From NCBI GenBank assembly GCA_903920455.1, contig CAIXLY010000007.1, positions 1-64,000 on the forward strand: a stretch of 64,000 nt of DNA. The letters run 5' to 3'. Shown piece after piece: positions 1 to 64,000 of the stretch. This stretch comes from an uncultured bacterium. Its GTDB lineage: Bacteria; Bacteroidota; Bacteroidia; Chitinophagales; Chitinophagaceae. A program made the translations under genes and the position numbers. Position 1 is the stretch's first letter, and every line of letters begins with the position of its first letter. The notes below the pieces were generated by a model. That model was not told the origin of the DNA. It saw only the letters and a program-made list of their open reading frames with translations, and did no database searches.

Positions 1-461
1 GGATAAGAAGAAGAAGAATAAAGATAACTAGCTGAGGAAAGCAACAAAAAAGACGACGAACATGTATCAAAGTTAATCATTTCAATTTCATTTTCATTCA
101 AACTATCTGAAATGTTATAACTGTTTAGATAATCATTATTATTGATAGAACTAATATATAAGTTACTCGAATCACTATGGAAAAGAAAATTAAAGATACA
201 ACTATAAATTTTAGAATATAAACTAAACATTGAATCAGCTTCGATGGACTGATGTGGTAATGATGGCGATTTCTTATTATTTTTAATTATGAAATAGTTA
301 TTTTTATTTTTAAATTTAGTTGTTGAGTTTGTGTGTTTTTTATTAATGTCATAAAATCTATTTAAACTTAAATCATCATCAAGGCATTTATTCCTCGCTG
401 CTTGCAGTAGCGGTTTTACCATTTGAGCGTCTTTGACGTGGTGAAATTTTTGGTGATTTAT
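1..461 (-). other. Long open frame running off the left edge; possible exon of a neighbouring eukaryotic gene
   Basis: On the minus strand one reading frame is open from position 461 to position 3 and continues past the window edge, about 153 codons with no stop. DNA this AT-rich should give a stop roughly every 12 codons. In-frame ATGs lie at 422 and 230. The first part overlaps the last TRAP-alpha exon in another frame. The translated segment is rich in Ser, Asn, Tyr and Lys, and I do not recognise it. It could be an exon of the next gene on the same strand, a read-through frame, or chance. Apart from this frame and a candidate polyadenylation signal, I see nothing in positions 1-387. Confidence 0.3.
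339..344 (-). promoter_or_regulatory. Candidate polyadenylation signal (AATAAA) of the TRAP-alpha gene
   Basis: The minus strand reads AATAAA here, 43 bases past the TAA stop of the TRAP-alpha reading frame, in AT-rich DNA. Its position fits a metazoan 3' untranslated region. AATAAA is common by chance in such DNA, so this is suggestive only. Confidence 0.35.
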
Positions 462-1577
462 CTATTTTTATTGAAAAATAAATAAAAAATAAATAATCTT
501 TTATCATAGCTAATAAAGTAAGACTATTACTTGTTTGTAAGTGTTCTTTTGGAATCCACTCAAAGTCAACACCGTCTGCGTTTGTTGAGCTACCATTTGG
601 TACTTTTTGGGAGCTGGTGGTGAATCCGGATATGCGCGCTTTCTTCTTGAAAACTGAAAAAAATTGCTGACCAACAAGTAACAAAAGAACAGCAACTGCA
701 GCAAGAAAGATATAAAGAAAAAATCTTTAAAAATAAAATAAAAAAAAAGTTAACAAACAACTTGAAATAAAAAATAAAAATTCTGAAATAAAATTACGTT
801 TCTCCATCGAAACCCTCATCTGGCTCAACTACATTAATTGTTTCGTTGAAAACAGCGTTGACGAATGATTTGCCATCTAAGCTCTTGTATCTCAAGTTGA
901 TCGTGAAGCCGAACTGTCTTGATGAAAAAGTCTCTGATGGCGTGAACAAGTACTCGAATGTGGCTTCTTTTTCTGATTCGACAACTTTGTTTAGTTCGAA
1001 TGTGGTGAACTAAAATATAAAAAAATTTAAATATCAATAAACCCAAGTTAAAAGCGGAATTTTAAATGCCTACGTTTTGAATGTAGTAGCTGAAGTCTTG
1101 TGGGTAACGGAATGAGCCCTCGATTGTTTCGACCAAAAAGTTTGATGTGCCGTTGTTGTGGAATCCGACTAATAATCTGGCTAGTTTACCAGCTGGCAAA
1201 TCGGTGCTTTCTGGCTGAAGGAATAGGACGTGCGTTTTGATAAAGGGCGAGGACAATACTTTTTCTTCCGCTGTTTCTTCATCGGCTTCAGTCTATGATT
1301 TTAGTTAAGCTTTAAATGCAGTTTAAGTATTATTTAAATTTGTGCATGGGTTTACTTCTGCTGCTGTTTGAGTTTCGCTTGGTGTTTCTTCGTTTATAAC
1401 TGCATCATCGTCGACTTCGTCTTCTTCTATTAAATTAAAATAGATAAATGTTAGGTTTCTTTAGGACTATGTTAGGTTTGCTGAATTTAATTTACCTGCT
1501 CTAACAGAAATTGGTGATAAAAATACACTCAATGAGATTAAAAATAATAAACCGATTGATTTATTTAAAAGTTTCAT
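388..1577 (-). CDS. SSR1: Eukaryotic translocon-associated protein subunit alpha (TRAP-alpha/SSR1), six exons
   Basis: TRAP-alpha is a single-pass ER membrane protein of the complex bound to the Sec61 translocon, where it assists insertion of secretory proteins. Exons on the minus strand: 1577-1496, 1426-1356, 1292-1074, 1009-798, 724-531 and 461-388. All five introns (69, 63, 64, 73 and 69 bp) begin GT, end AG and keep the frame. The spliced product is 283 aa; human SSR1 is 286. Order of parts: signal peptide (about 1-27), acidic lumenal stretch (28-60), lumenal domain with SFRYPQD and two N-glycosylation sequons (NGT, NET), the FDGET motif just before a membrane helix at about 196-217, and a basic cytosolic tail with DFEWIPKE. 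Base composition and introns differ completely from the rest of the window. A bacterium could not splice this gene. Source phylum is not determined. Confidence 0.93.
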
Positions 1578-1629
1578 TTTTTTTTCAAAATTTTAAATCT
1601 TTAGTTTAACTAAAAAAACCTAAAAAATT
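1578..1629. other. Junction between eukaryotic and bacterial DNA
   Basis: Only 52 bases separate the ATG of the eukaryotic TRAP-alpha gene (minus strand, 1577) from the ATG of bacterial amtB (plus strand, 1630). Neither gene has room for its own promoter, so the switch of genome lies within or very near this stretch. The A-rich leader just before amtB looks bacterial and the T/A run next to 1577 looks like eukaryotic 5' UTR, but the exact breakpoint cannot be placed. On the minus strand a T-run ending in TTTTTTTAG near 1603 could also be a splice acceptor. No repeat or integration signature is visible. Confidence 0.7.
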
Positions 1630-2979
1630 ATGAACACGAAAGCATTAAGAGACAAGTTGCCTTTCCTTGTGCTGGCTTTGGTTGCGATAGCCGCAATCTT
1701 TGTACCAGTTTTACCAAATTTTGAAGATAAAGCAGGTGTATACAATGGCGCTGATATTACTTGGATATTGATTGCCACCGCTTTGGTGTTTCTCATGACC
1801 CCTGGTTTGGCTTTCTTCTACGGCGGAATGGTACACAGAAAAAATGTGATATCAACCATGATAAAAAGTGTGGTTGCAGCAGGAGTTGTTAGCATCATAT
1901 GGATTGCCTTCGGATATAGCCTTTGCTTCGGGGATTCATTGGGTGGATTTGTCGGAAACCCAATGACACACCTTTTCTTTAAGGATGTTAACAATACTGA
2001 ACCATGGGGACTAGCTCCAACAATTCCCAAAACACTTTTTTCGCTTTTTCAGTTGATGTTTGCCATCATTACACCAGGACTGGTCGTTGGCGCATTGGCC
2101 GAACGTGTTAAATTTACCTCGTACATATTGTTTACTATATTGTTCAGCATATTAGTTTATGCTCCCCTAGCTCATTGGAGCTGGCACCCAGATGGCTTCT
2201 TGTTTAAATTAGGCGCACTGGATTTTGCAGGTGGTACCGTAGTACACATTTCAGCTGGTTGTGCTGCACTTGCAGGAGCCATCGTGTTGAAACGCAGAAA
2301 AGTGCATCTTGAAGGAGGCGAAATTCCACCTGCAAACGTTCCTTACATACTTATTGGTACAGGTTTGCTTTGGTTTGGCTGGTTTGGTTTTAACGCAGGA
2401 TCAGCATTGGGCGCAAATGGACTTGCTGTATCTGCATTCGCTACCACCAACACCGCTGCTGCTGCTGCAGGTTTATCATGGATGTTCTTCGATGTTTTAA
2501 AAGGAAAAAAACCTTCAGTAATGGGCTTTTGTATTGGTGCAGTTGTTGGACTTGTTGCCATCACCCCTGGGGCAGGTTTTGTAGGCATTCCACAAAGTAT
2601 ATTCATCGGAGTAATATCAGCAATCATTTCAAATGTTGCGGTTTACTACAAACAAAAATCTACCCTAGATGATGCACTGGATGTTTTCCCTTGTCATGGT
2701 ATTGGTGGTATGGTGGGCATGATCCTTACTGGAGTTTTTGCAACGAAAGCTGTAAATACTGCAGGCAATGATGGTTTGTTCTATGGAAATGCTGAGTTCT
2801 TTTTGACACAGCTTAAAGCAATGGGTGTAGCAGTAATCTATTCATTTGTCGTTTCTTTCTTGATCTTCAAATTCATCAACTTAATTCAACCACTTAGGGT
2901 AAGTGAAGAAGAAGAAGAATTAGGACTTGACCAATCACAACATGCTGAGAAATATGGCAGAAATCCTCAGAAAGCTTAA
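1630..2979 (+). CDS. amtB: Ammonium transporter, Amt/Rh family
   Basis: An inner-membrane channel that conducts ammonium/ammonia into the cytoplasm. The 449 aa match the family length, with about eleven hydrophobic helices. The pore twin histidines are visible as H206 (in GGTVVHISAG) and H356 (in DVFPCHGIGG), and the family signature AFFYGGMVHRKN is at 62-73. The C-terminal tail is short and acidic (EEEEELGLDQ). No glnK/PII gene lies beside it, although many amtB genes are paired with one; upstream sequence is lost because foreign DNA begins within about 50 bp of the start. Downstream is a beta-barrel protein, separated by a strong hairpin. First gene of the bacterial part. Confidence 0.95.
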   Translation: MNTKALRDKLPFLVLALVAIAAIFVPVLPNFEDKAGVYNGADITWILIATALVFLMTPGLAFFYGGMVHRKNVISTMIKSVVAAGVVSIIWIAFGYSLCFGDSLGGFVGNPMTHLFFKDVNNTEPWGLAPTIPKTLFSLFQLMFAIITPGLVVGALAERVKFTSYILFTILFSILVYAPLAHWSWHPDGFLFKLGALDFAGGTVVHISAGCAALAGAIVLKRRKVHLEGGEIPPANVPYILIGTGLLWFGWFGFNAGSALGANGLAVSAFATTNTAAAAAGLSWMFFDVLKGKKPSVMGFCIGAVVGLVAITPGAGFVGIPQSIFIGVISAIISNVAVYYKQKSTLDDALDVFPCHGIGGMVGMILTGVFATKAVNTAGNDGLFYGNAEFFLTQLKAMGVAVIYSFVVSFLIFKFINLIQPLRVSEEEEELGLDQSQHAEKYGRNPQKA

Positions 2980-3017
2980 CATTAGATGATGAAGAATATC
3001 AAATTAATAAACAAATA

Positions 3018-3075
3018 AGGGTATAGCGCAAAGTGATGTTGTACTGGAACATTCACTTCTGCCATACCCCCTTTT
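3018..3075 (+). terminator. Long hairpin terminator after amtB
   Basis: The outer stem pairs GGGTAT (3019-3024) with ATACCC (about 3064-3069). An inner stem pairs AAGTGATGTT with AACATTCACTT, one base bulged. The structure is followed by CCTTTT. It lies between amtB and the porin-like gene, so it likely ends amtB transcription. It is longer than a usual terminator, so a small structured RNA is a less likely alternative. Confidence 0.6.
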
Positions 3076-3094
3076 ATAACTAAAAACAATTTCA

Positions 3095-4171
3095 ATGATA
3101 CGAAGAATTTCACAAATCGCATGTGCCCTTATTTTGTCCATTTCAGCAAAATCACAAACAGAGACTCCAGTTGCTGAAGAAAAGAAATCAAATTTCACCT
3201 TCAGTGGTTCAATAGATGGCTACCTTAGATCAGACCTAAACGAATCCTTATCCAACAACCGCACCAGCTTCACAAACACCACAGGAAAATTCGCTTTGGG
3301 TATGGTGTCTGCTAAAATTGACTACGCCTTAAAAAAGTTCAGCTTTACCGCAGATCTTGGTGCAGGAAAAAGAGCTGAAGAGTTTGCATACAACGATAAA
3401 GGAGTCCTAAAGTATGTAAAACAATTGTACGGCTCATACGCTGCAACAGAATGGCTTAAAATTACTGCAGGAACCTGGGCAACACATGTTGGCTATGAAT
3501 TAGTAGATCCTCAAGGCAACAAAAACTATAGTATGTCCTATATGTTTTCTTATGGCCCATTTCTTCATACAGGCGTTAAGTCGGATTTTACGTTTGGAAA
3601 AACTGGTTTTATGATTGGGTTAGCTAACCCGACAGACTATAGGAATTCACCAAATCCAAATAAAAAGGCTTTGTTATTGCAGTTCAGCCAAGCAATTAAT
3701 GATAACGTAAAAGTATATCTTAATTATGTCGGCGGCGAGCGACCATCTGATTATGCCAAAACAAGACAGTACGACTTGGTACTAACAGGAAAGGTAAATG
3801 ACCAATTTAACGTTGGGCTAAATGCAACTACTGCAAGTGTTAAGACCCTTGCATCAGCAAATACCTATGGCGATGCAAAATCTTGGTGGGGAACAGCAGC
3901 ATATTTAAACTTTGACCCTATCAAAAACCTGGGCTTCACCTTGAGGTCTGAAATATTTGATGACCAGAATCAATTGTCAGCCATGGGAGCAGCACCTTAT
4001 GGAGCAACCATATTTGCCAATACCCTATCTGGAAATATAAAAGTTGGTCCAATTATGCTTGTACCAGAGGTAAGAATTGAATCTGCCACAAACAATGTTT
4101 ACTATACAAAAGGTGGATCAGAAAGGTCAAGTACTACAAGTATATTACTAGGAGCGTACTATAAATTTTAG
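3095..4171 (+). CDS. Outer-membrane beta-barrel protein, porin-2 (OmpL-like) type
   Basis: A predicted outer-membrane barrel of 358 aa. It has a short signal peptide (about 1-20, ending near ISAKSQ) and many alternating amphipathic strands. It ends YYKF, and a C-terminal aromatic residue is typical of barrels inserted by the Bam machinery. The fold and composition match the Bacteroidota group often named putative beta-barrel porin 2. The gene lies 115 bp after amtB on the same strand; porins of this sort near amtB may help ammonium cross the outer membrane, but that is inferred from position only. A strong terminator follows at 4199. The substrate is unknown. Confidence 0.75.
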   Translation: MIRRISQIACALILSISAKSQTETPVAEEKKSNFTFSGSIDGYLRSDLNESLSNNRTSFTNTTGKFALGMVSAKIDYALKKFSFTADLGAGKRAEEFAYNDKGVLKYVKQLYGSYAATEWLKITAGTWATHVGYELVDPQGNKNYSMSYMFSYGPFLHTGVKSDFTFGKTGFMIGLANPTDYRNSPNPNKKALLLQFSQAINDNVKVYLNYVGGERPSDYAKTRQYDLVLTGKVNDQFNVGLNATTASVKTLASANTYGDAKSWWGTAAYLNFDPIKNLGFTLRSEIFDDQNQLSAMGAAPYGATIFANTLSGNIKVGPIMLVPEVRIESATNNVYYTKGGSERSSTTSILLGAYYKF

Positions 4172-4198
4172 CAGAGTTTTTTTGGTTAAGACAATTAC

Positions 4199-4227
4199 GA
4201 GGCGACTATTTAGTCGCCTCTTTTTTT
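4199..4227 (+). terminator. Rho-independent terminator
   Basis: A perfect stem GAGGCGACTA/TAGTCGCCTC (4199-4220) is followed by seven T. It ends the porin-like gene. The T-run touches the stop codon of the convergent der gene. The minus side has no T-run, so it acts mainly for the plus strand. Confidence 0.9.
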
Positions 4228-5533
4228 ATTTCTTTCTGAAGAAAATTCTCACAGGCACACCCTTCAAATCAAAATTCTCACGAAGTTTGTTCTCAAGATA
4301 ATTCTTATAGGGTGTTTTGATATCATCAGGGTAATTGGTAAAAAATGCAAAACTCGGAACAACGGTTGGTATCTGAGTAACATATTTTATCTTGACACTA
4401 TTGCCCCTAACCACTGGTGGGTGATAGTTTTCAATTGCCTTAAGCATAATATCATTTAGTGAAGAGGTCGAGATTTTTCTTTTTCTACTTTCATATACAT
4501 CAAGCGCAGTCTCAATTACTTTAAAAACACGAGTTTTTTCCTTTGCAGAAATAAACAAAACTGGAACATCAGTAAAAGGAGCAAGCCTTGTCTTCAATTC
4601 CTTCTCGTAGTCTTTTGCAGTGTTTGTAACCTTGTCAACTACATCCCACTTATTTACCAAGAATACAATTCCTTTACCTTTTTTTACAGCCAATGAGAAA
4701 ATATTAAGGTCTTGCTGGGCGACGCCTTTTTCTGCATCAATCATCATCAAACACACATCGGCCTCATCAACTGCTTTTATTGCACGAATAACAGAATAGA
4801 ATTCAAGATCTTCATGAACCTTACTCTTTCTGCGAATACCAGCAGTGTCAATCAGCACGAACTCCTTCTGAAAAAGATTGTAATGGGTATGAATAGTGTC
4901 TCTTGTTGTTCCAGCGATTTCACTCACGATTGTTCTTTCCTCTCCAACAAGTGCATTTAATAAAGAGGATTTTCCAACATTGGGTTGACCAATGATTGCA
5001 AATCTAGGCAACGATGCATCAAGTTCTTCGGCATCAATGGTAATCAGTGCGGCAACTTCATCAAGCAACTCACCTGTTCCACTACCAGAAATAGAGGAAA
5101 GAAAAAATGTTTTTTCAAATCCAAGTGCATAAAACTCGGTGGCGTCAAGCATTCTGTTGCTATTATCTACCTTATTAACAACAAGAAATACAGGTTTTTT
5201 TGACTGTCTCAAGATTTTTGTCATGGCCTCATCCAGAGTGGTAATTCCTGTTGTAACATCGCACATAAACACAATGGCGTTTGCCTCCTCAACAGCAATC
5301 AGTACCTGCTTTCTGATTTCACGTTCAAAAACATCCATGCTATCTGGAACAAAACCTCCTGTATCAATGATATTGTAAGTCTTGCCATTCCATTCAGAAA
5401 TACCATATTGTCTATCGCGCGTCACTCCTGGAGTATCTTCAACAATTGCTTTTCTTTGCTCAAGCAAACGATTAAAAAGGGTACTCTTTCCGACATTCGG
5501 TCGTCCTACAATTGCTAACGTAAATCCTGCCAT
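4226..5533 (-). CDS. der: Ribosome biogenesis GTPase Der (EngA)
   Basis: A GTPase needed for late assembly of the 50S ribosomal subunit. The 435 aa hold two G domains in tandem, the hallmark of Der: G1 motifs GRPNVGKST (10-18) and GQPNVGKSS (about 181-189), G3 motifs DTGG and DTAG, and NKVD/NKWD as G4. A C-terminal KH-like domain follows (ending RIFFRKK). It lies 26 bp downstream of era on the same strand, so the two ribosome-assembly GTPases probably share a transcript. The start MAGFTLAIVG fits the family. Confidence 0.97.
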   Translation of the reverse strand: MAGFTLAIVGRPNVGKSTLFNRLLEQRKAIVEDTPGVTRDRQYGISEWNGKTYNIIDTGGFVPDSMDVFEREIRKQVLIAVEEANAIVFMCDVTTGITTLDEAMTKILRQSKKPVFLVVNKVDNSNRMLDATEFYALGFEKTFFLSSISGSGTGELLDEVAALITIDAEELDASLPRFAIIGQPNVGKSSLLNALVGEERTIVSEIAGTTRDTIHTHYNLFQKEFVLIDTAGIRRKSKVHEDLEFYSVIRAIKAVDEADVCLMMIDAEKGVAQQDLNIFSLAVKKGKGIVFLVNKWDVVDKVTNTAKDYEKELKTRLAPFTDVPVLFISAKEKTRVFKVIETALDVYESRKRKISTSSLNDIMLKAIENYHPPVVRGNSVKIKYVTQIPTVVPSFAFFTNYPDDIKTPYKNYLENKLRENFDLKGVPVRIFFRKK

Positions 5534-5559
5534 AATTTATAATGTTTTAGCACTAGTTG

Positions 5560-6429
5560 CTAATTATACCCGTACTCGTTTAAGTACAATTCGTTATTTC
5601 TCCAATTATTTCTAACCTTAACAAACAATTCGAGATAGACCTTTCTATCAAGAAAAGTTTCAAGTGAAATTCTAGAAACGGTACCTAGTTTTTTGATCAT
5701 AGAGCCTCCGGTTCCTAGTATGATTGCTTTTTGAGACTCCCGTTGCACTACAATTACAGCAGAGATCCGGGTTAGGTTTTCTTTTTCCTCGAACTTCGAA
5801 ACCATCACCGTTGTCTGATAAGGAATCTCTTCATTGAAAAGTTCAAAAATCTTTTCGCGCACAAGCTCTCCAGCGAAAAATTTTGTCGGCAAGTCGGTCA
5901 GCTCTTCTTGATCATAAAAAGGTTCGCCTTCAGGAAGAAGCGATACAACAAGCTCCAACAAATCATTCAAGCGTTGCTTTCCTGAAGCAGAGACTGAAAT
6001 CACTTTTTTACAGTATGGCTTATCAGAAAAGAATTCCTCTGCTAGGGCTACTCTGTCTTTTTTGACAAGATCACATTTGTTAAGCACTAAAATTGAAGTA
6101 GCCTTTAGTTTCAATGAAGAAAACATGGCATCGAGCTCAGTAAAATCATCTCTTAGATCAGCTACCAGCAAACAAACGTCTGCATCTTCCATACTTGACC
6201 TTACCGCCTGCATCATTTTTTCGTGCAGTTTGTATTTGGGTTCAATAACGCCGGGTGTATCAGAAAATACGATTTGATAATCAGGTGAGTTCAAAAAAGC
6301 CCTGATTCGGTGACGGGTTGTTTGAACCTTAGACGATACAATAGCCAGCTTCTCTCCTATCAGTGCATTCAGAAGTGTGCTTTTCCCAGCGTTGGGCTTA
6401 CCTACAATATTTACAAAACCAGAGCGCAT
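5560..6429 (-). CDS. era: GTPase Era
   Basis: A GTPase that binds the 3' end of 16S rRNA and helps mature the 30S subunit. The 289 aa show G1 GKPNAGKST (11-19), G3 DTPGV, G4 NKCD, and a C-terminal KH RNA-binding domain containing GTGGSMIKKLG. The length is normal. The ATG at 6429 gives the usual Era N-terminus with the P-loop close to the start. A TACCTTTG promoter box ends only 8 bases before this ATG, so the mRNA should have almost no leader. It is followed by der and is divergent from the initiator tRNA. Confidence 0.97.
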   Translation of the reverse strand: MRSGFVNIVGKPNAGKSTLLNALIGEKLAIVSSKVQTTRHRIRAFLNSPDYQIVFSDTPGVIEPKYKLHEKMMQAVRSSMEDADVCLLVADLRDDFTELDAMFSSLKLKATSILVLNKCDLVKKDRVALAEEFFSDKPYCKKVISVSASGKQRLNDLLELVVSLLPEGEPFYDQEELTDLPTKFFAGELVREKIFELFNEEIPYQTTVMVSKFEEKENLTRISAVIVVQRESQKAIILGTGGSMIKKLGTVSRISLETFLDRKVYLELFVKVRNNWRNNELYLNEYGYN

Positions 6430-6437
6430 ATTCTATG

Positions 6438-6445
6438 CAAAGGTA
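6438..6445 (-). promoter_or_regulatory. -7 promoter box of era (TACCTTTG)
   Basis: Matches the Bacteroidota housekeeping -7 consensus TAnnTTTG. Eight bases separate it from the era ATG, implying a leader of only a few bases. No clear TTG lies at the -33 position. Confidence 0.6.
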
Positions 6446-6462
6446 ACACAGTAAAAATTGTT

Positions 6463-6492
6463 TTGCATATAATAGATTTAAGCGTAGATTTG
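6463..6492 (+). promoter_or_regulatory. Promoter of the initiator tRNA gene
   Basis: TTG at 6463-6465 (within TTTTG), exactly 19 bases, then TAGATTTG at 6485-6492: a full match to the Bacteroidota -33/-7 promoter. Only three bases (CAC) separate it from the first base of the mature tRNA. Confidence 0.8.
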
Positions 6493-6495
6493 CAC

Positions 6496-6570
<75 letters not shown>

Positions 6571-6572
6571 AG

Positions 6573-6599
6573 GGCAACGTATACGTTGCCTATTTTTTT
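6573..6599 (+). terminator. Terminator of the tRNA-fMet gene
   Basis: GGCAACGTA/TACGTTGCC (6573-6590) is a perfect 9-bp palindromic stem directly after the tRNA CCA end, followed by TATTTTTTT. Confidence 0.85.
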
Positions 6600-6651
6600 G
6601 GGCTCAACTGTCAGCCCTTAAAGAAATAATAGAAGAAAAGGCCCAATTGAA

Positions 6652-7365
6652 TTAAAGCTTCCTAATGCTCGAAGCACCTGAAGAAGCTCGGTCAATTTGA
6701 GAAGGATTTCCTGAATAAATGATCTTACTCGCTCCTGAAGCAACTGCCTTAAGCACTGTAACAGCATGAATACGAATTGTAGAAGCTCCGCTGGCCTTAA
6801 TATCTACTTCATCTACCAAAAAATCAGCAGCATCACAAACACTCGCACCAGACAAAATAACCCTGGCTTCTTTGGCAGTTCCTGAAATATCTAAATCAGA
6901 AGCCCCTGAAAAAATAGCCTTTAATCTATTCGCTTTAATAATGCCTTTTACATCACTGGATCCACTGAATGTTAATGAAAGATCATCTGAAGTCAATTCA
7001 TCAACGACTACAAAATCTACAACACCAGCAGCATCAATACTACTTAACGAAGGCGCAGAGATATAGACCCTTAATTTCTGATTTTTAAAAAAAGCATCGA
7101 GACCCTTTTCCTTAATTTTTATTGAAAGTTCTGAGCCAAATATTTGTGTTTCAATCTTTTCCCTCAATTCATGGGTACTTGCACTAACTGCAACACTGCA
7201 ATCAGATCCTTTGGAAAAATAAACGGTAAAAGGCCCCTTTATAGATATCGTAGAAAAATTACCCAAGTCGCGTTTTACAGCATTGGGATCATATACTTCC
7301 TTTGAATTCTGAGCAGCAACAAATAAATTTAAAAATAACAGAAAAGTAAAAAAAGAATATTTCAT
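6652..7365 (-). CDS. Exported GIN-domain protein (DUF2807, putative autotransporter adhesin head)
   Basis: A 237 aa secreted or surface protein with a signal peptide (about 1-18, ending VAAQ). The rest is a repetitive beta-solenoid of short repeats, several containing SGAS, SGSS or ASGAS (for example near 130-235), typical of the DUF2807 GIN-domain family common in Bacteroidota. The family has no firm biochemical role; adhesin-like and stress-related roles are guesses. It converges on the tRNA-fMet gene and is divergent from the riboswitch-controlled TonB receptor. It stands alone, with no operon partner. Confidence 0.8.
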   Translation of the reverse strand: MKYSFFTFLLFLNLFVAAQNSKEVYDPNAVKRDLGNFSTISIKGPFTVYFSKGSDCSVAVSASTHELREKIETQIFGSELSIKIKEKGLDAFFKNQKLRVYISAPSLSSIDAAGVVDFVVVDELTSDDLSLTFSGSSDVKGIIKANRLKAIFSGASDLDISGTAKEARVILSGASVCDAADFLVDEVDIKASGASTIRIHAVTVLKAVASGASKIIYSGNPSQIDRASSGASSIRKL

Positions 7366-7471
7366 AAGTAAGGTTTAAGAGTTGCACAATGGTAGTAAAA
7401 CGTAAAGAAGGATGAAAAGTTACAACAAAAGTAAAAAACTAATTTTTTTTAAAGCTTACAGAATGTTTAAC

Positions 7472-7479
7472 TAGCTTTG
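7472..7479 (+). promoter_or_regulatory. -7 promoter box ahead of the TPP riboswitch (TAGCTTTG)
   Basis: Matches TAnnTTTG. Transcription starting a few bases downstream would begin at the first stem of the riboswitch (about 7485), which agrees with both calls. Confidence 0.6.
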
Positions 7480-7481
7480 TA

Positions 7482-7572
7482 GAGTTCCCGGGGTGCTCTG
7501 TGTATAACAGGGCTGAGATCAAACCCGTAGAACCTGATCAGGATAATGCCTGCGCAGGGAAGGAAAGACTCC
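7482..7572 (+). ncRNA. TPP riboswitch (THI box)
   Basis: Conserved blocks appear in order: GGGGTGC (7490 on), GGGCTGAGA (about 7510), ACCCGTAGAACCTGATC (about 7523-7540), GGATAATGCC, then GCAGGGAA. The 5' TTCCC pairs with the 3' GGGAA to close stem P1. It binds thiamine pyrophosphate and normally lowers expression of downstream thiamine genes. The gene start lies about 70 bases further on; a clear intrinsic terminator was not seen, so translational control is possible. Confidence 0.95.
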
Positions 7573-7641
7573 ACCCATCTACCTTTTCCTGTTTTGCAAT
7601 CCTGACCTGATTTTAATAATCGGACGTCAAACGCGATCAAC

Positions 7642-9837
7642 ATGAAAAAGCTTTTACTTATTGTACTGCTACTTCCTCGCTGCATTACTATTTTCGCTCA
7701 AGAAAATATTTCCGCAAAACTCAATGATAACCTACATAACTCGTCAATTTCGAAAGAGCAGAGATTGATGCCGCCAATTGAAATTAGGGCTGTAAGAGCA
7801 GGGATTGAATACCCTTTCACCCAGAACATGATACTTAAAAGCAAAATTGAGAAAAGCAATCTTGGACAGGATATTCCCTTTATGCTTAACCAAATACCTG
7901 GAGCAGTAATCAACTCAGATGCAGGGAATGGCATAGGCTATACGGGAATTCGTATCAGGGGTACAGATCCAACAAGAATCAACTTTACACTTAACGGCAT
8001 TGCATACAATGATGCAGAAGCACAGGGTGTCTTTATGGTCAACCTTCCTGACTTTCTATCTTCAACAAATAGCATACAAGTTCAAAGAGGGGTTGGTACA
8101 AGCAGCAATGGCAGCGGCGCTTTTGGGGCAACTGTAAATTTATTGACGAATGAAATTGAGGCAAAAGCATATGGTTCTCTGAGCAACAGTATTGGATCCT
8201 ATCATACCAGAAAAAACACAATCAAGGCTGGAACAGGACTCATCAACAATCGATACACCGTGGATGTTAGGCTTTCATCATTGTTAAGTGACGGATATGT
8301 AGATAGAGCATCTAGTAATCTAAAATCATTTTATGTTTCGACTGCTAGCATAAAAGAAAACTCATCACTGAGGTTGAATATCTTCTCAGGCAAAGAGAAA
8401 ACTTACCAAGCTTGGAATGGCATCACAGAAGAACAACTTAGCAACAATAGAAAATTCAATAGTGCGGGAACAGAAAAGCCAGGAGACCCGTATGAAAATG
8501 AAACTGACAACTACCAACAAACTCATTATCAATTATTCTACAACAAAAATATAAACAGCAGCTGGAAATTCAATGCTGCCTTGTTTGCTACCAAGGGTGA
8601 TGGGTACTATGAGCAGTATAAAGCAGAGGAAGAATATGAAAAATACGGATTAGCTAAGCCGCTTGTCAATGGAGAAGAAATTACAACATCTGACTTTATA
8701 AGACAGTTATGGCTTGATAACATATACTATGGATCTAATTTTTCCTTCCAACTTAAAGAGGCAAAAAAGGAGATCCTTCTTGGTGGTGGCAACAGCATTT
8801 ATGAAGGCAATCATTTTGGCAAAATTATTTGGGCTTCACATGGTGCCCCAAAAGATTTCAAATGGTATAACTTGGATGCTCGAAAAACTGAACAACATAT
8901 TTTTGGAAAATGGCTACAACAAGTTGGCTCAGTGTCAATATTCGGAGATCTCCAAATGAGATCAGTTCAATATTCGATTGGAGGATTCAGAAATACTCCA
9001 AATGTTTTGATAAACAAAAAATGGATATTCATAAATCCAAAAACTGGAATCCGGTACGTAAAAAATGGCTATAGCTCTTATCTTTCCTATGCATTAGCAA
9101 ATAAAGAACCCAACAGAGATGATTTTGAAGCAGGCAGCTCTGAAACGCCCAAACATGAAACTTTGCATGATATAGAAGCAGGAATTGAAAAAAAGTATCG
9201 CGGAATACAATTGTCTGCTACCTTCTATCACATGTACTATAAAAACCAATTGGTACTTACCGGAAAAATAAATGATGTGGGAGCATATACAAGAACAAAC
9301 ATCCCAACAAGTTCAAGAACTGGAATTGAATTAGAGGCAGAAATTAAATTAGCAAAATGGCTAACCCTTAGTAACAACATTGCACTGAGCAGCAACAAAA
9401 TCAGAAAGTTTACTGAATATGTTGACAACTATGATGATAATGAGGGGAAGCAACTGGCAACCAATTACGAAAGAACAAATTTGGCATTTTCTCCGGCGAT
9501 GGTATACAATGCTACATTATCAGCTAAGCCAGTAAAACAACTTGAAGTAAATTTGACCACAAAATATGTAGGTAGACAATATCTTGATAACAGTTCAAGA
9601 AAAGACAGAAGTTTAGATGCATATGCAATTCAAGACCTTCAATTTAACTACACTTTCTTGCCAAAAGGAATGAAATCAATTGAGCTAATGACACAAATAA
9701 ACAATATCTGGAGCAAACTTTATGCGCCAAATGGTTATACCTACTCCTACATTTATGGCAGCGAATTAGTGAAAAATAATTACTACTACCCAATGGCAGA
9801 AAGAAATTTCATGATAGGACTTAACATCAACTTATAG
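7642..9837 (+). CDS. TonB-dependent outer-membrane receptor, predicted thiamine (or precursor) transporter
   Basis: A 731 aa outer-membrane receptor that takes up substrate with energy from TonB. It has a signal peptide (about 1-20, ending IFAQ), a plug domain with motifs such as IRIRGTDPTRINFTLNGI and QVQRGVG (about 60-175), then a 22-strand-type barrel ending NFMIGLNINL. The start ATG at 7642 places the signal peptide correctly. No carboxypeptidase-like N-terminal domain is present. The TPP riboswitch in its leader is the reason to assign thiamine, a phosphate ester or a pyrimidine/thiazole precursor as substrate. No other thiamine gene lies in the window. Followed after about 100 bp by a small lipoprotein gene. 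Confidence 0.88.
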   Translation: MKKLLLIVLLLPRCITIFAQENISAKLNDNLHNSSISKEQRLMPPIEIRAVRAGIEYPFTQNMILKSKIEKSNLGQDIPFMLNQIPGAVINSDAGNGIGYTGIRIRGTDPTRINFTLNGIAYNDAEAQGVFMVNLPDFLSSTNSIQVQRGVGTSSNGSGAFGATVNLLTNEIEAKAYGSLSNSIGSYHTRKNTIKAGTGLINNRYTVDVRLSSLLSDGYVDRASSNLKSFYVSTASIKENSSLRLNIFSGKEKTYQAWNGITEEQLSNNRKFNSAGTEKPGDPYENETDNYQQTHYQLFYNKNINSSWKFNAALFATKGDGYYEQYKAEEEYEKYGLAKPLVNGEEITTSDFIRQLWLDNIYYGSNFSFQLKEAKKEILLGGGNSIYEGNHFGKIIWASHGAPKDFKWYNLDARKTEQHIFGKWLQQVGSVSIFGDLQMRSVQYSIGGFRNTPNVLINKKWIFINPKTGIRYVKNGYSSYLSYALANKEPNRDDFEAGSSETPKHETLHDIEAGIEKKYRGIQLSATFYHMYYKNQLVLTGKINDVGAYTRTNIPTSSRTGIELEAEIKLAKWLTLSNNIALSSNKIRKFTEYVDNYDDNEGKQLATNYERTNLAFSPAMVYNATLSAKPVKQLEVNLTTKYVGRQYLDNSSRKDRSLDAYAIQDLQFNYTFLPKGMKSIELMTQINNIWSKLYAPNGYTYSYIYGSELVKNNYYYPMAERNFMIGLNINL

Positions 9838-9940
9838 TAGGCAGATTTTGAATTATGCGAAACTGTACTAAGAGGATTTATTTTAACGCAAAATAAGTCA
9901 CCTCCAGAAGTCTATTTGTAAGTTGCATCCAAAACAGATC

Positions 9941-10588
9941 ATGAGATATTCGTTTAATTTTAATCGAAACCTACTGATATTTATCTTCATGTTAACGCTA
10001 GGCTGTGGCCCTGCGCACAAAGTAACTTCATCCTGGACGAACAAAAATTTCAAGACAGATCTGAAGTACAAAAAGATTTATGTTGCCGCACTGGTGAACA
10101 ACCCACATGTCAGAACCCACCTTGAGGAAGAGATGAGTAACGCAGCAAAAGTATATGGATTTACTGTTGAGAGAAGTTGGGACTACTTTCCTCCAACCTT
10201 TGGCAATAAACAGGTGCCGGCAAGAGAAATCATGATGGATAAAATAAAGCAGTTAAACTGTGAATTGATATTTTCCATCACCTTGGTTGACAAGGAAAGT
10301 GAAACAAGATATGTACCCGGATCGATGGGGTATTACGGACCATATGCTGGTTATGGCTTACATTTTTGGGGATTTTACTCTTACTGGCACCCCTACATGT
10401 ATGACCAGGGGTATTACGTAACAGACAAAACCTATTTTATGGAAGGAAACCTATTTGACGTTTCATCTGAAACATTAATCTGGTCTGTACAAACAAAAAC
10501 ACTCAATCCACCGTCGATAGAGAAATTTACCAAGGGACTTGTTGGAACTATGCTAAGCAAGGCACTTACAGATCTTAACCAGAGATAA
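9941..10588 (+). CDS. Lipoprotein of the DUF4136-like type
   Basis: A predicted lipoprotein of 215 aa. The first 24 residues form a signal with lipobox LGCG. The rest resembles the DUF4136 group, with an N-terminal beta-alpha part (KKIYVAAL) and a Tyr/Gly-rich central segment (about 120-160: GYYGPYAGYG). A TTG six codons upstream is possible, but ATG at 9941 gives a standard signal peptide and is preferred. It lies about 100 bp after the thiamine-regulated receptor and could be transcribed with it, though no partner role is known. Confidence 0.65.
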   Translation: MRYSFNFNRNLLIFIFMLTLGCGPAHKVTSSWTNKNFKTDLKYKKIYVAALVNNPHVRTHLEEEMSNAAKVYGFTVERSWDYFPPTFGNKQVPAREIMMDKIKQLNCELIFSITLVDKESETRYVPGSMGYYGPYAGYGLHFWGFYSYWHPYMYDQGYYVTDKTYFMEGNLFDVSSETLIWSVQTKTLNPPSIEKFTKGLVGTMLSKALTDLNQR

Positions 10589-10599
10589 TAAGGAACGAG

Positions 10600-10908
10600 T
10601 TAACCAGGGAAATTTTCTCTCCAAGAGAGCATGCCACCTGTTACGTTAATAACATTGGTAAAGCCCATAGATTCTAAGATCATTGCAGCCTGACCGCTCC
10701 TGTTTCCACTTCTGCAATAAAGAATTACTTCCTGATCCTTTAAAGATTCAATCGGCTCGATATCCCCTACCCTAATATCGCCTAGCGGGATAAGTATGCC
10801 TCCAACATTAAACTCGTCATGTTCGGAAGGTTCCCTGACATCAACAACATGCAAAGCTTCCCCGGATTCAATTCTTGATTTAAACTGATGGACATCGATG
10901 GTATTCAT
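10600..10908 (-). CDS. Rhodanese-like domain protein
   Basis: A single rhodanese domain of 102 aa, cytoplasmic (no signal). It has the CDC25-like start VVDVREPSEH and the active-site loop YCRSGNRS (Cys about 66) that carries persulfide sulfur. It probably acts as a sulfurtransferase or sulfur carrier; the partner is unknown. Its TATATTTG promoter box ends only four bases before the ATG, so the message looks leaderless. It converges on the lipoprotein gene with an 11-bp gap, and the PASTA/ddl genes lie upstream on the same strand. Confidence 0.88.
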   Translation of the reverse strand: MNTIDVHQFKSRIESGEALHVVDVREPSEHDEFNVGGILIPLGDIRVGDIEPIESLKDQEVILYCRSGNRSGQAAMILESMGFTNVINVTGGMLSWRENFPG

Positions 10909-10912
10909 AAAG

Positions 10913-10920
10913 CAAATATA
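10913..10920 (-). promoter_or_regulatory. -7 promoter box of the rhodanese gene (TATATTTG)
   Basis: Exact TAnnTTTG match; the ATG begins four bases after its last G. If initiation occurs at the usual distance, the first base of the message is the A of ATG. Confidence 0.6.
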
Positions 10921-10939
10921 AGAATTATTGTATCTGTTG

Positions 10940-11746
10940 CTAAGGTTGAAGATTAGCCTCCGGCCGCTTTTCAGGCTTTAAAAGACTTAGCCTAATATCT
11001 AAAAGTTGACCCGCACGAATCTGGTTCACCATCTGCTGATCGTTATAAGGCATTGGGTTTTGCCAGTATACAAAACCAGCAGCAGTATCTGTGATGTTAT
11101 CATCGAGTAAAACGACACCGGTATTGAGACCATTGACTTCCAAAACAACTTTGGCATCTGAATAACTCAGACCAAACAAATCAGGAACAGGCACCTCTTC
11201 CCCAATGATACCAGAACCAATGAGCAGATCAATTTTTGTTCCCATTCTTATTGCAGTTCCGGGTTTAATGGCATTGCCATTTGCAAGTTGATCTTTGACT
11301 GCATTTTTTGCGATGTCAGGGATAAATGTGGTATCACCCATAGCTAGTCCGACTGATTTTAATTCTAACAACGCATTTCGGAAACTCATACCAATTAGGT
11401 TGGGCATAGCGATGGTGGGAGGCACTACACAATTTATTGTAAGGTATATAACCCGATTAACCTTCACAGTAGCTTCTGGTTCTGGACTTTGCTTTATAAT
11501 AATACTTGGTCCAATCGTATCAACATAAATTGAATCTTGAATAACCACCTCAAACCCTTTTTGCTCAAGTTCAGCTGTAACAGAGTCATAATGCATCCCC
11601 TTGACATCTGGAACTGTGAGATAATCCCCATGATTGGTAAGCACATTTAAAAACAATAAGAATACCCCAACTAAAGCGATGGAAAATACAATTCCAGCCA
11701 ATAGGTTTTGCCAAAGTGGCCTTTTTGTTATGAAAGAAAAATTCAT
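10940..11746 (-). CDS. PASTA-domain membrane protein
   Basis: A 268 aa protein anchored by one N-terminal membrane helix (about 15-37), with three PASTA domains outside (about 40-110, 112-185 and 187-257); each begins with a motif like VPDVKGM, MPNLIGM or VPDLFGL. PASTA domains bind peptidoglycan or muropeptides in other proteins. There is no kinase or transpeptidase domain. The start lies only six bases after the stop of ddl, so the two are co-transcribed, linking the protein to cell-wall synthesis. Its specific job in Bacteroidota is not known. Confidence 0.85.
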   Translation of the reverse strand: MNFSFITKRPLWQNLLAGIVFSIALVGVFLLFLNVLTNHGDYLTVPDVKGMHYDSVTAELEQKGFEVVIQDSIYVDTIGPSIIIKQSPEPEATVKVNRVIYLTINCVVPPTIAMPNLIGMSFRNALLELKSVGLAMGDTTFIPDIAKNAVKDQLANGNAIKPGTAIRMGTKIDLLIGSGIIGEEVPVPDLFGLSYSDAKVVLEVNGLNTGVVLLDDNITDTAAGFVYWQNPMPYNDQQMVNQIRAGQLLDIRLSLLKPEKRPEANLQP

Positions 11747-11752
11747 GTTTTT

Positions 11753-12745
11753 TTATTTAGCGGAGGCCAGTGCTTCATCGATTAGCATACTATAAAACTC
11801 TTTGAGTGTGACTCCCATTGCAGCCACTTGCTGAGGAACAATACTTGCTTCACTTTGACCAGGTATGGTATTTATTTCAAGTAAGTAAGGAGCCCTTTCT
11901 GCCTCGTTATAAATAAAATCCATTCTTACCACACCACGACAGTTAAACACCTTGTATATACCTGATGCAGCCTGCCTTATCTTATTACTAACCTCCTCGC
12001 TGCAAACTGCAGGAGTTACTTCTTCTGACTTTCCTTGATACTTGGCTTCAAAATCAAAAAACTCATTTTCGGTGATTACTTCAGTAAAAGGAAGCGTAAT
12101 GACATTGCCAGACGATTTAAAAACACCAATTGTAAATTCGCGACCTTTAATAAATTCTTCTATCAACACTTGTTCGTCTTCTTTAAAAGCCTTTTCAATC
12201 GCAGCACCAAGATCTTCTTCCCTGTTCACTTTGCTCATCCCAATACTTGAACCCCCATTGTTGGGTTTAACGAATACAGGAAATTTCAAAGCCGACATTG
12301 CATCTAAACTCGACAGATAACTGTTCTTGAATAGCAAGACTGACCTGGCTACTTTGAAACCTGAGGCACCAGCAACTGCCACAGTATATCTTTTGTTAAA
12401 CGTAATGGCAGAGGTAGTTGTATCACAAGAAGTGTACGGAATGCCAATCAGATCAAAGTACCCTTGAAGTTTTCCATCCTCTCCTGGTGTTCCGTGAATT
12501 CCAATTAAAACAGCATCAAAATTAATTTTTTTTGCATCAAGAGTTAAAGAGAAATCATCACGGTTGACCAGTATCTCATGTCCATCAGCACCGAGGTGAA
12601 ACCATTTTTCAGGAGTGATATCTATTCTATAGACATCAAAACGATCATTATCAAGATGATGCTGAATGGTAATCGCACTTTTGTAGGATATCACGGCTTC
12701 TGAAGAGTATCCCCCGGTAACAAACGCTATAACTGGCTTTCGCAT
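11753..12745 (-). CDS. ddl: D-alanine--D-alanine ligase
   Basis: Joins two D-alanines with ATP for the peptidoglycan stem peptide, in the cytoplasm. The 330 aa have the ATP-grasp layout: N-terminal GGYSSEAVIS, HGTPGEDGKLQG (about 84-95), the ATP loop PNNGGSSIGMSKV, then LIEEFIKGREFTIGVF and LLEINTIPGQSEASIVPQQ with the metal-binding Glu and Asn. First gene of a two-gene unit with the PASTA protein. The length is normal. Confidence 0.96.
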   Translation of the reverse strand: MRKPVIAFVTGGYSSEAVISYKSAITIQHHLDNDRFDVYRIDITPEKWFHLGADGHEILVNRDDFSLTLDAKKINFDAVLIGIHGTPGEDGKLQGYFDLIGIPYTSCDTTTSAITFNKRYTVAVAGASGFKVARSVLLFKNSYLSSLDAMSALKFPVFVKPNNGGSSIGMSKVNREEDLGAAIEKAFKEDEQVLIEEFIKGREFTIGVFKSSGNVITLPFTEVITENEFFDFEAKYQGKSEEVTPAVCSEEVSNKIRQAASGIYKVFNCRGVVRMDFIYNEAERAPYLLEINTIPGQSEASIVPQQVAAMGVTLKEFYSMLIDEALASAK

Positions 12746-12795
12746 AATTGGTAATTGACAATAACTAATTTAGCAATATGTAGATATAAATACAA

Positions 12796-12833
12796 GAAAA
12801 GGTGAAGCCATACGCAATGCCTTCACCTTTTCC
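12796..12833 (-). terminator. Terminator after the ferredoxin gene
   Basis: AAAAGGTGAAG pairs with CTTCACCTTTT around a 13-base loop. On the minus strand it lies 18 bases past the ferredoxin stop and ends in TTTT; it then precedes ddl. Confidence 0.65.
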
Positions 12834-12850
12834 AATTATTAGTCATGAAC

Positions 12851-13198
12851 CTAAAGGTGCAGTTTCTCTTTCTTAGTCATGAGCTCTTCTATAGTCTCTT
12901 TGTACTGCTCATCTGGAACACAACAATCAACCGGACAAACAGCAGCACATTGAGGCTCTTCGTGAAAACCTTGGCACTCTGTACACTTGTTTGGAACAAT
13001 ATAGTATGTATCATTGCTAACAGGTGAATTTTTATGGTCTGCATCAACTACTGTACCGTCAAAAAGTGAAAATGAACCTTTAACTGTAGTGCCGTCTGAC
13101 ACCGCCCATTCAACTCCACCCTCGTATATCGCGTTATTTGGACATTCGGGTTCACAAGCTCCGCAGTTAATACATTCATCAGTAATCTTGATTGCCAT
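12851..13198 (-). CDS. 4Fe-4S dicluster ferredoxin
   Basis: A small cytoplasmic electron carrier of 115 aa. Two iron-sulfur binding sites are visible: [12 protein letters not shown] (12-23) and a second, spaced one, [13 protein letters not shown] followed by CPVDCC (about 73-93). The roughly 40-residue insert between the clusters is typical of the YfhL-like ferredoxins of Bacteroidota. It is divergent from an acyl-CoA reductase gene, an arrangement that suggests it could supply electrons for or be co-regulated with that enzyme; this is inference. Confidence 0.92.
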
Positions 13199-13211
13199 AA
13201 TATTTCAGTTT

Positions 13212-13238
13212 TTTGGGGTTAAAATTGGAACTATTTTT
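13212..13238 (+). promoter_or_regulatory. Promoter of the acyl-CoA reductase gene
   Basis: TATTTTTG (13231-13238) fits TAnnTTTG, with a TTG at 13212-13214. The spacer is 16 bases, shorter than the usual 19 or so. It gives a leader of about 45 bases. Confidence 0.45.
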
Positions 13239-13287
13239 GCCTGGAAATAGTAGGATAAAGATAATTGAATGATCTGAAAAACAGAAA

Positions 13288-14286
13288 ATGAATTTAAATA
13301 AACGTATTGAACTGTTGACAGCTGTTGGAACTTTCCTGAATTCCGACGGTCCAGAATATGATGAGCTTAGGGAAAGGGCATATAGGGAGAATAAGTGGTT
13401 CACCTCGGAGTACATAAAAAAGGCGGGTATAGCCATTGCAAGTAAGATGCTAAACCCTGAGGTACTCTCCTCATTTGCTCAGCAATACAAGGTTCAGGAT
13501 GAAAGCAATGCAGAAAAAACTGTGGGTATAATTATGGCTGGAAATATCCCATTCGTTGGTTTTCACGACTTTTTATGTGTCTTTCTGTCGGGGTACCGCC
13601 AAAGAATAAAGCTCTCATCTAAAGACAGCATCTTAATGAATATGATCTTAGATGTAGCATCTAAGGTCAACCCCGAGGTAGTGGAATGGGTGAAATTTGA
13701 CGAGATGTTAAAGGGTTGTGACGCGTATATCGCCACAGGAAGTGATAACAGTGCAAGGTATTTTGAATACTACTTTAAAAAGTATCCACACATCATCAGA
13801 AAAAACCGCACCTCTGTTGCTGTTCTCGATGGATCAGAAACCCCAGAAGAACTATCCAGTTTGGCAGACGACATCCAACTTTATTTTGGACTCGGGTGCA
13901 GAAATGTCACACAAATATTGGTTCCTGAAGAGTATGATTTCGTTCCTTTACTGACTGCCCTTAGAAAATATGATCAATACCGCGATCACGAAAAGTACAG
14001 AAACAACTTTGACTATCAGCTCACCATTGCCCTGTTGAACAATAAATTCTATATGAGCAATGACTCTATCGTATTGCTTGAAAACGAGAGCCCATTTTCC
14101 CCTATTTCACAACTCCATTACCAATTTTACAAAAACAAGGAAAATGCCATTTCAGGAATAGATCCTAATAAAATACAGTGTCTGGTAAGTCACGGGCATC
14201 TGCCTTTTGGGATGGCTCAGCAACCGGGGCTTACAGACTTTCCTGATGGGGTGGATACGATGAAGTTTCTCTCAACACTATTTTGA
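13288..14286 (+). CDS. Acyl-CoA reductase, LuxC family
   Basis: Belongs to the LuxC group of the aldehyde dehydrogenase superfamily, which reduces an activated fatty acyl group to an aldehyde with NAD(P)H. The 332 aa include a nucleotide-binding region (VGIIMAGNIPFVGFHDFL, about 79-96), an ATGSDN motif (about 149-154), and the catalytic-cysteine loop GLGCRNVTQILVP (about 207-219). No luciferase genes are present; in Bacteroidota this protein is not tied to light emission and its product is unknown. It is divergent from the ferredoxin gene, and its intergenic region carries its promoter. Confidence 0.85.
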   Translation: MNLNKRIELLTAVGTFLNSDGPEYDELRERAYRENKWFTSEYIKKAGIAIASKMLNPEVLSSFAQQYKVQDESNAEKTVGIIMAGNIPFVGFHDFLCVFLSGYRQRIKLSSKDSILMNMILDVASKVNPEVVEWVKFDEMLKGCDAYIATGSDNSARYFEYYFKKYPHIIRKNRTSVAVLDGSETPEELSSLADDIQLYFGLGCRNVTQILVPEEYDFVPLLTALRKYDQYRDHEKYRNNFDYQLTIALLNNKFYMSNDSIVLLENESPFSPISQLHYQFYKNKENAISGIDPNKIQCLVSHGHLPFGMAQQPGLTDFPDGVDTMKFLSTLF

Positions 14287-14359
14287 TAAACCTAAAAGAC
14301 GCCTATTTTATATTAGATTTAAACAAGGCCCATAAGGATTTGTTAAATAGAATGTCAGT

Positions 14360-14378
14360 ATGACTGAAATTCAGTCAT
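14360..14378. promoter_or_regulatory. Perfect 19-bp palindrome upstream of htrA
   Basis: ATGACTGAA, one central base, TTCAGTCAT: nine-base arms with no mismatch, 62 bases before the htrA ATG. The shape resembles operators of TetR-type repressors. There is no T-run, so it is unlikely to be a terminator. No regulator gene is adjacent. Confidence 0.45.
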
Positions 14379-14440
14379 GTTTACTTAATTGCATGGTATT
14401 CAGGCACAAAAATTGTACTAAAAAAATAAACATTTTATCT

Positions 14441-15949
14441 ATGAACATCAAACAGACATTAACGGTCGTATTGATTAGCGCAGTGACCTCCACGGCGGCC
14501 ATGTTTGCCTATGATTCGTTTGTACGTAAGCCAGCTGGCATTCAACTCAGCAATGGCAAGCTGCCTGCCAGCTATGCCGGATTTTATGACAGCAACATGA
14601 ATGTTCCGGGCCAGCCTGTAGATTTTCAACCCGCTTCTCAAGCAGCAGTTCCAGCAGTTGTTCACATCACAACCGTGATTGGAGAGAACCAGGCAAGTAA
14701 TAACCTACCAAAAACACGAAAAAGTCCATTCAGTGATTTTTTTGGAGATGACTTTCTTGAGGATTTCTTTGGTGGCCCTGAAACAAGGAGCTTCCCCCAA
14801 CGTGCAAGTGGGTCAGGGGTTGTTATCAGTGAGGATGGATACATCGTCACAAACAACCATGTCATCGATCAAGCAACCGAGCTCAATGTTACTTTGAATA
14901 ATAAAAAGCAATACAAGGCAAAAGTTATTGGAGCAGACCCAAGCAGTGATCTTGCATTAATTAAAATTGAAGAAAAAGGCCTGCCCTTTTTGTTGTACGG
15001 GAACTCTGACTTCCTAAAGCTAGGTCAGTGGGTATTGGCCGTAGGATATCCCTTAAATTTAGAAACAACCGTTACCGCAGGTATCGTAAGTGCTAAAGCA
15101 AGAACACTTGGACTTAATGCAAGAAAAAGCAATACCCCGATTGAATCATTTATTCAAACCGACGCTGCAGTAAATCAAGGAAATTCAGGAGGAGCACTTG
15201 TGAACACAACAGGTGAACTGGTAGGCATAGTATCCGCCATAGCATCGCCAACAGGTGCCTACGCTGGATATTCATATGCCATACCGGTCAATATCGTAAA
15301 AAAGATTATCAATGACCTTCTTCAATATGGCACAGTACAAAGGGCATATCTCGGAATCAGCTACCTACCAGAAAACGCACCAGAGGCTGAAAAAGCAAAA
15401 AACAGCTATAAAGAAGGACTTGGTGTGCTTGTCATGGAAGTGGCTAAGGATGGCGCCATTTCAGGCTCTGGTGTACAATCAGGCGACTATATCACTAAAA
15501 TCAATGGCGTAAAGGTGCAAACGGGCAGCGAAATGGTGGAACAAATTGCAGGGTATAAGCCAGGAGACAAAATCACTGTGAGTTACAAAAGGGCAGAAAA
15601 AGATTATGTAGCTACGGTAACGTTAAAAAATAAAACAGGCAGCTATGACATTGTAAAGAATACGGTGTCCGACAAACTTGGTGCCGACCTGCAAAACCTA
15701 GATGCTAAAAAGGCAACAGAATTTAAAATCAAAGGAGGAGTTATTGTAAGTAAAATCCGAGCTGGCCTCATTGATGACCAAACTAGAATGAGAGATGGAT
15801 TTGTTATACTAAAGGCAAATGGAACTGAAATCAAAAGCATTGAAGAACTCAATGCAGCAATGGCAAAATCACCTTCAAAAGTATTGTTAGAGGGATTTTA
15901 CCCAGGCTATGATGGCCTGTATCAATATCCCATTGAGTTGGTTGATTAA
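14441..15949 (+). CDS. htrA: Periplasmic serine protease/chaperone HtrA (DegP/DegQ type)
   Basis: Degrades or refolds damaged envelope proteins in the periplasm. The chosen ATG at 14441 gives 502 aa and a clean N-terminal signal or membrane anchor (about 5-25); an ATG at 14360 would add a poorly fitting extension and lies inside a palindrome. The catalytic triad is H140 (TNNHVID), D170 (SSDLALIK) and S249 (QGNSGGAL). Two PDZ domains follow (about 290-390 and 405-500). Between signal and protease is a Phe/Asp-rich loop (about 95-112: FSDFFGDDFLEDFFGG) like the regulatory LA loop. Single-gene unit, ended by a strong terminator. Confidence 0.95.
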   Translation: MNIKQTLTVVLISAVTSTAAMFAYDSFVRKPAGIQLSNGKLPASYAGFYDSNMNVPGQPVDFQPASQAAVPAVVHITTVIGENQASNNLPKTRKSPFSDFFGDDFLEDFFGGPETRSFPQRASGSGVVISEDGYIVTNNHVIDQATELNVTLNNKKQYKAKVIGADPSSDLALIKIEEKGLPFLLYGNSDFLKLGQWVLAVGYPLNLETTVTAGIVSAKARTLGLNARKSNTPIESFIQTDAAVNQGNSGGALVNTTGELVGIVSAIASPTGAYAGYSYAIPVNIVKKIINDLLQYGTVQRAYLGISYLPENAPEAEKAKNSYKEGLGVLVMEVAKDGAISGSGVQSGDYITKINGVKVQTGSEMVEQIAGYKPGDKITVSYKRAEKDYVATVTLKNKTGSYDIVKNTVSDKLGADLQNLDAKKATEFKIKGGVIVSKIRAGLIDDQTRMRDGFVILKANGTEIKSIEELNAAMAKSPSKVLLEGFYPGYDGLYQYPIELVD

Positions 15950-15953
15950 TAAT

Positions 15954-15983
15954 AAAAAGGGCGGAATGAATTCCGCCCTTTTA
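15954..15983. terminator. Bidirectional terminator between htrA and the GH13 gene
   Basis: AAAAAGGGCGGAAT pairs with ATTCCGCCCTTTT around a very small loop. A-run before and T-run after let it serve both converging genes. Confidence 0.9.
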
Positions 15984-15993
15984 TCCCCCCTTT

Positions 15994-17286
15994 TTATTCC
16001 CCCCAAACCTGAAACCCCCAAGCAGGTAGATCAAAGTATTGCGCATCTTCATTCATTACTTTTGATGCAGAACTAAACCATTCAACATAACTTCCCCTAA
16101 TATCACCATGATCGACTTGAACAGCAGACAAAGGATATTGTGAAAAGTTAATCATCACCAACACACCCACCCCATTATAGGATCTTCTGAAACTTAAAAC
16201 ATGATGATCTACACTATTGTAGACAAGGGAGCAATTGCTTGACTCCTCAGAAGTATTAAAAGCTTCATATTTTTTTCTCAGTTCAAAAAGCGATTTATAG
16301 AAATGATGGAGCAATGGCTTGACTGGCCAGATCAATGGATCTTTTTCAAAAAAAGACAATCGTTTGTAATTCGGAATTTCCTGTCCACTATACAAGAGCG
16401 GCAACCCTTTCCATGTAGAAGAAAATACAGCGAGAGGAATGGCCATATCTCCGTACTTTTCATATTCTGTACCATTCCAACTATTTTCATCATGATTGCT
16501 GGTGAACCAAGCGAGTGAAGAAGATGAAGGATGAGTCTGTTGATACAAAAACAAAACATCCCTAAGATGATGGATCTGACGTGACCCATCATTACAAAAA
16601 TCTTTTGCTGTATTCATCCAACGCCAAGTGTATGCAGAATCAAACACCTCCATATAAGATGGATGATCAAGTGGGTCTAGCTCAGCAATCCAAAATAGTT
16701 TTTTTTGATTTTCAAGGGAGGCTCTTGCTTGCGCCCAAAAATCAACAGGTGTTAACATAGCCATATCACAGCGAAATCCATCAAGATCAAACTTTTTCAC
16801 CCATGACTGCATCGCGTCAATCATATCGAGTCGCATTTGTTCATTAGCATAATCCAAATCAACTACATCATCCCATCCATGAGCATCAAAAAAATCTCCT
16901 TGAGCATTCTTCTTATAATAGGAAGGATGCGACAATGTCCATTCGTGGTCACATCCGGTATGATTGGCAACCCAATCAATAATAACTTTCATACCCAATT
17001 GATGGGCCTCATCAACCAATAGCCTAAAATCATTTTCTGTACCGAACTCAGGATTAATATCGCTGTAGCTTGAACAGGCATAATAACTGCCCAGTTGACC
17101 CTTTCGATTTTTGATGCTGATGGGAGTAAGTGGCATAAACCACAGGACCTCAACACCCATATCCGCCAATCGGTCTAGATGCTTTCTGAATGCATTAAGG
17201 GTGCCCTCGGAAGTGTATTGACGAATATTTACCTCGTAGATATTGGTTCTGCAAGACCATGAAACGGGTCCATTATGCTCCTTCAT
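15994..17286 (-). CDS. Cytoplasmic alpha-amylase family enzyme (GH13)
   Basis: A glycoside hydrolase family 13 protein of 430 aa acting on alpha-glucans or related sugars. The barrel motifs are in place: region I DWVANHT (104-110), the nucleophile D174 in DGFRCDMA, acid/base E202 in WIAELD, and transition-state stabiliser D266 in TSNHDENSW. A short C-terminal beta domain follows. There is no signal peptide, so it should work in the cytoplasm, for example on stored glycogen or imported oligosaccharides. No sus or glycogen genes are nearby. The exact specificity cannot be told from sequence. Divergent from ispH. Confidence 0.88.
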   Translation of the reverse strand: MKEHNGPVSWSCRTNIYEVNIRQYTSEGTLNAFRKHLDRLADMGVEVLWFMPLTPISIKNRKGQLGSYYACSSYSDINPEFGTENDFRLLVDEAHQLGMKVIIDWVANHTGCDHEWTLSHPSYYKKNAQGDFFDAHGWDDVVDLDYANEQMRLDMIDAMQSWVKKFDLDGFRCDMAMLTPVDFWAQARASLENQKKLFWIAELDPLDHPSYMEVFDSAYTWRWMNTAKDFCNDGSRQIHHLRDVLFLYQQTHPSSSSLAWFTSNHDENSWNGTEYEKYGDMAIPLAVFSSTWKGLPLLYSGQEIPNYKRLSFFEKDPLIWPVKPLLHHFYKSLFELRKKYEAFNTSEESSNCSLVYNSVDHHVLSFRRSYNGVGVLVMINFSQYPLSAVQVDHGDIRGSYVEWFSSASKVMNEDAQYFDLPAWGFQVWGE

Positions 17287-17377
17287 GCATGTAAGTTAGG
17301 AAATGAAGTGGAAAACAAGCTATTGAAGAAACTGAATTCAATGAACCTTTATCGCTACGTGATGTTATTTGAAATTG

Positions 17378-17385
17378 TAACTTTG
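17378..17385 (+). promoter_or_regulatory. -7 promoter box of ispH (TAACTTTG)
   Basis: Matches TAnnTTTG and ends eight bases before the ispH ATG at 17394, again implying a leader of only a few bases. Confidence 0.55.
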
Positions 17386-17393
17386 GGCACCAC

Positions 17394-18620
17394 ATGAAAC
17401 AGTTCACAATACCTGTTATATACAGAAGTCCGCTTATCACTTCGATAAAAAAACAACGAAAGGAAGATGATAAATTAAAGAAAGACTTTAGCCCAACACA
17501 GTTGGATTTCGGTGTACTCCAAATTTTTCTAGCCCGTCATTTTGGCTTTTGCTATGGCGTTGAAAATGCTATCGAGATCGCCTTTAGAACTGTGGATGAA
17601 AATCCGGGAAAAAGAATCTTTCTTTTAAGCGAAATGATTCACAACCCATTTGTTAATGATGACCTGTTAGCTAGGGGCATTAAGTTTATGATGGACACAA
17701 AGGGAAATTCTATTATACCCTTTGAAACATTAAATGCTGAGGACATAGTTATTATTCCTGCATTTGGAACAACCATAGATATTGAAAAAAAGCTAACTGC
17801 AATTGGAATTCAGATTGAGCGATATAATACCACATGTCCATTTGTAGAAAAAGTGTGGAACCGTGCAGAACAAATTGCCAACAAGGGATACAGTATTGTT
17901 GTTCACGGTAAACCAACCCACGAGGAAACAAGAGCTACTTTTTCTCACAGCAACGCCTATGCCCCAACGTTGATTATTAACGACATGGAAGAAGCCATAC
18001 TGTTGGGATCAATACTGAATGGAGAAAGATCAACTGAAGCATTTCACGAATTATTTAAAGGCCGATATAGTGAAGGCTTTGACCTAGAAAGAGACCTTGC
18101 CCGTTTTGGTGTAGTAAACCAAACAACCATGTTGGCAACAGATACGCAGGAAATTGCTGATTATCTAAAGGAGATCATGATTAAGAAGCACCAGCTGAGT
18201 GCCTCTTCTATTTCAGAAAGATTCGCTGACACCAGAGACACCCTATGTTATGCAACAAATGACAATCAAACGGCTGTCAGGCAATTGCTTGAACAAGAGG
18301 CAGATATTGCAATTGTAATTGGAGGAAGAAAAAGTAGCAACAGCTCACATCTTGTGGAACTTTGTGAACACCAATTGCCTACTTATTTCATAGAGTCTGA
18401 AGTTGATATTTTATCGAAAGATGAAATCAAAGGTTTTAACTGGAAAACACATGAAGAATATATCAAATCTGGCTTCCTGACGAATATAGAAAATCCGAGA
18501 ATTCTAATCACCAGTGGCGCTTCTTGTCCGGATGCCATTGTAGAGGCTGTAATCAAAAAGATTACTTCTTTTTTTCCTAGAGCCAACCCATTTGAGGAAG
18601 TTGCTTCATTGTGGGCCTAA
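17394..18620 (+). CDS. ispH: 4-hydroxy-3-methylbut-2-enyl diphosphate reductase (IspH/LytB)
   Basis: Last enzyme of the MEP isoprenoid pathway: makes IPP and DMAPP using a 4Fe-4S cluster. The three cluster cysteines are C53 (HFGFCYGVENA), C148 (TTCPFVEKVW) and C378 (SGASCPDAIV). At 408 aa it is longer than the roughly 310 aa E. coli enzyme: it has about 45 extra residues at the N-terminus and an insert after residue 200, as I recall for Cytophagales homologues. The promoter box directly upstream supports this early start. It ends base-to-base against the stop of convergent cmk. ispD and dxr, in the same pathway, are also in the window but not linked. Confidence 0.94.
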   Translation: MKQFTIPVIYRSPLITSIKKQRKEDDKLKKDFSPTQLDFGVLQIFLARHFGFCYGVENAIEIAFRTVDENPGKRIFLLSEMIHNPFVNDDLLARGIKFMMDTKGNSIIPFETLNAEDIVIIPAFGTTIDIEKKLTAIGIQIERYNTTCPFVEKVWNRAEQIANKGYSIVVHGKPTHEETRATFSHSNAYAPTLIINDMEEAILLGSILNGERSTEAFHELFKGRYSEGFDLERDLARFGVVNQTTMLATDTQEIADYLKEIMIKKHQLSASSISERFADTRDTLCYATNDNQTAVRQLLEQEADIAIVIGGRKSSNSSHLVELCEHQLPTYFIESEVDILSKDEIKGFNWKTHEEYIKSGFLTNIENPRILITSGASCPDAIVEAVIKKITSFFPRANPFEEVASLWA

Positions 18621-19301
18621 TTAACCATTCATGCATTCTTTTGCCCAAGTCAACGCAAGTGCAAGTTGCTCATCAGCAGTAAGTCTGCTGTTATCAAGTA
18701 CAATCGCATCATCTGCTTTTCTGAGCGGAGAGAATTCGCGATTTGAATCAGCGTAATCCCGTGTTTCCAGATTCTCTTTTACGGCTTCAATCATGATATT
18801 GGGGTTCGTCAAGACCAACTCCTTGTATCTTCTCGCAACACGAACGTCAACATCTGCTGTCATGAATATTTTAAGTTCCGCCTCAGGAAATACGGCGGTG
18901 CCAATATCCCGTCCATCCATTACAATTCCTTTATTTCTACCAATAAGGCGTTGCTGAGCAACAGCAAAATCACGAACTTCTTTAATTGCAGCCACTTCAC
19001 TTACTTTGGAGGCAACCGACATGTCCCGAATTAAAGCCTCAACGTTTTCGCCATTTAAAAAAATCTCATTATTCCCATTCATGGGATTAAAGCCAAAGGA
19101 AAGTGTAATATTACCGAGTGCATGATTAATAGATATCTTACTAGCTAAGTCAATTTGATTTCGAATAAAATAAAGAGTAATCGCACGATACATTGCCCCT
19201 GAATCAATAAAGATATAATTCAACTCTTTTGCCATCTGGCGAGCCATGGTGCTCTTTCCACAAGACGACCAACCATCTACAGTAATGATGATCTTTTTCA
19301 T
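18621..19301 (-). CDS. cmk: Cytidylate kinase
   Basis: Phosphorylates CMP and dCMP with ATP. The 226 aa start at MKKIIITVDG; an ATG six codons upstream (19319) would add residues not seen in the family. P-loop GWSSCGKSTMA (about 10-20), IDSGAMYRA, and the DGRDIGTAVFPEA motif typical of Cmk (about 150-162) are present, followed by RRYKEL. Its stop codon is immediately next to the stop of ispH, with no bases between and no terminator visible. Confidence 0.95.
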   Translation of the reverse strand: MKKIIITVDGWSSCGKSTMARQMAKELNYIFIDSGAMYRAITLYFIRNQIDLASKISINHALGNITLSFGFNPMNGNNEIFLNGENVEALIRDMSVASKVSEVAAIKEVRDFAVAQQRLIGRNKGIVMDGRDIGTAVFPEAELKIFMTADVDVRVARRYKELVLTNPNIMIEAVKENLETRDYADSNREFSPLRKADDAIVLDNSRLTADEQLALALTWAKECMNG

Positions 19302-19539
19302 TGCTGCAATATCGTGCATATTTGGAGAATAGCCATCAAGGATGGATTCATATCAGAAGAAATGATTTGCAATAACTCGCTCCCCATTGCCCGGTTCTAG
19401 GCAAGGCAGGGCCCCGGAAATGATGAAAATTGAACAATTTTTAAGCGTTTTTCCACTTCAATCAAATAGTTGATCAGTCATGATGCTTAAACCTTTCAGT
19501 ATTACACATATTTATATACCTTCGAATCTAATATCTACC

Positions 19540-20526
19540 ATGTTAAAAATCGGCATTTTTGGAGCGGGTCATTTAGGGAAATTTCACATCAGCAATTGGA
19601 AAGAAATTGGTGGTGTTGAATTGGTGGGATTTTATGACCCAAGCGACAAGATTGCACAGGAGATAGTTGAGAAATTCGGTCTCAAGCGCTATGACGATAT
19701 TGACACATTAATGAATGAAATTGATGCAGCAGATGTAATCACTCCAACCCAATTTCATTTTCCGGTATGCGAGGTTGCGTTAAGAAAAAGCAAGCATGTG
19801 TTTGTTGAAAAACCCATGGCAAATGACATGCATGAGGCCAAGAAACTGCTAAAGCTAATCAATGAGGCAAAAGTAAAATTTCAGGTAGGCCATGTAGAAA
19901 GGTTTAATCCTGCTTATCTCGCCCTTAATGGAAGAAAGCTAAATCCAATGTTCATTGAAGTGCATAGACTCGCTCAATTCAATCCTAGAGGAACAGAGGT
20001 TAGTGTTATACTTGACCTCATGATTCATGACATTGATATTATTCTGCATTTGGTCAACAGCGAGATAAAGCAGATATCAGCAAGTGGTGTGGCTGTAATG
20101 ACAGATACGCCAGACATAGCAAATGTTCGCATTGAATTTCACAATGGCTGTGTAGCCAACCTAACATCTTCAAGAATTTCAATGAAGAAGATGAGAAAAA
20201 TGAGGCTATTTCAAAAGGATGCATATATAGGGATTGATTTCTTAGACAAGAAAACAGAAATAATAAGGTTGAAAGCCGACAAGGAAAATGATGACAACTT
20301 TACATTTGATATTGAAACGCCAAATGGTGTAAAATCAATCGCAGTAGAGAATCCTGAGATTATTGAAATTAGTGCGATAAAGGCAGAACTCACTGCATTT
20401 AGGGATGCGATCCTCAGCGATACAATTCCAGTTGTATCCGAGTTAGATGGATATCAGGCACTTGATGTTGCACATCAAATACTTTCTAAAATTGGAACTT
20501 CTGGGGGGATAGCGCTTGGATCTTAA
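19540..20526 (+). CDS. Gfo/Idh/MocA family NAD(P)-dependent oxidoreductase
   Basis: A 328 aa dehydrogenase of unknown substrate. The start ATG at 19540 puts the nucleotide-binding motif GIFGAGHLGKFH at residues 5-16; an ATG at 19480 would add 20 residues ahead of the fold. EKPMANDMHEA (about 91-101) carries the conserved lysine of the family, and VGHVERFNPA is the second family motif. The C-terminal half is the alpha/beta substrate domain. It stands alone between cmk (divergent, about 240 bp with nothing else recognisable) and convergent ispD, so context gives no substrate. Confidence 0.88.
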   Translation: MLKIGIFGAGHLGKFHISNWKEIGGVELVGFYDPSDKIAQEIVEKFGLKRYDDIDTLMNEIDAADVITPTQFHFPVCEVALRKSKHVFVEKPMANDMHEAKKLLKLINEAKVKFQVGHVERFNPAYLALNGRKLNPMFIEVHRLAQFNPRGTEVSVILDLMIHDIDIILHLVNSEIKQISASGVAVMTDTPDIANVRIEFHNGCVANLTSSRISMKKMRKMRLFQKDAYIGIDFLDKKTEIIRLKADKENDDNFTFDIETPNGVKSIAVENPEIIEISAIKAELTAFRDAILSDTIPVVSELDGYQALDVAHQILSKIGTSGGIALGS

Positions 20527-20545
20527 TTCTAAAATATCCCTATTC

Positions 20546-21226
20546 CTATCTATTGATTACCCCCAAACGCCATTCGGCAAAAGCAAGATCTTCAGGAAAA
20601 GTAATTTTAATGTTTTTTTCGTCACCATCAACCAAGTGAACGGGGATGCCAAATGTTTCAACAACTGTTGCTTCATCAGTAAAGGTATTTGAATAAGGAA
20701 GATCAAATGCTGGTAGAATATGCTGAGACAAAAAAGTTTGAGGAGTTTGAACGATAAACAAATTATCGCGAGGGATGACTTGGGAGCCAATGCCATCAGC
20801 AGTCTTCTTTCTTATGCTATCACGCACAGGAACAACAGGTATTGCAGTACCGTGCTTTTGAGCATCAATGCCACATCGCTTAATCAGTTCAGGTGTTACA
20901 AGGCAACGTACAGCATCATGAACAAAAACCAAGCTTTCTTCAACTACATGTTTCAGGCCATTGCGAACTGAGTGAAATCTTGTATCACCCCCTTCTACAA
21001 GCATGATGTTTGCATTGTAACCATGGTTCTCAATCATTGATCCAACTAATGAAATATAGTCTTTAGGAAGTACCAAGACAACATGGATATCATCATAAGC
21101 ATGGAGAAAAGCGTCTAGCGCATGCAAGAGAATTGGCTTCCCGTGTAATGTGATAAATTGCTTTGGAAGCTCCTGCCCCATCCTTACACCTGATCCACCT
21201 GCAACTATAATAGCTGTTTTTTTCAT
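20546..21226 (-). CDS. ispD: 2-C-methyl-D-erythritol 4-phosphate cytidylyltransferase
   Basis: Third step of the MEP pathway: transfers CMP from CTP to methylerythritol phosphate. The 226 aa have the nucleotidyl-transferase start IIVAGGSGVRMG with LPKQF (6-26), the VHDAVRCLVT segment (about 102-111), and DEATVVE plus the C-terminal KITFPEDLAFAE. The ATG overlaps the stop of the upstream permease gene by four bases (ATGA), so the two are translationally coupled. Confidence 0.96.
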   Translation of the reverse strand: MKKTAIIVAGGSGVRMGQELPKQFITLHGKPILLHALDAFLHAYDDIHVVLVLPKDYISLVGSMIENHGYNANIMLVEGGDTRFHSVRNGLKHVVEESLVFVHDAVRCLVTPELIKRCGIDAQKHGTAIPVVPVRDSIRKKTADGIGSQVIPRDNLFIVQTPQTFLSQHILPAFDLPYSNTFTDEATVVETFGIPVHLVDGDEKNIKITFPEDLAFAEWRLGVINR

Positions 21227-22650
21227 GCGACAGACTTTCTACTCCTAACAGCAATAAAATAAAGTGGAACACCAAGAAGGGTAATGATTAGTCCAGGCCA
21301 TGTATATTCCGGCTTGAAGATGATTAGTAAAATACAGAAAGATAGGCCCATGAAAATGTACAGTATCGGCAACACAGGGTATCCAAAAGCTTTGTAGGGC
21401 CTTTCCATATCAGGTCTTTTTTTACGAAGAATAAAAACTCCCAAAATAGTAAGTACGTAGAATATCACAACAATAAAAGAAACCATATCAAGTAGCTGCC
21501 CGTAGCGTCCACTTAAACACAATAAAGAGGCTACAATAGTTTGACTCCACAACGCCCACTGAGGAACCGCATTTGAATTGAGAACGCCAGCTTTCTTGAA
21601 AAACAATCCATCTTGAGACATGGTATAAAATACCCTGGCTCCTGCCATTACAAGCCCATTGATGCAACCGAAAGTAGACACCATGATGAGGATGGCAATG
21701 ATGGACCGACCAGCAGCACCAAAAATGGCGCTGGCGGCAGCCACAGCAATTCGGTCTTCTTCCGGCTTAGCAATTTGATCCATTGGCAACACATTGAGAT
21801 ACATCAGATTTGCAGATACGTAAATCAGCGTAACAATGAGTGTGCCAAGAAATAAGCTTAACCCTATATTGCGCTTAGGATTCTTTATTTCACCTGCGAT
21901 AAAAGTTACATTATTCCATGCATCACTACTAAATACCGAGCCCACCATTGAAGCAGCAATAGCACCCAGTAAGGTGATGCCCCCAATTGATTCCCAGGTG
22001 ACGCTGCCATCATCGTGAATAAGAGATTTTTGAGAGAAGAAGCCAGATGCCATATTTTCTGACCAAAAACTATGCTCAACGAATAAAAATCCGCAAAGAA
22101 TCAAACCGAATAAAGCCAGCAGTTTTGAGATGGTAAATGTTGTTTGGATGGCTTTGCCTTCCTTTACACCTTTTGTATTGACATACGTCAAGAGCACAAT
22201 GACTCCAATGGCAACAAGTTGAGCTGGATAGATTTTTAGAATGCCAAATTGAAAAAGGATATTTTGGTCCTGCATATTTAAGGCAGGAAAAAAGTAACCC
22301 GTAAATTTAGCAAAGGCCACACCAACAGCAGCGATGGTGCCTGTTTGAATAACAGCAAAAAAGCTCCACCCATATAAAAAGCCAACAAGCGGATTGTACG
22401 CTTCTTTTAGGTAAACGTATTGTCCTCCAGCTTTGGGGAACATGCCACTCAATTCTCCGTAGCTAAGTGCCGCACTGATGGTCATAAAGCCTGTAAGCAC
22501 CCAAACAAAAATAATCCACCCAGCGCCCCCTACATTTCTGGCAATATCGGCAGTGACTATAAAAATACCAGAGCCAATCATTGAGCCTGCAACGAGCATC
22601 GTTGCATCCAAGAGACCGAGGCTAGGTTTAAATCCGCTGTTTTCTGACAT
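21223..22650 (-). CDS. Amino-acid permease, APC superfamily
   Basis: A 475 aa inner-membrane transporter with about 12 hydrophobic helices. The family start GLLDATMLVAGSMIGSGIFI (about 12-31) contains the GSGIF loop that binds the substrate in LeuT-fold carriers. It most resembles the LAT-like/basic amino-acid subgroup; the substrate is not clear. It is preceded by an OmpH-type gene and a terminator, and overlaps ispD by four bases, an unexpected partner for a transporter. Confidence 0.88.
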   Translation of the reverse strand: MSENSGFKPSLGLLDATMLVAGSMIGSGIFIVTADIARNVGGAGWIIFVWVLTGFMTISAALSYGELSGMFPKAGGQYVYLKEAYNPLVGFLYGWSFFAVIQTGTIAAVGVAFAKFTGYFFPALNMQDQNILFQFGILKIYPAQLVAIGVIVLLTYVNTKGVKEGKAIQTTFTISKLLALFGLILCGFLFVEHSFWSENMASGFFSQKSLIHDDGSVTWESIGGITLLGAIAASMVGSVFSSDAWNNVTFIAGEIKNPKRNIGLSLFLGTLIVTLIYVSANLMYLNVLPMDQIAKPEEDRIAVAAASAIFGAAGRSIIAILIMVSTFGCINGLVMAGARVFYTMSQDGLFFKKAGVLNSNAVPQWALWSQTIVASLLCLSGRYGQLLDMVSFIVVIFYVLTILGVFILRKKRPDMERPYKAFGYPVLPILYIFMGLSFCILLIIFKPEYTWPGLIITLLGVPLYFIAVRSRKSVA

Positions 22651-22662
22651 ATACTTGGTTTT

Positions 22663-22692
22663 AAAAAAAATCCCGATTCAATTGAATCGGGA
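22663..22692 (-). terminator. Terminator after the OmpH-like gene
   Basis: Perfect palindrome TCCCGATTCAATTGAATCGGGA (22 bases) followed on the minus strand by eight T. It lies 28 bases past the OmpH-like stop and just before the permease ATG. Confidence 0.9.
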
Positions 22693-22719
22693 CTGAAGTT
22701 AAGTATTTCGAATAATGTT

Positions 22720-23313
22720 TTATTTTTTCCCAGCAGTTTTATTGTAGTCGGCATTGAGGCCCGCTACCACATCATTGGTTATGTCATAGGCAGAATCCTT
22801 GTAAAACAAGAAATTCAGCGAGTTAGAATAAGAAAAAATATAGGTGTATTTTTTAGTCTTGTTGTATTCAACCAGGAACTTGTCGATTTTGTTTCTCAGC
22901 TCTTGCATCGTTGTTGCACCTTCGCTAGCAATGTTGTTTTCAAGTGTGCGCTTCTGTTCTTCAAGATTTTGCATTTTCCCCTGATAAGCACGCTGAAAAT
23001 TTTCATACTCTGCCTGAGTGATAGACTCCCCTCTTTTAGCAAATGCGATTCGCTCATTTTCAATTCGTTGAAAGGCATTGTTCAAGTCGCGGTCAGCAGC
23101 CTCTTTCTTTCTGTCAAAATCTACCATCTTCTCTTTATAAAAAAGATATTTCTCTTGCAGGCTGTCGAGGTCAACATAAGCCAATTTTACAACAGAAGCA
23201 CTATCTGAAAAGGTGCTTGATGAGGCAGTAGGCTTACCTATATTTTTTACTTGAAGAAGAATTAAGATTGCAAGACCTGCACCTAATAATGCGTTGATGA
23301 CTTTTTGATTCAT
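22720..23313 (-). CDS. OmpH/Skp-family periplasmic chaperone
   Basis: A 197 aa envelope protein with an N-terminal membrane signal (about 7-22), then the OmpH start LAYVDLDSLQEKY and a long charged helical coiled coil (about 50-150). Skp-type proteins hold unfolded outer-membrane proteins as trimers with helical tentacles. Length and layout fit. It is flanked by its own terminator and by the rpoC terminator, so it is probably a separate unit. Other OmpH genes in Bacteroidota lie beside bamA; this one does not. Confidence 0.85.
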   Translation of the reverse strand: MNQKVINALLGAGLAILILLQVKNIGKPTASSSTFSDSASVVKLAYVDLDSLQEKYLFYKEKMVDFDRKKEAADRDLNNAFQRIENERIAFAKRGESITQAEYENFQRAYQGKMQNLEEQKRTLENNIASEGATTMQELRNKIDKFLVEYNKTKKYTYIFSYSNSLNFLFYKDSAYDITNDVVAGLNADYNKTAGKK

Positions 23314-23340
23314 TGTTATGGCTATTTATTAAACAATATG

Positions 23341-23366
23341 AAAAGGGAGCAGTTGGCTGCTCCCTT
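23341..23366 (-). terminator. Terminator of rpoC
   Basis: GGGAGCAG/CTGCTCCC stem (23345-23364) followed on the minus strand by TTTT, nine bases past the rpoC stop. Confidence 0.85.
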
Positions 23367-23374
23367 CGATTTAA

Positions 23375-26300
23375 TTATTCTTCCTCATCGAAGCTCATTA
23401 CTTCGCGTGTTGTTTGAAGGAGTTCGTATTCCTCCTTACTTCCTACAAGCACATTTTCATAATCCCTAAGTCCGGTTCCGGCAGGAATATGGTGACCAGT
23501 GATAACGTTTTCTTTAAGACCAAGCATATCATCTGTCTTGCCTTGAATGGCTGCAGAAGAAAGGACTTTGGTTGTTTCCTGGAATGATGCTGCTGAAATC
23601 CAACTTTGAGTTCCGAGAGAAGCCTTTGTGATACCCAACAACACTGGTGTTGATGTGGCAGCATTTGCATCACGGAATTCAATAACCTTTTTATCAGCTC
23701 TGCGGAGAATTGAGTTTTCTTCTCTTATTTCACGAAGACTGGCGATCTGTCCGGCTTTCAACACTTCAGAATCTCCTGCATCTTCAACAACTTTTTTGTC
23801 GTAGATCCAATCGTTTTCGATGTTGAAGTCTAGGCGATCTTCGAGATCCCCTTCAAGGAAGCGGGTATTTCCTGGATCAATGATTTCAACTTTTCTCATC
23901 ATTTGGCGAACGATCACTTCAATATGCTTGTCGTTAATCTTCACACCCTGCAAACGATAAACTTCCTGAATCTCATTAACAACATACTCTTGAACTGCGA
24001 ATGGACCCTTGATTGCAAGGATATCAGCAGGAGCAACTTGGCCATCTGACAATGGTGTTCCAGCTTTTACGAAGTCGCCATCTTGTACAAGAATTTGACG
24101 CGTAAGGGTAACAAGATATTTCTTTTGAATGCCATCTTTAGCTTCAACAGTAATCTCTCTGTTACCGCGTTTGATCTGACCGAAAGTAACCACACCATCA
24201 ATTTCTGAAACAACTGCAGGGTTACCTGGATTTCTTGCTTCAAAAAGTTCAGTTACGCGTGGAAGACCTCCAGTGATATCGCGAAGCTTACCGAGTACCC
24301 TTGGTATTTTCACAAGAACCTGACCGGCTCTTACATCATCACCTTCTTCGATAACAATATGTGAACCTACTGGCAGGTTATATGATTTTTCATCTTTCCC
24401 AAGAATCTTGAGCGATGGTATTTTGGTTTTGTCTTTAGACTCAATAACAACCTTCTCTCTGTGTCCTGTTTGCTCATCCGCTTCTTCGCGATAAGTAACA
24501 CCATCAATTACATTTTCAAATTCAATTTGTCCGGCTATCTCAGCAACAACTACGTTGTTGAATGGATCCCAACTACAAATCACATCACCTTTGGCTACTT
24601 TCTTACCCTCTGAAACTGCCAACACTGAACCATAAGGAACGTTGTTGGTAATAAGTACACGGTCGTTCTTAAGGTCCATTATGCGCATTTCCGCTGTACG
24701 GCCGATAACGATCTGAACATCTTTTCCTTCGTTATTCTTCGCTTTAACAGTACGCAGACCATCGAACTGAACAACACCCTCGAACTTAGCCATAAGGTGA
24801 GATTCAACCGAAGCAGATCCTGCAACACCACCCACGTGGAATGTGCGAAGCGTCAGCTGAGTTCCAGGCTCACCAATTGATTGGGCAGCGATGATTCCTA
24901 CAGCGTCTCCTTTTTGAGCAATATTACCAGTTGCGAGATTTAGACCATAGCAATTCACACAAACTCCACGCTTGCTTTCGCAAGTAAGTACAGAACGTAT
25001 TTCAATGGTTTCAATTCCTGCTTCTTCAATCTTTCTTGCCTTGTCTTCATTGATATGCTGACCAGCGGATACGATAAGGGTATCTGTCAATGGTTCGTAT
25101 ACATCATGCAGTGAAGTACGGCCTAATATTCTATCATATAATGGTTCAACGATATCCTCGTTATCTTTCAATGCACTGGTTGCGATACCTCTAAGGGTTC
25201 CGCAATCTTCATCAGCAATAATCACATCTTGAGCAACGTCAACCAAACGACGGGTTAGGTAACCAGCATCGGCAGTTTTCAGGGCCGTATCGGCAAGACC
25301 CTTACGGGCACCGTGTGTAGAGATAAAGTATTCCAATACACTCAATCCATCTTTAAAGTTGGAAAGGATTGGATTTTCAATAATCTCTGAACCTGATGAA
25401 CCACTTTTTCTTGGTTTCGCCATAAGTCCGCGAATACCAGCCAGCTGTTTAACCTGCTGCTTACTACCCCTTGCACCTGAGTCAAGCATCATATAAACAG
25501 AGTTAAATCCTTGTTTATCTGTTGCCATTGCACGAATAAGGGATTCAGTAACCTTGGTATCTACCCTTGACCAGATGTCAATGATCTGGTTGTAACGCTC
25601 ATTGTTTGTGATTAGACCCATGTTGTAGTTGCTCCATACTTCCTTCACTTCTTCTGAAGCTTGGTCAATCATATCTTCCTTCTTTACAGGGAGAATAAGA
25701 TCTTGTATGTTAAACGACAACCCACCTCTGAATGCCATACGGAAACCTATTTCCTTGATGGCATCTAGAAACTTAGCGGTAGTTGGGACGTTTGTGATTT
25801 TGATGATTTCTCCAATGATATCCCTTAAACTTTTTTTCGTTAGTAGGGCGTTGATGAAACCAACTTCATGAGGAACGGCCTGATTGAACAACACACGACC
25901 AACTGTAGTTTCTATTAATTTGTATTCAAGAATACCTTGGTCGCTGCGCACATTGGCTTTAACTTTTATGAATGCATGAAGATCAACCTTGCCTTCATTG
26001 TAGGCAATGATCACTTCATCCGCATTGTAGAAACGCATGCCTTCGCCTTTTACAACATCTTCTTCGTTGTTGCGTTTGCCTTTAGATATATAATACAAAC
26101 CAAGAACCATGTCCTGAGAAGGAAGGGTGATTGGCGTACCATTCTGTGGATTTAATATGTTGTGAGAGGCAAGCATCAAGAGCTGAGCTTCAAGTACTGC
26201 TGCGTGACTAAGCGGCACGTGAACTGCCATCTGATCTCCATCGAAATCGGCATTGAACGAAGCACAAACAAGCGGGTGAAGCTGTATTGCTTTTCCTTCA

Positions 26301-27664
26301 ACCAATTTAGGCTGGAAAGATTGAATAGACAACCTGTGCAATGTTGGGGCACGGTTCAGCATGATTGGATGACCTTTCAAAATATTTTCAAGGATATCCC
26401 AAACGATGGCTTCTTTACGGTCAACCAATTTACGAGCCGACTTCACCGTTTTTACAATACCTCTTTCAATAAGCTTTCTGATAATAAATGGCTTAAACAA
26501 TTCAGCCGCCATATCTTTTGGAAGACCACACTCATGCAATTTCAATTCTGGACCTACTACAATTACAGAACGACCAGAATAGTCAACGCGCTTACCCAAA
26601 AGATTCTGACGGAAACGACCTTGCTTACCTTTAAGTACATCACTCAGAGATTTAAGTGCTCGTCCGCCTTCAGCTTTTACTGCATTTGACTTACGGCTGT
26701 TGTCAAACAGGGAGTCGATTGCTTCTTGCAACATCCTCTTTTCATTCCTAAGGATAACCTCAGGAGCTTTGATTTCCAACAAACGCTTAAGACGGTTGTT
26801 TCTTATGATTACGCGACGATACAAATCGTTCAAATCAGAAGAAGCAAATCTTCCGCCATCCAATGGAACTAGTGGGCGAAGCTCTGGTGGTATGACTGGT
26901 ATGTATTGCATAACCATCCATTCAGGACGGTTTACTATTCTTGAATTGGCATCACGGAAAGACTCAACTACACTAAGGCGTTTTAATGCATCAGCTTTAC
27001 GTTGTTGTGAAGTTTCAGTTTCAGCAGATCTGCGAAGGGAGAAACTAAGTGAATCAAGTTCGATTCTTAGCAGCAGATCATGTACTGCTTCTGCACCCAT
27101 CTTCGCGATGAATTTATTTGGATCTTCATCAGGCAGGTACTGGTTTTCTTTTGGAAGGGTATCCAACAAGTCGAGGTACTCCTCTTCTGCAAGAAGATCA
27201 CCTTGTTTTTTTCCTTTATCGCCCAAGATACCTGCTTGGATAACTACAAAACGTTCGTAGTAAATTATGCTCTCTAACTTCTTTGAGCTAATGCCCAATA
27301 AGTATCCGATTTTATTTGGCAAACTTTTGAAGTACCAAATGTGAACGACAGGAACTACCAACTTGATGTGGCCCATCCGCTCACGGCGAACTTTCTTTTC
27401 TGTTACTTCAACGCCACAACGGTCGCAAACAATACCCTTGTAACGAATTCTCTTGTACTTTCCGCAAGCGCACTCATAATCCTTTACAGGACCAAAAATC
27501 TTTTCACAGAACAAACCGTCACGCTCAGGTTTGTAGGTTCTGTAGTTTATGGTCTCTGGTTTCAGCACCTCTCCATAAGACCTATCTAGGATCGAATCTG
27601 GAGAAGCTAGGCTGATTGTAATCTTTGAAAAAGATTTCGGGCGATTGTCTTTTTTGATAGCCAT
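23375..27664 (-). CDS. rpoC: RNA polymerase subunit beta'
   Basis: The largest RNA polymerase subunit; carries the catalytic magnesium. 1,429 aa, full length. The N-terminal zinc site has C65, C67, C80 and C83. The catalytic loop NADFDGDQM is at 471-479 (D473, D475, D477). The second zinc site is [11 protein letters not shown] further on, followed by the trigger-loop region with [16 protein letters not shown]. Unusually, rpoB is not upstream: the neighbour is an unknown protein, and rpoC has its own promoter (27806-27835), a leader of about 135 bases and a terminator. In almost all bacteria rpoB and rpoC are one operon. No frameshift or split is seen. Confidence 0.99.
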
Positions 27665-27805
27665 AATGAGTTATCTGTTTTACAATGTTCACATTAGCAT
27701 ATACATAACCTACCGGCAATAATTTACCGATCAACCATTATTGATATTCAATAATCTAGAGAAAAACAAGAATGGAGGTATATGGACATGCAAATTTAAG
27801 GACTG

Positions 27806-27835
27806 CAAAGGTAGTCGAAAAAGCCAAAAAAACAA
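27806..27835 (-). promoter_or_regulatory. Promoter of rpoC
   Basis: On the minus strand TTG (27835-27833), 19 bases, then TACCTTTG (27813-27806): full match to the Bacteroidota -33/-7 consensus. It leaves a leader of about 135 bases before the rpoC ATG. Confidence 0.75.
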
Positions 27836-27856
27836 TATTTTTCTTTTAAAAAGAGC

Positions 27857-29422
27857 TCAATTATAAGCAGTTGCATCATGCTTGGCCCTTGCCTTAAAAT
27901 GCTCAGCAATGACTTCCTGGACGGGCACATTTCGGATTTTGCTCTCAAGCCATGAAAGAATATCCAGGTACATGAAGGACCGGCTTTCCATAGGATTGGC
28001 CTCAATTTTTTTGAGTTTGGCATACAATTGCTCAAAAGCAGCCTTCAATTCTTTCCTACCCATTGAAAATGAACCTCTTAAGAAAGCAAAGATTTCATTT
28101 TCCACAACACTAAGGTTTTGCATCTTGGACATAAAGCGGTAAACCGACCTTACCTGACTTTCGAGAATTGTATCGTTCCCGTTCTCAAAATGGGCAATTA
28201 GATGCAGTAAACGGGCATAACATTGAAGATCAGATCTGAGATCGGCCTTCCAATGAATAATCCGGTTGAGGTAATTTATTGCATTGTCATAATCTCCCAC
28301 TCCAAAATAAAGGCAGGCAATTTTATAATAAAATACGAGGGTCCTATGGCGATCAAGCTGTAGCTCGAATTCCTTCAATTTTTGCTCGATTTCAGGAACC
28401 AGCACCAAACCCCCGGAAAAAGTTCCATCTAAAAAATGTTTATTCAATTTGGCAAGATAGAGATAGACAAAACCTTGAACATGATTATTCATTGTAGCCG
28501 TGCCCTCTTTAGATTCATAAAATTCTTCAAACCGCTTCAACTCAAGGTCAAATTTTTTATCATTGCGCAACATGAAATGTGCAATAAGCAGGTTGTGCAT
28601 CCCTTTGATAAAATGTTGAGGCTCTGCTTTAATCATCTGTGGCTCTTTATCAAAAAGATCAACCCAGCGTTGACAGTTTTTATAATACCCAAGAAAATCT
28701 TGTAGAATAAAGCCATACCAGGCATGGCTTTGAAATAGATATAGCTTTTCATAAAATCCTTGATAAGACGCTGCATTAGCAGGCATTTCCTTTTGAAAAA
28801 ATTCCTTTACTGCAACAACATCATGCTCATCCCTGACATGCCCCATCTTAATATACCATCCATACAATTGTAAGGCAAGGTTACTCAGTTTGCCAACCAT
28901 GGCGAGTCTATCATTCAATTCGTTGACCTCTTGCGCAAGCTCTTCTGCCCGATGATCAAAACTTCTGGTAATGTGAAGTGTCTCAATTTTTTTTTCAAAA
29001 AAAAGCGCCTGCACCCAAAAAGTTATTTGGTTGTAGGATCTTGCTAATTCCTTTATCTTTTGTAGCAGCTTTAAACTCTGGTGATAAAGTCCTTTGTTAT
29101 ATAAAATCCTTGCATAATCTAGCTGTTCATGCAACTGCATGTCTATACTTTGTTCATTTCTAATTAAGCGAAGACTTGAAAGGATTTGACGATAGAGATG
29201 TGCTTTTAAATTAGAGAGCTGTTGCTTTTGTATAGATGGATTTTTCCGTAAAATGGAATCCTCATCGTAGGTGTCTGACTTATCGATTGCATCGAAGAGG
29301 GTAATGATTTTTAGATCATCTGATGGGGCATTTCTTCCCACATAGAGCTTAAAATTTCTCTTTTCGCCCTTTTCAAGGGTTTTTATGAGTTGAAATAGTT
29401 CGTCAGCAGACCGGTTGGGCAT
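27857..29422 (-). CDS. Hypothetical protein, all-helical (TPR-like) of unknown function
   Basis: A 521 aa protein I do not recognise as a named family. No signal peptide or membrane helix, so it is likely cytoplasmic. It is almost wholly alpha-helical with repeated aromatic/leucine spacing (for example LYNKGLYHQSLKLLQKIKEL near 110-130 and GDYDNAINYLNRIIHW near 378-393) like degenerate tetratricopeptide repeats, suggesting protein binding. The N-terminus (ELFQLIKTLEKGEKRNFKLY) looks like a conserved domain of its own. It lies directly upstream of rpoC on the same strand, about 190 bp away, and is divergent from the leucine/isoleucine operon. The function cannot be inferred. Confidence 0.75.
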   Translation of the reverse strand: MPNRSADELFQLIKTLEKGEKRNFKLYVGRNAPSDDLKIITLFDAIDKSDTYDEDSILRKNPSIQKQQLSNLKAHLYRQILSSLRLIRNEQSIDMQLHEQLDYARILYNKGLYHQSLKLLQKIKELARSYNQITFWVQALFFEKKIETLHITRSFDHRAEELAQEVNELNDRLAMVGKLSNLALQLYGWYIKMGHVRDEHDVVAVKEFFQKEMPANAASYQGFYEKLYLFQSHAWYGFILQDFLGYYKNCQRWVDLFDKEPQMIKAEPQHFIKGMHNLLIAHFMLRNDKKFDLELKRFEEFYESKEGTATMNNHVQGFVYLYLAKLNKHFLDGTFSGGLVLVPEIEQKLKEFELQLDRHRTLVFYYKIACLYFGVGDYDNAINYLNRIIHWKADLRSDLQCYARLLHLIAHFENGNDTILESQVRSVYRFMSKMQNLSVVENEIFAFLRGSFSMGRKELKAAFEQLYAKLKKIEANPMESRSFMYLDILSWLESKIRNVPVQEVIAEHFKARAKHDATAYN

Positions 29423-29594
29423 CGTATTAATCTTTCATTGCAACCCATACCCAATATGGCTTTTACCACTAAACGGATAGGTTACAAAGCGTAAATTACA
29501 ATGCATTTTGGGGAAAACATTAAAAATGAATGGGTTAAATTAGCGTGTTCAAGGAATTTACCCTGAAATGTGCGGTAAGACAAACCTCTAAATT

Positions 29595-30758
29595 ATGTCG
29601 GATCAGAAAATATTTATCTTTGATACCACCCTTCGTGATGGAGAACAGGTGCCGGGCTGCAAGCTAAATACCAAGGAAAAAATCGAAGTCGCGCTTGCGC
29701 TCGAGGCCCTTGGTGTTGATATTATTGAGGCTGGCTTTCCGATTTCTAGTCCCGGTGATTTCGAATCAGTTTCAGAAATCTCTAAGGTGATAAAAAATGC
29801 AACGGTGTGCGGTCTAAGCCGTGCGGTACAAAAAGACATCGAAGTTGCGGGAGAAGCACTTCGTCATGCAAAAAGAGGAAGAATACATACTGGCATAGGC
29901 ACTTCTGATTCACACATCAGAAGCAAGTTCAATAGCAATAGGGAAGAAATTCTAGTGCGTGCCGTTCAAGCAGTCAAGTGGGCTAGAAATTTCACTGATG
30001 ATGTTGAATTTTATGCAGAGGATGCAGGCAGAACAGAGAATGAATACTTGGCAAGGGTTGTTGAAGCAGTCATTGGTGCGGGAGCAACTACAGTAAATAT
30101 TCCAGACACCACGGGCTATTGTCTTCCTACCCAATATGGTGAGAAGATCGCTTTTCTTAGAAACAATGTTCAAAATATTGATAAAGCAATCTTGTCTTGC
30201 CACTGCCATAATGATCTTGGATTGGCGACCGCAAACTCTATTGCAGGGGCCATCAATGGCGCAAGACAAATTGAGTGTACCATCAATGGATTAGGTGAAA
30301 GAGCAGGAAATACTGCATTGGAAGAAGTGGTGATGGTATTCAAGCAGCATAGCCATCTCGGACTCTATACCAGCATAGATGCAACACAACTCAATCCGAT
30401 CAGTAGACTTGTCTCAGACATCATGAGGATGCCTGTTCAACCCAATAAGGCTATTGTTGGAGCAAATGCTTTCTCACATTCTTCAGGCATTCACCAAGAT
30501 GGATTTTTAAAAGACTCTCAAACCTATGAGATCATGCGTCCTGAAGAGGTGGGTGCAGAAACATCAAAAATTGTGCTGACTGCAAGAAGCGGACGATCTG
30601 CGCTGGCATATAGATTTAAAAATCTTGGTTATGAGTTCAACCGCAATGACATTGACTTTTTATACGAGCAATTTCTACAATTGGCAGACTCGCTAAAAGA
30701 AGTGCATGACTCAGACCTAAAAGAAATGGCAGAGCGCTATTTACTTGTAAGAGCGTAA
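29595..30758 (+). CDS. leuA: 2-isopropylmalate synthase, short form
   Basis: First step of leucine synthesis: condenses acetyl-CoA with 2-oxoisovalerate. The TIM-barrel motifs are [12 protein letters not shown] (10-21), metal-binding SCHCHNDLG (about 197-205) and [14 protein letters not shown], plus [10 protein letters not shown]. At 387 aa it ends about 120 residues before the roughly 520 aa E. coli enzyme and lacks the C-terminal allosteric domain that senses leucine. Homologues of this kind can also be homocitrate- or citramalate-type enzymes, but the ilv genes behind it support leucine synthesis. First gene of the leuA-ilvD-ilvB-ilvN-ilvC cluster; leuB, leuC and leuD are not in the window. 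Confidence 0.88.
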
Positions 30759-30800
30759 AAACAAAAACAACCCCTTAATCATTCCTACACAAATAAGCAC

Positions 30801-32480
30801 ATGAACGAATTAAATAAATACAGCAAGACCATCACCCAAGATACCACACAACCCGCTGCACAAGCCATGTTGTATGGCATTGGCCTTACCGATGAAGATC
30901 TCGCAAAAGGTCAGGTTGGCGTCGCGAGTATGGGATGGGATGGAAACACTTGCAACATGCACCTGAACGACCTTGCAGCAATCGTAAAGAAAAGTGTTTG
31001 GGAAAACGATTTGGTTGGATTGATTTTCAACACCATTGGTGTGAGTGATGGAATTTCCAACGGTACAGATGGAATGCGTTACTCACTAGTGAGTAGAGAT
31101 ATCATTGCAGATTCAATTGAAGCAGTTTGTGGGGCACAATATTATGATGGGCTGATTGCGGTTCCAGGATGCGATAAAAATATGCCTGGTTCCATTATGG
31201 CTATGGGCAGACTGAACAGGCCATCAATCATGGTGTATGGTGGTACAATTGCACCAGGACATTACAAAGGAGAAGACCTTAACATCGTTTCTGCATTTGA
31301 AGCACTTGGAAAAAAGATTGCGGGCCAATTGGACGAAGCAGATTTTAAAGGCATCGTTATGAATTCTTGTCCGGGTGCAGGTGCATGCGGCGGTATGTAT
31401 ACGGCAAACACCATGTCATCTGCCATTGAAGCACTAGGAATGAGCCTCCCCTATTCCTCTTCAAATCCTGCATTGAGTGACGAAAAGAAAAAAGAATGTG
31501 TTGAAGCCGGAAAAGCAATAAGGTTATTGCTCGAAAAAGATATCAAGCCTTCAGACATCATGACCAAGCAAGCATTTGAAAATGCTATTACAATAATTAT
31601 TGCTCTTGGAGGATCAACAAATGCCGTTCTCCACATGATCGCAATGGCACACAGTATTGGCCTATCACTTACCCAAGATGATATTCAAGCAATCAGCAAC
31701 AAAGTGCCTGTGATTGCAGATTTCAAGCCAAGCGGGAAATACCTAATGGAAGATCTTCACAACATTGGTGGCGTTCCCATGGTTATGAAATATCTACTCA
31801 GTAAAGGAATGATCCATGGAGATTGCATGACCGTTACTGGCAAAACCATTGCAGAAAACTTACAAACAGTTCCAGACATTGAATTCGAAAATCAAAAAAT
31901 AATCTTCCCAATTGAACAACCGATAAAATCAAGCGGCCACCTGCAGATCCTTTATGGGAATATTGCCGATGGAGGAAGTGTAGCAAAAATAAGTGGTAAA
32001 GAAGGAGAACGTTTTGTTGGCCCAGCACGCGTATTCAACGGAGAAAAAGAACTCATCGAGGGAATACGAAGTGGCAGGGTTGAAAAAGGAGACGTTGTTG
32101 TGATTCGCTATGTGGGTCCTAAAGGAGCTCCGGGAATGCCAGAAATGCTTAAGCCAACATCAGCAATCATTGGAGCTGGACTGGGCAAAGACGTTGCCTT
32201 GATTACTGATGGTAGATTCAGTGGAGGAACCCACGGTTTTGTAGTTGGGCACATCACACCAGAAGCATTCGACGGAGGCACTATTGCATTAATTGAGGAT
32301 GGAGATAGCATAGAAATAGATGCAGTAAATAATTCAATCAATGTGATGATTGATGAGCATACATTGAATCAAAGAAAAAGCAAATGGAAACAACCTCCAC
32401 TCGGAGCAACAAAAGGTATACTTTACAAGTACGCCAAACATGTTACTACCGCCGCAGAGGGTTGCATCACCGATAAATAA
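30801..32480 (+). CDS. ilvD: Dihydroxy-acid dehydratase
   Basis: Dehydrates dihydroxy-isovalerate and dihydroxy-methylvalerate to the keto acids in valine and isoleucine synthesis, with an iron-sulfur cluster. The 559 aa hold the family signatures [12 protein letters not shown] (about 124-135) and [20 protein letters not shown] (about 191-210), whose cysteines bind the cluster, and the C-terminal [17 protein letters not shown]. It is 42 bp after leuA and 6 bp before ilvB, the centre of the operon. Confidence 0.97.
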
Positions 32481-32486
32481 ACAACT

Positions 32487-34223
32487 ATGCAAACGGACAC
32501 CTTGGCAACGACCAGCAACAACACGGAAGAACAGATAGAAATTTCAGGAAGTATCGCTGTACTTAAAGCACTTACCGCAGAAGGTGTGGAAACCGTGTTT
32601 GGATATCCTGGTGGAGCTATCATGCCTATTTACGATGCCTTATATGATTTTCGCGAGAACTTGGAGCACATCCTGGTGAGGCATGAACAGGGCGGTATCC
32701 ATGCTGGTCAAGGTTATGCAAGAGCATCAGGCAAAACGGGTGTTGTGTTTGCAACAAGCGGGCCAGGAGCTACAAATTTGGTAACCGGACTTGCTGATGC
32801 AATGATTGATTCAACCCCACTGGTTTGTATAACTGGACAAGTTTTCGCTCATCTCCTCGGAACAGATGCCTTTCAGGAAACAGATGTAATCAATATTACA
32901 ACTCCAATCACCAAGTGGAACTACCAGATTACTGACGCAAATGAAATCCCAACTATTCTTGCTAAAGCTTTTTATATCGCCAAGAGTGGAAGGCCTGGCC
33001 CAGTGCTAATCGACATTACCAAAAATGCACAACTCCAAAAGTTTAGCTATACGGGATATACCAAGTGCAATCACATTAGAAGCTACAGGCCCAAGCCCAT
33101 TGTTAGAAAAGAATATGTAGCTGCTGCTGCCGAGCTAATCAATCAGGCAAAGCGCCCATTGGTTATTTTTGGACAGGGTGTGATTCTAGGAAAAGCTGAA
33201 ACCGAATTTAAAAATTTCATTGAAAAAGCAAACCTTCCATCGGCATGGACAATCCTGGGATTAAGTGCACTAGAAACTGCGCACCCTCTAAATGTTGGCA
33301 TGTTGGGTATGCATGGAAATTATGGTCCGAATGTTTTAACAAATGAGTGTGATGTATTGATTGCCGTGGGCATGCGTTTTGATGACCGTGTAACTGGAAG
33401 ACTTGACAGATATGCAAAGCAAGCAAAGGTCATTCACCTGGATATCGATCCTTCAGAGATCGATAAAAATGTGAAGGCAGATGTTCCTGTCTGGGGAGAC
33501 TGCAAGGAAACACTTCCCATGATTACGGAATTGTTACAAAAGATAGATCATTCAGCATGGATTCAGAAATTCACAGATTGCATGAGCAAAGAAGTTGAAG
33601 AAGTGATTGATAATGAGCTCAATCCAACTTCTGAGAATATGACCATGGGCGAGGTAATCAATCAGCTCAATATACTTACCAAAGGCAATGCCATTATCGT
33701 GACTGATGTTGGGCAGCACCAGATGGTAGCCTGTAGATATGCAAAATTCAATGAGAGCAAAAGCAATATCACATCAGGAGGTTTAGGCACTATGGGCTTT
33801 GCTTTACCCGCAGCCATTGGTGCAAAATATGGCGCAAAAGAAAGAACCGTTGTAGCTATTATTGGCGACGGCGGAGTGCAAATGACCATTCAGGAACTTG
33901 GCACCATCATGCAAAACAACATCAATGTCAAAATTCTGATTTTAAACAATCGTTTTCTTGGCATGGTGAGACAGTGGCAGGATTTGTTTCATGAAAAACG
34001 ATATTCATTTGTGGATATTGAAAGTCCAGATTATGTAGTGGTGGCAAAGGGATACCGCATTGAAGGAAGTTCCATATCAAAGCGCGAAGACCTCATCAAA
34101 TCCCTTGAGACCATGCTCAATTATCCTGGGGCATATCTGCTTGAAGTATTTGTAGGAAAAGAAAATAATGTATTTCCGATGGTACCACAGGGTTGTGGTG
34201 TTGGAGAAATCAGACTTAAATAA
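32487..34223 (+). CDS. ilvB: Acetolactate synthase, large (catalytic) subunit
   Basis: A thiamine-pyrophosphate enzyme that starts valine and isoleucine synthesis from pyruvate. The 578 aa are full length: TPP-activating Glu in RHEQGGIHAGQGYARAS (about 64-80), the FATSGPGATNLVTG segment, and the C-terminal TPP/Mg motif from GDGGVQMT to LNNRFLGMVRQW (about 459-494). It begins six bases after ilvD and is followed six bases later by the small subunit, so the genes are tightly coupled. Confidence 0.97.
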   Translation: MQTDTLATTSNNTEEQIEISGSIAVLKALTAEGVETVFGYPGGAIMPIYDALYDFRENLEHILVRHEQGGIHAGQGYARASGKTGVVFATSGPGATNLVTGLADAMIDSTPLVCITGQVFAHLLGTDAFQETDVINITTPITKWNYQITDANEIPTILAKAFYIAKSGRPGPVLIDITKNAQLQKFSYTGYTKCNHIRSYRPKPIVRKEYVAAAAELINQAKRPLVIFGQGVILGKAETEFKNFIEKANLPSAWTILGLSALETAHPLNVGMLGMHGNYGPNVLTNECDVLIAVGMRFDDRVTGRLDRYAKQAKVIHLDIDPSEIDKNVKADVPVWGDCKETLPMITELLQKIDHSAWIQKFTDCMSKEVEEVIDNELNPTSENMTMGEVINQLNILTKGNAIIVTDVGQHQMVACRYAKFNESKSNITSGGLGTMGFALPAAIGAKYGAKERTVVAIIGDGGVQMTIQELGTIMQNNINVKILILNNRFLGMVRQWQDLFHEKRYSFVDIESPDYVVVAKGYRIEGSSISKREDLIKSLETMLNYPGAYLLEVFVGKENNVFPMVPQGCGVGEIRLK

Positions 34224-34229
34224 TCAACG

Positions 34230-34781
34230 ATGAAGCAGGAATATACCATCTCAATCTATACAGAAAATCAAGTTGGTCTTCTCAGCAGGATTGCTGTAAT
34301 GTTTTCGAGAAGAAAAATTAATGTTGAAAGTCTGAACACCTCCCCCTCTGAAGTGGAAGGCATTCATCGCTTCACCATAGTAATCAACCAAGAGGAAGAC
34401 GTTGTAAGAAAGATTGTACGTCAAATTGAAAAGCAGGTAGATGTTTTAAAAGCATATTTCAACACCAACGAAGAAATTATATGGCAAGAACTTGCCTTAT
34501 ACAAAGTACCCACAGATACAATTGCCGAAAAAGCAAAAGTTGAAAGGCTACTCAGGGCCTACGGAGCACGTGCAGTGGTGATTAGAAAAGACTATACTAT
34601 TTTTGAAACAACCGGACAAAGAGAAGAAATAGATACACTTATTCAAGTACTTCAACCATTCGGACTCATTGAATTTGTGAGAAGTGCAAGAGTAGCCATT
34701 ATTAAAAGCAGCAAGGGGTTTCACGAAAAATTGAAAGATTTCGAACAAGCAGAAACTAGTCTTTCAGAAAACAATGATTAA
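34230..34781 (+). CDS. ilvN: Acetolactate synthase, small (regulatory) subunit
   Basis: Regulatory partner of IlvB that confers valine feedback. The 183 aa have an N-terminal ACT domain (about 4-80; YTENQVGLLSRIAVMFSRR) and a C-terminal domain (about 85-165) like other IlvN/IlvH proteins. It is six bases behind ilvB. The last 20 residues are acidic and poorly conserved. The gene could equally be named ilvH. Confidence 0.95.
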   Translation: MKQEYTISIYTENQVGLLSRIAVMFSRRKINVESLNTSPSEVEGIHRFTIVINQEEDVVRKIVRQIEKQVDVLKAYFNTNEEIIWQELALYKVPTDTIAEKAKVERLLRAYGARAVVIRKDYTIFETTGQREEIDTLIQVLQPFGLIEFVRSARVAIIKSSKGFHEKLKDFEQAETSLSENND

Positions 34782-34838
34782 TATTTAAAATAAACATTCA
34801 ACTTTTTTATACATTTAAAACAACAAAACAACAGTATT

Positions 34839-35891
34839 ATGGCAAAACTAAATTTCGGGGGTAGCGTAGAAAATGTAGTAACGCGTGAAGAATTTCCGCT
34901 TTCAAAAGCTCAACAAGTATTAGAAACTGAAGTTGTAGCGGTAATTGGCTACGGTGTACAAGGCCCAGGACAGGCATTGAATCAACGTGATAATGGAGTC
35001 AATGTGATTGTTGGACAAAGAAAGAATTCAAAGTCATGGGATAAAGCAGTTGCAGATGGTTTCGTTCCAGGTGAAACACTTTTCGAAATCGAAGAAGCAC
35101 TAGAAAAAGGTACTATCATTTGCTATTTGCTTAGCGACGCTGCACAGATTGCAATGTGGCCAACAGTAAAAAAGCATCTTACTCCTGGTAAAGCTTTATA
35201 TTTCTCTCACGGGTTTGGAATTACCTATAGCGACCAAACAGGTATTATTCCTCCAGCAGGCATCGACGTTTTTCTTGTTGCCCCTAAAGGATCAGGTACT
35301 TCATTGAGAAGAATGTTCCTCCAAGGAAGAGGACTGAATTCTAGCTTTGCAATCTTCCAAGATGCTACTGGAAAAGCTTACGATCGCGTTGTTGCATTGG
35401 GTATTGCCATAGGCAGTGGCTACCTTTTTGAAACAGATTTCAAAAAAGAAGTATTTAGTGACCTTACCGGTGAAAGAGGAACTTTGATGGGTGCAATCCA
35501 AGGTATTTTTGCAGCCCAATACCAAGTGCTTCGCGAAAGAGGACATACCCCTTCAGAGGCCTTCAATGAAACAGTAGAAGAACTAACCCAATCACTTATG
35601 CCATTAGTGGCTGAGAATGGTATGGATTGGATGTATGCCAACTGTTCAACCACTGCTCAAAGGGGTGCCCTTGACTGGTGGAAGAAGTTCAGGGATGCTA
35701 CCCTTCCTGTGTTCAACGACCTGTATACCAGTGTTGCGACAGGCAAAGAAAGCCAACGCAGCATAGACAGCAACTCTCAACCAGATTACCGTGCAAAACT
35801 TGAGGTTGAACTTGAAGAACTAAGGGATAGTGAAATGTGGCAAGCGGGTAAAACGGTGAGAAGCCTTAGACCAGAAAATCAAGCCAAATAA
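34839..35891 (+). CDS. ilvC: Ketol-acid reductoisomerase
   Basis: Isomerises and reduces acetolactate and acetohydroxybutyrate with NADPH and magnesium. The 350 aa start with the Rossmann motif VIGYGVQGPGQALN (about 36-49), an atypical form (usually GYGSQG) seen in Bacteroidota. SHGFGITYSD and VAPKGSGTSLRR follow, and metal-binding Glu residues lie in the C-terminal helical domain (DLTGERGTLMGA). Last gene of the cluster, 57 bp after ilvN, ended by a strong terminator. Confidence 0.96.
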   Translation: MAKLNFGGSVENVVTREEFPLSKAQQVLETEVVAVIGYGVQGPGQALNQRDNGVNVIVGQRKNSKSWDKAVADGFVPGETLFEIEEALEKGTIICYLLSDAAQIAMWPTVKKHLTPGKALYFSHGFGITYSDQTGIIPPAGIDVFLVAPKGSGTSLRRMFLQGRGLNSSFAIFQDATGKAYDRVVALGIAIGSGYLFETDFKKEVFSDLTGERGTLMGAIQGIFAAQYQVLRERGHTPSEAFNETVEELTQSLMPLVAENGMDWMYANCSTTAQRGALDWWKKFRDATLPVFNDLYTSVATGKESQRSIDSNSQPDYRAKLEVELEELRDSEMWQAGKTVRSLRPENQAK

Positions 35892-35910
35892 TCCTTGATT
35901 ATAGTTTGTC

Positions 35911-35947
35911 TAAAAGGGGGTGCTATCGAGCACCCCCTTTTGTTTTT
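35911..35947 (+). terminator. Terminator of the leuA-ilvC operon
   Basis: AAAAGGGGGTGCT pairs with AGCACCCCCTTTT around a four-base loop (ATCG), followed by GTTTTT. Confidence 0.92.
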
Positions 35948-35977
35948 ATTGCAGGCCGGGTTTTGAGTTTGCTGCGT

Positions 35978-35985
35978 TATATTTG
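35978..35985 (+). promoter_or_regulatory. -7 promoter box of sucC (TATATTTG)
   Basis: Matches TAnnTTTG, 17 bases before the sucC ATG, giving a leader of about a dozen bases. It sits right after the ilvC terminator. Confidence 0.55.
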
Positions 35986-36002
35986 CACAAATATTTAAAC
36001 AG

Positions 36003-37214
36003 ATGAATCTCCACGAATATCAAGCCAAAGACCTCCTTAAGAAATATAATGTTCCTGTTCAGGAAGGCACTGCATGCGGCTCTGTTGCAGAGGCAGTTTC
36101 GGCTTACGAACAAATCAAGGAAAAAAGTGGCAGTAAGTTTGCCGTAGTAAAGGCACAGATTCATGCTGGTGGTAGAGGAAAAGGTGCCATTAAAGAAAAT
36201 GGCATGAACGGAGTGAAAGTTGGTAAAAGCTTAGAGGACATCACAGAATTCGCCGAAAAAATTCTTGGTGGAACGTTGGTCACCATACAAACAGGTGCTT
36301 CAGGTAAAGTGGTCAATAAAATACTTGTGGCTCAAGATATGTATTATGATGGGCCTTCTGAAAGAAAGGAATTTTATTTGTCAATCCTCCTTGATCGTGG
36401 AAACGGACAAAATGTAATTATGTACAGCACTGAAGGTGGAATGAACATCGAAGATGTTGCTCACGACACACCAGAAAAAATATTCAGGGAATTGGTAAAC
36501 CCTGCAGGTGGACTACTTCCCTTCCAAGCAAGAAAGATTGCATTCAAACTTGGATTAAGCGGAGAAGCATTTAAAAATATGGTCAAATTCGTTACCAATC
36601 TATACAATGCCTATGTTGGCTTGGATTGCTCAATGCTTGAAATCAATCCGCTATTTAAGGCTTCAGACGACAAGGTAATTGCGGTTGACTGCAAGATGAA
36701 CCTTGACGAAAATGCGTTAAGCAGACATCCCGACCTGGCTGCGATGCGTGATGTTACCGAGGAAGACCCTACCGAAGTAGAAGCAGGAAAATTCAACCTG
36801 AACTTTGTAAAACTTGATGGAAACGTAGGCTGTATGGTAAATGGTGCTGGCCTCGCGATGGCAACCATGGACATGATTAAGCTCAGCGGTGGAGAACCAG
36901 CCAACTTCCTGGATGTAGGCGGCTCTGCTAATGCCCAAACAGTAGAAGCTGGATTCAAGATCATCATGCAAGATCCAAATGTAAAGGCAATCCTGATTAA
37001 CATCTTCGGGGGTATTGTACGCTGCGACCGTGTTGCTTCAGGAGTAATTGAGGCGTACAAGAATCTTGGCAATATCAACATCCCAATCATAGTGAGGCTT
37101 CAAGGCACCAACGCTGTAGAGGCAAAAAAACTAATCGATGAAAGCGGACTACAAGTACAAAGTGCGATTCAGCTCAGTGAAGCTGCGGACTTGGTAAAAA
37201 AAGCCGTAGCCTAA
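36003..37214 (+). CDS. sucC: Succinyl-CoA synthetase, beta subunit
   Basis: TCA-cycle enzyme: converts succinyl-CoA to succinate with formation of ATP or GTP. The 403 aa begin MNLHEYQAKDLLKKYNVPV, the standard start, with an ATP-grasp domain (AQIHAGGRGKG, about 50-60) and the C-terminal CoA-ligase-type domain (GCMVNGAGLAMATMD, about 278-292; NIFGGIVRCDRVA). The alpha subunit sucD is not next to it; a DUF5916 gene follows instead, 20 bp downstream. Single sucC genes are usual in Bacteroidota. Confidence 0.97.
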   Translation: MNLHEYQAKDLLKKYNVPVQEGTACGSVAEAVSAYEQIKEKSGSKFAVVKAQIHAGGRGKGAIKENGMNGVKVGKSLEDITEFAEKILGGTLVTIQTGASGKVVNKILVAQDMYYDGPSERKEFYLSILLDRGNGQNVIMYSTEGGMNIEDVAHDTPEKIFRELVNPAGGLLPFQARKIAFKLGLSGEAFKNMVKFVTNLYNAYVGLDCSMLEINPLFKASDDKVIAVDCKMNLDENALSRHPDLAAMRDVTEEDPTEVEAGKFNLNFVKLDGNVGCMVNGAGLAMATMDMIKLSGGEPANFLDVGGSANAQTVEAGFKIIMQDPNVKAILINIFGGIVRCDRVASGVIEAYKNLGNINIPIIVRLQGTNAVEAKKLIDESGLQVQSAIQLSEAADLVKKAVA

Positions 37215-37233
37215 TATCAGACAACACTACGAA

Positions 37234-39408
37234 TTGAAACAAAAAATCTTGCTGGTGCTTTTGGTGCTGGGATGTATTCCCATAGCCCTTTTTTCACAGC
37301 GAAAAAACGAGGCTTATACCTATCACATCACAAAGGCGAAACAACCTATTGTTGTTGATGGCGCCATTGATGCCCATTGGCATGAGCACGAATCAGCGGA
37401 TAATTTCAATATGGTGCTTCCCATGGATACCAGCAGAGCACTGGTAAGAACTGAAGTTAAAATGTCATACGACAACAACCAGATCTTCATCATTGCCATT
37501 TGTTATAAACCCAATGACAAAGCCTATATGGTAGAATCCCTAAAAAGGGATTTTGTGTTTGGGAAAAATGATAACCTTCTGCTCTTCATGGATCCATTCA
37601 ATGACCAAACCAATGGATTTAGTTTTGGCTCTAATGCCGCCGGAGCGCAATGGGATGGAATCATGTATGATGGCGGAAAGGTTGACCTGAGCTGGGAAAA
37701 TAAATGGACCTCTACCGTAAAAAATTATCCAGACAAATGGGTTTGGGAAGCTGCTATTCCATTCAAATCAATCAGGTATAGAAAAGGAAATAAAACTTGG
37801 GGCATTAATTTCAGCAGACTGGACATTACCGCAGCAGAGAAATCAAGTTGGGCTCCTATCCCAAGGCAATTTCCAACAGCAACACTTGCTTACGCTGGTC
37901 AGTTGATTTGGGATCAGGCACCACCAGAAGCAGGCACCAATGTGTCATTCATTCCCTTCGTACTTGCTGGTGGTAGTAGAAATTTTGAAGTCGGTGATAA
38001 GACCTTTTACAGGAAAGAAATTGGACTGGATGCAAAAGTTGCTGTCACCTCCTCCCTTAACCTTGATCTTACTGTAAGGCCTGATTTTTCACAAGTTGAA
38101 GTGGATAGACAGGTGACCAATCTAGACAGATTTGAGTTGTTCTTTCCGGAAAGAAGACAGTTTTTTCTGGAAAATGGTGACCAGTTTTCCAACTTTGGGT
38201 ACAATACAATAAGGCCATTTTTCTCGAGAAGAATTGGACTAAATGCTCCGATACAATTTGGAGCAAGACTAAGTGGGAAAATCAATAAGGATTGGCGTCT
38301 TGGGTTCATGAACATGCAAACTGAAAGAAATCTTTCTACCCAAACGGCCTCACAAAACTATGCTGTATTTGCACTTCAAAGAAGAGTTTTCTCCAGATCA
38401 AATATTGGTATCCTCATTGTAAATAGAGATCAAATATTGAGAAGAGATGAGAAAAGTCCACTGTACTTAATCAATCCTTATAACAGAAACATTGGATTTG
38501 AATACAATCTTGCATCACCAAATAATGTGTGGACTGGCAAAGCGATATTGCTAAAATCCTTTTCAAAAAATATCAGTAAAGAAGATTGGATACATGCTGC
38601 CAATTTGCAATACACGAGCAGAAGATGGTCTATTGGATGGCAACAAGAGTATGTAGGCAAACAATACAATGCAGACGTAGGGTATGTTCCTCGAAAAGAT
38701 TATATTAAACTAAGCTTGGCAGTAGCCAAAACATTTTTCAGTAGAAATACAAAAATAACAAGCCACAACATCAAGTTGGCTTCCTATAATTATTATACGG
38801 ACAGGCTCAAGACTACGGACATCACACCCTTTTTGTCCTATACACTAACACTGAGAAATCAGGCTACGTTTACACAATGGACTGCTTATGATTATGTGAA
38901 ACTTCTACAGCCATTTGATCCAACCAATTTCGGAAAAGATACACTTGGGGTTGGAAGTGAGCATAGATGGCATTCTACAGGAACAGAATTTACTTCAAAG
39001 CCACAGAAATTATTAACCTATGGCTTTTCTACACGCTTTGGCGGCTATTATAAAAATGGACACAGGAGCTTTGTGAGCACAGAGATTGGATATAGAATTC
39101 AGCCTTACATCAGCATGTCTGCAACAGCCAGCATCAACAGCATTTCAATGCCTAGTCCATGGAACACTACCACATTCTGGTTAATCGGACCAAGGATAGA
39201 TATTACTTTTTCAAATACCCTATTCTTTACAACATTTGCACAGTACAATAATCAACAGAAAAACATCAACCTGAACACCAGGCTTCAATGGAGATACAAA
39301 CCAGCATCAGATCTGTATATCGTATACACAGACAATTATTATCCAGCACCATTTTATGCAAAAAATAGGGCGCTGGTACTTAAGTTTAATTATTGGTGGA
39401 ATCTCTAA
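37234..39408 (+). CDS. DUF5916 outer-membrane protein with a carbohydrate-binding-like N-terminal domain
   Basis: A 724 aa exported protein with a signal peptide (about 1-21, LVLLVLGCIPIALFSQ). An N-terminal beta-sandwich of the CBM9/DOMON type follows (about 30-225; IVVDGAIDAHWHE, and WEAAIPFKSIRY near 168), then a DUF5916 barrel (about 230-724; FFPERRQFFLENGDQF near 301 is a family hallmark). The function of the family is unknown; outer-membrane location is likely. It starts with TTG at 37234: no in-frame ATG would keep the signal peptide. It lies 20 bp after sucC and is probably transcribed with it. Confidence 0.82.
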   Translation: MKQKILLVLLVLGCIPIALFSQRKNEAYTYHITKAKQPIVVDGAIDAHWHEHESADNFNMVLPMDTSRALVRTEVKMSYDNNQIFIIAICYKPNDKAYMVESLKRDFVFGKNDNLLLFMDPFNDQTNGFSFGSNAAGAQWDGIMYDGGKVDLSWENKWTSTVKNYPDKWVWEAAIPFKSIRYRKGNKTWGINFSRLDITAAEKSSWAPIPRQFPTATLAYAGQLIWDQAPPEAGTNVSFIPFVLAGGSRNFEVGDKTFYRKEIGLDAKVAVTSSLNLDLTVRPDFSQVEVDRQVTNLDRFELFFPERRQFFLENGDQFSNFGYNTIRPFFSRRIGLNAPIQFGARLSGKINKDWRLGFMNMQTERNLSTQTASQNYAVFALQRRVFSRSNIGILIVNRDQILRRDEKSPLYLINPYNRNIGFEYNLASPNNVWTGKAILLKSFSKNISKEDWIHAANLQYTSRRWSIGWQQEYVGKQYNADVGYVPRKDYIKLSLAVAKTFFSRNTKITSHNIKLASYNYYTDRLKTTDITPFLSYTLTLRNQATFTQWTAYDYVKLLQPFDPTNFGKDTLGVGSEHRWHSTGTEFTSKPQKLLTYGFSTRFGGYYKNGHRSFVSTEIGYRIQPYISMSATASINSISMPSPWNTTTFWLIGPRIDITFSNTLFFTTFAQYNNQQKNINLNTRLQWRYKPASDLYIVYTDNYYPAPFYAKNRALVLKFNYWWNL

Positions 39409-39529
39409 CAAGCAAAATATTGCCAGGTATTTTTTAAAAATCAACCTTGCTTTTTGAGTTTACGCTGCAGCCAACATCAGATAGATATTGAAAAGAAGAG
39501 CAGCAGATAATTTGATGAATTCAAACTAA

Positions 39530-40180
39530 CTACATCTTCTTTGCGTCTTCCAAAAACTTAGCCAAGCCAATATCGGTCAACGGATGCTTGAGTAGACCAA
39601 GGATAGAATCTAGAGGACAGGTACAGATATGAGCACCAGCTTCTGCAGATCGTACAATATGAAGTGGGTTACGAATTGAGGCAGCGAGTATTTCTGTATC
39701 ATAACCCTGAACAGAGAATATGTGCGAAAGCTGTTCAATAAGCGCAATGCCGTCCCAACTGCTGTCATCAATTCTTCCTATGAAGGGAGAAACATATGCA
39801 GCTCCAGCTTTTGCAGCAAGAATTGCCTGACCAGCTGAAAACACCAATGTACAATTCGTTCTAATGCCATTTTCAGTAAACCACCTAATGGCCTTAATAC
39901 CATCTTTAATCATCGGAACCTTAACAACGATATTGGGATGTATGGCAGCTAGAATTTTACCTTCTTTTACAATACCATTAAAATCTGTTGACAATACTTC
40001 TGCACTTACATCTCCAGTAACTAAGGCACAAATATCTGCATAATGCTTATTGATATTGTCAGCTCCCTTGATGCCCTCTTTGGCCATCAGTGATGGGTTG
40101 GTTGTTACACCATCCAGAATACCAAGATCTTGTGCTTCCTTTATATGGGCTAGATTTGCAGTATCGATAAAAAATTTCAT
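39530..40180 (-). CDS. Transaldolase of the small (fructose-6-phosphate aldolase-like) type
   Basis: A 216 aa class I aldolase-fold enzyme of the TalC/MipB group: transaldolase activity in the pentose phosphate pathway, or possibly fructose-6-phosphate aldolase. Features: MKFFIDTANLAHIKEA (1-16), DGVTTNPSLMAKEG, the Schiff-base lysine in HPNIVVKVPM (about residue 86), and SPFIGRIDD (about 132-140). Length and motifs match Bacteroidota small transaldolases. The gene is alone; the SRP RNA lies upstream on the same strand. Convergent with the DUF5916 gene. Confidence 0.92.
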   Translation of the reverse strand: MKFFIDTANLAHIKEAQDLGILDGVTTNPSLMAKEGIKGADNINKHYADICALVTGDVSAEVLSTDFNGIVKEGKILAAIHPNIVVKVPMIKDGIKAIRWFTENGIRTNCTLVFSAGQAILAAKAGAAYVSPFIGRIDDSSWDGIALIEQLSHIFSVQGYDTEILAASIRNPLHIVRSAEAGAHICTCPLDSILGLLKHPLTDIGLAKFLEDAKKM

Positions 40181-40242
40181 AGCAGTAGGTTTTGAGCGAG
40201 CAAGTTAAATAAAAGAAGAGTAAAAAAGATGCTGATTTAATC

Positions 40243-40349
40243 AAAAAAAATGGCAGGTTGATTACATCGCACCGCTCAACCGCCTACCCTTGCTACCTTC
40301 CGGTCCTGGGGGAGTTCAGCAGGAGCTGGTCGTGTAAGACCTGCCGGTG
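40243..40349 (-). ncRNA. ffs: Signal recognition particle RNA, small bacterial type
   Basis: On the minus strand the conserved apical hairpin CCAGGACCGGAAGGTAGC (GGAA tetraloop and symmetric internal loop that bind Ffh) lies in the middle. The ends pair as GGCAGGT (near 40344) with ACCTGCC (near 40252), and eight T follow. A TATATTTG promoter box lies just upstream. About 100 nt long, like E. coli 4.5S RNA. With Ffh it targets membrane proteins to the translocon. Confidence 0.93.
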
Positions 40350-40357
40350 CAAATATA
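40350..40357 (-). promoter_or_regulatory. -7 promoter box of the SRP RNA (TATATTTG)
   Basis: Exact TAnnTTTG match ending about four bases before the first paired base of the SRP RNA, similar to the tRNA-fMet promoter spacing. Confidence 0.65.
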
Positions 40358-40364
40358 CAAAAAA

Positions 40365-41651
40365 TCACTGAAGTGGCTTATTGAACTGGCTATTGAATTG
40401 TCTGACTGCAATCAGCTGGTCGTATCTGCCCCCAAGCTCTTTGAAATAGACGAGTACCAGATAGGCATTTTCGGTTTCCCATGCATCCTGCTCTGTTGGA
40501 GAGGAGGAATAGGCAACTGATGAATTATGGATTGTTTTTAAGGCATACTGATAATCGTAATAACCTTGTTTAAGAAAAAGCGAAGTTTCATACACCCCCA
40601 ACGCACTATTAAAAACCAGTGTTGCCGCCTTATCCTTTCCATAGTTTGAAAGTTCCCCCATCAATACCAGCTCAGCATTGGGATATTGAATAGATCCCGG
40701 TGGCCTGAATGTAAAATGAACATTTGCATAATCCGCATTCCAGTATGGGTTGATGTTTTCCGTAGTTTCATTAATAAACAACCCATTAAAATCCCTATAA
40801 TAAAAATATTGTCTGGGTTGTCTAGGATTATCCTCTTTCACAAAAAGAGTGAAGCTGCTGTCTGTATTTTCCTGTCGCTTTACCCTATCCCCCAAAAGTC
40901 GAAAACTTCTTAGGTTAAGCCAACGGTATTCCTTTGCTGCAGGCATTACCATTTCGTTTTCATTGCTGTATTGGAGCATGTCTTGCCTTATAAAAGTAGG
41001 AGAAGATAGTTGGAGGAAATTATCCCAACGATAGTTCTGCAGCACCTGTACCTTCAACTGCTGTTGAGGATATCTAATTTCGAAGTTTTTTGTATCGAGA
41101 TGAATTTGAAGTCGGTGATGGGTTTGAAAAAATTGTTGATTAAAGGGCTGCAGCACTGTAGCGGCCATACTAATTTTGGGATCAACAACCAGAAAACGTT
41201 TTGTAAACGCGAGTTTGCTTGTGTCGCCATTTAAAAAAACCTTGAGCATATAGTTGCCCGACTTAGTAGGCATACAATTTCTATCGGGAAGATTTGCTTG
41301 ATAGTGGGTATACTTGGTGAGTGAGATGGAAGATGTTCTGTAGGTTGATATCCTAACTTGGGTATAGCCCTTTACATAATCAAAATAACTCATCTGAGCT
41401 GGTTTCCAATCAGCATTACAAAGAACGATTGTGTAATAGAAAGTTTTTACACCGCCATCCAAATCATCAAAATTTAACTCAAGCATATCTGTTGAGTTTA
41501 GCGCAATGATTGGGTAAGACAATTGATCACCAAATTTTGCAAGTTTGATGGTTTTGATTGAAGGCATAAACACTTCATCAGGGGTTCTTTGAGCATATGA
41601 ACCAAGGAAAATAAAAAAAAACAAAGCTGTATAGTATGCTGCCCTAAACAT
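40365..41651 (-). CDS. Type IX secretion system plug protein (DUF5103)
   Basis: A 428 aa exported protein of the DUF5103 family; a member in Flavobacterium was shown to plug the periplasmic side of the SprA outer-membrane channel of the type IX secretion system. It has a signal peptide (about 1-20, ending GSYAQ) and beta-sandwich domains. The N-terminal segment MPSIKTIKLAKFGDQLSYP and the central FSDYG-like stretch (here ELSNYGKDKA) are typical. No other T9SS gene is near; these genes are normally scattered. It indicates that the organism secretes proteins by this route and perhaps glides. Confidence 0.82.
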   Translation of the reverse strand: MFRAAYYTALFFFIFLGSYAQRTPDEVFMPSIKTIKLAKFGDQLSYPIIALNSTDMLELNFDDLDGGVKTFYYTIVLCNADWKPAQMSYFDYVKGYTQVRISTYRTSSISLTKYTHYQANLPDRNCMPTKSGNYMLKVFLNGDTSKLAFTKRFLVVDPKISMAATVLQPFNQQFFQTHHRLQIHLDTKNFEIRYPQQQLKVQVLQNYRWDNFLQLSSPTFIRQDMLQYSNENEMVMPAAKEYRWLNLRSFRLLGDRVKRQENTDSSFTLFVKEDNPRQPRQYFYYRDFNGLFINETTENINPYWNADYANVHFTFRPPGSIQYPNAELVLMGELSNYGKDKAATLVFNSALGVYETSLFLKQGYYDYQYALKTIHNSSVAYSSSPTEQDAWETENAYLVLVYFKELGGRYDQLIAVRQFNSQFNKPLQ

Positions 41652-41756
41652 CAGATTAAATTTTTTATACGAAAGTAGTCAAATAAAAGATCAGCAACAT
41701 GTCCGGGGAAACAGCTCATAGAATTGGCGTACATTTACATAGCAAGAAACATTCAT

Positions 41757-42989
41757 TTGAACTTAGCCCTATACATAGCAAAACGCCTTGCGACAGGAAA
41801 AAGGAAAGCATTTTCATCCTTCATCATGCGCATTTCCATCATTGCCACCACAATCAGTGTGGCTGCAATGATTGTGTCTCTGTCCTTTATCAATGGATTT
41901 CAGAAGGTTGTTGCTGAAAAGGTATTTGGTTTTTGGGGCCATGCCCGTGTCCAGCACTATGAACCGATAAAATCGATCATGGCAGAGGAGGTGCCCATTA
42001 GTATAGAACAGCATACAGAGAAAAAAATAAAAGCAGAACCAAATATTGCTCATGCCTCTGCATTTGCAACCCGATCTGCCATCATCAATGCGAATGGAAC
42101 ACTCGAAGGAATTCTACTGAAGGGCGTAAGCAACGCCTACCCTTTTGAAAAAATTGATAGATTTCTACTCCGTGGCAAATGGCCTGACTTGAAGGTGGAA
42201 ACTAAAACCAATGAAATTGCATTGTCTGAGTATACGGCAAATCAGCTAGCTACTGATACTGGCAAATATTTGCTGATTTACTTCATACAGCAACAAGGAG
42301 AACTTCCAAAAACAAGAAAGTTAAAAGTTTCAGGAATCTACAAAACCGGAATTGATGTCTACGATAAAGTCTATGCCATTGGAGATCTTCGGCTTATTCA
42401 GCAACTGAATAACTGGGAATCAGATGAAATTGGAGGATACGAACTGGATCTAAAAGATATACGGTTAATGGATGAGACTACTTCATCCATCTTTGAATAT
42501 CTACCTGCTGGGTTGAATGCCATTACGTTAAAGGAACTTTCGCCAGAAATTTTTGATTGGTTGAACCTGCAAAATACCAATAAATATATCTTACTTATTG
42601 TGATGACAATTGTTGCGGTCATAAACCTTATCACTTGCCTCATCATCTTATTGCTTGAAAGAACCACAATGATCGCACTCCTCAAATCCTTAGGCGCAAG
42701 GGATGGGCTAATTCAAAAAGTATTTATTTTCTATGGCGGCTGGATTGCAGGGATTGGCATATTTGCAGGCACAATCATTGGCTTGGCTCTTTGCTATCTC
42801 CAACAGTATGGGAAAGTGATCAAACTCAATGAAGAGGCATACTATGTGAGTACTGCACCCGTAGACATTAATTACTTGCAAGTATTGATGGTGGCAATCG
42901 GAACATTTTTTGTTTGCATGCTCATCCTTATTCTACCGTCGATTATTAGCAGAAGGATTAATCCGTCAAAGGCATTGAGGTTTAAGTAA
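41757..42989 (+). CDS. ABC transporter permease, LolC/LolE-FtsX type
   Basis: A 410 aa inner-membrane permease with one N-terminal and three C-terminal helices (about 20-45, 280-305, 325-350, 370-395) around a large periplasmic domain, the layout of lipoprotein-releasing LolC/E. It probably pulls lipoproteins from the inner membrane with a LolD ATPase encoded elsewhere. The start is taken as TTG at 41757, giving the conserved MNLALYIAKR; an in-frame TTG at 41724 would add 11 poorly fitting residues. Its end overlaps the convergent methyltransferase gene by eight bases. Confidence 0.82.
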   Translation: MNLALYIAKRLATGKRKAFSSFIMRISIIATTISVAAMIVSLSFINGFQKVVAEKVFGFWGHARVQHYEPIKSIMAEEVPISIEQHTEKKIKAEPNIAHASAFATRSAIINANGTLEGILLKGVSNAYPFEKIDRFLLRGKWPDLKVETKTNEIALSEYTANQLATDTGKYLLIYFIQQQGELPKTRKLKVSGIYKTGIDVYDKVYAIGDLRLIQQLNNWESDEIGGYELDLKDIRLMDETTSSIFEYLPAGLNAITLKELSPEIFDWLNLQNTNKYILLIVMTIVAVINLITCLIILLLERTTMIALLKSLGARDGLIQKVFIFYGGWIAGIGIFAGTIIGLALCYLQQYGKVIKLNEEAYYVSTAPVDINYLQVLMVAIGTFFVCMLILILPSIISRRINPSKALRFK

Positions 42990-43731
42990 TGTCTGCAGAC
43001 ATCTCAGCAAGAATAATGCCTGTTGCAACAGCAGCATTGAGTGATTCTGCTGCTCCAATTTTTGGAATTGTAATCTTATTGCTGGACATGCTCAGCAGCT
43101 CCTCAGAAATTCCTTTTGATTCATTTCCAACCAAAAGAAAACAAGGACTCAAAAAATTAGTCTTGAAAACGGACTCACCATGAAGCACTGCCGCATATAT
43201 CGGAACGCCTTTTAAAGAAGGTAAAAAATCAATAAGGTCTGTATAAATAATATCAATACGCATTATACTTCCCATAGCAGCTTGAACCACCTTTGGATTA
43301 AAGGCATCGACAGTATCCACTGAACAGATAATTTGCTTGATACCAAACCAGTCACAGGTTCTGATGATTGTTCCAAGGTTTCCAGGATCTTGCAGTTGGT
43401 CAAGCACCAAAGTAATGCCATTTACTGAGGGTTGAGTTTGAGTAAGATCTGGCATGTCTACCAATGCCAACACTTCATTTGGATGTTGTAAGAAAGAGAT
43501 TTTCTCCAGTTCATAGGGCAGAACAGCAATGAGTTCAACAGAAGCCGGCACAATTGATGAATGCATCACTATCCAACTTTCCAGTGCAAAAAGCTTTTTG
43601 ACCCGATTTGGAAATTCATTCAATAATTCACCAACAATCTTCACCCCTTCGAGTACGAAAAGCTTTTCTTCGTCCCTGAATTTTTTATGGGCTAAACTTT
43701 GAATATATTTGACTTCAGATTTTGTTACCAT
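42982..43731 (-). CDS. RNA 2'-O-methyltransferase, TrmH/SpoU family
   Basis: A SAM-dependent methyltransferase of tRNA or rRNA ribose. The 249 aa have an N-terminal substrate-binding domain (about 1-75; VLEGVKIVGELLN) and the knotted SPOUT domain with all three motifs: VLDQLQDPGNLGTIIRT (about 117-133), FLLVGNESKGIS (about 202-213) and IPKIGAAESLNAAVAT (about 222-237). The target base is not known. ATG at 43731 is preferred to GTG one codon upstream. It is head-to-head with tamL, the two starts less than 30 bases apart or overlapping. Confidence 0.92.
   Translation of the reverse strand: MVTKSEVKYIQSLAHKKFRDEEKLFVLEGVKIVGELLNEFPNRVKKLFALESWIVMHSSIVPASVELIAVLPYELEKISFLQHPNEVLALVDMPDLTQTQPSVNGITLVLDQLQDPGNLGTIIRTCDWFGIKQIICSVDTVDAFNPKVVQAAMGSIMRIDIIYTDLIDFLPSLKGVPIYAAVLHGESVFKTNFLSPCFLLVGNESKGISEELLSMSSNKITIPKIGAAESLNAAVATGIILAEMSADIT
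43704..43711 (+). promoter_or_regulatory. -7 promoter box ahead of tamL (TATATTTG)
   Basis: Exact TAnnTTTG match inside the 5' end of the divergent methyltransferase gene. It ends ten bases before the first possible TTG start of tamL. Confidence 0.5.
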
Positions 43732-46151
43732 CACCTTTTAAAATTAAAACAGGATTCTTGTCTAAATACCTGTTATATCCGCTTCTTTTTACCGTATTGA
43801 TAAGCCTTATCAGCTCTTCATGCACCGTAGTGAGAAAATTTCCGGAAAACCAACCGTTTCATTTCGAAAATAAGATAAAAATTGATGGCAAAGTTTCAAG
43901 AGAGCAAAAGGTTGATTTTAAAACAAGGCTTTTAGCACAAATTGAGGATAGTGCACAAGTTAAGTCTGCTTCAAGAATCCCTTGGCCTTCCTTTCCATGG
44001 TTCATCCCTGTATCGGTTATCGAAAAACCTTCCGCCTTCAATAGTGAGAAAGTGAACCAGTCATCTTCCAACATGAAGAACTTACTGAAAAGCCTTGGAT
44101 TCAGGAAAGCAGATGTGAAAATTGACACCTTTACCACAACAAAACGAAAACAGAAGCGATTAACAACCGAGTATTTAGTTACAACTGGACCATTGTATAA
44201 AATTGATACCATTGTATATAATTTCAACGACTCAGCCATTCAACAAATAGCAAAAGCCAATGCCCAGACATCTAATGTAAAAAAAGGTATTGGGTTCAGC
44301 TATGCAGTTGTTGATGAAGAAATAAATCGCCTAACCAATATCTTTCAAACCAATGGATACTACAAAATTGACAAAGAAGATATAGTTGCAGAGGTTGATA
44401 CGAACTATACTGAGTTGATAGACGCCACCCTGGATCCATTTGAATATGCAACTGCAATTGCTTTGGGAAAACAAAGAATCATAGACCCAAGAGTTGATTT
44501 ATATTTTAAGTTGCGTGACAAGAGAGACAGCACCCATCTTTCCCAATATAAGTTTGGTCAGGTTATCGTATTCCCCGACCTCAAGGAGTTCGACGACGAA
44601 ACTATTATTGATCTTAATAAAAAAGATTCAGTAGCTGTTGAAATACGGTCTTTTCACAACACATTCAACAGCAATTTTATCCTGAGTAACATCATGCTAA
44701 AACCAGGTGCAATATTTAATAGAAACGACTACAGCAAAACCCTTAACAATTTTAACAAGTTAGGCGCCTGGCAAAATATCAATGTCAATTCGGATGTAGA
44801 CGACATAAAAAAAGAAGTGAATTACCGCCTTAAATTACTCCCCGCTAAAAGACAATTTTTTAGCATCGACCTTGAAGGAAGCAGCATTATCAATACTTCC
44901 CAACTCATTCAAATAGGAAGTGGAAAAGTAGGGGCCGCTACCAACTTCACCCTGAGAAACAGAAATATTGGAAAGCGTGCCATCCAATTGGAGAATAGCC
45001 TAAGAACAGGCGTCGAATTCAACAACTTCAAAAAACTTCTTTCAGGAGAGGTTACACTGACGAATAGGCTGACTTTCCCATGGCTGGTAGCTCCTTTGAA
45101 CAAGACGACCAAGTCGCGTTTTCAACAAGCCAGGACAATCATATCGGCTGATTTCTCATACGTTGACAGATTTAGGTTTTTTCAAATCAATTCATTCAAT
45201 ACTTTTTTGGGATATGAATGGAAACCAAAGCCAAATAGTTCTTGGCTTTTCCGACCAATTAATTTTGAGTACACCCAGTTTAGACCAGATAGTTTATTTC
45301 TTGAGTCAATCAAAGACTTTCCCCTGTTGTTGTATACCTATAACAATGGACTGATTATTGGTATGAATGTCATGTTCAACTACAACCTCACCCCAAACAA
45401 CACAAAACGCATCAGCTTGCTTAAGCTATTTGCAGAAGAGAGTGGCCTGGTTTCTGGGGCCCTGTTTTATAATCAGACCAAGCCGGGTAAGCCACTCAGC
45501 AACCTCTACAGGTATGTGAAAATGGACGCGGAGTTTAAGCAAATCTTTGCTACAAAAAATAATAGTCTACACCTTCGCGCCTATGCTGGAGCTGGACTTG
45601 CCTTGAACTCAGGATCCAGAACTGGGGATGTGACCCTCCCATTTTTCAAGAGTTTTATTGCAGGTGGACCGAACAGCATGAGAGGATGGGCCATCAGAAA
45701 GCTGGGTATTGGATCAAATGTTTTTTACGACACAGTATCTGCAGGCACCTTCAATGACAAATATGCTGACATTCAATTGGAGGCAAATATTGAATACAGG
45801 TTTAACCTCTTTCAGTTTTATGGTTTCTGGATGCGTGGAGCAGTGTTCACAGATATGGGAAACATATGGTTCAGAAACGAGCTTGATGGTACATTAAAGA
45901 ACGCAAATTTAAAATTCAATAAACTCGGCAAAGACCTTGCGATAGCGAGTGGGTTTGGAGCGAGGATTGACTTCAATTATTTTTTGTTGCGATTTGACCT
46001 GGGTTTCCCAATTAAAGATCCACGATACGGACCCAGTAATACAGGAAATTCAACGATTGAAAAGTTCTATTCCCCTAAATCTGGTGGGTGGATGGTTGAT
46101 AAAGTTTGGAACAAGCCAGCATTCCAATTTGCCATTGGATACCCTTTCTGA
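43722..46151 (+). CDS. tamL: Outer-membrane BamA/TamA-family lipoprotein TamL
   Basis: An Omp85-family assembly protein of up to 809 aa. A lipoprotein signal (hydrophobic run then SSSCTVV, Cys at about 34) is followed by POTRA-like domains (about 50-400) and a C-terminal beta barrel (about 420-809) with the Omp85 motif GGPNSMRGWAIRKLG (about 648-662). Bacteroidota replace TamA with this lipidated form; it works with TamB in envelope assembly. There is no ATG start: TTG at 43722 or, giving a tidier signal peptide, TTG at 43758. tamB is not adjacent. The stop abuts that of the convergent YkgJ-type gene. Confidence 0.85.
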   Translation: MLPSPFKIKTGFLSKYLLYPLLFTVLISLISSSCTVVRKFPENQPFHFENKIKIDGKVSREQKVDFKTRLLAQIEDSAQVKSASRIPWPSFPWFIPVSVIEKPSAFNSEKVNQSSSNMKNLLKSLGFRKADVKIDTFTTTKRKQKRLTTEYLVTTGPLYKIDTIVYNFNDSAIQQIAKANAQTSNVKKGIGFSYAVVDEEINRLTNIFQTNGYYKIDKEDIVAEVDTNYTELIDATLDPFEYATAIALGKQRIIDPRVDLYFKLRDKRDSTHLSQYKFGQVIVFPDLKEFDDETIIDLNKKDSVAVEIRSFHNTFNSNFILSNIMLKPGAIFNRNDYSKTLNNFNKLGAWQNINVNSDVDDIKKEVNYRLKLLPAKRQFFSIDLEGSSIINTSQLIQIGSGKVGAATNFTLRNRNIGKRAIQLENSLRTGVEFNNFKKLLSGEVTLTNRLTFPWLVAPLNKTTKSRFQQARTIISADFSYVDRFRFFQINSFNTFLGYEWKPKPNSSWLFRPINFEYTQFRPDSLFLESIKDFPLLLYTYNNGLIIGMNVMFNYNLTPNNTKRISLLKLFAEESGLVSGALFYNQTKPGKPLSNLYRYVKMDAEFKQIFATKNNSLHLRAYAGAGLALNSGSRTGDVTLPFFKSFIAGGPNSMRGWAIRKLGIGSNVFYDTVSAGTFNDKYADIQLEANIEYRFNLFQFYGFWMRGAVFTDMGNIWFRNELDGTLKNANLKFNKLGKDLAIASGFGARIDFNYFLLRFDLGFPIKDPRYGPSNTGNSTIEKFYSPKSGGWMVDKVWNKPAFQFAIGYPF

Positions 46152-46658
46152 TTATTTGGCAGCAGCAAACACGAGTTGCATTTTCTCTACCATTTTATAA
46201 GTAGCTGGACAATACTCTATATTCTGTTTATGGACATGAATATACTGCGTCATCTTCTTTTTAGTTAGATGTGGAAATCCTGCACAGTCTTCCGGCCTTA
46301 TGGTATAGATAGAACACATATTGGATTTGAGATCGAGAAACTGACAAGGATTTTTAGTATTCATCCAATCACCGCCTTTGTCCTGGCACAACCACTTCTC
46401 CTTAAACTCATCAGGAGTCTGCTTGAAATGGCTTGAAATTCTTTCGATGTCAGCAACAGTAAATGTTGGCGTCATTGATCTGCAGCAATTAGAGCAGGTC
46501 AGGCAATCCACTTCTTCCCAGACTTCTTTGTCGATTTTTTCCGCAATACTATCTAGTCTTCTTGGAGGGTTCTTTTCAACCTTTGTAAGAAACATTTTCA
46601 ATCTTCTCTTGTTCTTTTCTACTGTTTTTTTAAACGACCTTAGGTTGATTGGTTCCAT
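46152..46658 (-). CDS. YkgJ-family cysteine cluster protein
   Basis: A 168 aa cytoplasmic protein with the cysteine pattern of the YkgJ (zinc- or iron-chelatase-like) family: CLTCSNCCRS (about 53-62), then a Cys before FLDLKSNMCSIY, and RPEDCAGFP (about 119-127). The cysteines likely bind a metal or iron-sulfur cluster; the reaction is unknown. ATG at 46658 is chosen over TTG five codons upstream. Ends base-to-base with tamL, and is divergent from xerD. Confidence 0.82.
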   Translation of the reverse strand: MEPINLRSFKKTVEKNKRRLKMFLTKVEKNPPRRLDSIAEKIDKEVWEEVDCLTCSNCCRSMTPTFTVADIERISSHFKQTPDEFKEKWLCQDKGGDWMNTKNPCQFLDLKSNMCSIYTIRPEDCAGFPHLTKKKMTQYIHVHKQNIEYCPATYKMVEKMQLVFAAAK

Positions 46659-46752
46659 CGGATTGCTGTACAATTTGAATTATCGGTAATATTGAGTTGC
46701 GAATTTAAAGTAATATAGTAATCATTCACCTATGTGATGAAAATAAAGAACA

Positions 46753-47667
46753 ATGTGGGATATCTATAAAAAAGGATTTTTAATACACCTGCAACTGGAA
46801 AAATCCCTTGCTTCAAATACGATTGAAGCTTATGGGCTGGACCTGACTAAACTAATGCAGTTCATTGCCATTAAAGGCATCAAGGGCGGTCCAGACGCCA
46901 TCAGGTTAAAGGATTTACAAGAATATATCAAGTGGATTGCTGAGCTTGGGATGAATGAGCGATCTCAATCAAGAATCATTTCAGGTATCAAATCGTTCTA
47001 TCGGTATTGCATCCAAGAAGACATCACCAAGCAAGATCCTACAGAACTGCTTTCCGCACCGAAACTAAAGAAATCCCTTCCTGACACCCTAACTTTTGAA
47101 GAGATTGAACAGCTCATTGCAAAAATCGACCTCAGCAAACCTGAAGGAACAAGAAACAAGGCTATGCTTGAAACATTGTATAGCTGTGGCCTTAGGGTAA
47201 GTGAACTCATTTCATTGAGGAGGTCACATCTCTATCTAGACATTGGATTTATACGGGTCATTGGCAAAGGAGATAAAGAAAGGTTGATTCCCATTGGCAA
47301 TGATGCCATCAAGCATGTTCAGATTTATCTTGACACAATCCGGATAAAGGGGATTGAAAAGAAAGGCTGCGAAGACATCCTTTTCCTGAATCGAAGAGGC
47401 AGCATGCTCTCACGCGTGATGGTTTTTTATATCATCAAGGAGCTTGCTGAAAAAGCAAATATTAAAAAAATAATATCCCCACACACCTTTCGGCATTCCT
47501 TTGCAACCCACTTGGTAGAGGGAGGAGCTGACCTGAGGGCTGTACAAGAGATGCTTGGGCATGAAAGCATCACCACAACAGAAATATATACACACCTTGA
47601 TAGAAATTTTCTTCGAGACACGCTAAATAAGTTTCATCCTGGATTTAACAAGCACAAAACAACCTAA
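46753..47667 (+). CDS. xerD: Tyrosine recombinase XerD (or XerC)
   Basis: Resolves chromosome dimers at dif with FtsK. The 304 aa have an N-terminal SAM-like core-binding domain (about 5-90) and a catalytic domain with all active residues: R148 (CGLRVSEL), K172 (GKGDKERLIP), H244 and R247 (HTFRHSFATH), H270 (LGHESITTTEIY) and nucleophile Y279. The length and absence of any mobile-element context point to the housekeeping enzyme, not a phage integrase. No dif site was searched for in full; none is obvious nearby. Confidence 0.92.
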   Translation: MWDIYKKGFLIHLQLEKSLASNTIEAYGLDLTKLMQFIAIKGIKGGPDAIRLKDLQEYIKWIAELGMNERSQSRIISGIKSFYRYCIQEDITKQDPTELLSAPKLKKSLPDTLTFEEIEQLIAKIDLSKPEGTRNKAMLETLYSCGLRVSELISLRRSHLYLDIGFIRVIGKGDKERLIPIGNDAIKHVQIYLDTIRIKGIEKKGCEDILFLNRRGSMLSRVMVFYIIKELAEKANIKKIISPHTFRHSFATHLVEGGADLRAVQEMLGHESITTTEIYTHLDRNFLRDTLNKFHPGFNKHKTT

Positions 47668-47686
47668 TTTTATCAGAAATCAACAG

Positions 47687-48001
47687 ATGAATGCTATACC
47701 CATCCGCCTACTAAGAAAGATTGGCATTGCCGAGGGAATTTCTTTTTTGTTTCTCTTGGCTATTGCCATGCCATTAAAATATGTGTACGGCTTACCCTTA
47801 GCAGTAAAGTATACTGGATGGGCTCATGGCCTTCTTTTCGTTTCCTATATTGGCTTGGCGTACTATGCTAAGGAAGTCTATCAATGGCCATTGAGTAGAT
47901 TCCTGCTGGCCTTTGCTTCCGCTTGGCTTCCACTCGGTACTTTCTTTTTTGACAAAAAGCTGAGCATTGAAGAGAAAAGGATTAAGCAGGGCATGCGCTA
48001 A
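47687..48001 (+). CDS. Small membrane protein, DUF3817
   Basis: A 104 aa inner-membrane protein with three hydrophobic helices (about 12-32, 40-62 and 70-90), the layout of the DUF3817 (YdzA-like) family. IAEGISFLFLL and WAHGLLFVSYIGLAYY are the family-like segments. Function unknown; homologues sometimes fuse to transporters. It is 19 bp after xerD and 34 bp before the next gene, so the three may form an operon without obvious common role. Confidence 0.8.
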   Translation: MNAIPIRLLRKIGIAEGISFLFLLAIAMPLKYVYGLPLAVKYTGWAHGLLFVSYIGLAYYAKEVYQWPLSRFLLAFASAWLPLGTFFFDKKLSIEEKRIKQGMR

Positions 48002-48035
48002 AAATGCTATAATTTCACCACAAATATTAAGCAAT

Positions 48036-48869
48036 ATGAAAAAGATAATTCTAGCCTTACTGTCCGTTGCACTTGTTTTTCAAACAAATGCACAAAGCCT
48101 TAAAACACCCTCTGCTTCTACAACTCAAACCGTAAAACAAGAGTTTGGTCTGGGAAATATCGAACTCTCCTACTCCCGTCCGAATACAAAAGGACGCAAT
48201 ATTTTTGGCGGATTGGTTCCTTATGGATCAATATGGCGCACAGGAGCTAACTATGCTACTACCCTTACCTTTAGCGAAGATGTAATCATTGGCGGCAAGT
48301 CTGTTCCAGCTGGGAAATATGGCCTGTTGACTATTCCTGGAGCTGCTGAATGGACTGTAATCATTTCAAAACAAATTGATGTAACGTCTCCTGCTGCATA
48401 CAAACAAGATATGGATCTGGTGAGGGTAAATGTTCCTGCTGTGACCCTACCATTTTCAATTGAATCATTCATGATTCTTTTTGAACGAGTACAGGCAAAT
48501 AGCCTTGAGCTAATGATTGTTTGGGACAACACTTCAGTTAGTCTGCCTATTACCCAAGAGATAGATGCTAAAGTAATGAGTCAGATAGACGACCTAATGA
48601 CAAAGGACAACAGACCCTATTTCAATGCAGCAGTTTACTACATTGAAAACAATAAGAACCTTGACAAGGCATCAGAGTGGCTAGACAAGGCAATCCTACA
48701 AAATTCTTCTGCCTTCTGGATATGGTATCAAAAAGCCAAATGTCTTTCCATGCTTGGAAAGAAAGCTGAAGCCAAAGTTGCGTCTGTGAAATCTATGGAG
48801 CTTGCCAGGACTGCAAAAAACAACGATTATGTTACTTTGAATGAGAAGCTTCAAGCAAGCCTAAAATAA
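48036..48869 (+). CDS. Exported DUF2911 protein with TPR-like C-terminus
   Basis: A 277 aa secreted protein. The start ATG at 48036 gives a clear signal peptide (1-20, ending TNAQS); an earlier start at 47967 would overlap the previous gene and bury the signal. The DUF2911 domain (about 25-180) contains IELSYSRPNTKGRNIFG and PYGSIWRTGANYAT. The C-terminal part (about 195-277) is helical with a tetratricopeptide look. The family is common in Bacteroidota; its role is unknown. Confidence 0.85.
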   Translation: MKKIILALLSVALVFQTNAQSLKTPSASTTQTVKQEFGLGNIELSYSRPNTKGRNIFGGLVPYGSIWRTGANYATTLTFSEDVIIGGKSVPAGKYGLLTIPGAAEWTVIISKQIDVTSPAAYKQDMDLVRVNVPAVTLPFSIESFMILFERVQANSLELMIVWDNTSVSLPITQEIDAKVMSQIDDLMTKDNRPYFNAAVYYIENNKNLDKASEWLDKAILQNSSAFWIWYQKAKCLSMLGKKAEAKVASVKSMELARTAKNNDYVTLNEKLQASLK

Positions 48870-48889
48870 ATAATCAAGTTTAATCATTA

Positions 48890-48920
48890 CAATACCTTCG
48901 GCGTGCCGGAGGTATTGCTG
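48890..48920. terminator. Hairpin between the DUF2911 and phosphopantetheinyl transferase genes
   Basis: CAATACCTTCGGC pairs with GCCGGAGGTATTG with one mismatch and a two-base loop. Only a weak T-rich tail follows on either side. It likely ends one or both converging genes. Confidence 0.6.
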
Positions 48921-48921
48921 T

Positions 48922-49545
48922 TTATAAGCTCGCCATGATATAGGTTACCCAAAGATTTTCAATCAGCATGTATTCAACGGTGAACGATTGCCCGTCTGCA
49001 TGATTAAAAAGTATTGAGGCAGAACCCTTGTCAGTCTGCTGAAAACTGACAATCCGGATATGATCAGAAAAATCAACTCCCCCCTTCCCCCAACATTTAA
49101 ACACGGCTTCCTTGATGCTCCAAAATAGTGTAGCGTATTTTATTCTTTGCAATGTATCAAGCTCAGACAACAAGGAAATTTCATGTGCATTAAGAAACTT
49201 GTGAACCACCTTCAAGACCCGATCATTAATAATCTCTACATCAAGACCAACAGCGATATCAGCAATGATAGCTGCTGCATAACCCGAAGTATGAGAGATT
49301 GAAAAATATGTGTTTTTAGAAACGAGCATAGGCTTTCCTGCATGATTTAGTACCACCCCATCGAAGGGAAATCCTGATTCGAGTTCATTAAGAACCATCC
49401 TTGATGCCAGCTGTTGCAGCTTTCTTGCCTGATTTGAGGCTTCAGATCGATAAGGAATCTGCTCTTCAAAAAAAAGCACTTCCTCTGCAATCTGCCAAAG
49501 GCCCAAACGACAGCTGGTGTTGTGTTGCACGTGAATTAAAGGCAT
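48922..49545 (-). CDS. 4'-phosphopantetheinyl transferase
   Basis: Attaches the phosphopantetheine arm of CoA to acyl- or peptidyl-carrier proteins. The 207 aa (ATG at 49545, MPLIHVQHNT) show the Sfp/HetI-type motifs FSISHTSGYAAA (about 98-109), the magnesium site VGLDVEII (about 116-123) and WSIKEAVFKCWGKG (about 155-168). A start 40 codons upstream is open but adds a weak extension. Sfp-type size suggests a secondary-metabolite or fatty-acid carrier protein as target; no synthase gene is near. Confidence 0.88.
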   Translation of the reverse strand: MPLIHVQHNTSCRLGLWQIAEEVLFFEEQIPYRSEASNQARKLQQLASRMVLNELESGFPFDGVVLNHAGKPMLVSKNTYFSISHTSGYAAAIIADIAVGLDVEIINDRVLKVVHKFLNAHEISLLSELDTLQRIKYATLFWSIKEAVFKCWGKGGVDFSDHIRIVSFQQTDKGSASILFNHADGQSFTVEYMLIENLWVTYIMASL

Positions 49546-49704
49546 GGCATGAAAATACAGCTTAAAACCAGTTAAAACCCTAAGGAAAGTCGTTTTATCG
49601 GGTGATTGATGAGCTAAAGAAATATCCCTGTTCACACTTTGTTGAAAAAAATTGCCTTCCGCCAAAGAATCAATGACGAAATTTGAAACTGAAAACGAAG
49701 CCGT

Positions 49705-50241
49705 ATGATATTGTCAGACAAAAGAATAATGGAAGAAATTGAGAAAGGAAGCATCAAGATTACCCCTTTTGAGAAGTCTTGTCTAGGAAGTAATTCATAT
49801 GATGTACACCTGGGTAAATGTCTGGCTACCTATAAAGATCATCTGCTTGATGCAAAGCAGCATAACGAAATCAATTATTTCGATATCCCAGATGAAGGTT
49901 TTGTGTTATACCCGAATATTTTCTACCTAGGAGTTACCCAAGAATACACAGAGACCCACGAACATGTTCCTTTTCTAGAAGGAAAATCTTCGACAGGACG
50001 ACTCGGCATTGATATTCATGCTACCGCAGGAAAGGGAGATGTTGGATTTTGTGGCAACTGGACACTTGAGATTTCAGTAAAGCAGCCTGTGAAAATTTAT
50101 CATGGGATGCCGATTGGTCAGTTGATATACTTTCCTGTAGAAGGAGAAATTGAGGTGAAATACAATCAAAAGTCAAATGCCAAATACAGTGGACAACCCA
50201 ACAAGCCCATCGAAAGTATGATGTGGAAGAATCAGTTCTGA
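49705..50241 (+). CDS. dcd: dCTP deaminase
   Basis: Converts dCTP to dUTP for thymidylate synthesis. The 178 aa are the standard length, starting MILSDKRIMEEIEKG. SNSYDVHLG (about 30-38) and the active-site segment GKSSTGRLGIDIHATAGKGD (about 93-112) with its Arg and Glu/Ala signature are present. The last 19 bases overlap a GTG-started gene for a CrtA-like protein. Confidence 0.94.
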   Translation: MILSDKRIMEEIEKGSIKITPFEKSCLGSNSYDVHLGKCLATYKDHLLDAKQHNEINYFDIPDEGFVLYPNIFYLGVTQEYTETHEHVPFLEGKSSTGRLGIDIHATAGKGDVGFCGNWTLEISVKQPVKIYHGMPIGQLIYFPVEGEIEVKYNQKSNAKYSGQPNKPIESMMWKNQF

Positions 50242-50987
50242 TCCAAAGCAATACCATATCATCCAACCAGATCGATCCTCAGGCGCTGATTGCAGTAACG
50301 CGATACAAAACACGTTTTATCCCCTTTGCCTTTCTGTCTATGGCCATGTTCCATATTCCGTTGTTCTTTAACAAGCGGGTTATTTTTTATAAGCTGATGG
50401 GATGTGGTAGGAATGGCAGCTTCGATATACAACCAGACTTTAACCAATGGGCTGTTATGATTTTTTTTAAGCCCGACTCAGCAACTGAACTAGGTCAGGG
50501 TATCAACCAAGCCACTAGGTTACTGGGGAGGCTGATTAATCATTGGTGGAGATTGTTTGGCGTTCAGCGGCATCTCTTTTTGCTGGAGCCTTATGCGGGT
50601 CATGGAACTTGGGACGGAAAGTCTTTCATCGATCCTCCTGCTGGTAAGATTACTGATCCCCCAGGTCGTATTGGTGTGCTTACAAGGGCTAGCATACGTT
50701 TAAGCAGACTGAGACAATTTTGGGGCGCCGTTTCGGGTGCCGCAGAAGGCCTCAGTGAAAGCAAGGGATTTCAGTACTCGGTAGGAATTGGAGAAGTTCC
50801 ATTTATCAAGCAAGCCACCTTCAGCGTTTGGTCGTCTGCTGAAGACATGAAGAACTACGCTTATAAGAAAGTTGAACACCAAGAAGTAATCAGAAGAACC
50901 CGAAAAGAGGATTGGTATACTGAGGAAATGTTCCTTCGCTTTAGCGTACTGGAGGAATCCCAAGAAGGTATATCCCTGGAGCGATAA
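50223..50987 (+). CDS. Spheroidene monooxygenase-like (CrtA family) protein
   Basis: Up to 254 aa, related to CrtA, the haem-dependent carotenoid ketolase/monooxygenase of purple bacteria. Matching segments are FYKLMGCGRNG (about 56-66), TRASIRLSRLRQFW (about 154-167) and IGEVPFIKQATFSVW (about 189-203), then EDWYTEEMFLRFSV. In Bacteroidota such genes may oxidise carotenoids, but their substrate is untested. The likely start is GTG at 50223, inside the dcd end; the family match begins about residue 20, so a later start is possible. No other carotenoid gene is nearby. A short gap leads to the RmlD-like gene. Confidence 0.72.
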   Translation: MEESVLIQSNTISSNQIDPQALIAVTRYKTRFIPFAFLSMAMFHIPLFFNKRVIFYKLMGCGRNGSFDIQPDFNQWAVMIFFKPDSATELGQGINQATRLLGRLINHWWRLFGVQRHLFLLEPYAGHGTWDGKSFIDPPAGKITDPPGRIGVLTRASIRLSRLRQFWGAVSGAAEGLSESKGFQYSVGIGEVPFIKQATFSVWSSAEDMKNYAYKKVEHQEVIRRTRKEDWYTEEMFLRFSVLEESQEGISLER

Positions 50988-51013
50988 ACAGACATTTAAC
51001 AATTAGATCGATT

Positions 51014-51907
51014 ATGAAGATTCTCCTAACAGGAGCTAATGGCATGGTAGGCTCCGCGGTTTCAAAGGTTCTGGCAGGGTCATCGTCACATATCACCTTG
51101 GCTACAGGAAGAGGACCATGCCGACTTCCCCCTTCATCATTATCTAGCCAGCTAACCTATTTGCAGCTTGAACTCACTTCACCTAAAGAAGTACTTCATG
51201 CTGTTCAATCATTCCTTCCTGATATCATCATTCATGCAGCTGCAATAACACAAGTTGATGATTGTGAACTAAATAAAGAGGTCTGCTATAGTGTTAATGT
51301 AGATGGAACGGCACTTTTGATTGCTGCTGCAGAACAAGTTAAGTCGAGGTTTTGCTATCTCTCAACCGACTTTGTTTTTGATGGAGTTTCAGGTCCTTAT
51401 AAAGAAGAAGACCAGGCTACCCCTATTAATTACTATGGGGAAACCAAAAAGATTGCAGAAGACATATTAACTGCAAGTTCTCTTTCTTGGAGCATCGCCA
51501 GAACGGTTTTGTTGTATGGCAAGGCAGACCACATCACCCGGTCTAATTTTATCTATTGGGTAAAAGATAACCTTGAAGCTGGAATAAATATTCGGGTGGT
51601 GAATGACCAACTACGAACCCCTACCTATATTCCTGATTTTGTTGATGGCATTATCAAGATTGCAGAATCAGTAGCCGAGGGTGTTTATCATATTTCTGGA
51701 GAGGAGGCAATGACCCCTTATGACATGGCCATAGCCGTTGCAGAATATCTTCAACTAGATAAAACGTTGATTAATCCCGTTGACGCTGCAACCTTCACAC
51801 AACCCGGAAAAAGGCCTTTAAAAACAGGCTTTAGTATTGAGAAAGCAAAACGAGATCTGGGATATTCCCCTATCAGCTTCAAAGAGTCACTTGCACAGAT
51901 CTTTTAG
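51014..51907 (+). CDS. NAD-dependent sugar-nucleotide reductase, RmlD-like extended SDR
   Basis: A 297 aa short-chain dehydrogenase of the extended type with Rossmann motif LLTGANGMVGSAV (4-16). The conserved D-D pair is in AAITQVDDCELN, the catalytic Tyr-Lys is NYYGETKKIAED (about 138-149), and STDFVFDG (about 117-124) is the RmlD-type motif. It may make a deoxysugar for the cell surface, but no rmlA, B or C gene is adjacent, so the true substrate is open; some homologues act in tRNA or thiamine-like pathways. Stands alone ahead of pfkA. Confidence 0.82.
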   Translation: MKILLTGANGMVGSAVSKVLAGSSSHITLATGRGPCRLPPSSLSSQLTYLQLELTSPKEVLHAVQSFLPDIIIHAAAITQVDDCELNKEVCYSVNVDGTALLIAAAEQVKSRFCYLSTDFVFDGVSGPYKEEDQATPINYYGETKKIAEDILTASSLSWSIARTVLLYGKADHITRSNFIYWVKDNLEAGINIRVVNDQLRTPTYIPDFVDGIIKIAESVAEGVYHISGEEAMTPYDMAIAVAEYLQLDKTLINPVDAATFTQPGKRPLKTGFSIEKAKRDLGYSPISFKESLAQIF

Positions 51908-52072
51908 CCCTGAGTGACCAAAGGGTACTGCGGAAAGCGTAAAGAGCCAGGTAGCCATTTTAGAGGAAATTCACTTAAAAAATGCTAAATTCGCGGAGTT
52001 GAACTACTTAGTTAAGTGATGTGCTGAGGAAATCTTTGCTGGCCTTTTTAAGAAATCACACCAACAAATCAA

Positions 52073-53056
52073 ATGCAGAAAAAAGTAACAAAAATAGGGG
52101 TAATGACTTCAGGAGGAGATGCCCCGGGAATGAATGCCTGTATTAGGGCAGTTGTTAGAACAGGGATTTATCATGAACTCGAGGTTTTTGGAATAACCCG
52201 AGGGTACGCAGGAATGATCGACAACGATATCCATAAAATGGATTCTAGAAGTGTTGCCAACATCATTCAGCGTGGAGGAACAATCCTCAAAACAGCAAGA
52301 TGCCAAGAATTTATGACCCCCGAGGGAAGAACGAAGGCATACCAAAACCTTAAGAAACACGGAATAAACGGCCTTATCATCATTGGTGGTGATGGGTCCT
52401 TCAAGGGGGCTCAGATTTTTTCCAATGAATTTGACATTCCATGCATAGGAATTCCTGGAACCATTGATAAGGACATTGCAGGTACAGATTTTACAATCGG
52501 CTTTGACACAGCTGTAAATACGGCTATTGAAGCCATTGACAAGATCAGGGATACCGCAGATGCCCACGATCGGTTGTTTATTGTTGAAGTAATGGGAAGG
52601 GATGCCGGCTATATCGCACTTCACAGCGGAATTGGTACGGGTGCTGAACACATCCTCATACCTGAAAGAAAAACAGATGTTGAAGAGGTAATCAGGTCCC
52701 TACAGGAAAAGGAAAGGAGAAAGAAGCTGGTAAATATTGTTGTTGTTGCAGAAGGCGATGACTTTGGAGGAGGAACAGACCTTGCCAACCTAATAAAAGA
52801 AAGAATCCCTGCTTTTGATGTAAGGGTCGCGATTCTAGGACATATACAAAGAGGCGGGTCGCCAAGCAACATGGACCGTTTGATTGCAAGCCGTATGGGC
52901 TACTCTGCAGTAGAGTGCTTGCTTGAAGGCAGACATAATGTAATGGTGGGAATTGTAAACAACAAGATGCACTTTACTCCGCTTGATAATGCTGTAAAAG
53001 CCAAACAAAAAATTAGTGAGGAGTGGCTTAAGATCGTAAAGATTTTAGCAAGTTAA
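52073..53056 (+). CDS. pfkA: ATP-dependent 6-phosphofructokinase
   Basis: Commits fructose 6-phosphate to glycolysis. The 327 aa match the short bacterial form: GVMTSGGDAPGMN (8-20), IIIGGDGSFKGA (about 102-113), the catalytic loop IGIPGTIDKDIAGTD (about 125-139), and GGSPSNMDRLIAS near residue 264. GGDGS at the ATP site favours ATP over pyrophosphate. The N-terminal half also carries the allosteric-effector contacts. Pyruvate kinase follows after a terminator-like hairpin, placing two glycolytic control enzymes together. Confidence 0.97.
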   Translation: MQKKVTKIGVMTSGGDAPGMNACIRAVVRTGIYHELEVFGITRGYAGMIDNDIHKMDSRSVANIIQRGGTILKTARCQEFMTPEGRTKAYQNLKKHGINGLIIIGGDGSFKGAQIFSNEFDIPCIGIPGTIDKDIAGTDFTIGFDTAVNTAIEAIDKIRDTADAHDRLFIVEVMGRDAGYIALHSGIGTGAEHILIPERKTDVEEVIRSLQEKERRKKLVNIVVVAEGDDFGGGTDLANLIKERIPAFDVRVAILGHIQRGGSPSNMDRLIASRMGYSAVECLLEGRHNVMVGIVNNKMHFTPLDNAVKAKQKISEEWLKIVKILAS

Positions 53057-53062
53057 TTTCAT

Positions 53063-53093
53063 AAACAGCCTTACCCACGTGCTGTTTTTTTTT
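53063..53093 (+). terminator. Terminator between pfkA and pyk
   Basis: AAACAGC (53063-53069) pairs with GCTGTTT (53081-53087), followed by a long T-run. The stem is short, so read-through into pyk is plausible. Confidence 0.65.
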
Positions 53094-53116
53094 AAAAAAA
53101 ATTTAATACCCGAATT

Positions 53117-54607
53117 ATGAGCAGAAACATAGGAAAATATTTTCACCAAGAAATGAATAACCACGCAGGCCAAGAACATACAAACCACAGGACTAAAATT
53201 GTAGCCACCGTAGGCCCTGCATGCGACACCTATGACAAGCTGCTGGAGTTGGTTCAGGCAGGTGTGAATGTATTCAGACTTAATTTTTCTCACGGAGCAC
53301 ATGAAGACAAAAAGACTATCATCGAGCATATTCGTAAGATCAATGCAACTGAGCCCTACAATATTGCGATACTCGGAGACCTTCAGGGTCCGAAATTGAG
53401 AGTTGGTGAAATTGAAAACAATTCATTGCCTGTAGAAGAAGGTGATATTCTTACACTCACCAATGAAAAAGTAATTGGTACAATAGAAAAAATTTATGTC
53501 TCCTATCCTAATCTCGCAGGCGACGTAGTCATTGGAAATACCATCATGATTGATGATGGAAAAATTGAAGTGGTCGTAGATCAGGTTATGCCAAATGGTG
53601 ATGTAAAAGTAAAGGTGAAGTTGGGTGGAATCATCTCCTCAAAAAAAGGACTTAATCTTCCTGATACAAAAATTTCACTTCCAGCGCTTACAGAAAAAGA
53701 CTTGATTGATCTTGAATTTATCATGAAGGAACAGCTTGACTGGGTTGCTCTTTCTTTTGTTCGTCGCGTTGAGGACATCGTTGGAATCAAAAAAATCCTT
53801 AGCGACAACAATAGCAAAACCAAGGTAATTGCAAAGATTGAAATGCCTGAGGCACTAGAAAACCTTCGCGAAATTATTCTTGAATCTGATGCCATCATGG
53901 TAGCAAGAGGAGACCTTGGAGTTGAAGTACCAATAGAGAAAGTGCCTTTAATCCAACGTCAGATCATCAGAAAATGTCTGCATAGGGCAAAACCAGTGAT
54001 CGTAGCTACACAGATGATGGAAAGCATGATCGACAGGGTTAAGCCAAACAGAAGTGAGAGCACAGATGTTGCCAATGCAGTACTTGAAGGTGCTGATGCA
54101 GTAATGCTAAGCGGCGAGACGGCAACTGGGAAACATCCCGCCCTAGTAGTGGAAACAATGAGGAAAATAATCATCGAAGCGGAGAAAGCTGAATATAGAT
54201 ACAACAGAGAAGAAGACATTAAACCACTTCCACAATCTCCAACCTTTATCAGCGATGCTGTTTGTCTTACTGCATGTAAACTTGCAGCAAATACAAATGC
54301 AGATGCACTGATCGGAATGACACAATCAGGATACACTGCTTTTAAATTGAGCAGCTATCGCCCTCAATCTCATCTCTACATCTTCACAAAAGAAAGGTCA
54401 CTAGTCAATCAGCTCAGTCTAAGCTGGGGAGTAAGGGCGTTTTTCTATAGCGAAGAGAGAGGACTTGACGCCATCATTGCAGATCAGATGGAAATACTTA
54501 AAGAAAGAGGATTCATCAGGAAAGATGAGATTTGTGTAAATACAGGAAGCACTCCAGTTGAATTGCATCTCCCTACAAATACAATCAAAGTATCCTGCGT
54601 ACAATAA
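53117..54607 (+). CDS. pyk: Pyruvate kinase
   Basis: Makes pyruvate and ATP from phosphoenolpyruvate. The 496 aa include TKIVATVGPACDTYDK (about 29-44), catalytic AKIEMPEAL (about 239-247), the ADP/Mg segment MVARGDLGVEVPIEKVPLIQ (about 261-280), NRSESTDVANAVLEGADAVM, and a C-terminal domain. About 20 extra residues precede the usual start (a downstream ATG at codon 15 is an alternative). It lies 60 bp after pfkA, with rnhA 31 bp downstream. Confidence 0.96.
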   Translation: MSRNIGKYFHQEMNNHAGQEHTNHRTKIVATVGPACDTYDKLLELVQAGVNVFRLNFSHGAHEDKKTIIEHIRKINATEPYNIAILGDLQGPKLRVGEIENNSLPVEEGDILTLTNEKVIGTIEKIYVSYPNLAGDVVIGNTIMIDDGKIEVVVDQVMPNGDVKVKVKLGGIISSKKGLNLPDTKISLPALTEKDLIDLEFIMKEQLDWVALSFVRRVEDIVGIKKILSDNNSKTKVIAKIEMPEALENLREIILESDAIMVARGDLGVEVPIEKVPLIQRQIIRKCLHRAKPVIVATQMMESMIDRVKPNRSESTDVANAVLEGADAVMLSGETATGKHPALVVETMRKIIIEAEKAEYRYNREEDIKPLPQSPTFISDAVCLTACKLAANTNADALIGMTQSGYTAFKLSSYRPQSHLYIFTKERSLVNQLSLSWGVRAFFYSEERGLDAIIADQMEILKERGFIRKDEICVNTGSTPVELHLPTNTIKVSCVQ

Positions 54608-54638
54608 TAACTCCTTCACTTTTCAGGGGTAAACTGCT

Positions 54639-55112
54639 GTGATGATTAACGGAAACGGACTAACTATTTATACCGATGGCGCTGCACGTGGTAACCCCGG
54701 CAGAGGTGGATACGGTGCAATTTTAATCTGGAAGGGCCAGAGTAAAGAGATTTCACAAGGCTATATACACACCACCAACAATAGGATGGAATTGATGTCG
54801 GTTATTGCTGCACTGGAATCCCTATCTAGGGCTGATTTAAATATAGAGGTGTATTCAGACAGCAAGTACGTTGTGCAAGCAGTTTCAGAAAGATGGCTTG
54901 ATAAATGGATAGCAACTGACTTCAAGGGGGGCAAAAAAAATAAGGACCTGTGGACCAAATACCATCAGCTAGCAAAACACCATACCATTAAGTTTATTTG
55001 GGTCAAGGGGCATGCATCAAACCCATACAACCAGCGGTGCGATGAACTTGCAACAGCTGCAGCGGATGGCAAGAACCTTATTGAGGATCTTGGCTATCAG
55101 CCAACTCCTTAA
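54639..55112 (+). CDS. rnhA: Ribonuclease HI
   Basis: Cleaves RNA in RNA:DNA hybrids. The 157 aa have the four acidic active-site residues: Asp in IYTDGAARGNPGRGG (about 9-23), Glu in NRMELMSV (about 47-54), Asp in VYSDSKYV (about 70-77) and Asp in CDELATAAAD. It lies 31 bp after pyk. Its 3' end overlaps the convergent mqnA gene by 35 bases, so the two mRNAs would be complementary there. Confidence 0.95.
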   Translation: MMINGNGLTIYTDGAARGNPGRGGYGAILIWKGQSKEISQGYIHTTNNRMELMSVIAALESLSRADLNIEVYSDSKYVVQAVSERWLDKWIATDFKGGKKNKDLWTKYHQLAKHHTIKFIWVKGHASNPYNQRCDELATAAADGKNLIEDLGYQPTP

Positions 55113-55845
55113 TTCCTTTTAGATATAAATCGATTGCGGCTAGTTTAGTAGGTGTAAGTGGGTAAGATATATTTTCTTTAAAGTAGGTTGAGAGGTTGTA
55201 ATCAGGAAAAACCAATCCATCAATAACTTGATCAATTTCAATAACGCCTACCCCATTGGCTTCACTGAATCTTTTTACAAATTCCTTATCCAACTTCTTT
55301 ACTGATACCCAAACTGCAAAAACGAATGGCAGGCCTGTGAAAGCTTTCCAGGCAGCTCCAAGATCGTATTGATAGTTCGATTTATTGATATACATTAAAG
55401 CCCTATCGCCAATAATCAGACCTGCCGTTGTCCCGGATATAAGATCAAAGTAATTGTCGTTTACGGCTGAAATAAACTTCACACTCTTCTTCCAATACCT
55501 AGCAAGTAACAATTCGCAGAGCATGACAGAGGTAAGGGATTGATAATCCAGAATAATGGTTTCAATTTCAGCCATGGGCACCTGGCTAAAAACAGCAACA
55601 GATGCAACTTCGCCGTTTGTTGAGATACAGTAGTCAGAAACGATATGGTACTCAGGGAATTCAGCCAACGCCGCAACAGGCACTAGGCCGATATCGATTT
55701 CTCCCTTTTTGAGGAGCGGAACCAACCCAGATGGAAATTCCAGCAGAAGCTCGATTTCATCTTTTATTGGCGCCTTGCCCAGGCCGGCAAGCATCGGCTT
55801 TGTGTTTAAATAGCTAACTGCCCCTATCCTTATTTTCCTTTCCAA
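55078..55845 (-). CDS. mqnA: Chorismate dehydratase of the futalosine menaquinone pathway
   Basis: First step of the alternative menaquinone pathway: chorismate to 3-enolpyruvyl-benzoate. The 255 aa have the periplasmic-binding-protein fold of the family, starting IRIGAVSYLNTKPML, with LKKGEIDIGLVPVAA (about 46-60), DYQSLTSVMLCELLL and the AGLIIGDRAL segment (about 140-149). It shows that the organism uses the futalosine route. The start is TTG at 55845; an ATG would lose conserved residues. Divergent from purB; overlaps rnhA at its end. Confidence 0.9.
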   Translation of the reverse strand: MERKIRIGAVSYLNTKPMLAGLGKAPIKDEIELLLEFPSGLVPLLKKGEIDIGLVPVAALAEFPEYHIVSDYCISTNGEVASVAVFSQVPMAEIETIILDYQSLTSVMLCELLLARYWKKSVKFISAVNDNYFDLISGTTAGLIIGDRALMYINKSNYQYDLGAAWKAFTGLPFVFAVWVSVKKLDKEFVKRFSEANGVGVIEIDQVIDGLVFPDYNLSTYFKENISYPLTPTKLAAIDLYLKGIKELADSQDPQ

Positions 55846-55856
55846 TGATATTGCCG

Positions 55857-55864
55857 TAATTTTG
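55857..55864 (+). promoter_or_regulatory. -7 promoter box of purB (TAATTTTG)
   Basis: Exact TAnnTTTG match, 29 bases before the purB ATG, in the short space between divergent mqnA and purB. Confidence 0.5.
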
Positions 55865-55893
55865 ATGCAAGTTACACCAATTAAGGATTACAT

Positions 55894-57234
55894 ATGGAGC
55901 TCAATACACTTACGGCCATCTCCCCTATCGATGGTCGCTACCGTTCACAAGTAGAAAATTTCTCAGCATATTTTTCGGAGTTTGCATTGATGCAATACAG
56001 GCTCAGGGTTGAGACCGAATATTTTATTGCCCTTTCGCAGCAAAAGATATTCACCCTTAGTGCTGCCCAAGCAAATAAGCTTCGTAAGGTTTATATCAAT
56101 TTCAATTTTGAGACGGCAAATGAAATTAAGCAACTTGAAAAAGTAACTAACCACGATGTTAAGGCTCTTGAGTATTATATGAAAAAAGAGCTCGAATCCC
56201 TTGAGCTAGGCAGCTTGAAAGAGTTTGTTCACTTCGGCCTAACCTCACAGGATATCAACAATACTGCTGTTCCCATGATGTGGAAAGAAGCCCTGGAAAA
56301 CGAGTACTTGCCAGCCATCAATAACCTGAATATCAGATTGCGTGAATTTGCCAATTCATGGAAAAAAATACCCATGCTGGCAAAGACACATGGGCAACCC
56401 GCATCTCCAACAAACCTCGGAAAAGAAATGATGGTTTTTGTAGAGCGTATTGATGACCAACTTTCATTGTTAACCCAGGTTCCTTACTCCTGCAAATTCG
56501 GTGGTGCAACTGGAAATCTAAATGCACATGTAGTGGCCTACCCTAAAATCAATTGGGTGAAATTTGCGAACAAATTCTGTAGCGATAAACTCGGACTTCA
56601 GAGACAGCAGTACACCACACAAATTGAGCACTACGATCATCTTGCGGCTCAATTTGACGGCATTAAAAGAATCAACACCATTTTGTTGGATCTCAGCAAA
56701 GATTTTTGGGCGTACATCTCAATGGAATATTTCCGTCAAAAAACAAAGAAGGGTGAAATTGGATCCTCGGCCATGCCACATAAGGTTAACCCTATCGATT
56801 TTGAAAATGCAGAAGGAAACCTAGGTATAGCAAATGCGCTATTCGAACACCTCTCAGCAAAATTGCCAATTTCAAGATTGCAACGCGACCTCACCGATTC
56901 AACAGTAATAAGAAATATTGGAATTCCTGTTGCACACACCATGATTTCTTTGAATTCAATCAATAAAGGACTAGACAAATTACTGTTGAATGAAGATGCC
57001 ATCAAGGCTGACTTGGATAAGAATTGGGCGGTTGTTGCAGAGGCCATTCAAACTATACTCAGAAGAGAACAGTACCCGCAGCCCTATGAGGCCTTAAAAC
57101 AACTTACCCGCGGGAAATCAACGATTGATAAAAAAACAATTCATTCATTCATCAACAAATTGAATGTCAAAGCTTCCGTAAAGAAAGAGTTGATGAGAAT
57201 TACGCCATTTAATTACACTGGAGTTGGGCTCTAG
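55894..57234 (+). CDS. purB: Adenylosuccinate lyase
   Basis: Two steps of purine synthesis: releases fumarate from SAICAR and from adenylosuccinate. The 446 aa include SPIDGRYRSQVENF (about 10-23), VTNHDVKALEYYMK (about 83-96), HFGLTSQDINNTA, the general-base KTHGQPASPTNLGKE region (about 164-178) and the fumarase-superfamily signature GSSAMPHKVNPIDFENAEGN (about 289-308). Standard length. Divergent from mqnA. Confidence 0.97.
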   Translation: MELNTLTAISPIDGRYRSQVENFSAYFSEFALMQYRLRVETEYFIALSQQKIFTLSAAQANKLRKVYINFNFETANEIKQLEKVTNHDVKALEYYMKKELESLELGSLKEFVHFGLTSQDINNTAVPMMWKEALENEYLPAINNLNIRLREFANSWKKIPMLAKTHGQPASPTNLGKEMMVFVERIDDQLSLLTQVPYSCKFGGATGNLNAHVVAYPKINWVKFANKFCSDKLGLQRQQYTTQIEHYDHLAAQFDGIKRINTILLDLSKDFWAYISMEYFRQKTKKGEIGSSAMPHKVNPIDFENAEGNLGIANALFEHLSAKLPISRLQRDLTDSTVIRNIGIPVAHTMISLNSINKGLDKLLLNEDAIKADLDKNWAVVAEAIQTILRREQYPQPYEALKQLTRGKSTIDKKTIHSFINKLNVKASVKKELMRITPFNYTGVGL

Positions 57235-57263
57235 CCTTATGCTCGTTTAGTATTGAGTACAGT

Positions 57264-58850
57264 TTATTTGTGAATTTCTGAACTGAAATGAAACTCAATA
57301 TCAGGATTATTGGCAATTTCAGTGTTCAAGAACCATTCACTTTGGGCGAGATACACTACATGCCCATCTTTATCAATAACCGTATTTGCAGTTTTAAACC
57401 TGGTGAATTCATCAAGCTTTGCCGGATTGGCTGCAGTTAACCAACATGCTTTATAGAATGGCAAAGAGTTGAACTGAACAGAAGCACTGTATTCATGCAG
57501 CAATCGATACTGGATTACTTCAAATTGCAAATCACCTACACAACCGATAATTTTTCTGTTTCCATTGTGTTGGGTAAACAATTGAGCAACCCCTTCATCA
57601 GTAAGCTGGTTGAGGCCTTTTTCCAATTGCTTTGTTTTCATCGGATCCTTGTTCACCACTTCCTTGAATATCTCTGGAGAGAAACTTGGCACGCCAGTAA
57701 AGTAAAAGTTTTCTCCTTCTGTAAGCGTATCACCAATTTTAAAATTACCAGTATCAAAAAGACCCACAACATCACCAGAATAGGCTTCCTCTATGACATC
57801 CTTATCACGGGCTAGAAAACTATAGGGATTGCTAAACCGAACATCCTTATCAAGCCTAACATGATGATAATATTTATTGCGCTCAAATTTACCTGAACAG
57901 ACACGCAAGAACGCTATTCTATCGCGATGCTTGGGATCCAAGTTGGCATGAATCTTAAAGATAAATCCACTGAACTTATCTTCCATGGCATCAACGCTTC
58001 GGGTAGTTGCTTCGCGACTTTGTGGAACTGGAGAAATTTTAATGAAGGTATCCAGCAACTCTTTAACTCCGAAATTATTGATTGCACTACCAAAGAAAAC
58101 AGGGGCAGTCTCCCCTTTAAGATAAGCTTCGTTATTAAAATCTCCATAGACCCCTTCAAAAAGCTCAGCATCCTCACGAAGTTGTGCTGCATCTTTATCT
58201 CCCACCAGCCTATCTAATGCAAGATCTGACAGGTTATCAATCTTTACACTTTCCTCGTCGGTAGCTTTTTGATTTGGATGAAACAACAATAAACTCTTAT
58301 TGTATAAATTATATACTCCTTTAAAATCTTTACCCATGTTAATCGGCCAGCTCAATGGGTGAAGGTGGATATTCAACTCCTTTTCAATTTCGTCCATCAG
58401 ATCAAATGGATATTTACCATCACGATCCATTTTGTTAATGAATACGATAACGGGTGTATCCCTCATGCGACAAACTTCCATGAGTTTTCTTGTTTGCTCT
58501 TCAACACCTTTTACCACATCTACAACAAGTACAACACTATCTACCGCCGTAAGTGTTCGATACGTATCCTCTGCAAAATCTTTGTGACCGGGTGTATCAA
58601 GAAGATTGATCAATACCCCATTGTACTCAAAACTCATTACTGAGGTAGCCACACTGATACCTCGCTGACGTTCGATTTCCATGAAATCACTGGTAGCATG
58701 CTTCTTTATCTTGTTGCTTTTTACAGCACCTGCCGTCTGAATGGCTCCTCCAAACAGCAGGAATTTTTCTGTAAGCGTTGTTTTCCCAGCATCTGGATGC
58801 GAGATGATTGCAAAAGTCCTGCGTTTTCGTATTTCATTATCGAATTTCAT
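57264..58850 (-). CDS. prfC: Peptide chain release factor 3
   Basis: A translational GTPase that recycles release factors 1 and 2 after termination. The 528 aa show P-loop [13 protein letters not shown] (about 17-29), [13 protein letters not shown]3 [16 protein letters not shown] and G4 NKMDRD, then the RF3-specific C-terminal domains ([26 protein letters not shown]). The ATG at 58850 is chosen over a TTG nine bases upstream because that TTG lies within the TATCTTTG promoter box; the message then has almost no leader. Convergent with purB. Confidence 0.95.
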
Positions 58851-58856
58851 GGGATG

Positions 58857-58864
58857 CAAAGATA
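58857..58864 (-). promoter_or_regulatory. -7 promoter box of prfC (TATCTTTG)
   Basis: Exact TAnnTTTG match whose last G is six bases (CATCCC) before the prfC ATG. Another case of a leaderless or nearly leaderless gene. Confidence 0.6.
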
Positions 58865-59000
58865 AGGATTGTGCAGGTAAGCTTTGGCCTGAGAAAAGCC
58901 ATATTCCGCAGCATTTCTATGACTCATTCAAATAAACAGTACCATATTTACGGCGAGGTCATGCATGAATATAAATGTAGAAAAAGAATGTCCAATTGAC

Positions 59001-59008
59001 TAAATTTG
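59001..59008 (+). promoter_or_regulatory. -7 promoter box of the MacB-type permease gene (TAAATTTG)
   Basis: Exact TAnnTTTG match, 28 bases before the ATG at 59037. No clear TTG at -33. Confidence 0.5.
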
Positions 59009-59036
59009 TGCATTCTACCAACATCAGGATGACCGA

Positions 59037-60287
59037 ATGAGAAAAACCTTTGAAATACTAGCTACTACACTCCGCCTGGCACTGCAGGAGCTGGCAAAAA
59101 ATAAACTCAGGACCTTCCTCTCCCTTTTTGGTGTTACCATTGGAATCTTTTGCATTATTGGCGTTCTTTCTACAGTAAGTAGCCTGGAGCGCAATATCCA
59201 AGATGGAGTGAAGTCTCTCGGATCAAATACAATCTATATTGATAAGTGGGACTATGGAGGTGGGGCCGACTATCCTTGGTGGAAATACGTCAACAGGCCA
59301 AGTCCTCAACTCATAGAAACAAAACTGATCAGAGAAAAAATAAGTGCTCCCATCAATATTGTTTTCAACTTTTCAACCCAATCTTTTATTCAATTTGAAA
59401 ATGATAAATTGGATGGGATTACTTATCATGGAATAACTGAAGAGTTTGATAAGATTCAACCCGTAGAAATTCTATATGGCCGATATCTCAATCAATTGGA
59501 ATTTGATTATGGTACAAACAGCATTGTAATTGGATATGACAATGCAGAAAAACTTTTTGGGAGTCCGGAGAAAGCCATTGGCAAAGAAGTTTCCTTAAGG
59601 AATAAAAAGGCAATCATCGTTGGGGTAATAAAAAAACAAGGCACAAGTTTTATTGAGGGATGGCGGTTCGACCAAAGCATTATCCTTTCATATAGGTTCA
59701 TGAAGCAGATGCTGTTCAATGAGCGATTCAACAACCCAAAGATACTTGTAAAAGGTCCTGATAACATGAGCACAGATGCCCTAAAAGATGAATTGAAGGG
59801 GGCTATGCGTTCTATTCACAGACTCGGGCCTACAGAGGAAGACGACTTTGCGCTAAATGCAATCAGTGATTTCAGCAAGGCCGTGAGCTCCTTGTTTGCC
59901 AATGTAAATCTGGGCGGATGGATGATTGGATTGCTAAGTCTGATTGTTGGTGCTTTCGGAATAGCAAATATTATGTTTGTAACGGTTAGGGAAAGAACAC
60001 CCATCATCGGATTGAAAAAAGCAATAGGGGCAAAGAAAAGAACTATACTGATGGAGTTTCTTTTGGAAAGCGCATTGATATGCATCATTGGAGGGTTCAT
60101 TGGCATCGTATTGGTCTTAATAATGGCACAGCTGCTTACCAATATCTTTAATTTTCCCGTTTATGTTCCTACCAATATTTTAGCACTTGCAGTTGGCATC
60201 TGTGTTACCATTGGAATTCTGGCTGGGATCATCCCTGCGATGATAGCCGCTAAAATGGATCCCGTTGTGGCCATCAGATCAAAATAG
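59037..60287 (+). CDS. ABC transporter permease, MacB-type
   Basis: A 416 aa inner-membrane subunit of a MacB-like mechanotransmission ABC system. It has an N-terminal helix (about 25-47, within KNKLRTFLSLFGVTIGIFC), a large periplasmic domain, and three C-terminal helices (about 294-316, 340-365 and 375-405) with the signature RERTPIIGLKKAIGAKK. There is no ATPase domain, so it needs a separate nucleotide-binding partner encoded elsewhere. It probably exports a peptide, drug or lipoprotein; the substrate is unknown. tsaD follows 41 bp on. Confidence 0.88.
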   Translation: MRKTFEILATTLRLALQELAKNKLRTFLSLFGVTIGIFCIIGVLSTVSSLERNIQDGVKSLGSNTIYIDKWDYGGGADYPWWKYVNRPSPQLIETKLIREKISAPINIVFNFSTQSFIQFENDKLDGITYHGITEEFDKIQPVEILYGRYLNQLEFDYGTNSIVIGYDNAEKLFGSPEKAIGKEVSLRNKKAIIVGVIKKQGTSFIEGWRFDQSIILSYRFMKQMLFNERFNNPKILVKGPDNMSTDALKDELKGAMRSIHRLGPTEEDDFALNAISDFSKAVSSLFANVNLGGWMIGLLSLIVGAFGIANIMFVTVRERTPIIGLKKAIGAKKRTILMEFLLESALICIIGGFIGIVLVLIMAQLLTNIFNFPVYVPTNILALAVGICVTIGILAGIIPAMIAAKMDPVVAIRSK

Positions 60288-60328
60288 GAATCATACAAAA
60301 GAATGGATAGTCTTCATACATTCGCAGC

Positions 60329-61345
60329 ATGAAAAGTGGCGAACCCATCTACATACTCGGGATAGAATCTTCTTGTGACGAGACCTCTGCCTCTGTATGC
60401 AAGGATGGCAAGATTCTATCCAACATCATTGCCACACAGGAAATACATACACAATATGGAGGCGTTGTTCCCGAGCTTGCAAGCAGGGCACATATGCAAC
60501 ACATTGTACCTGTCGTGCAACAGGCCATTGACAAAGCTGGAATACAATTGCCGATGTTGAGTGCAATTGCATTTACACAATCACCGGGGCTCATTGGTGC
60601 TTTGTTGGTTGGAACAGGATTCGCAAAGTCATTAGCACTCTCTCTCAACATTCCACTGATTGGTGTACACCACATGCAGGCGCATGTGCTATCCAACCTT
60701 ATCGAGCAACCAACACAAGAATTTCCTTTCTTATGCCTTACCGTAAGTGGCGGGCATACCCAGATTGTATTGTGTAAAAGTCCGACCGACATGGAAATCC
60801 TTGGAGAGACCCTAGACGATGCAGCTGGCGAGGCATTTGACAAGACAGCGAAACTATTGGGATTGCCCTATCCAGGAGGCCCCCTGATTGATGAATATGC
60901 ACAACTTGGTGATGGCAAAAGATTTGCTTTTGCTGAGCCAAAGATTGAGCAATTAAATTTTAGTTTTAGTGGGGTTAAAACATCTATATTATATTTTCTT
61001 CAAAAAGAGCTTAAGAAGGATCCTGATTTTATTCAACACCATATCAATGACATTTGCGCTTCTGTACAACATTGCATTGTCAACATCTTATTGCAAAAAT
61101 TAAAAAAAGCAAGTCTCGAAACTGGAATCAAATCAATTTGCCTTGCTGGGGGCGTCTCTGCAAATAAAGGACTGAGAAAAGGATTGAAAGAAATGGCCAC
61201 AACCTATGGATGGAATATTCATATGCCAAGCCTTGAGTATTGCACAGACAATGCGGCCATGATAGCCATCACCGGATATTACAAACACTTGGCCGGCATA
61301 GAAAACGACCTCTCCGTTACAGCCTCTGCAAGGGCCAGTTGGTAA
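60329..61345 (+). CDS. tsaD: tRNA N6-adenosine threonylcarbamoyltransferase TsaD
   Basis: Transfers threonylcarbamoyl to A37 of tRNAs reading ANN codons, with TsaB and TsaE. The 338 aa start LGIESSCDETSAS (about 10-22). The metal-binding HHMQAH motif is at about 113-118, and VSGGHTQIV, PYPGGPLIDE and NFSFSGVKT follow, with the C-terminal LAGGVSANKGLR and Asp of CTDNAAMIA. Full length with all metal and nucleotide residues. Followed 11 bp later by the tRNA methylase gene, a sensible pairing. Confidence 0.97.
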   Translation: MKSGEPIYILGIESSCDETSASVCKDGKILSNIIATQEIHTQYGGVVPELASRAHMQHIVPVVQQAIDKAGIQLPMLSAIAFTQSPGLIGALLVGTGFAKSLALSLNIPLIGVHHMQAHVLSNLIEQPTQEFPFLCLTVSGGHTQIVLCKSPTDMEILGETLDDAAGEAFDKTAKLLGLPYPGGPLIDEYAQLGDGKRFAFAEPKIEQLNFSFSGVKTSILYFLQKELKKDPDFIQHHINDICASVQHCIVNILLQKLKKASLETGIKSICLAGGVSANKGLRKGLKEMATTYGWNIHMPSLEYCTDNAAMIAITGYYKHLAGIENDLSVTASARASW

Positions 61346-61356
61346 TTTTCATCATC

Positions 61357-62067
61357 ATGGGAAACCCTTACTTCAAGTTTAAACAATTCACGATTACACA
61401 GGACCAATGTGCTATGAAAGTGAGCACAGACTCTTGTTTATTTGGAGCATGGGTGGCAAGTATAGTAAGCCGCGAAAAGACCATATTGGATATTGGTGCA
61501 GGCACAGGACTACTCTCACTTATGATTGCACAACATATCGATGCAATAGTGCATGCGGTTGAAATTGAAACTGACTGCTATGAACAACTGGCTCAGAACA
61601 TCAACAGCTCACCATGGGCAGAGAGCATTCATGCTTTTCAAAACGACATCAAAGAATTTGATGAAGCCATAAAATACGACCTTATCATATCCAACCCTCC
61701 GTTCTACGAAAACCAATTGAGGTCGCCAAACAAGAACACAAACCTTGCAAGACATGGTGATCAACTTTCTTTGACCGAGCTATTTGCACAAGTGGAAAGA
61801 CTGCTAAGCGAGGCGGGGCGATTTGCATTGCTGATGCCCTACTATAGAAAAGAGGACGCCATAACTAGAGCAACAGATTCTGGTCTATTTGCAACCCAGG
61901 TCGTTGACGTTAAGCAAACTTCAAGACACGATCCATTTAGAAGCATGATTTGTTTTTCAAAGACATCAGAGAAAATAGATCATGAAACAACAATGATAAG
62001 GGACGAAAATGGGTTGTATTCAAGGAGATTTAGTGAATTGCTCGAAGCCTATTACTTACACCCATAA
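61357..62067 (+). CDS. tRNA1(Val) A37 N6-methyltransferase (TrmN6/YfiC family)
   Basis: A SAM-dependent methylase that modifies A37 of tRNA-Val in E. coli. The 236 aa start at ATG 61357 (MGNPYFKFKQFTI); an earlier start overlapping tsaD has no family support. KVSTDSCLFGAW (about 22-33), SAM motif DIGAGTGLLSL (about 46-56) and catalytic SNPPFYENQL (about 113-122) are seen, with RHGDQLSL after it. It lies 11 bp behind tsaD, so both tRNA-modification genes are likely co-transcribed. Confidence 0.9.
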   Translation: MGNPYFKFKQFTITQDQCAMKVSTDSCLFGAWVASIVSREKTILDIGAGTGLLSLMIAQHIDAIVHAVEIETDCYEQLAQNINSSPWAESIHAFQNDIKEFDEAIKYDLIISNPPFYENQLRSPNKNTNLARHGDQLSLTELFAQVERLLSEAGRFALLMPYYRKEDAITRATDSGLFATQVVDVKQTSRHDPFRSMICFSKTSEKIDHETTMIRDENGLYSRRFSELLEAYYLHP

Positions 62068-62154
62068 TTTGATTGATTGAGATAAACCACACCAATCACT
62101 TCAGCGCATAGATAAATGTTCCTTCTGCAAGCAGTCAATGTCTTTTAAACAGCA

Positions 62155-63540
62155 CTACTTTCCTCTTCCCCACCCTAGCCAATCATTTCCATTGGCATAG
62201 ATCATGAGTCCGAATAAAATAACCATGCCTACAATCTGTGCGTATTCAAGAAACTTTTCATTTGGCTTCTTGCCTGTAATCATTTCGATTAAAGTAAATA
62301 CAACATGTCCTCCATCAAGAGCTGGTATGGGAAGCAAGTTCATAAAGGCAAGTACTATTGAAAAGAAAGCAGTAATATTCCAAAATGCTTCCCAGTTCCA
62401 ATCATATTTCGGAAAGATTGATCCCATAGATTTAAACCCACCAAGCCCTTTGTAAGCACCTGTGGAAGGGTTTAAGATCTTTTTAAATTGAGAAACATAG
62501 AAACCGAGTTTGTCTACCGACTTTGAAACACCTGCGGGGAATGAAGCAAAGAATCCGTACTTCTTGGTTTCAAATTGATACAAGCCTTGATGATCCATTT
62601 CATCCATCGTAGGAATGGCAACAAAGAAGCCAATGGTTGTATCATCACTAACCATGGTACTCACTGAAAGAATCTTTGCGTCACGCTTTATTTTCAAAGA
62701 AACCGTATCACCAGCGCGGTGTTGAATCAATGCCTTTACCTGATCGAAGAATTGTATATCAACACTGTCTATTCCTACAATTTGATCTTTAACAAGAATT
62801 CCATTTTTTTCAGCCGGACTGCCAGGCTTAATTTCTCCTATGATTGCCGGAACCCTTGGCATCAGAAGCACAGATCTTTTGCCTTTCTCAACAATTTTTT
62901 CAATGAAGTTGACCGGGATGACCAGTTCTTTCTTTTCTCCATCACGTTCAACAGTCATTGTTTCTCCAAGAAGCAATGCCGCACTAAGGTCTTCAAAATA
63001 AGGAACAGGTTTATCATTCACCGCCAATACCTTATCTCCACTTTTCAATCCAATTTCATTTACTACACTATCCACCACCCATACTCCATGGGTTAAATTC
63101 TGTGTGGGCAATTTGGTTTCACCCCAAGTGTAAAGAATCATTGCATAAATAAAAAAGGCAAGCAACACATTTACGGTAACCCCACCTAACATAATAATCA
63201 ACCGCTGCCAAGCTGGCTTGCTTCTGAACTCCCATGGCTCAGCGGGTTTTTTGAGTTGCTCCTTATCCATGCTCTCATCAACCATTCCAGATATTTTTAC
63301 ATACCCTCCCAATGGAAGCCAGCCAATACCATAAACAGTATCGCCAATTTTCTTTTTTACAACAGAAAACCATGGATCAAAAAAGAGATAGAATTTCTCT
63401 ACCCTGCATCCAAAAATCTTTGCGGGAATAAAATGTCCTAGTTCATGAAGAATAACCAATATGGATAAGGAAAGAATCAGCTGTCCGGCTTGCAAGCCCA
63501 CTGCATTCCAATTAATATCAAGCAACACGTGTGCGTTCAT
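62155..63540 (-). CDS. rseP: Site-2 intramembrane protease RseP (M50 family)
   Basis: A zinc metalloprotease that cuts within membranes, in other bacteria releasing sigma factors from anti-sigma proteins. 461 aa from ATG 63540; an upstream start at 63588 runs into the repeat region. The zinc motif is HELGH (32-36) in the first helix, the third zinc ligand is in PIPALDGGH (near 411-419). Two PDZ-like segments lie between (about 140-320), including GEIKPGSPAEKNGILVKDQI. Downstream of dxr on the same strand, a common Bacteroidota order; a hairpin-forming repeat separates them. Confidence 0.94.
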   Translation of the reverse strand: MNAHVLLDINWNAVGLQAGQLILSLSILVILHELGHFIPAKIFGCRVEKFYLFFDPWFSVVKKKIGDTVYGIGWLPLGGYVKISGMVDESMDKEQLKKPAEPWEFRSKPAWQRLIIMLGGVTVNVLLAFFIYAMILYTWGETKLPTQNLTHGVWVVDSVVNEIGLKSGDKVLAVNDKPVPYFEDLSAALLLGETMTVERDGEKKELVIPVNFIEKIVEKGKRSVLLMPRVPAIIGEIKPGSPAEKNGILVKDQIVGIDSVDIQFFDQVKALIQHRAGDTVSLKIKRDAKILSVSTMVSDDTTIGFFVAIPTMDEMDHQGLYQFETKKYGFFASFPAGVSKSVDKLGFYVSQFKKILNPSTGAYKGLGGFKSMGSIFPKYDWNWEAFWNITAFFSIVLAFMNLLPIPALDGGHVVFTLIEMITGKKPNEKFLEYAQIVGMVILFGLMIYANGNDWLGWGRGK

Positions 63541-63589
63541 TAAGGTGAGGTTTAGGAGTGTGAAGTTAGTGAATTGGGGGGAATACAAG

Positions 63590-63721
63590 GTTGAGAGAGG
63601 GTTAGAGAGTTGAGAAAGTTGAAGGGGTTGAAGGGGTTGAAGGGGTTGAAGCAGTTGAAGGGGTTGAAGTAATTGAAGAAGCCAGACTCAACTATCTCAA
63701 CTTCCTCAACTTTCTCAACTC
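63590..63721. repeat. 9-bp-period repeat arranged as an inverted repeat
   Basis: About ten copies of a 9-base unit of the form GTTGAAGGG or GTTGAGAAA (63590-63680) are followed by an 8-base spacer and four copies of the complementary form CAACTNNCT (63688-63721). The two arms can pair into a long imperfect stem. The right arm ends at the dxr stop codon. It may act as a terminator or mRNA 3' structure; three identical units in a row suggest slippage. Not a CRISPR array: units are contiguous with no spacers. Confidence 0.85.
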
Positions 63722-64000
63722 CTAGAGATTAATCAACGAAGCCGCATAATTCCTTGCCTCTGCGTCGCTATCGAAATACTCCTGTAAAGTTGGAGATTCA
63801 ATAAACGGAACATAGGCAAGCGTTTGTTCGATAACTTCCGTCATATCAAGAAAGCCTAGTCTGTTTTTAAGAAATCCATAGACAGCAAGCTCATTGGCTG
63901 CATTCAAAATACAAGGCATATTGCCTCCTTTGTGAAGAGCCGTAATGGCAAGTCCGAGGTTTCTGAAAGTTTTTATATCCGGCGGATCAAATGTTAGCGC
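63722..64000 (-). CDS. dxr: 1-deoxy-D-xylulose 5-phosphate reductoisomerase, C-terminal end (partial)
   Basis: The last 93 residues of Dxr, second enzyme of the MEP pathway; the rest lies beyond the window. The frame is open to position 64000 and begins ALTFDPPDIKTFRNLGLA, then GGNMPCILNAANELAV, a signature of the Dxr C-terminal helical domain. The end (AEARNYAASLINL) is normal. Third MEP gene in the window after ispH and ispD. Upstream of rseP on the same strand. Confidence 0.93.
   Translation of the reverse strand, partial: ALTFDPPDIKTFRNLGLAITALHKGGNMPCILNAANELAVYGFLKNRLGFLDMTEVIEQTLAYVPFIESPTLQEYFDSDAEARNYAASLINL

Follow-up and report, generated by a model that had tools for sequence, protein, structure and literature searches.

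This locus raises the question of how a split gene of eukaryotic type came to lie on a contig of a bacterial genome. The window analysed, a stretch of 64,000 nucleotides, comprises bases 1-64000 of contig C7 (151,189 bp), and the genome to which this contig belongs consists of 2,309,441 bases in 106 contigs, with scores of 100 for completeness and 0.06 for contamination. An earlier note on this DNA, which correctly described the contig as being of mixed origin, had listed three readings without choosing among them: a chimera that unites a host with its associated bacterium, the entry of a bacterial segment into a eukaryotic genome, and the reverse. The chimera is supported by the position of the foreign gene at a contig end, by the stranding of the native neighbour gene gltD at the end of contig C10 and by the fact that the TRAP_alpha family was not found in the 40 other genomes of the genus searched, as well as by the gltD-amt order in relatives and by the sister genomes, some of whose contigs break at this site too, whereas no positive evidence was obtained for the other two readings. 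Therefore, the presence of a TRAP-alpha gene on the bacterial contig is regarded, with a probability of roughly 0.96, as an assembly or library chimera, and thus as a database artefact rather than a case of gene transfer. The gene is real and eukaryotic, and it is its association with the bacterium that is artefactual. The wording of a host and its associate went too far, since the presence of DNA of both organisms in one sample would suffice.

The TRAP-alpha gene and its protein

The TRAP-alpha (SSR1) gene occupies positions 388..1577 on the minus strand, where six exons (exon 1, 1577-1496; exon 2, 1426-1356; exon 3, 1292-1074; exon 4, 1009-798; exon 5, 724-531; exon 6, 461-388) are separated by five introns of 69, 63, 64, 73 and 69 bp. 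With GT-AG borders at all five introns, splicing of this strand between 1577 and 388 yields one protein of 283 residues. The GC content is 12-25% in the introns, 39-45% in exons 2-6 and 24% in exon 1, and in-frame stops are present in introns 1-4. The presence of introns indicates that the block is genomic DNA and not a cDNA contaminant. Bacteria are not known to splice introns of this kind.

When compared with Pfam, the spliced protein matched TRAP_alpha (PF03896) with an E-value of 6.5e-30 and 104.1 bits, the curated cut-off being 24.7. Three distinct sequences of solved structures (PDB), each named translocon-associated protein subunit alpha, were also matched, the best chain with an E-value of 9.5e-57 over residues 35-272 of the 283. 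Additionally, two exons, taken unspliced, each match TRAP_alpha (E 9.2e-9 and 4.6e-6). This likeness is far above chance and the gene is confirmed, the coordinates given in the earlier note being correct. As read from the alignment, splices 3, 4 and 5 are located within the stretch aligned to solved TRAP-alpha chains, while splices 1 and 2 fall in or near a poorly aligned acidic part of the protein.

The small size and AT-richness of the introns, the frequency with which GT and AG occur by chance and the open frame of intron 5 would also be compatible with a spurious splice model, and with bacterial non-coding DNA at 388-1577. However, such a model is refuted by the Pfam and PDB matches of the spliced protein, with three splices inside the aligned stretch, and its probability is practically nil.

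Intron 5 lacks an in-frame stop, so that translation could continue through it, and no stop codon forces the splice that joins exons 5 and 6. When this intron was removed, the alignment with the TRAP-alpha chain scored 195.7 bits and covered chain residues 45-278; when it was retained, the score was 188.5 bits over residues 45-266, the alignment thus ending 12 chain residues sooner. On the basis of this homology and of the 14% GC content of the intron, its removal appears favoured, although not forced.

Exon 1 encodes a hydrophobic N-terminal leader of about 27 residues, recognised by eye. One membrane helix, encoded in exon 5, follows the lumenal domain, with the top hydropathy window at residues 195-213 aligned with the solved chains, and exon 6 encodes the tail. 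The protein resembles TRAP-alpha (SSR1) in its domain order, in the transmembrane helix and in a tail bearing the W-I-P block, and no tested feature separates it from an ordinary eukaryotic copy. TRAP-alpha works at the ER translocon, and in its source cell the gene would be expected to do this ordinary work.

Homologues of TRAP subunits were reported in Asgard archaea (PMC10307638), and thus, as far as that report describes them, the TRAP family is not strictly eukaryotic; the TRAP-alpha of the window, with its introns of spliceosomal type, is of eukaryotic type. A reduced TRAP is described as likely in fungi too (PMC12572126), which, taken together with the Asgard homologues, indicates that TRAP-alpha alone is no proof of an animal. 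Judging from its likeness to the solved TRAP-alpha chains, which were listed without species names, the source eukaryote was probably an animal, and the rotifer suggested earlier is only a guess.

The contig end and the bacterial side of the window

The eukaryotic block forms the outermost 1.6 kb of C7, so that the foreign DNA stands at a contig terminus. From the TRAP-alpha stop codon to the contig end, AT-rich DNA with a GC content of 24% extends over 1..387, and is presumably eukaryotic intergenic DNA. At its outer edge, a lysine-rich reading frame on the plus strand (window 1-31), ending at position 31, was noticed by eye, and might conceivably represent the last part of another eukaryotic gene, convergent with the first and truncated where the contig stops. 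On the inner side of the gene, the junction zone between eukaryotic and bacterial DNA (1578..1629) comprises 52 bp with a GC content of 11.5%, within which the exact join is not placeable.

The first bacterial gene is amt, encoding an ammonium transporter (1630..2979, plus strand; Pfam Ammonium_transp, E 1.1e-122). Of the 36 other genomes compared within the genus, two gave no match to it and 34 gave a best match of 77-91% identity. Frames of at least 150 codons extend over 93.8% of 1630-64000, and a small SRP RNA of the Bacteroidales type was found in this bacterial part, along with a TPP riboswitch. The riboswitch, at 7479-7578 on the plus strand, lies directly ahead of a long ORF (7642-9837) that by eye resembles a TonB-dependent receptor. 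The sole other stretch of the window longer than 400 bp and devoid of a frame of at least 150 codons is 12770-13272.

In the assembly the two sides follow each other without interruption, and the gene stands there as genomic DNA with its introns, both of which would be expected if a segment of bacterial chromosome had been integrated into a eukaryotic genome and the junction were a real nuclear integration site. However, the bacterial side is part of a 2.31-Mb genome scored as fully complete and almost free of contamination, some 94% of 1630-64000 lies in such long frames, and gltD adjoins the same break on another contig. An integration of this kind is therefore considered very improbable.

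With regard to its distribution, TRAP_alpha was detected in one of 41 genus genomes, the window's own. It scored above the cut-off in one of 395 genomes of the phylum, again the window's own, two others giving matches below the cut-off (E 3.2e-4 and 3.8e-4), and in none of the 14 control genomes. No relatives of the TRAP-alpha protein were found in genome_contigs and viral_contigs, a search from which records near the window's genome were possibly excluded.

The gltD-amt order and the broken spacer

The surroundings of amt were compared in all 34 genus genomes with an amt match. In 27 of them, 559 bp or more of contig precede amt; in five, the contig ends 22-124 bp upstream of it, and in the other two inside it. 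It was verified that gltD lies on the same strand, 218-439 bp upstream of amt, in 24 of the 27 informative genomes, as measured from the last gltD codon to the amt ATG; in the remaining three, it was found 2.4-2.6 kb upstream (two genomes) or not at all within 2.7 kb (one genome). In the window's own genome, gltD, 83% identical to that of a congener, occupies C10:85-1305 on the minus strand, with its 3' end pointing off C10, and thus this native neighbour is found at the outer end of another contig and not on C7. Its stop codon lies at C10 81-79 and 78 bp remain beyond it, while no more than 52 bp of the gltD-amt spacer are left on C7. The displacement of gltD to the C10 end, considered together with the gene order of the relatives, indicates that the spacer was broken and that foreign DNA was placed on its amt side. 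The five sister contigs that end 22-124 bp upstream of amt indicate, in turn, that this spot often breaks.

The 78 bp retained past gltD show, by eye, a terminator-like hairpin followed by AT-rich sequence, and look bacterial. The AT-rich end of C10 also resembles by eye the first of two similar spacer repeats, in an alignment where the placement of C10 is rough and the hairpin misplaced. In 12 genus genomes (L004-L008, L010, L011, L013-L017), the gltD-amt spacers are 80-88% A+T, and two similar AT-rich imperfect palindromes with an ATTGAT-type element between them were recognised by eye. Among three loci tested, the repeat copies are spaced by 110 bp in L010 and L011; L013 shows a weaker pair (76%), spaced by 100 bp. 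These palindromes or repeats may be sites of amt regulation and may explain why contigs break here.

The same spacer is relevant to the transfer of the intron-containing gene into the bacterium, between gltD and amt. A real insertion at this site would also split the spacer in which the block sits, and the 78 bp left on the gltD side would be in line with it. However, this stretch looks bacterial, and the sister assemblies broke at the same spot in five of 34 cases. Moreover, the introns are intact and in-frame stops occur in four of the five, so that no protein would be made without splicing; the TRAP_beta partner was not found in the genome, and TRAP_alpha was absent from all 40 other genus genomes searched. 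This transfer is therefore held to be even less probable than the nuclear integration, and the two possibilities together, uptake of a complete, unspliced eukaryotic gene between these two bacterial genes or insertion of a bacterial segment into a eukaryotic nucleus, still account for only a very small share of the probability.

Contig ends of the assembly and the origin of the join

Under the preferred reading of a chimera, a eukaryote, probably a small animal, would have been sequenced together with a bacterium of a Chitinophagaceae genus. The bacterial assembly would have broken in the AT-rich, repeat-bearing gltD-amt spacer, one side of which would have ended as C10. To the other side, that of amt, some 1.6 kb of genomic DNA from the eukaryote, including a complete TRAP-alpha gene, would have been joined within the AT-rich 1578-1629. 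We suppose that AT-rich DNA was joined in a low-k or local-assembly step, or that a fragment was itself chimeric, and that the join was made by the assembler or the library and not in a living genome.

A total of 145 contig ends (84 left and 61 right, C7-left included) were examined, with 22 further short contigs reading as N and 23 readable right ends left out. Exactly 141 terminal bases are common to 27 pairs of these ends and one more pair shares 126, so that 56 of the 145 have a terminal-overlap partner. De Bruijn assemblers at a maximum word of 141 are described as leaving such terminal overlaps (PMC10914622), and, following that description, the 141-base overlaps are what short-read de Bruijn assembly with this maximum word would leave. 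The 27 exact overlaps could also suggest contig-to-contig joins. Neither C7-left nor C10-left has a terminal overlap with any other of the 145 ends read.

Positions 1-1629 were also compared by exact words, on both strands, with window 1630-64000 and the other contig ends. The longest word common to them consists of 16 low-complexity bases, and the comparison revealed no common repeat by which the join could be explained, which argues that the collapse of a long shared word was not the mechanism of the join. The lack of terminal overlap at C7-left and C10-left and of such a shared word stands as a point against the chimera, although a shared word would not be required if a low-k step had made the join or if the fragment was chimeric.

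C7-left has the lowest outer GC content of the 145 ends (0.316; mean 0.403, SD 0.024) and the second-lowest ORF cover. The lowest ORF cover belongs to L168 (C74 right), which reads by eye as bacterial. Judged by GC content and ORF cover, with L168 alone read by eye, the other 144 ends yielded no recognisable further piece of eukaryotic DNA. This result argues against the nuclear integration, which finds no other eukaryotic edge there, and also counts against the chimera, since a eukaryote-rich sample might have left another piece.

The case is similar to the inter-kingdom chimeric contig ends treated in the FCS-GX paper (PMC10898089), where 1-kb contaminants added to the ends of 100-kb sequences were tested and chimeras are said to be underreported: here too, about 1.6 kb of foreign DNA ends a contig of more than 100 kb. 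It differs from the chimeric ends described in that source in that the gene that natively adjoins the break could also be traced within the assembly itself. The genome was scored as 100% complete and 0.06 contaminated and yet holds a eukaryotic gene at a contig end, a join that these scores missed. An uncritical reading of the contig could give rise to the claim of an animal-to-bacterium gene transfer or of a bacterial TRAP. For such cases, a cheap test that requires no reads is to look at the ends of other contigs for the gene that would natively flank the suspect one.

Actin family, Pkinase and TRAP_beta were searched as weak markers for eukaryotic DNA. The actin family gave one match in the window's own genome, taken for bacterial MreB, and the same search matches six of the 14 control prokaryotes. 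Pkinase gave no match in the genome and matches in 11 of the 14 controls, and TRAP_beta none in the genome and a match in one of the 14 (Methanosarcina). Among the other ends, those with the next-lowest ORF cover, namely L155, L119, L123 and L159, were scanned with Rfam together with L168, L095, L032, L085 and L099, and a bacterial 16S rRNA gene end was detected in L119 and a tRNA in L085. An RF00177 search of the genome reported no 16S, though this 16S end, at positions 1-325 of L119, sits at the edge of contig C98.
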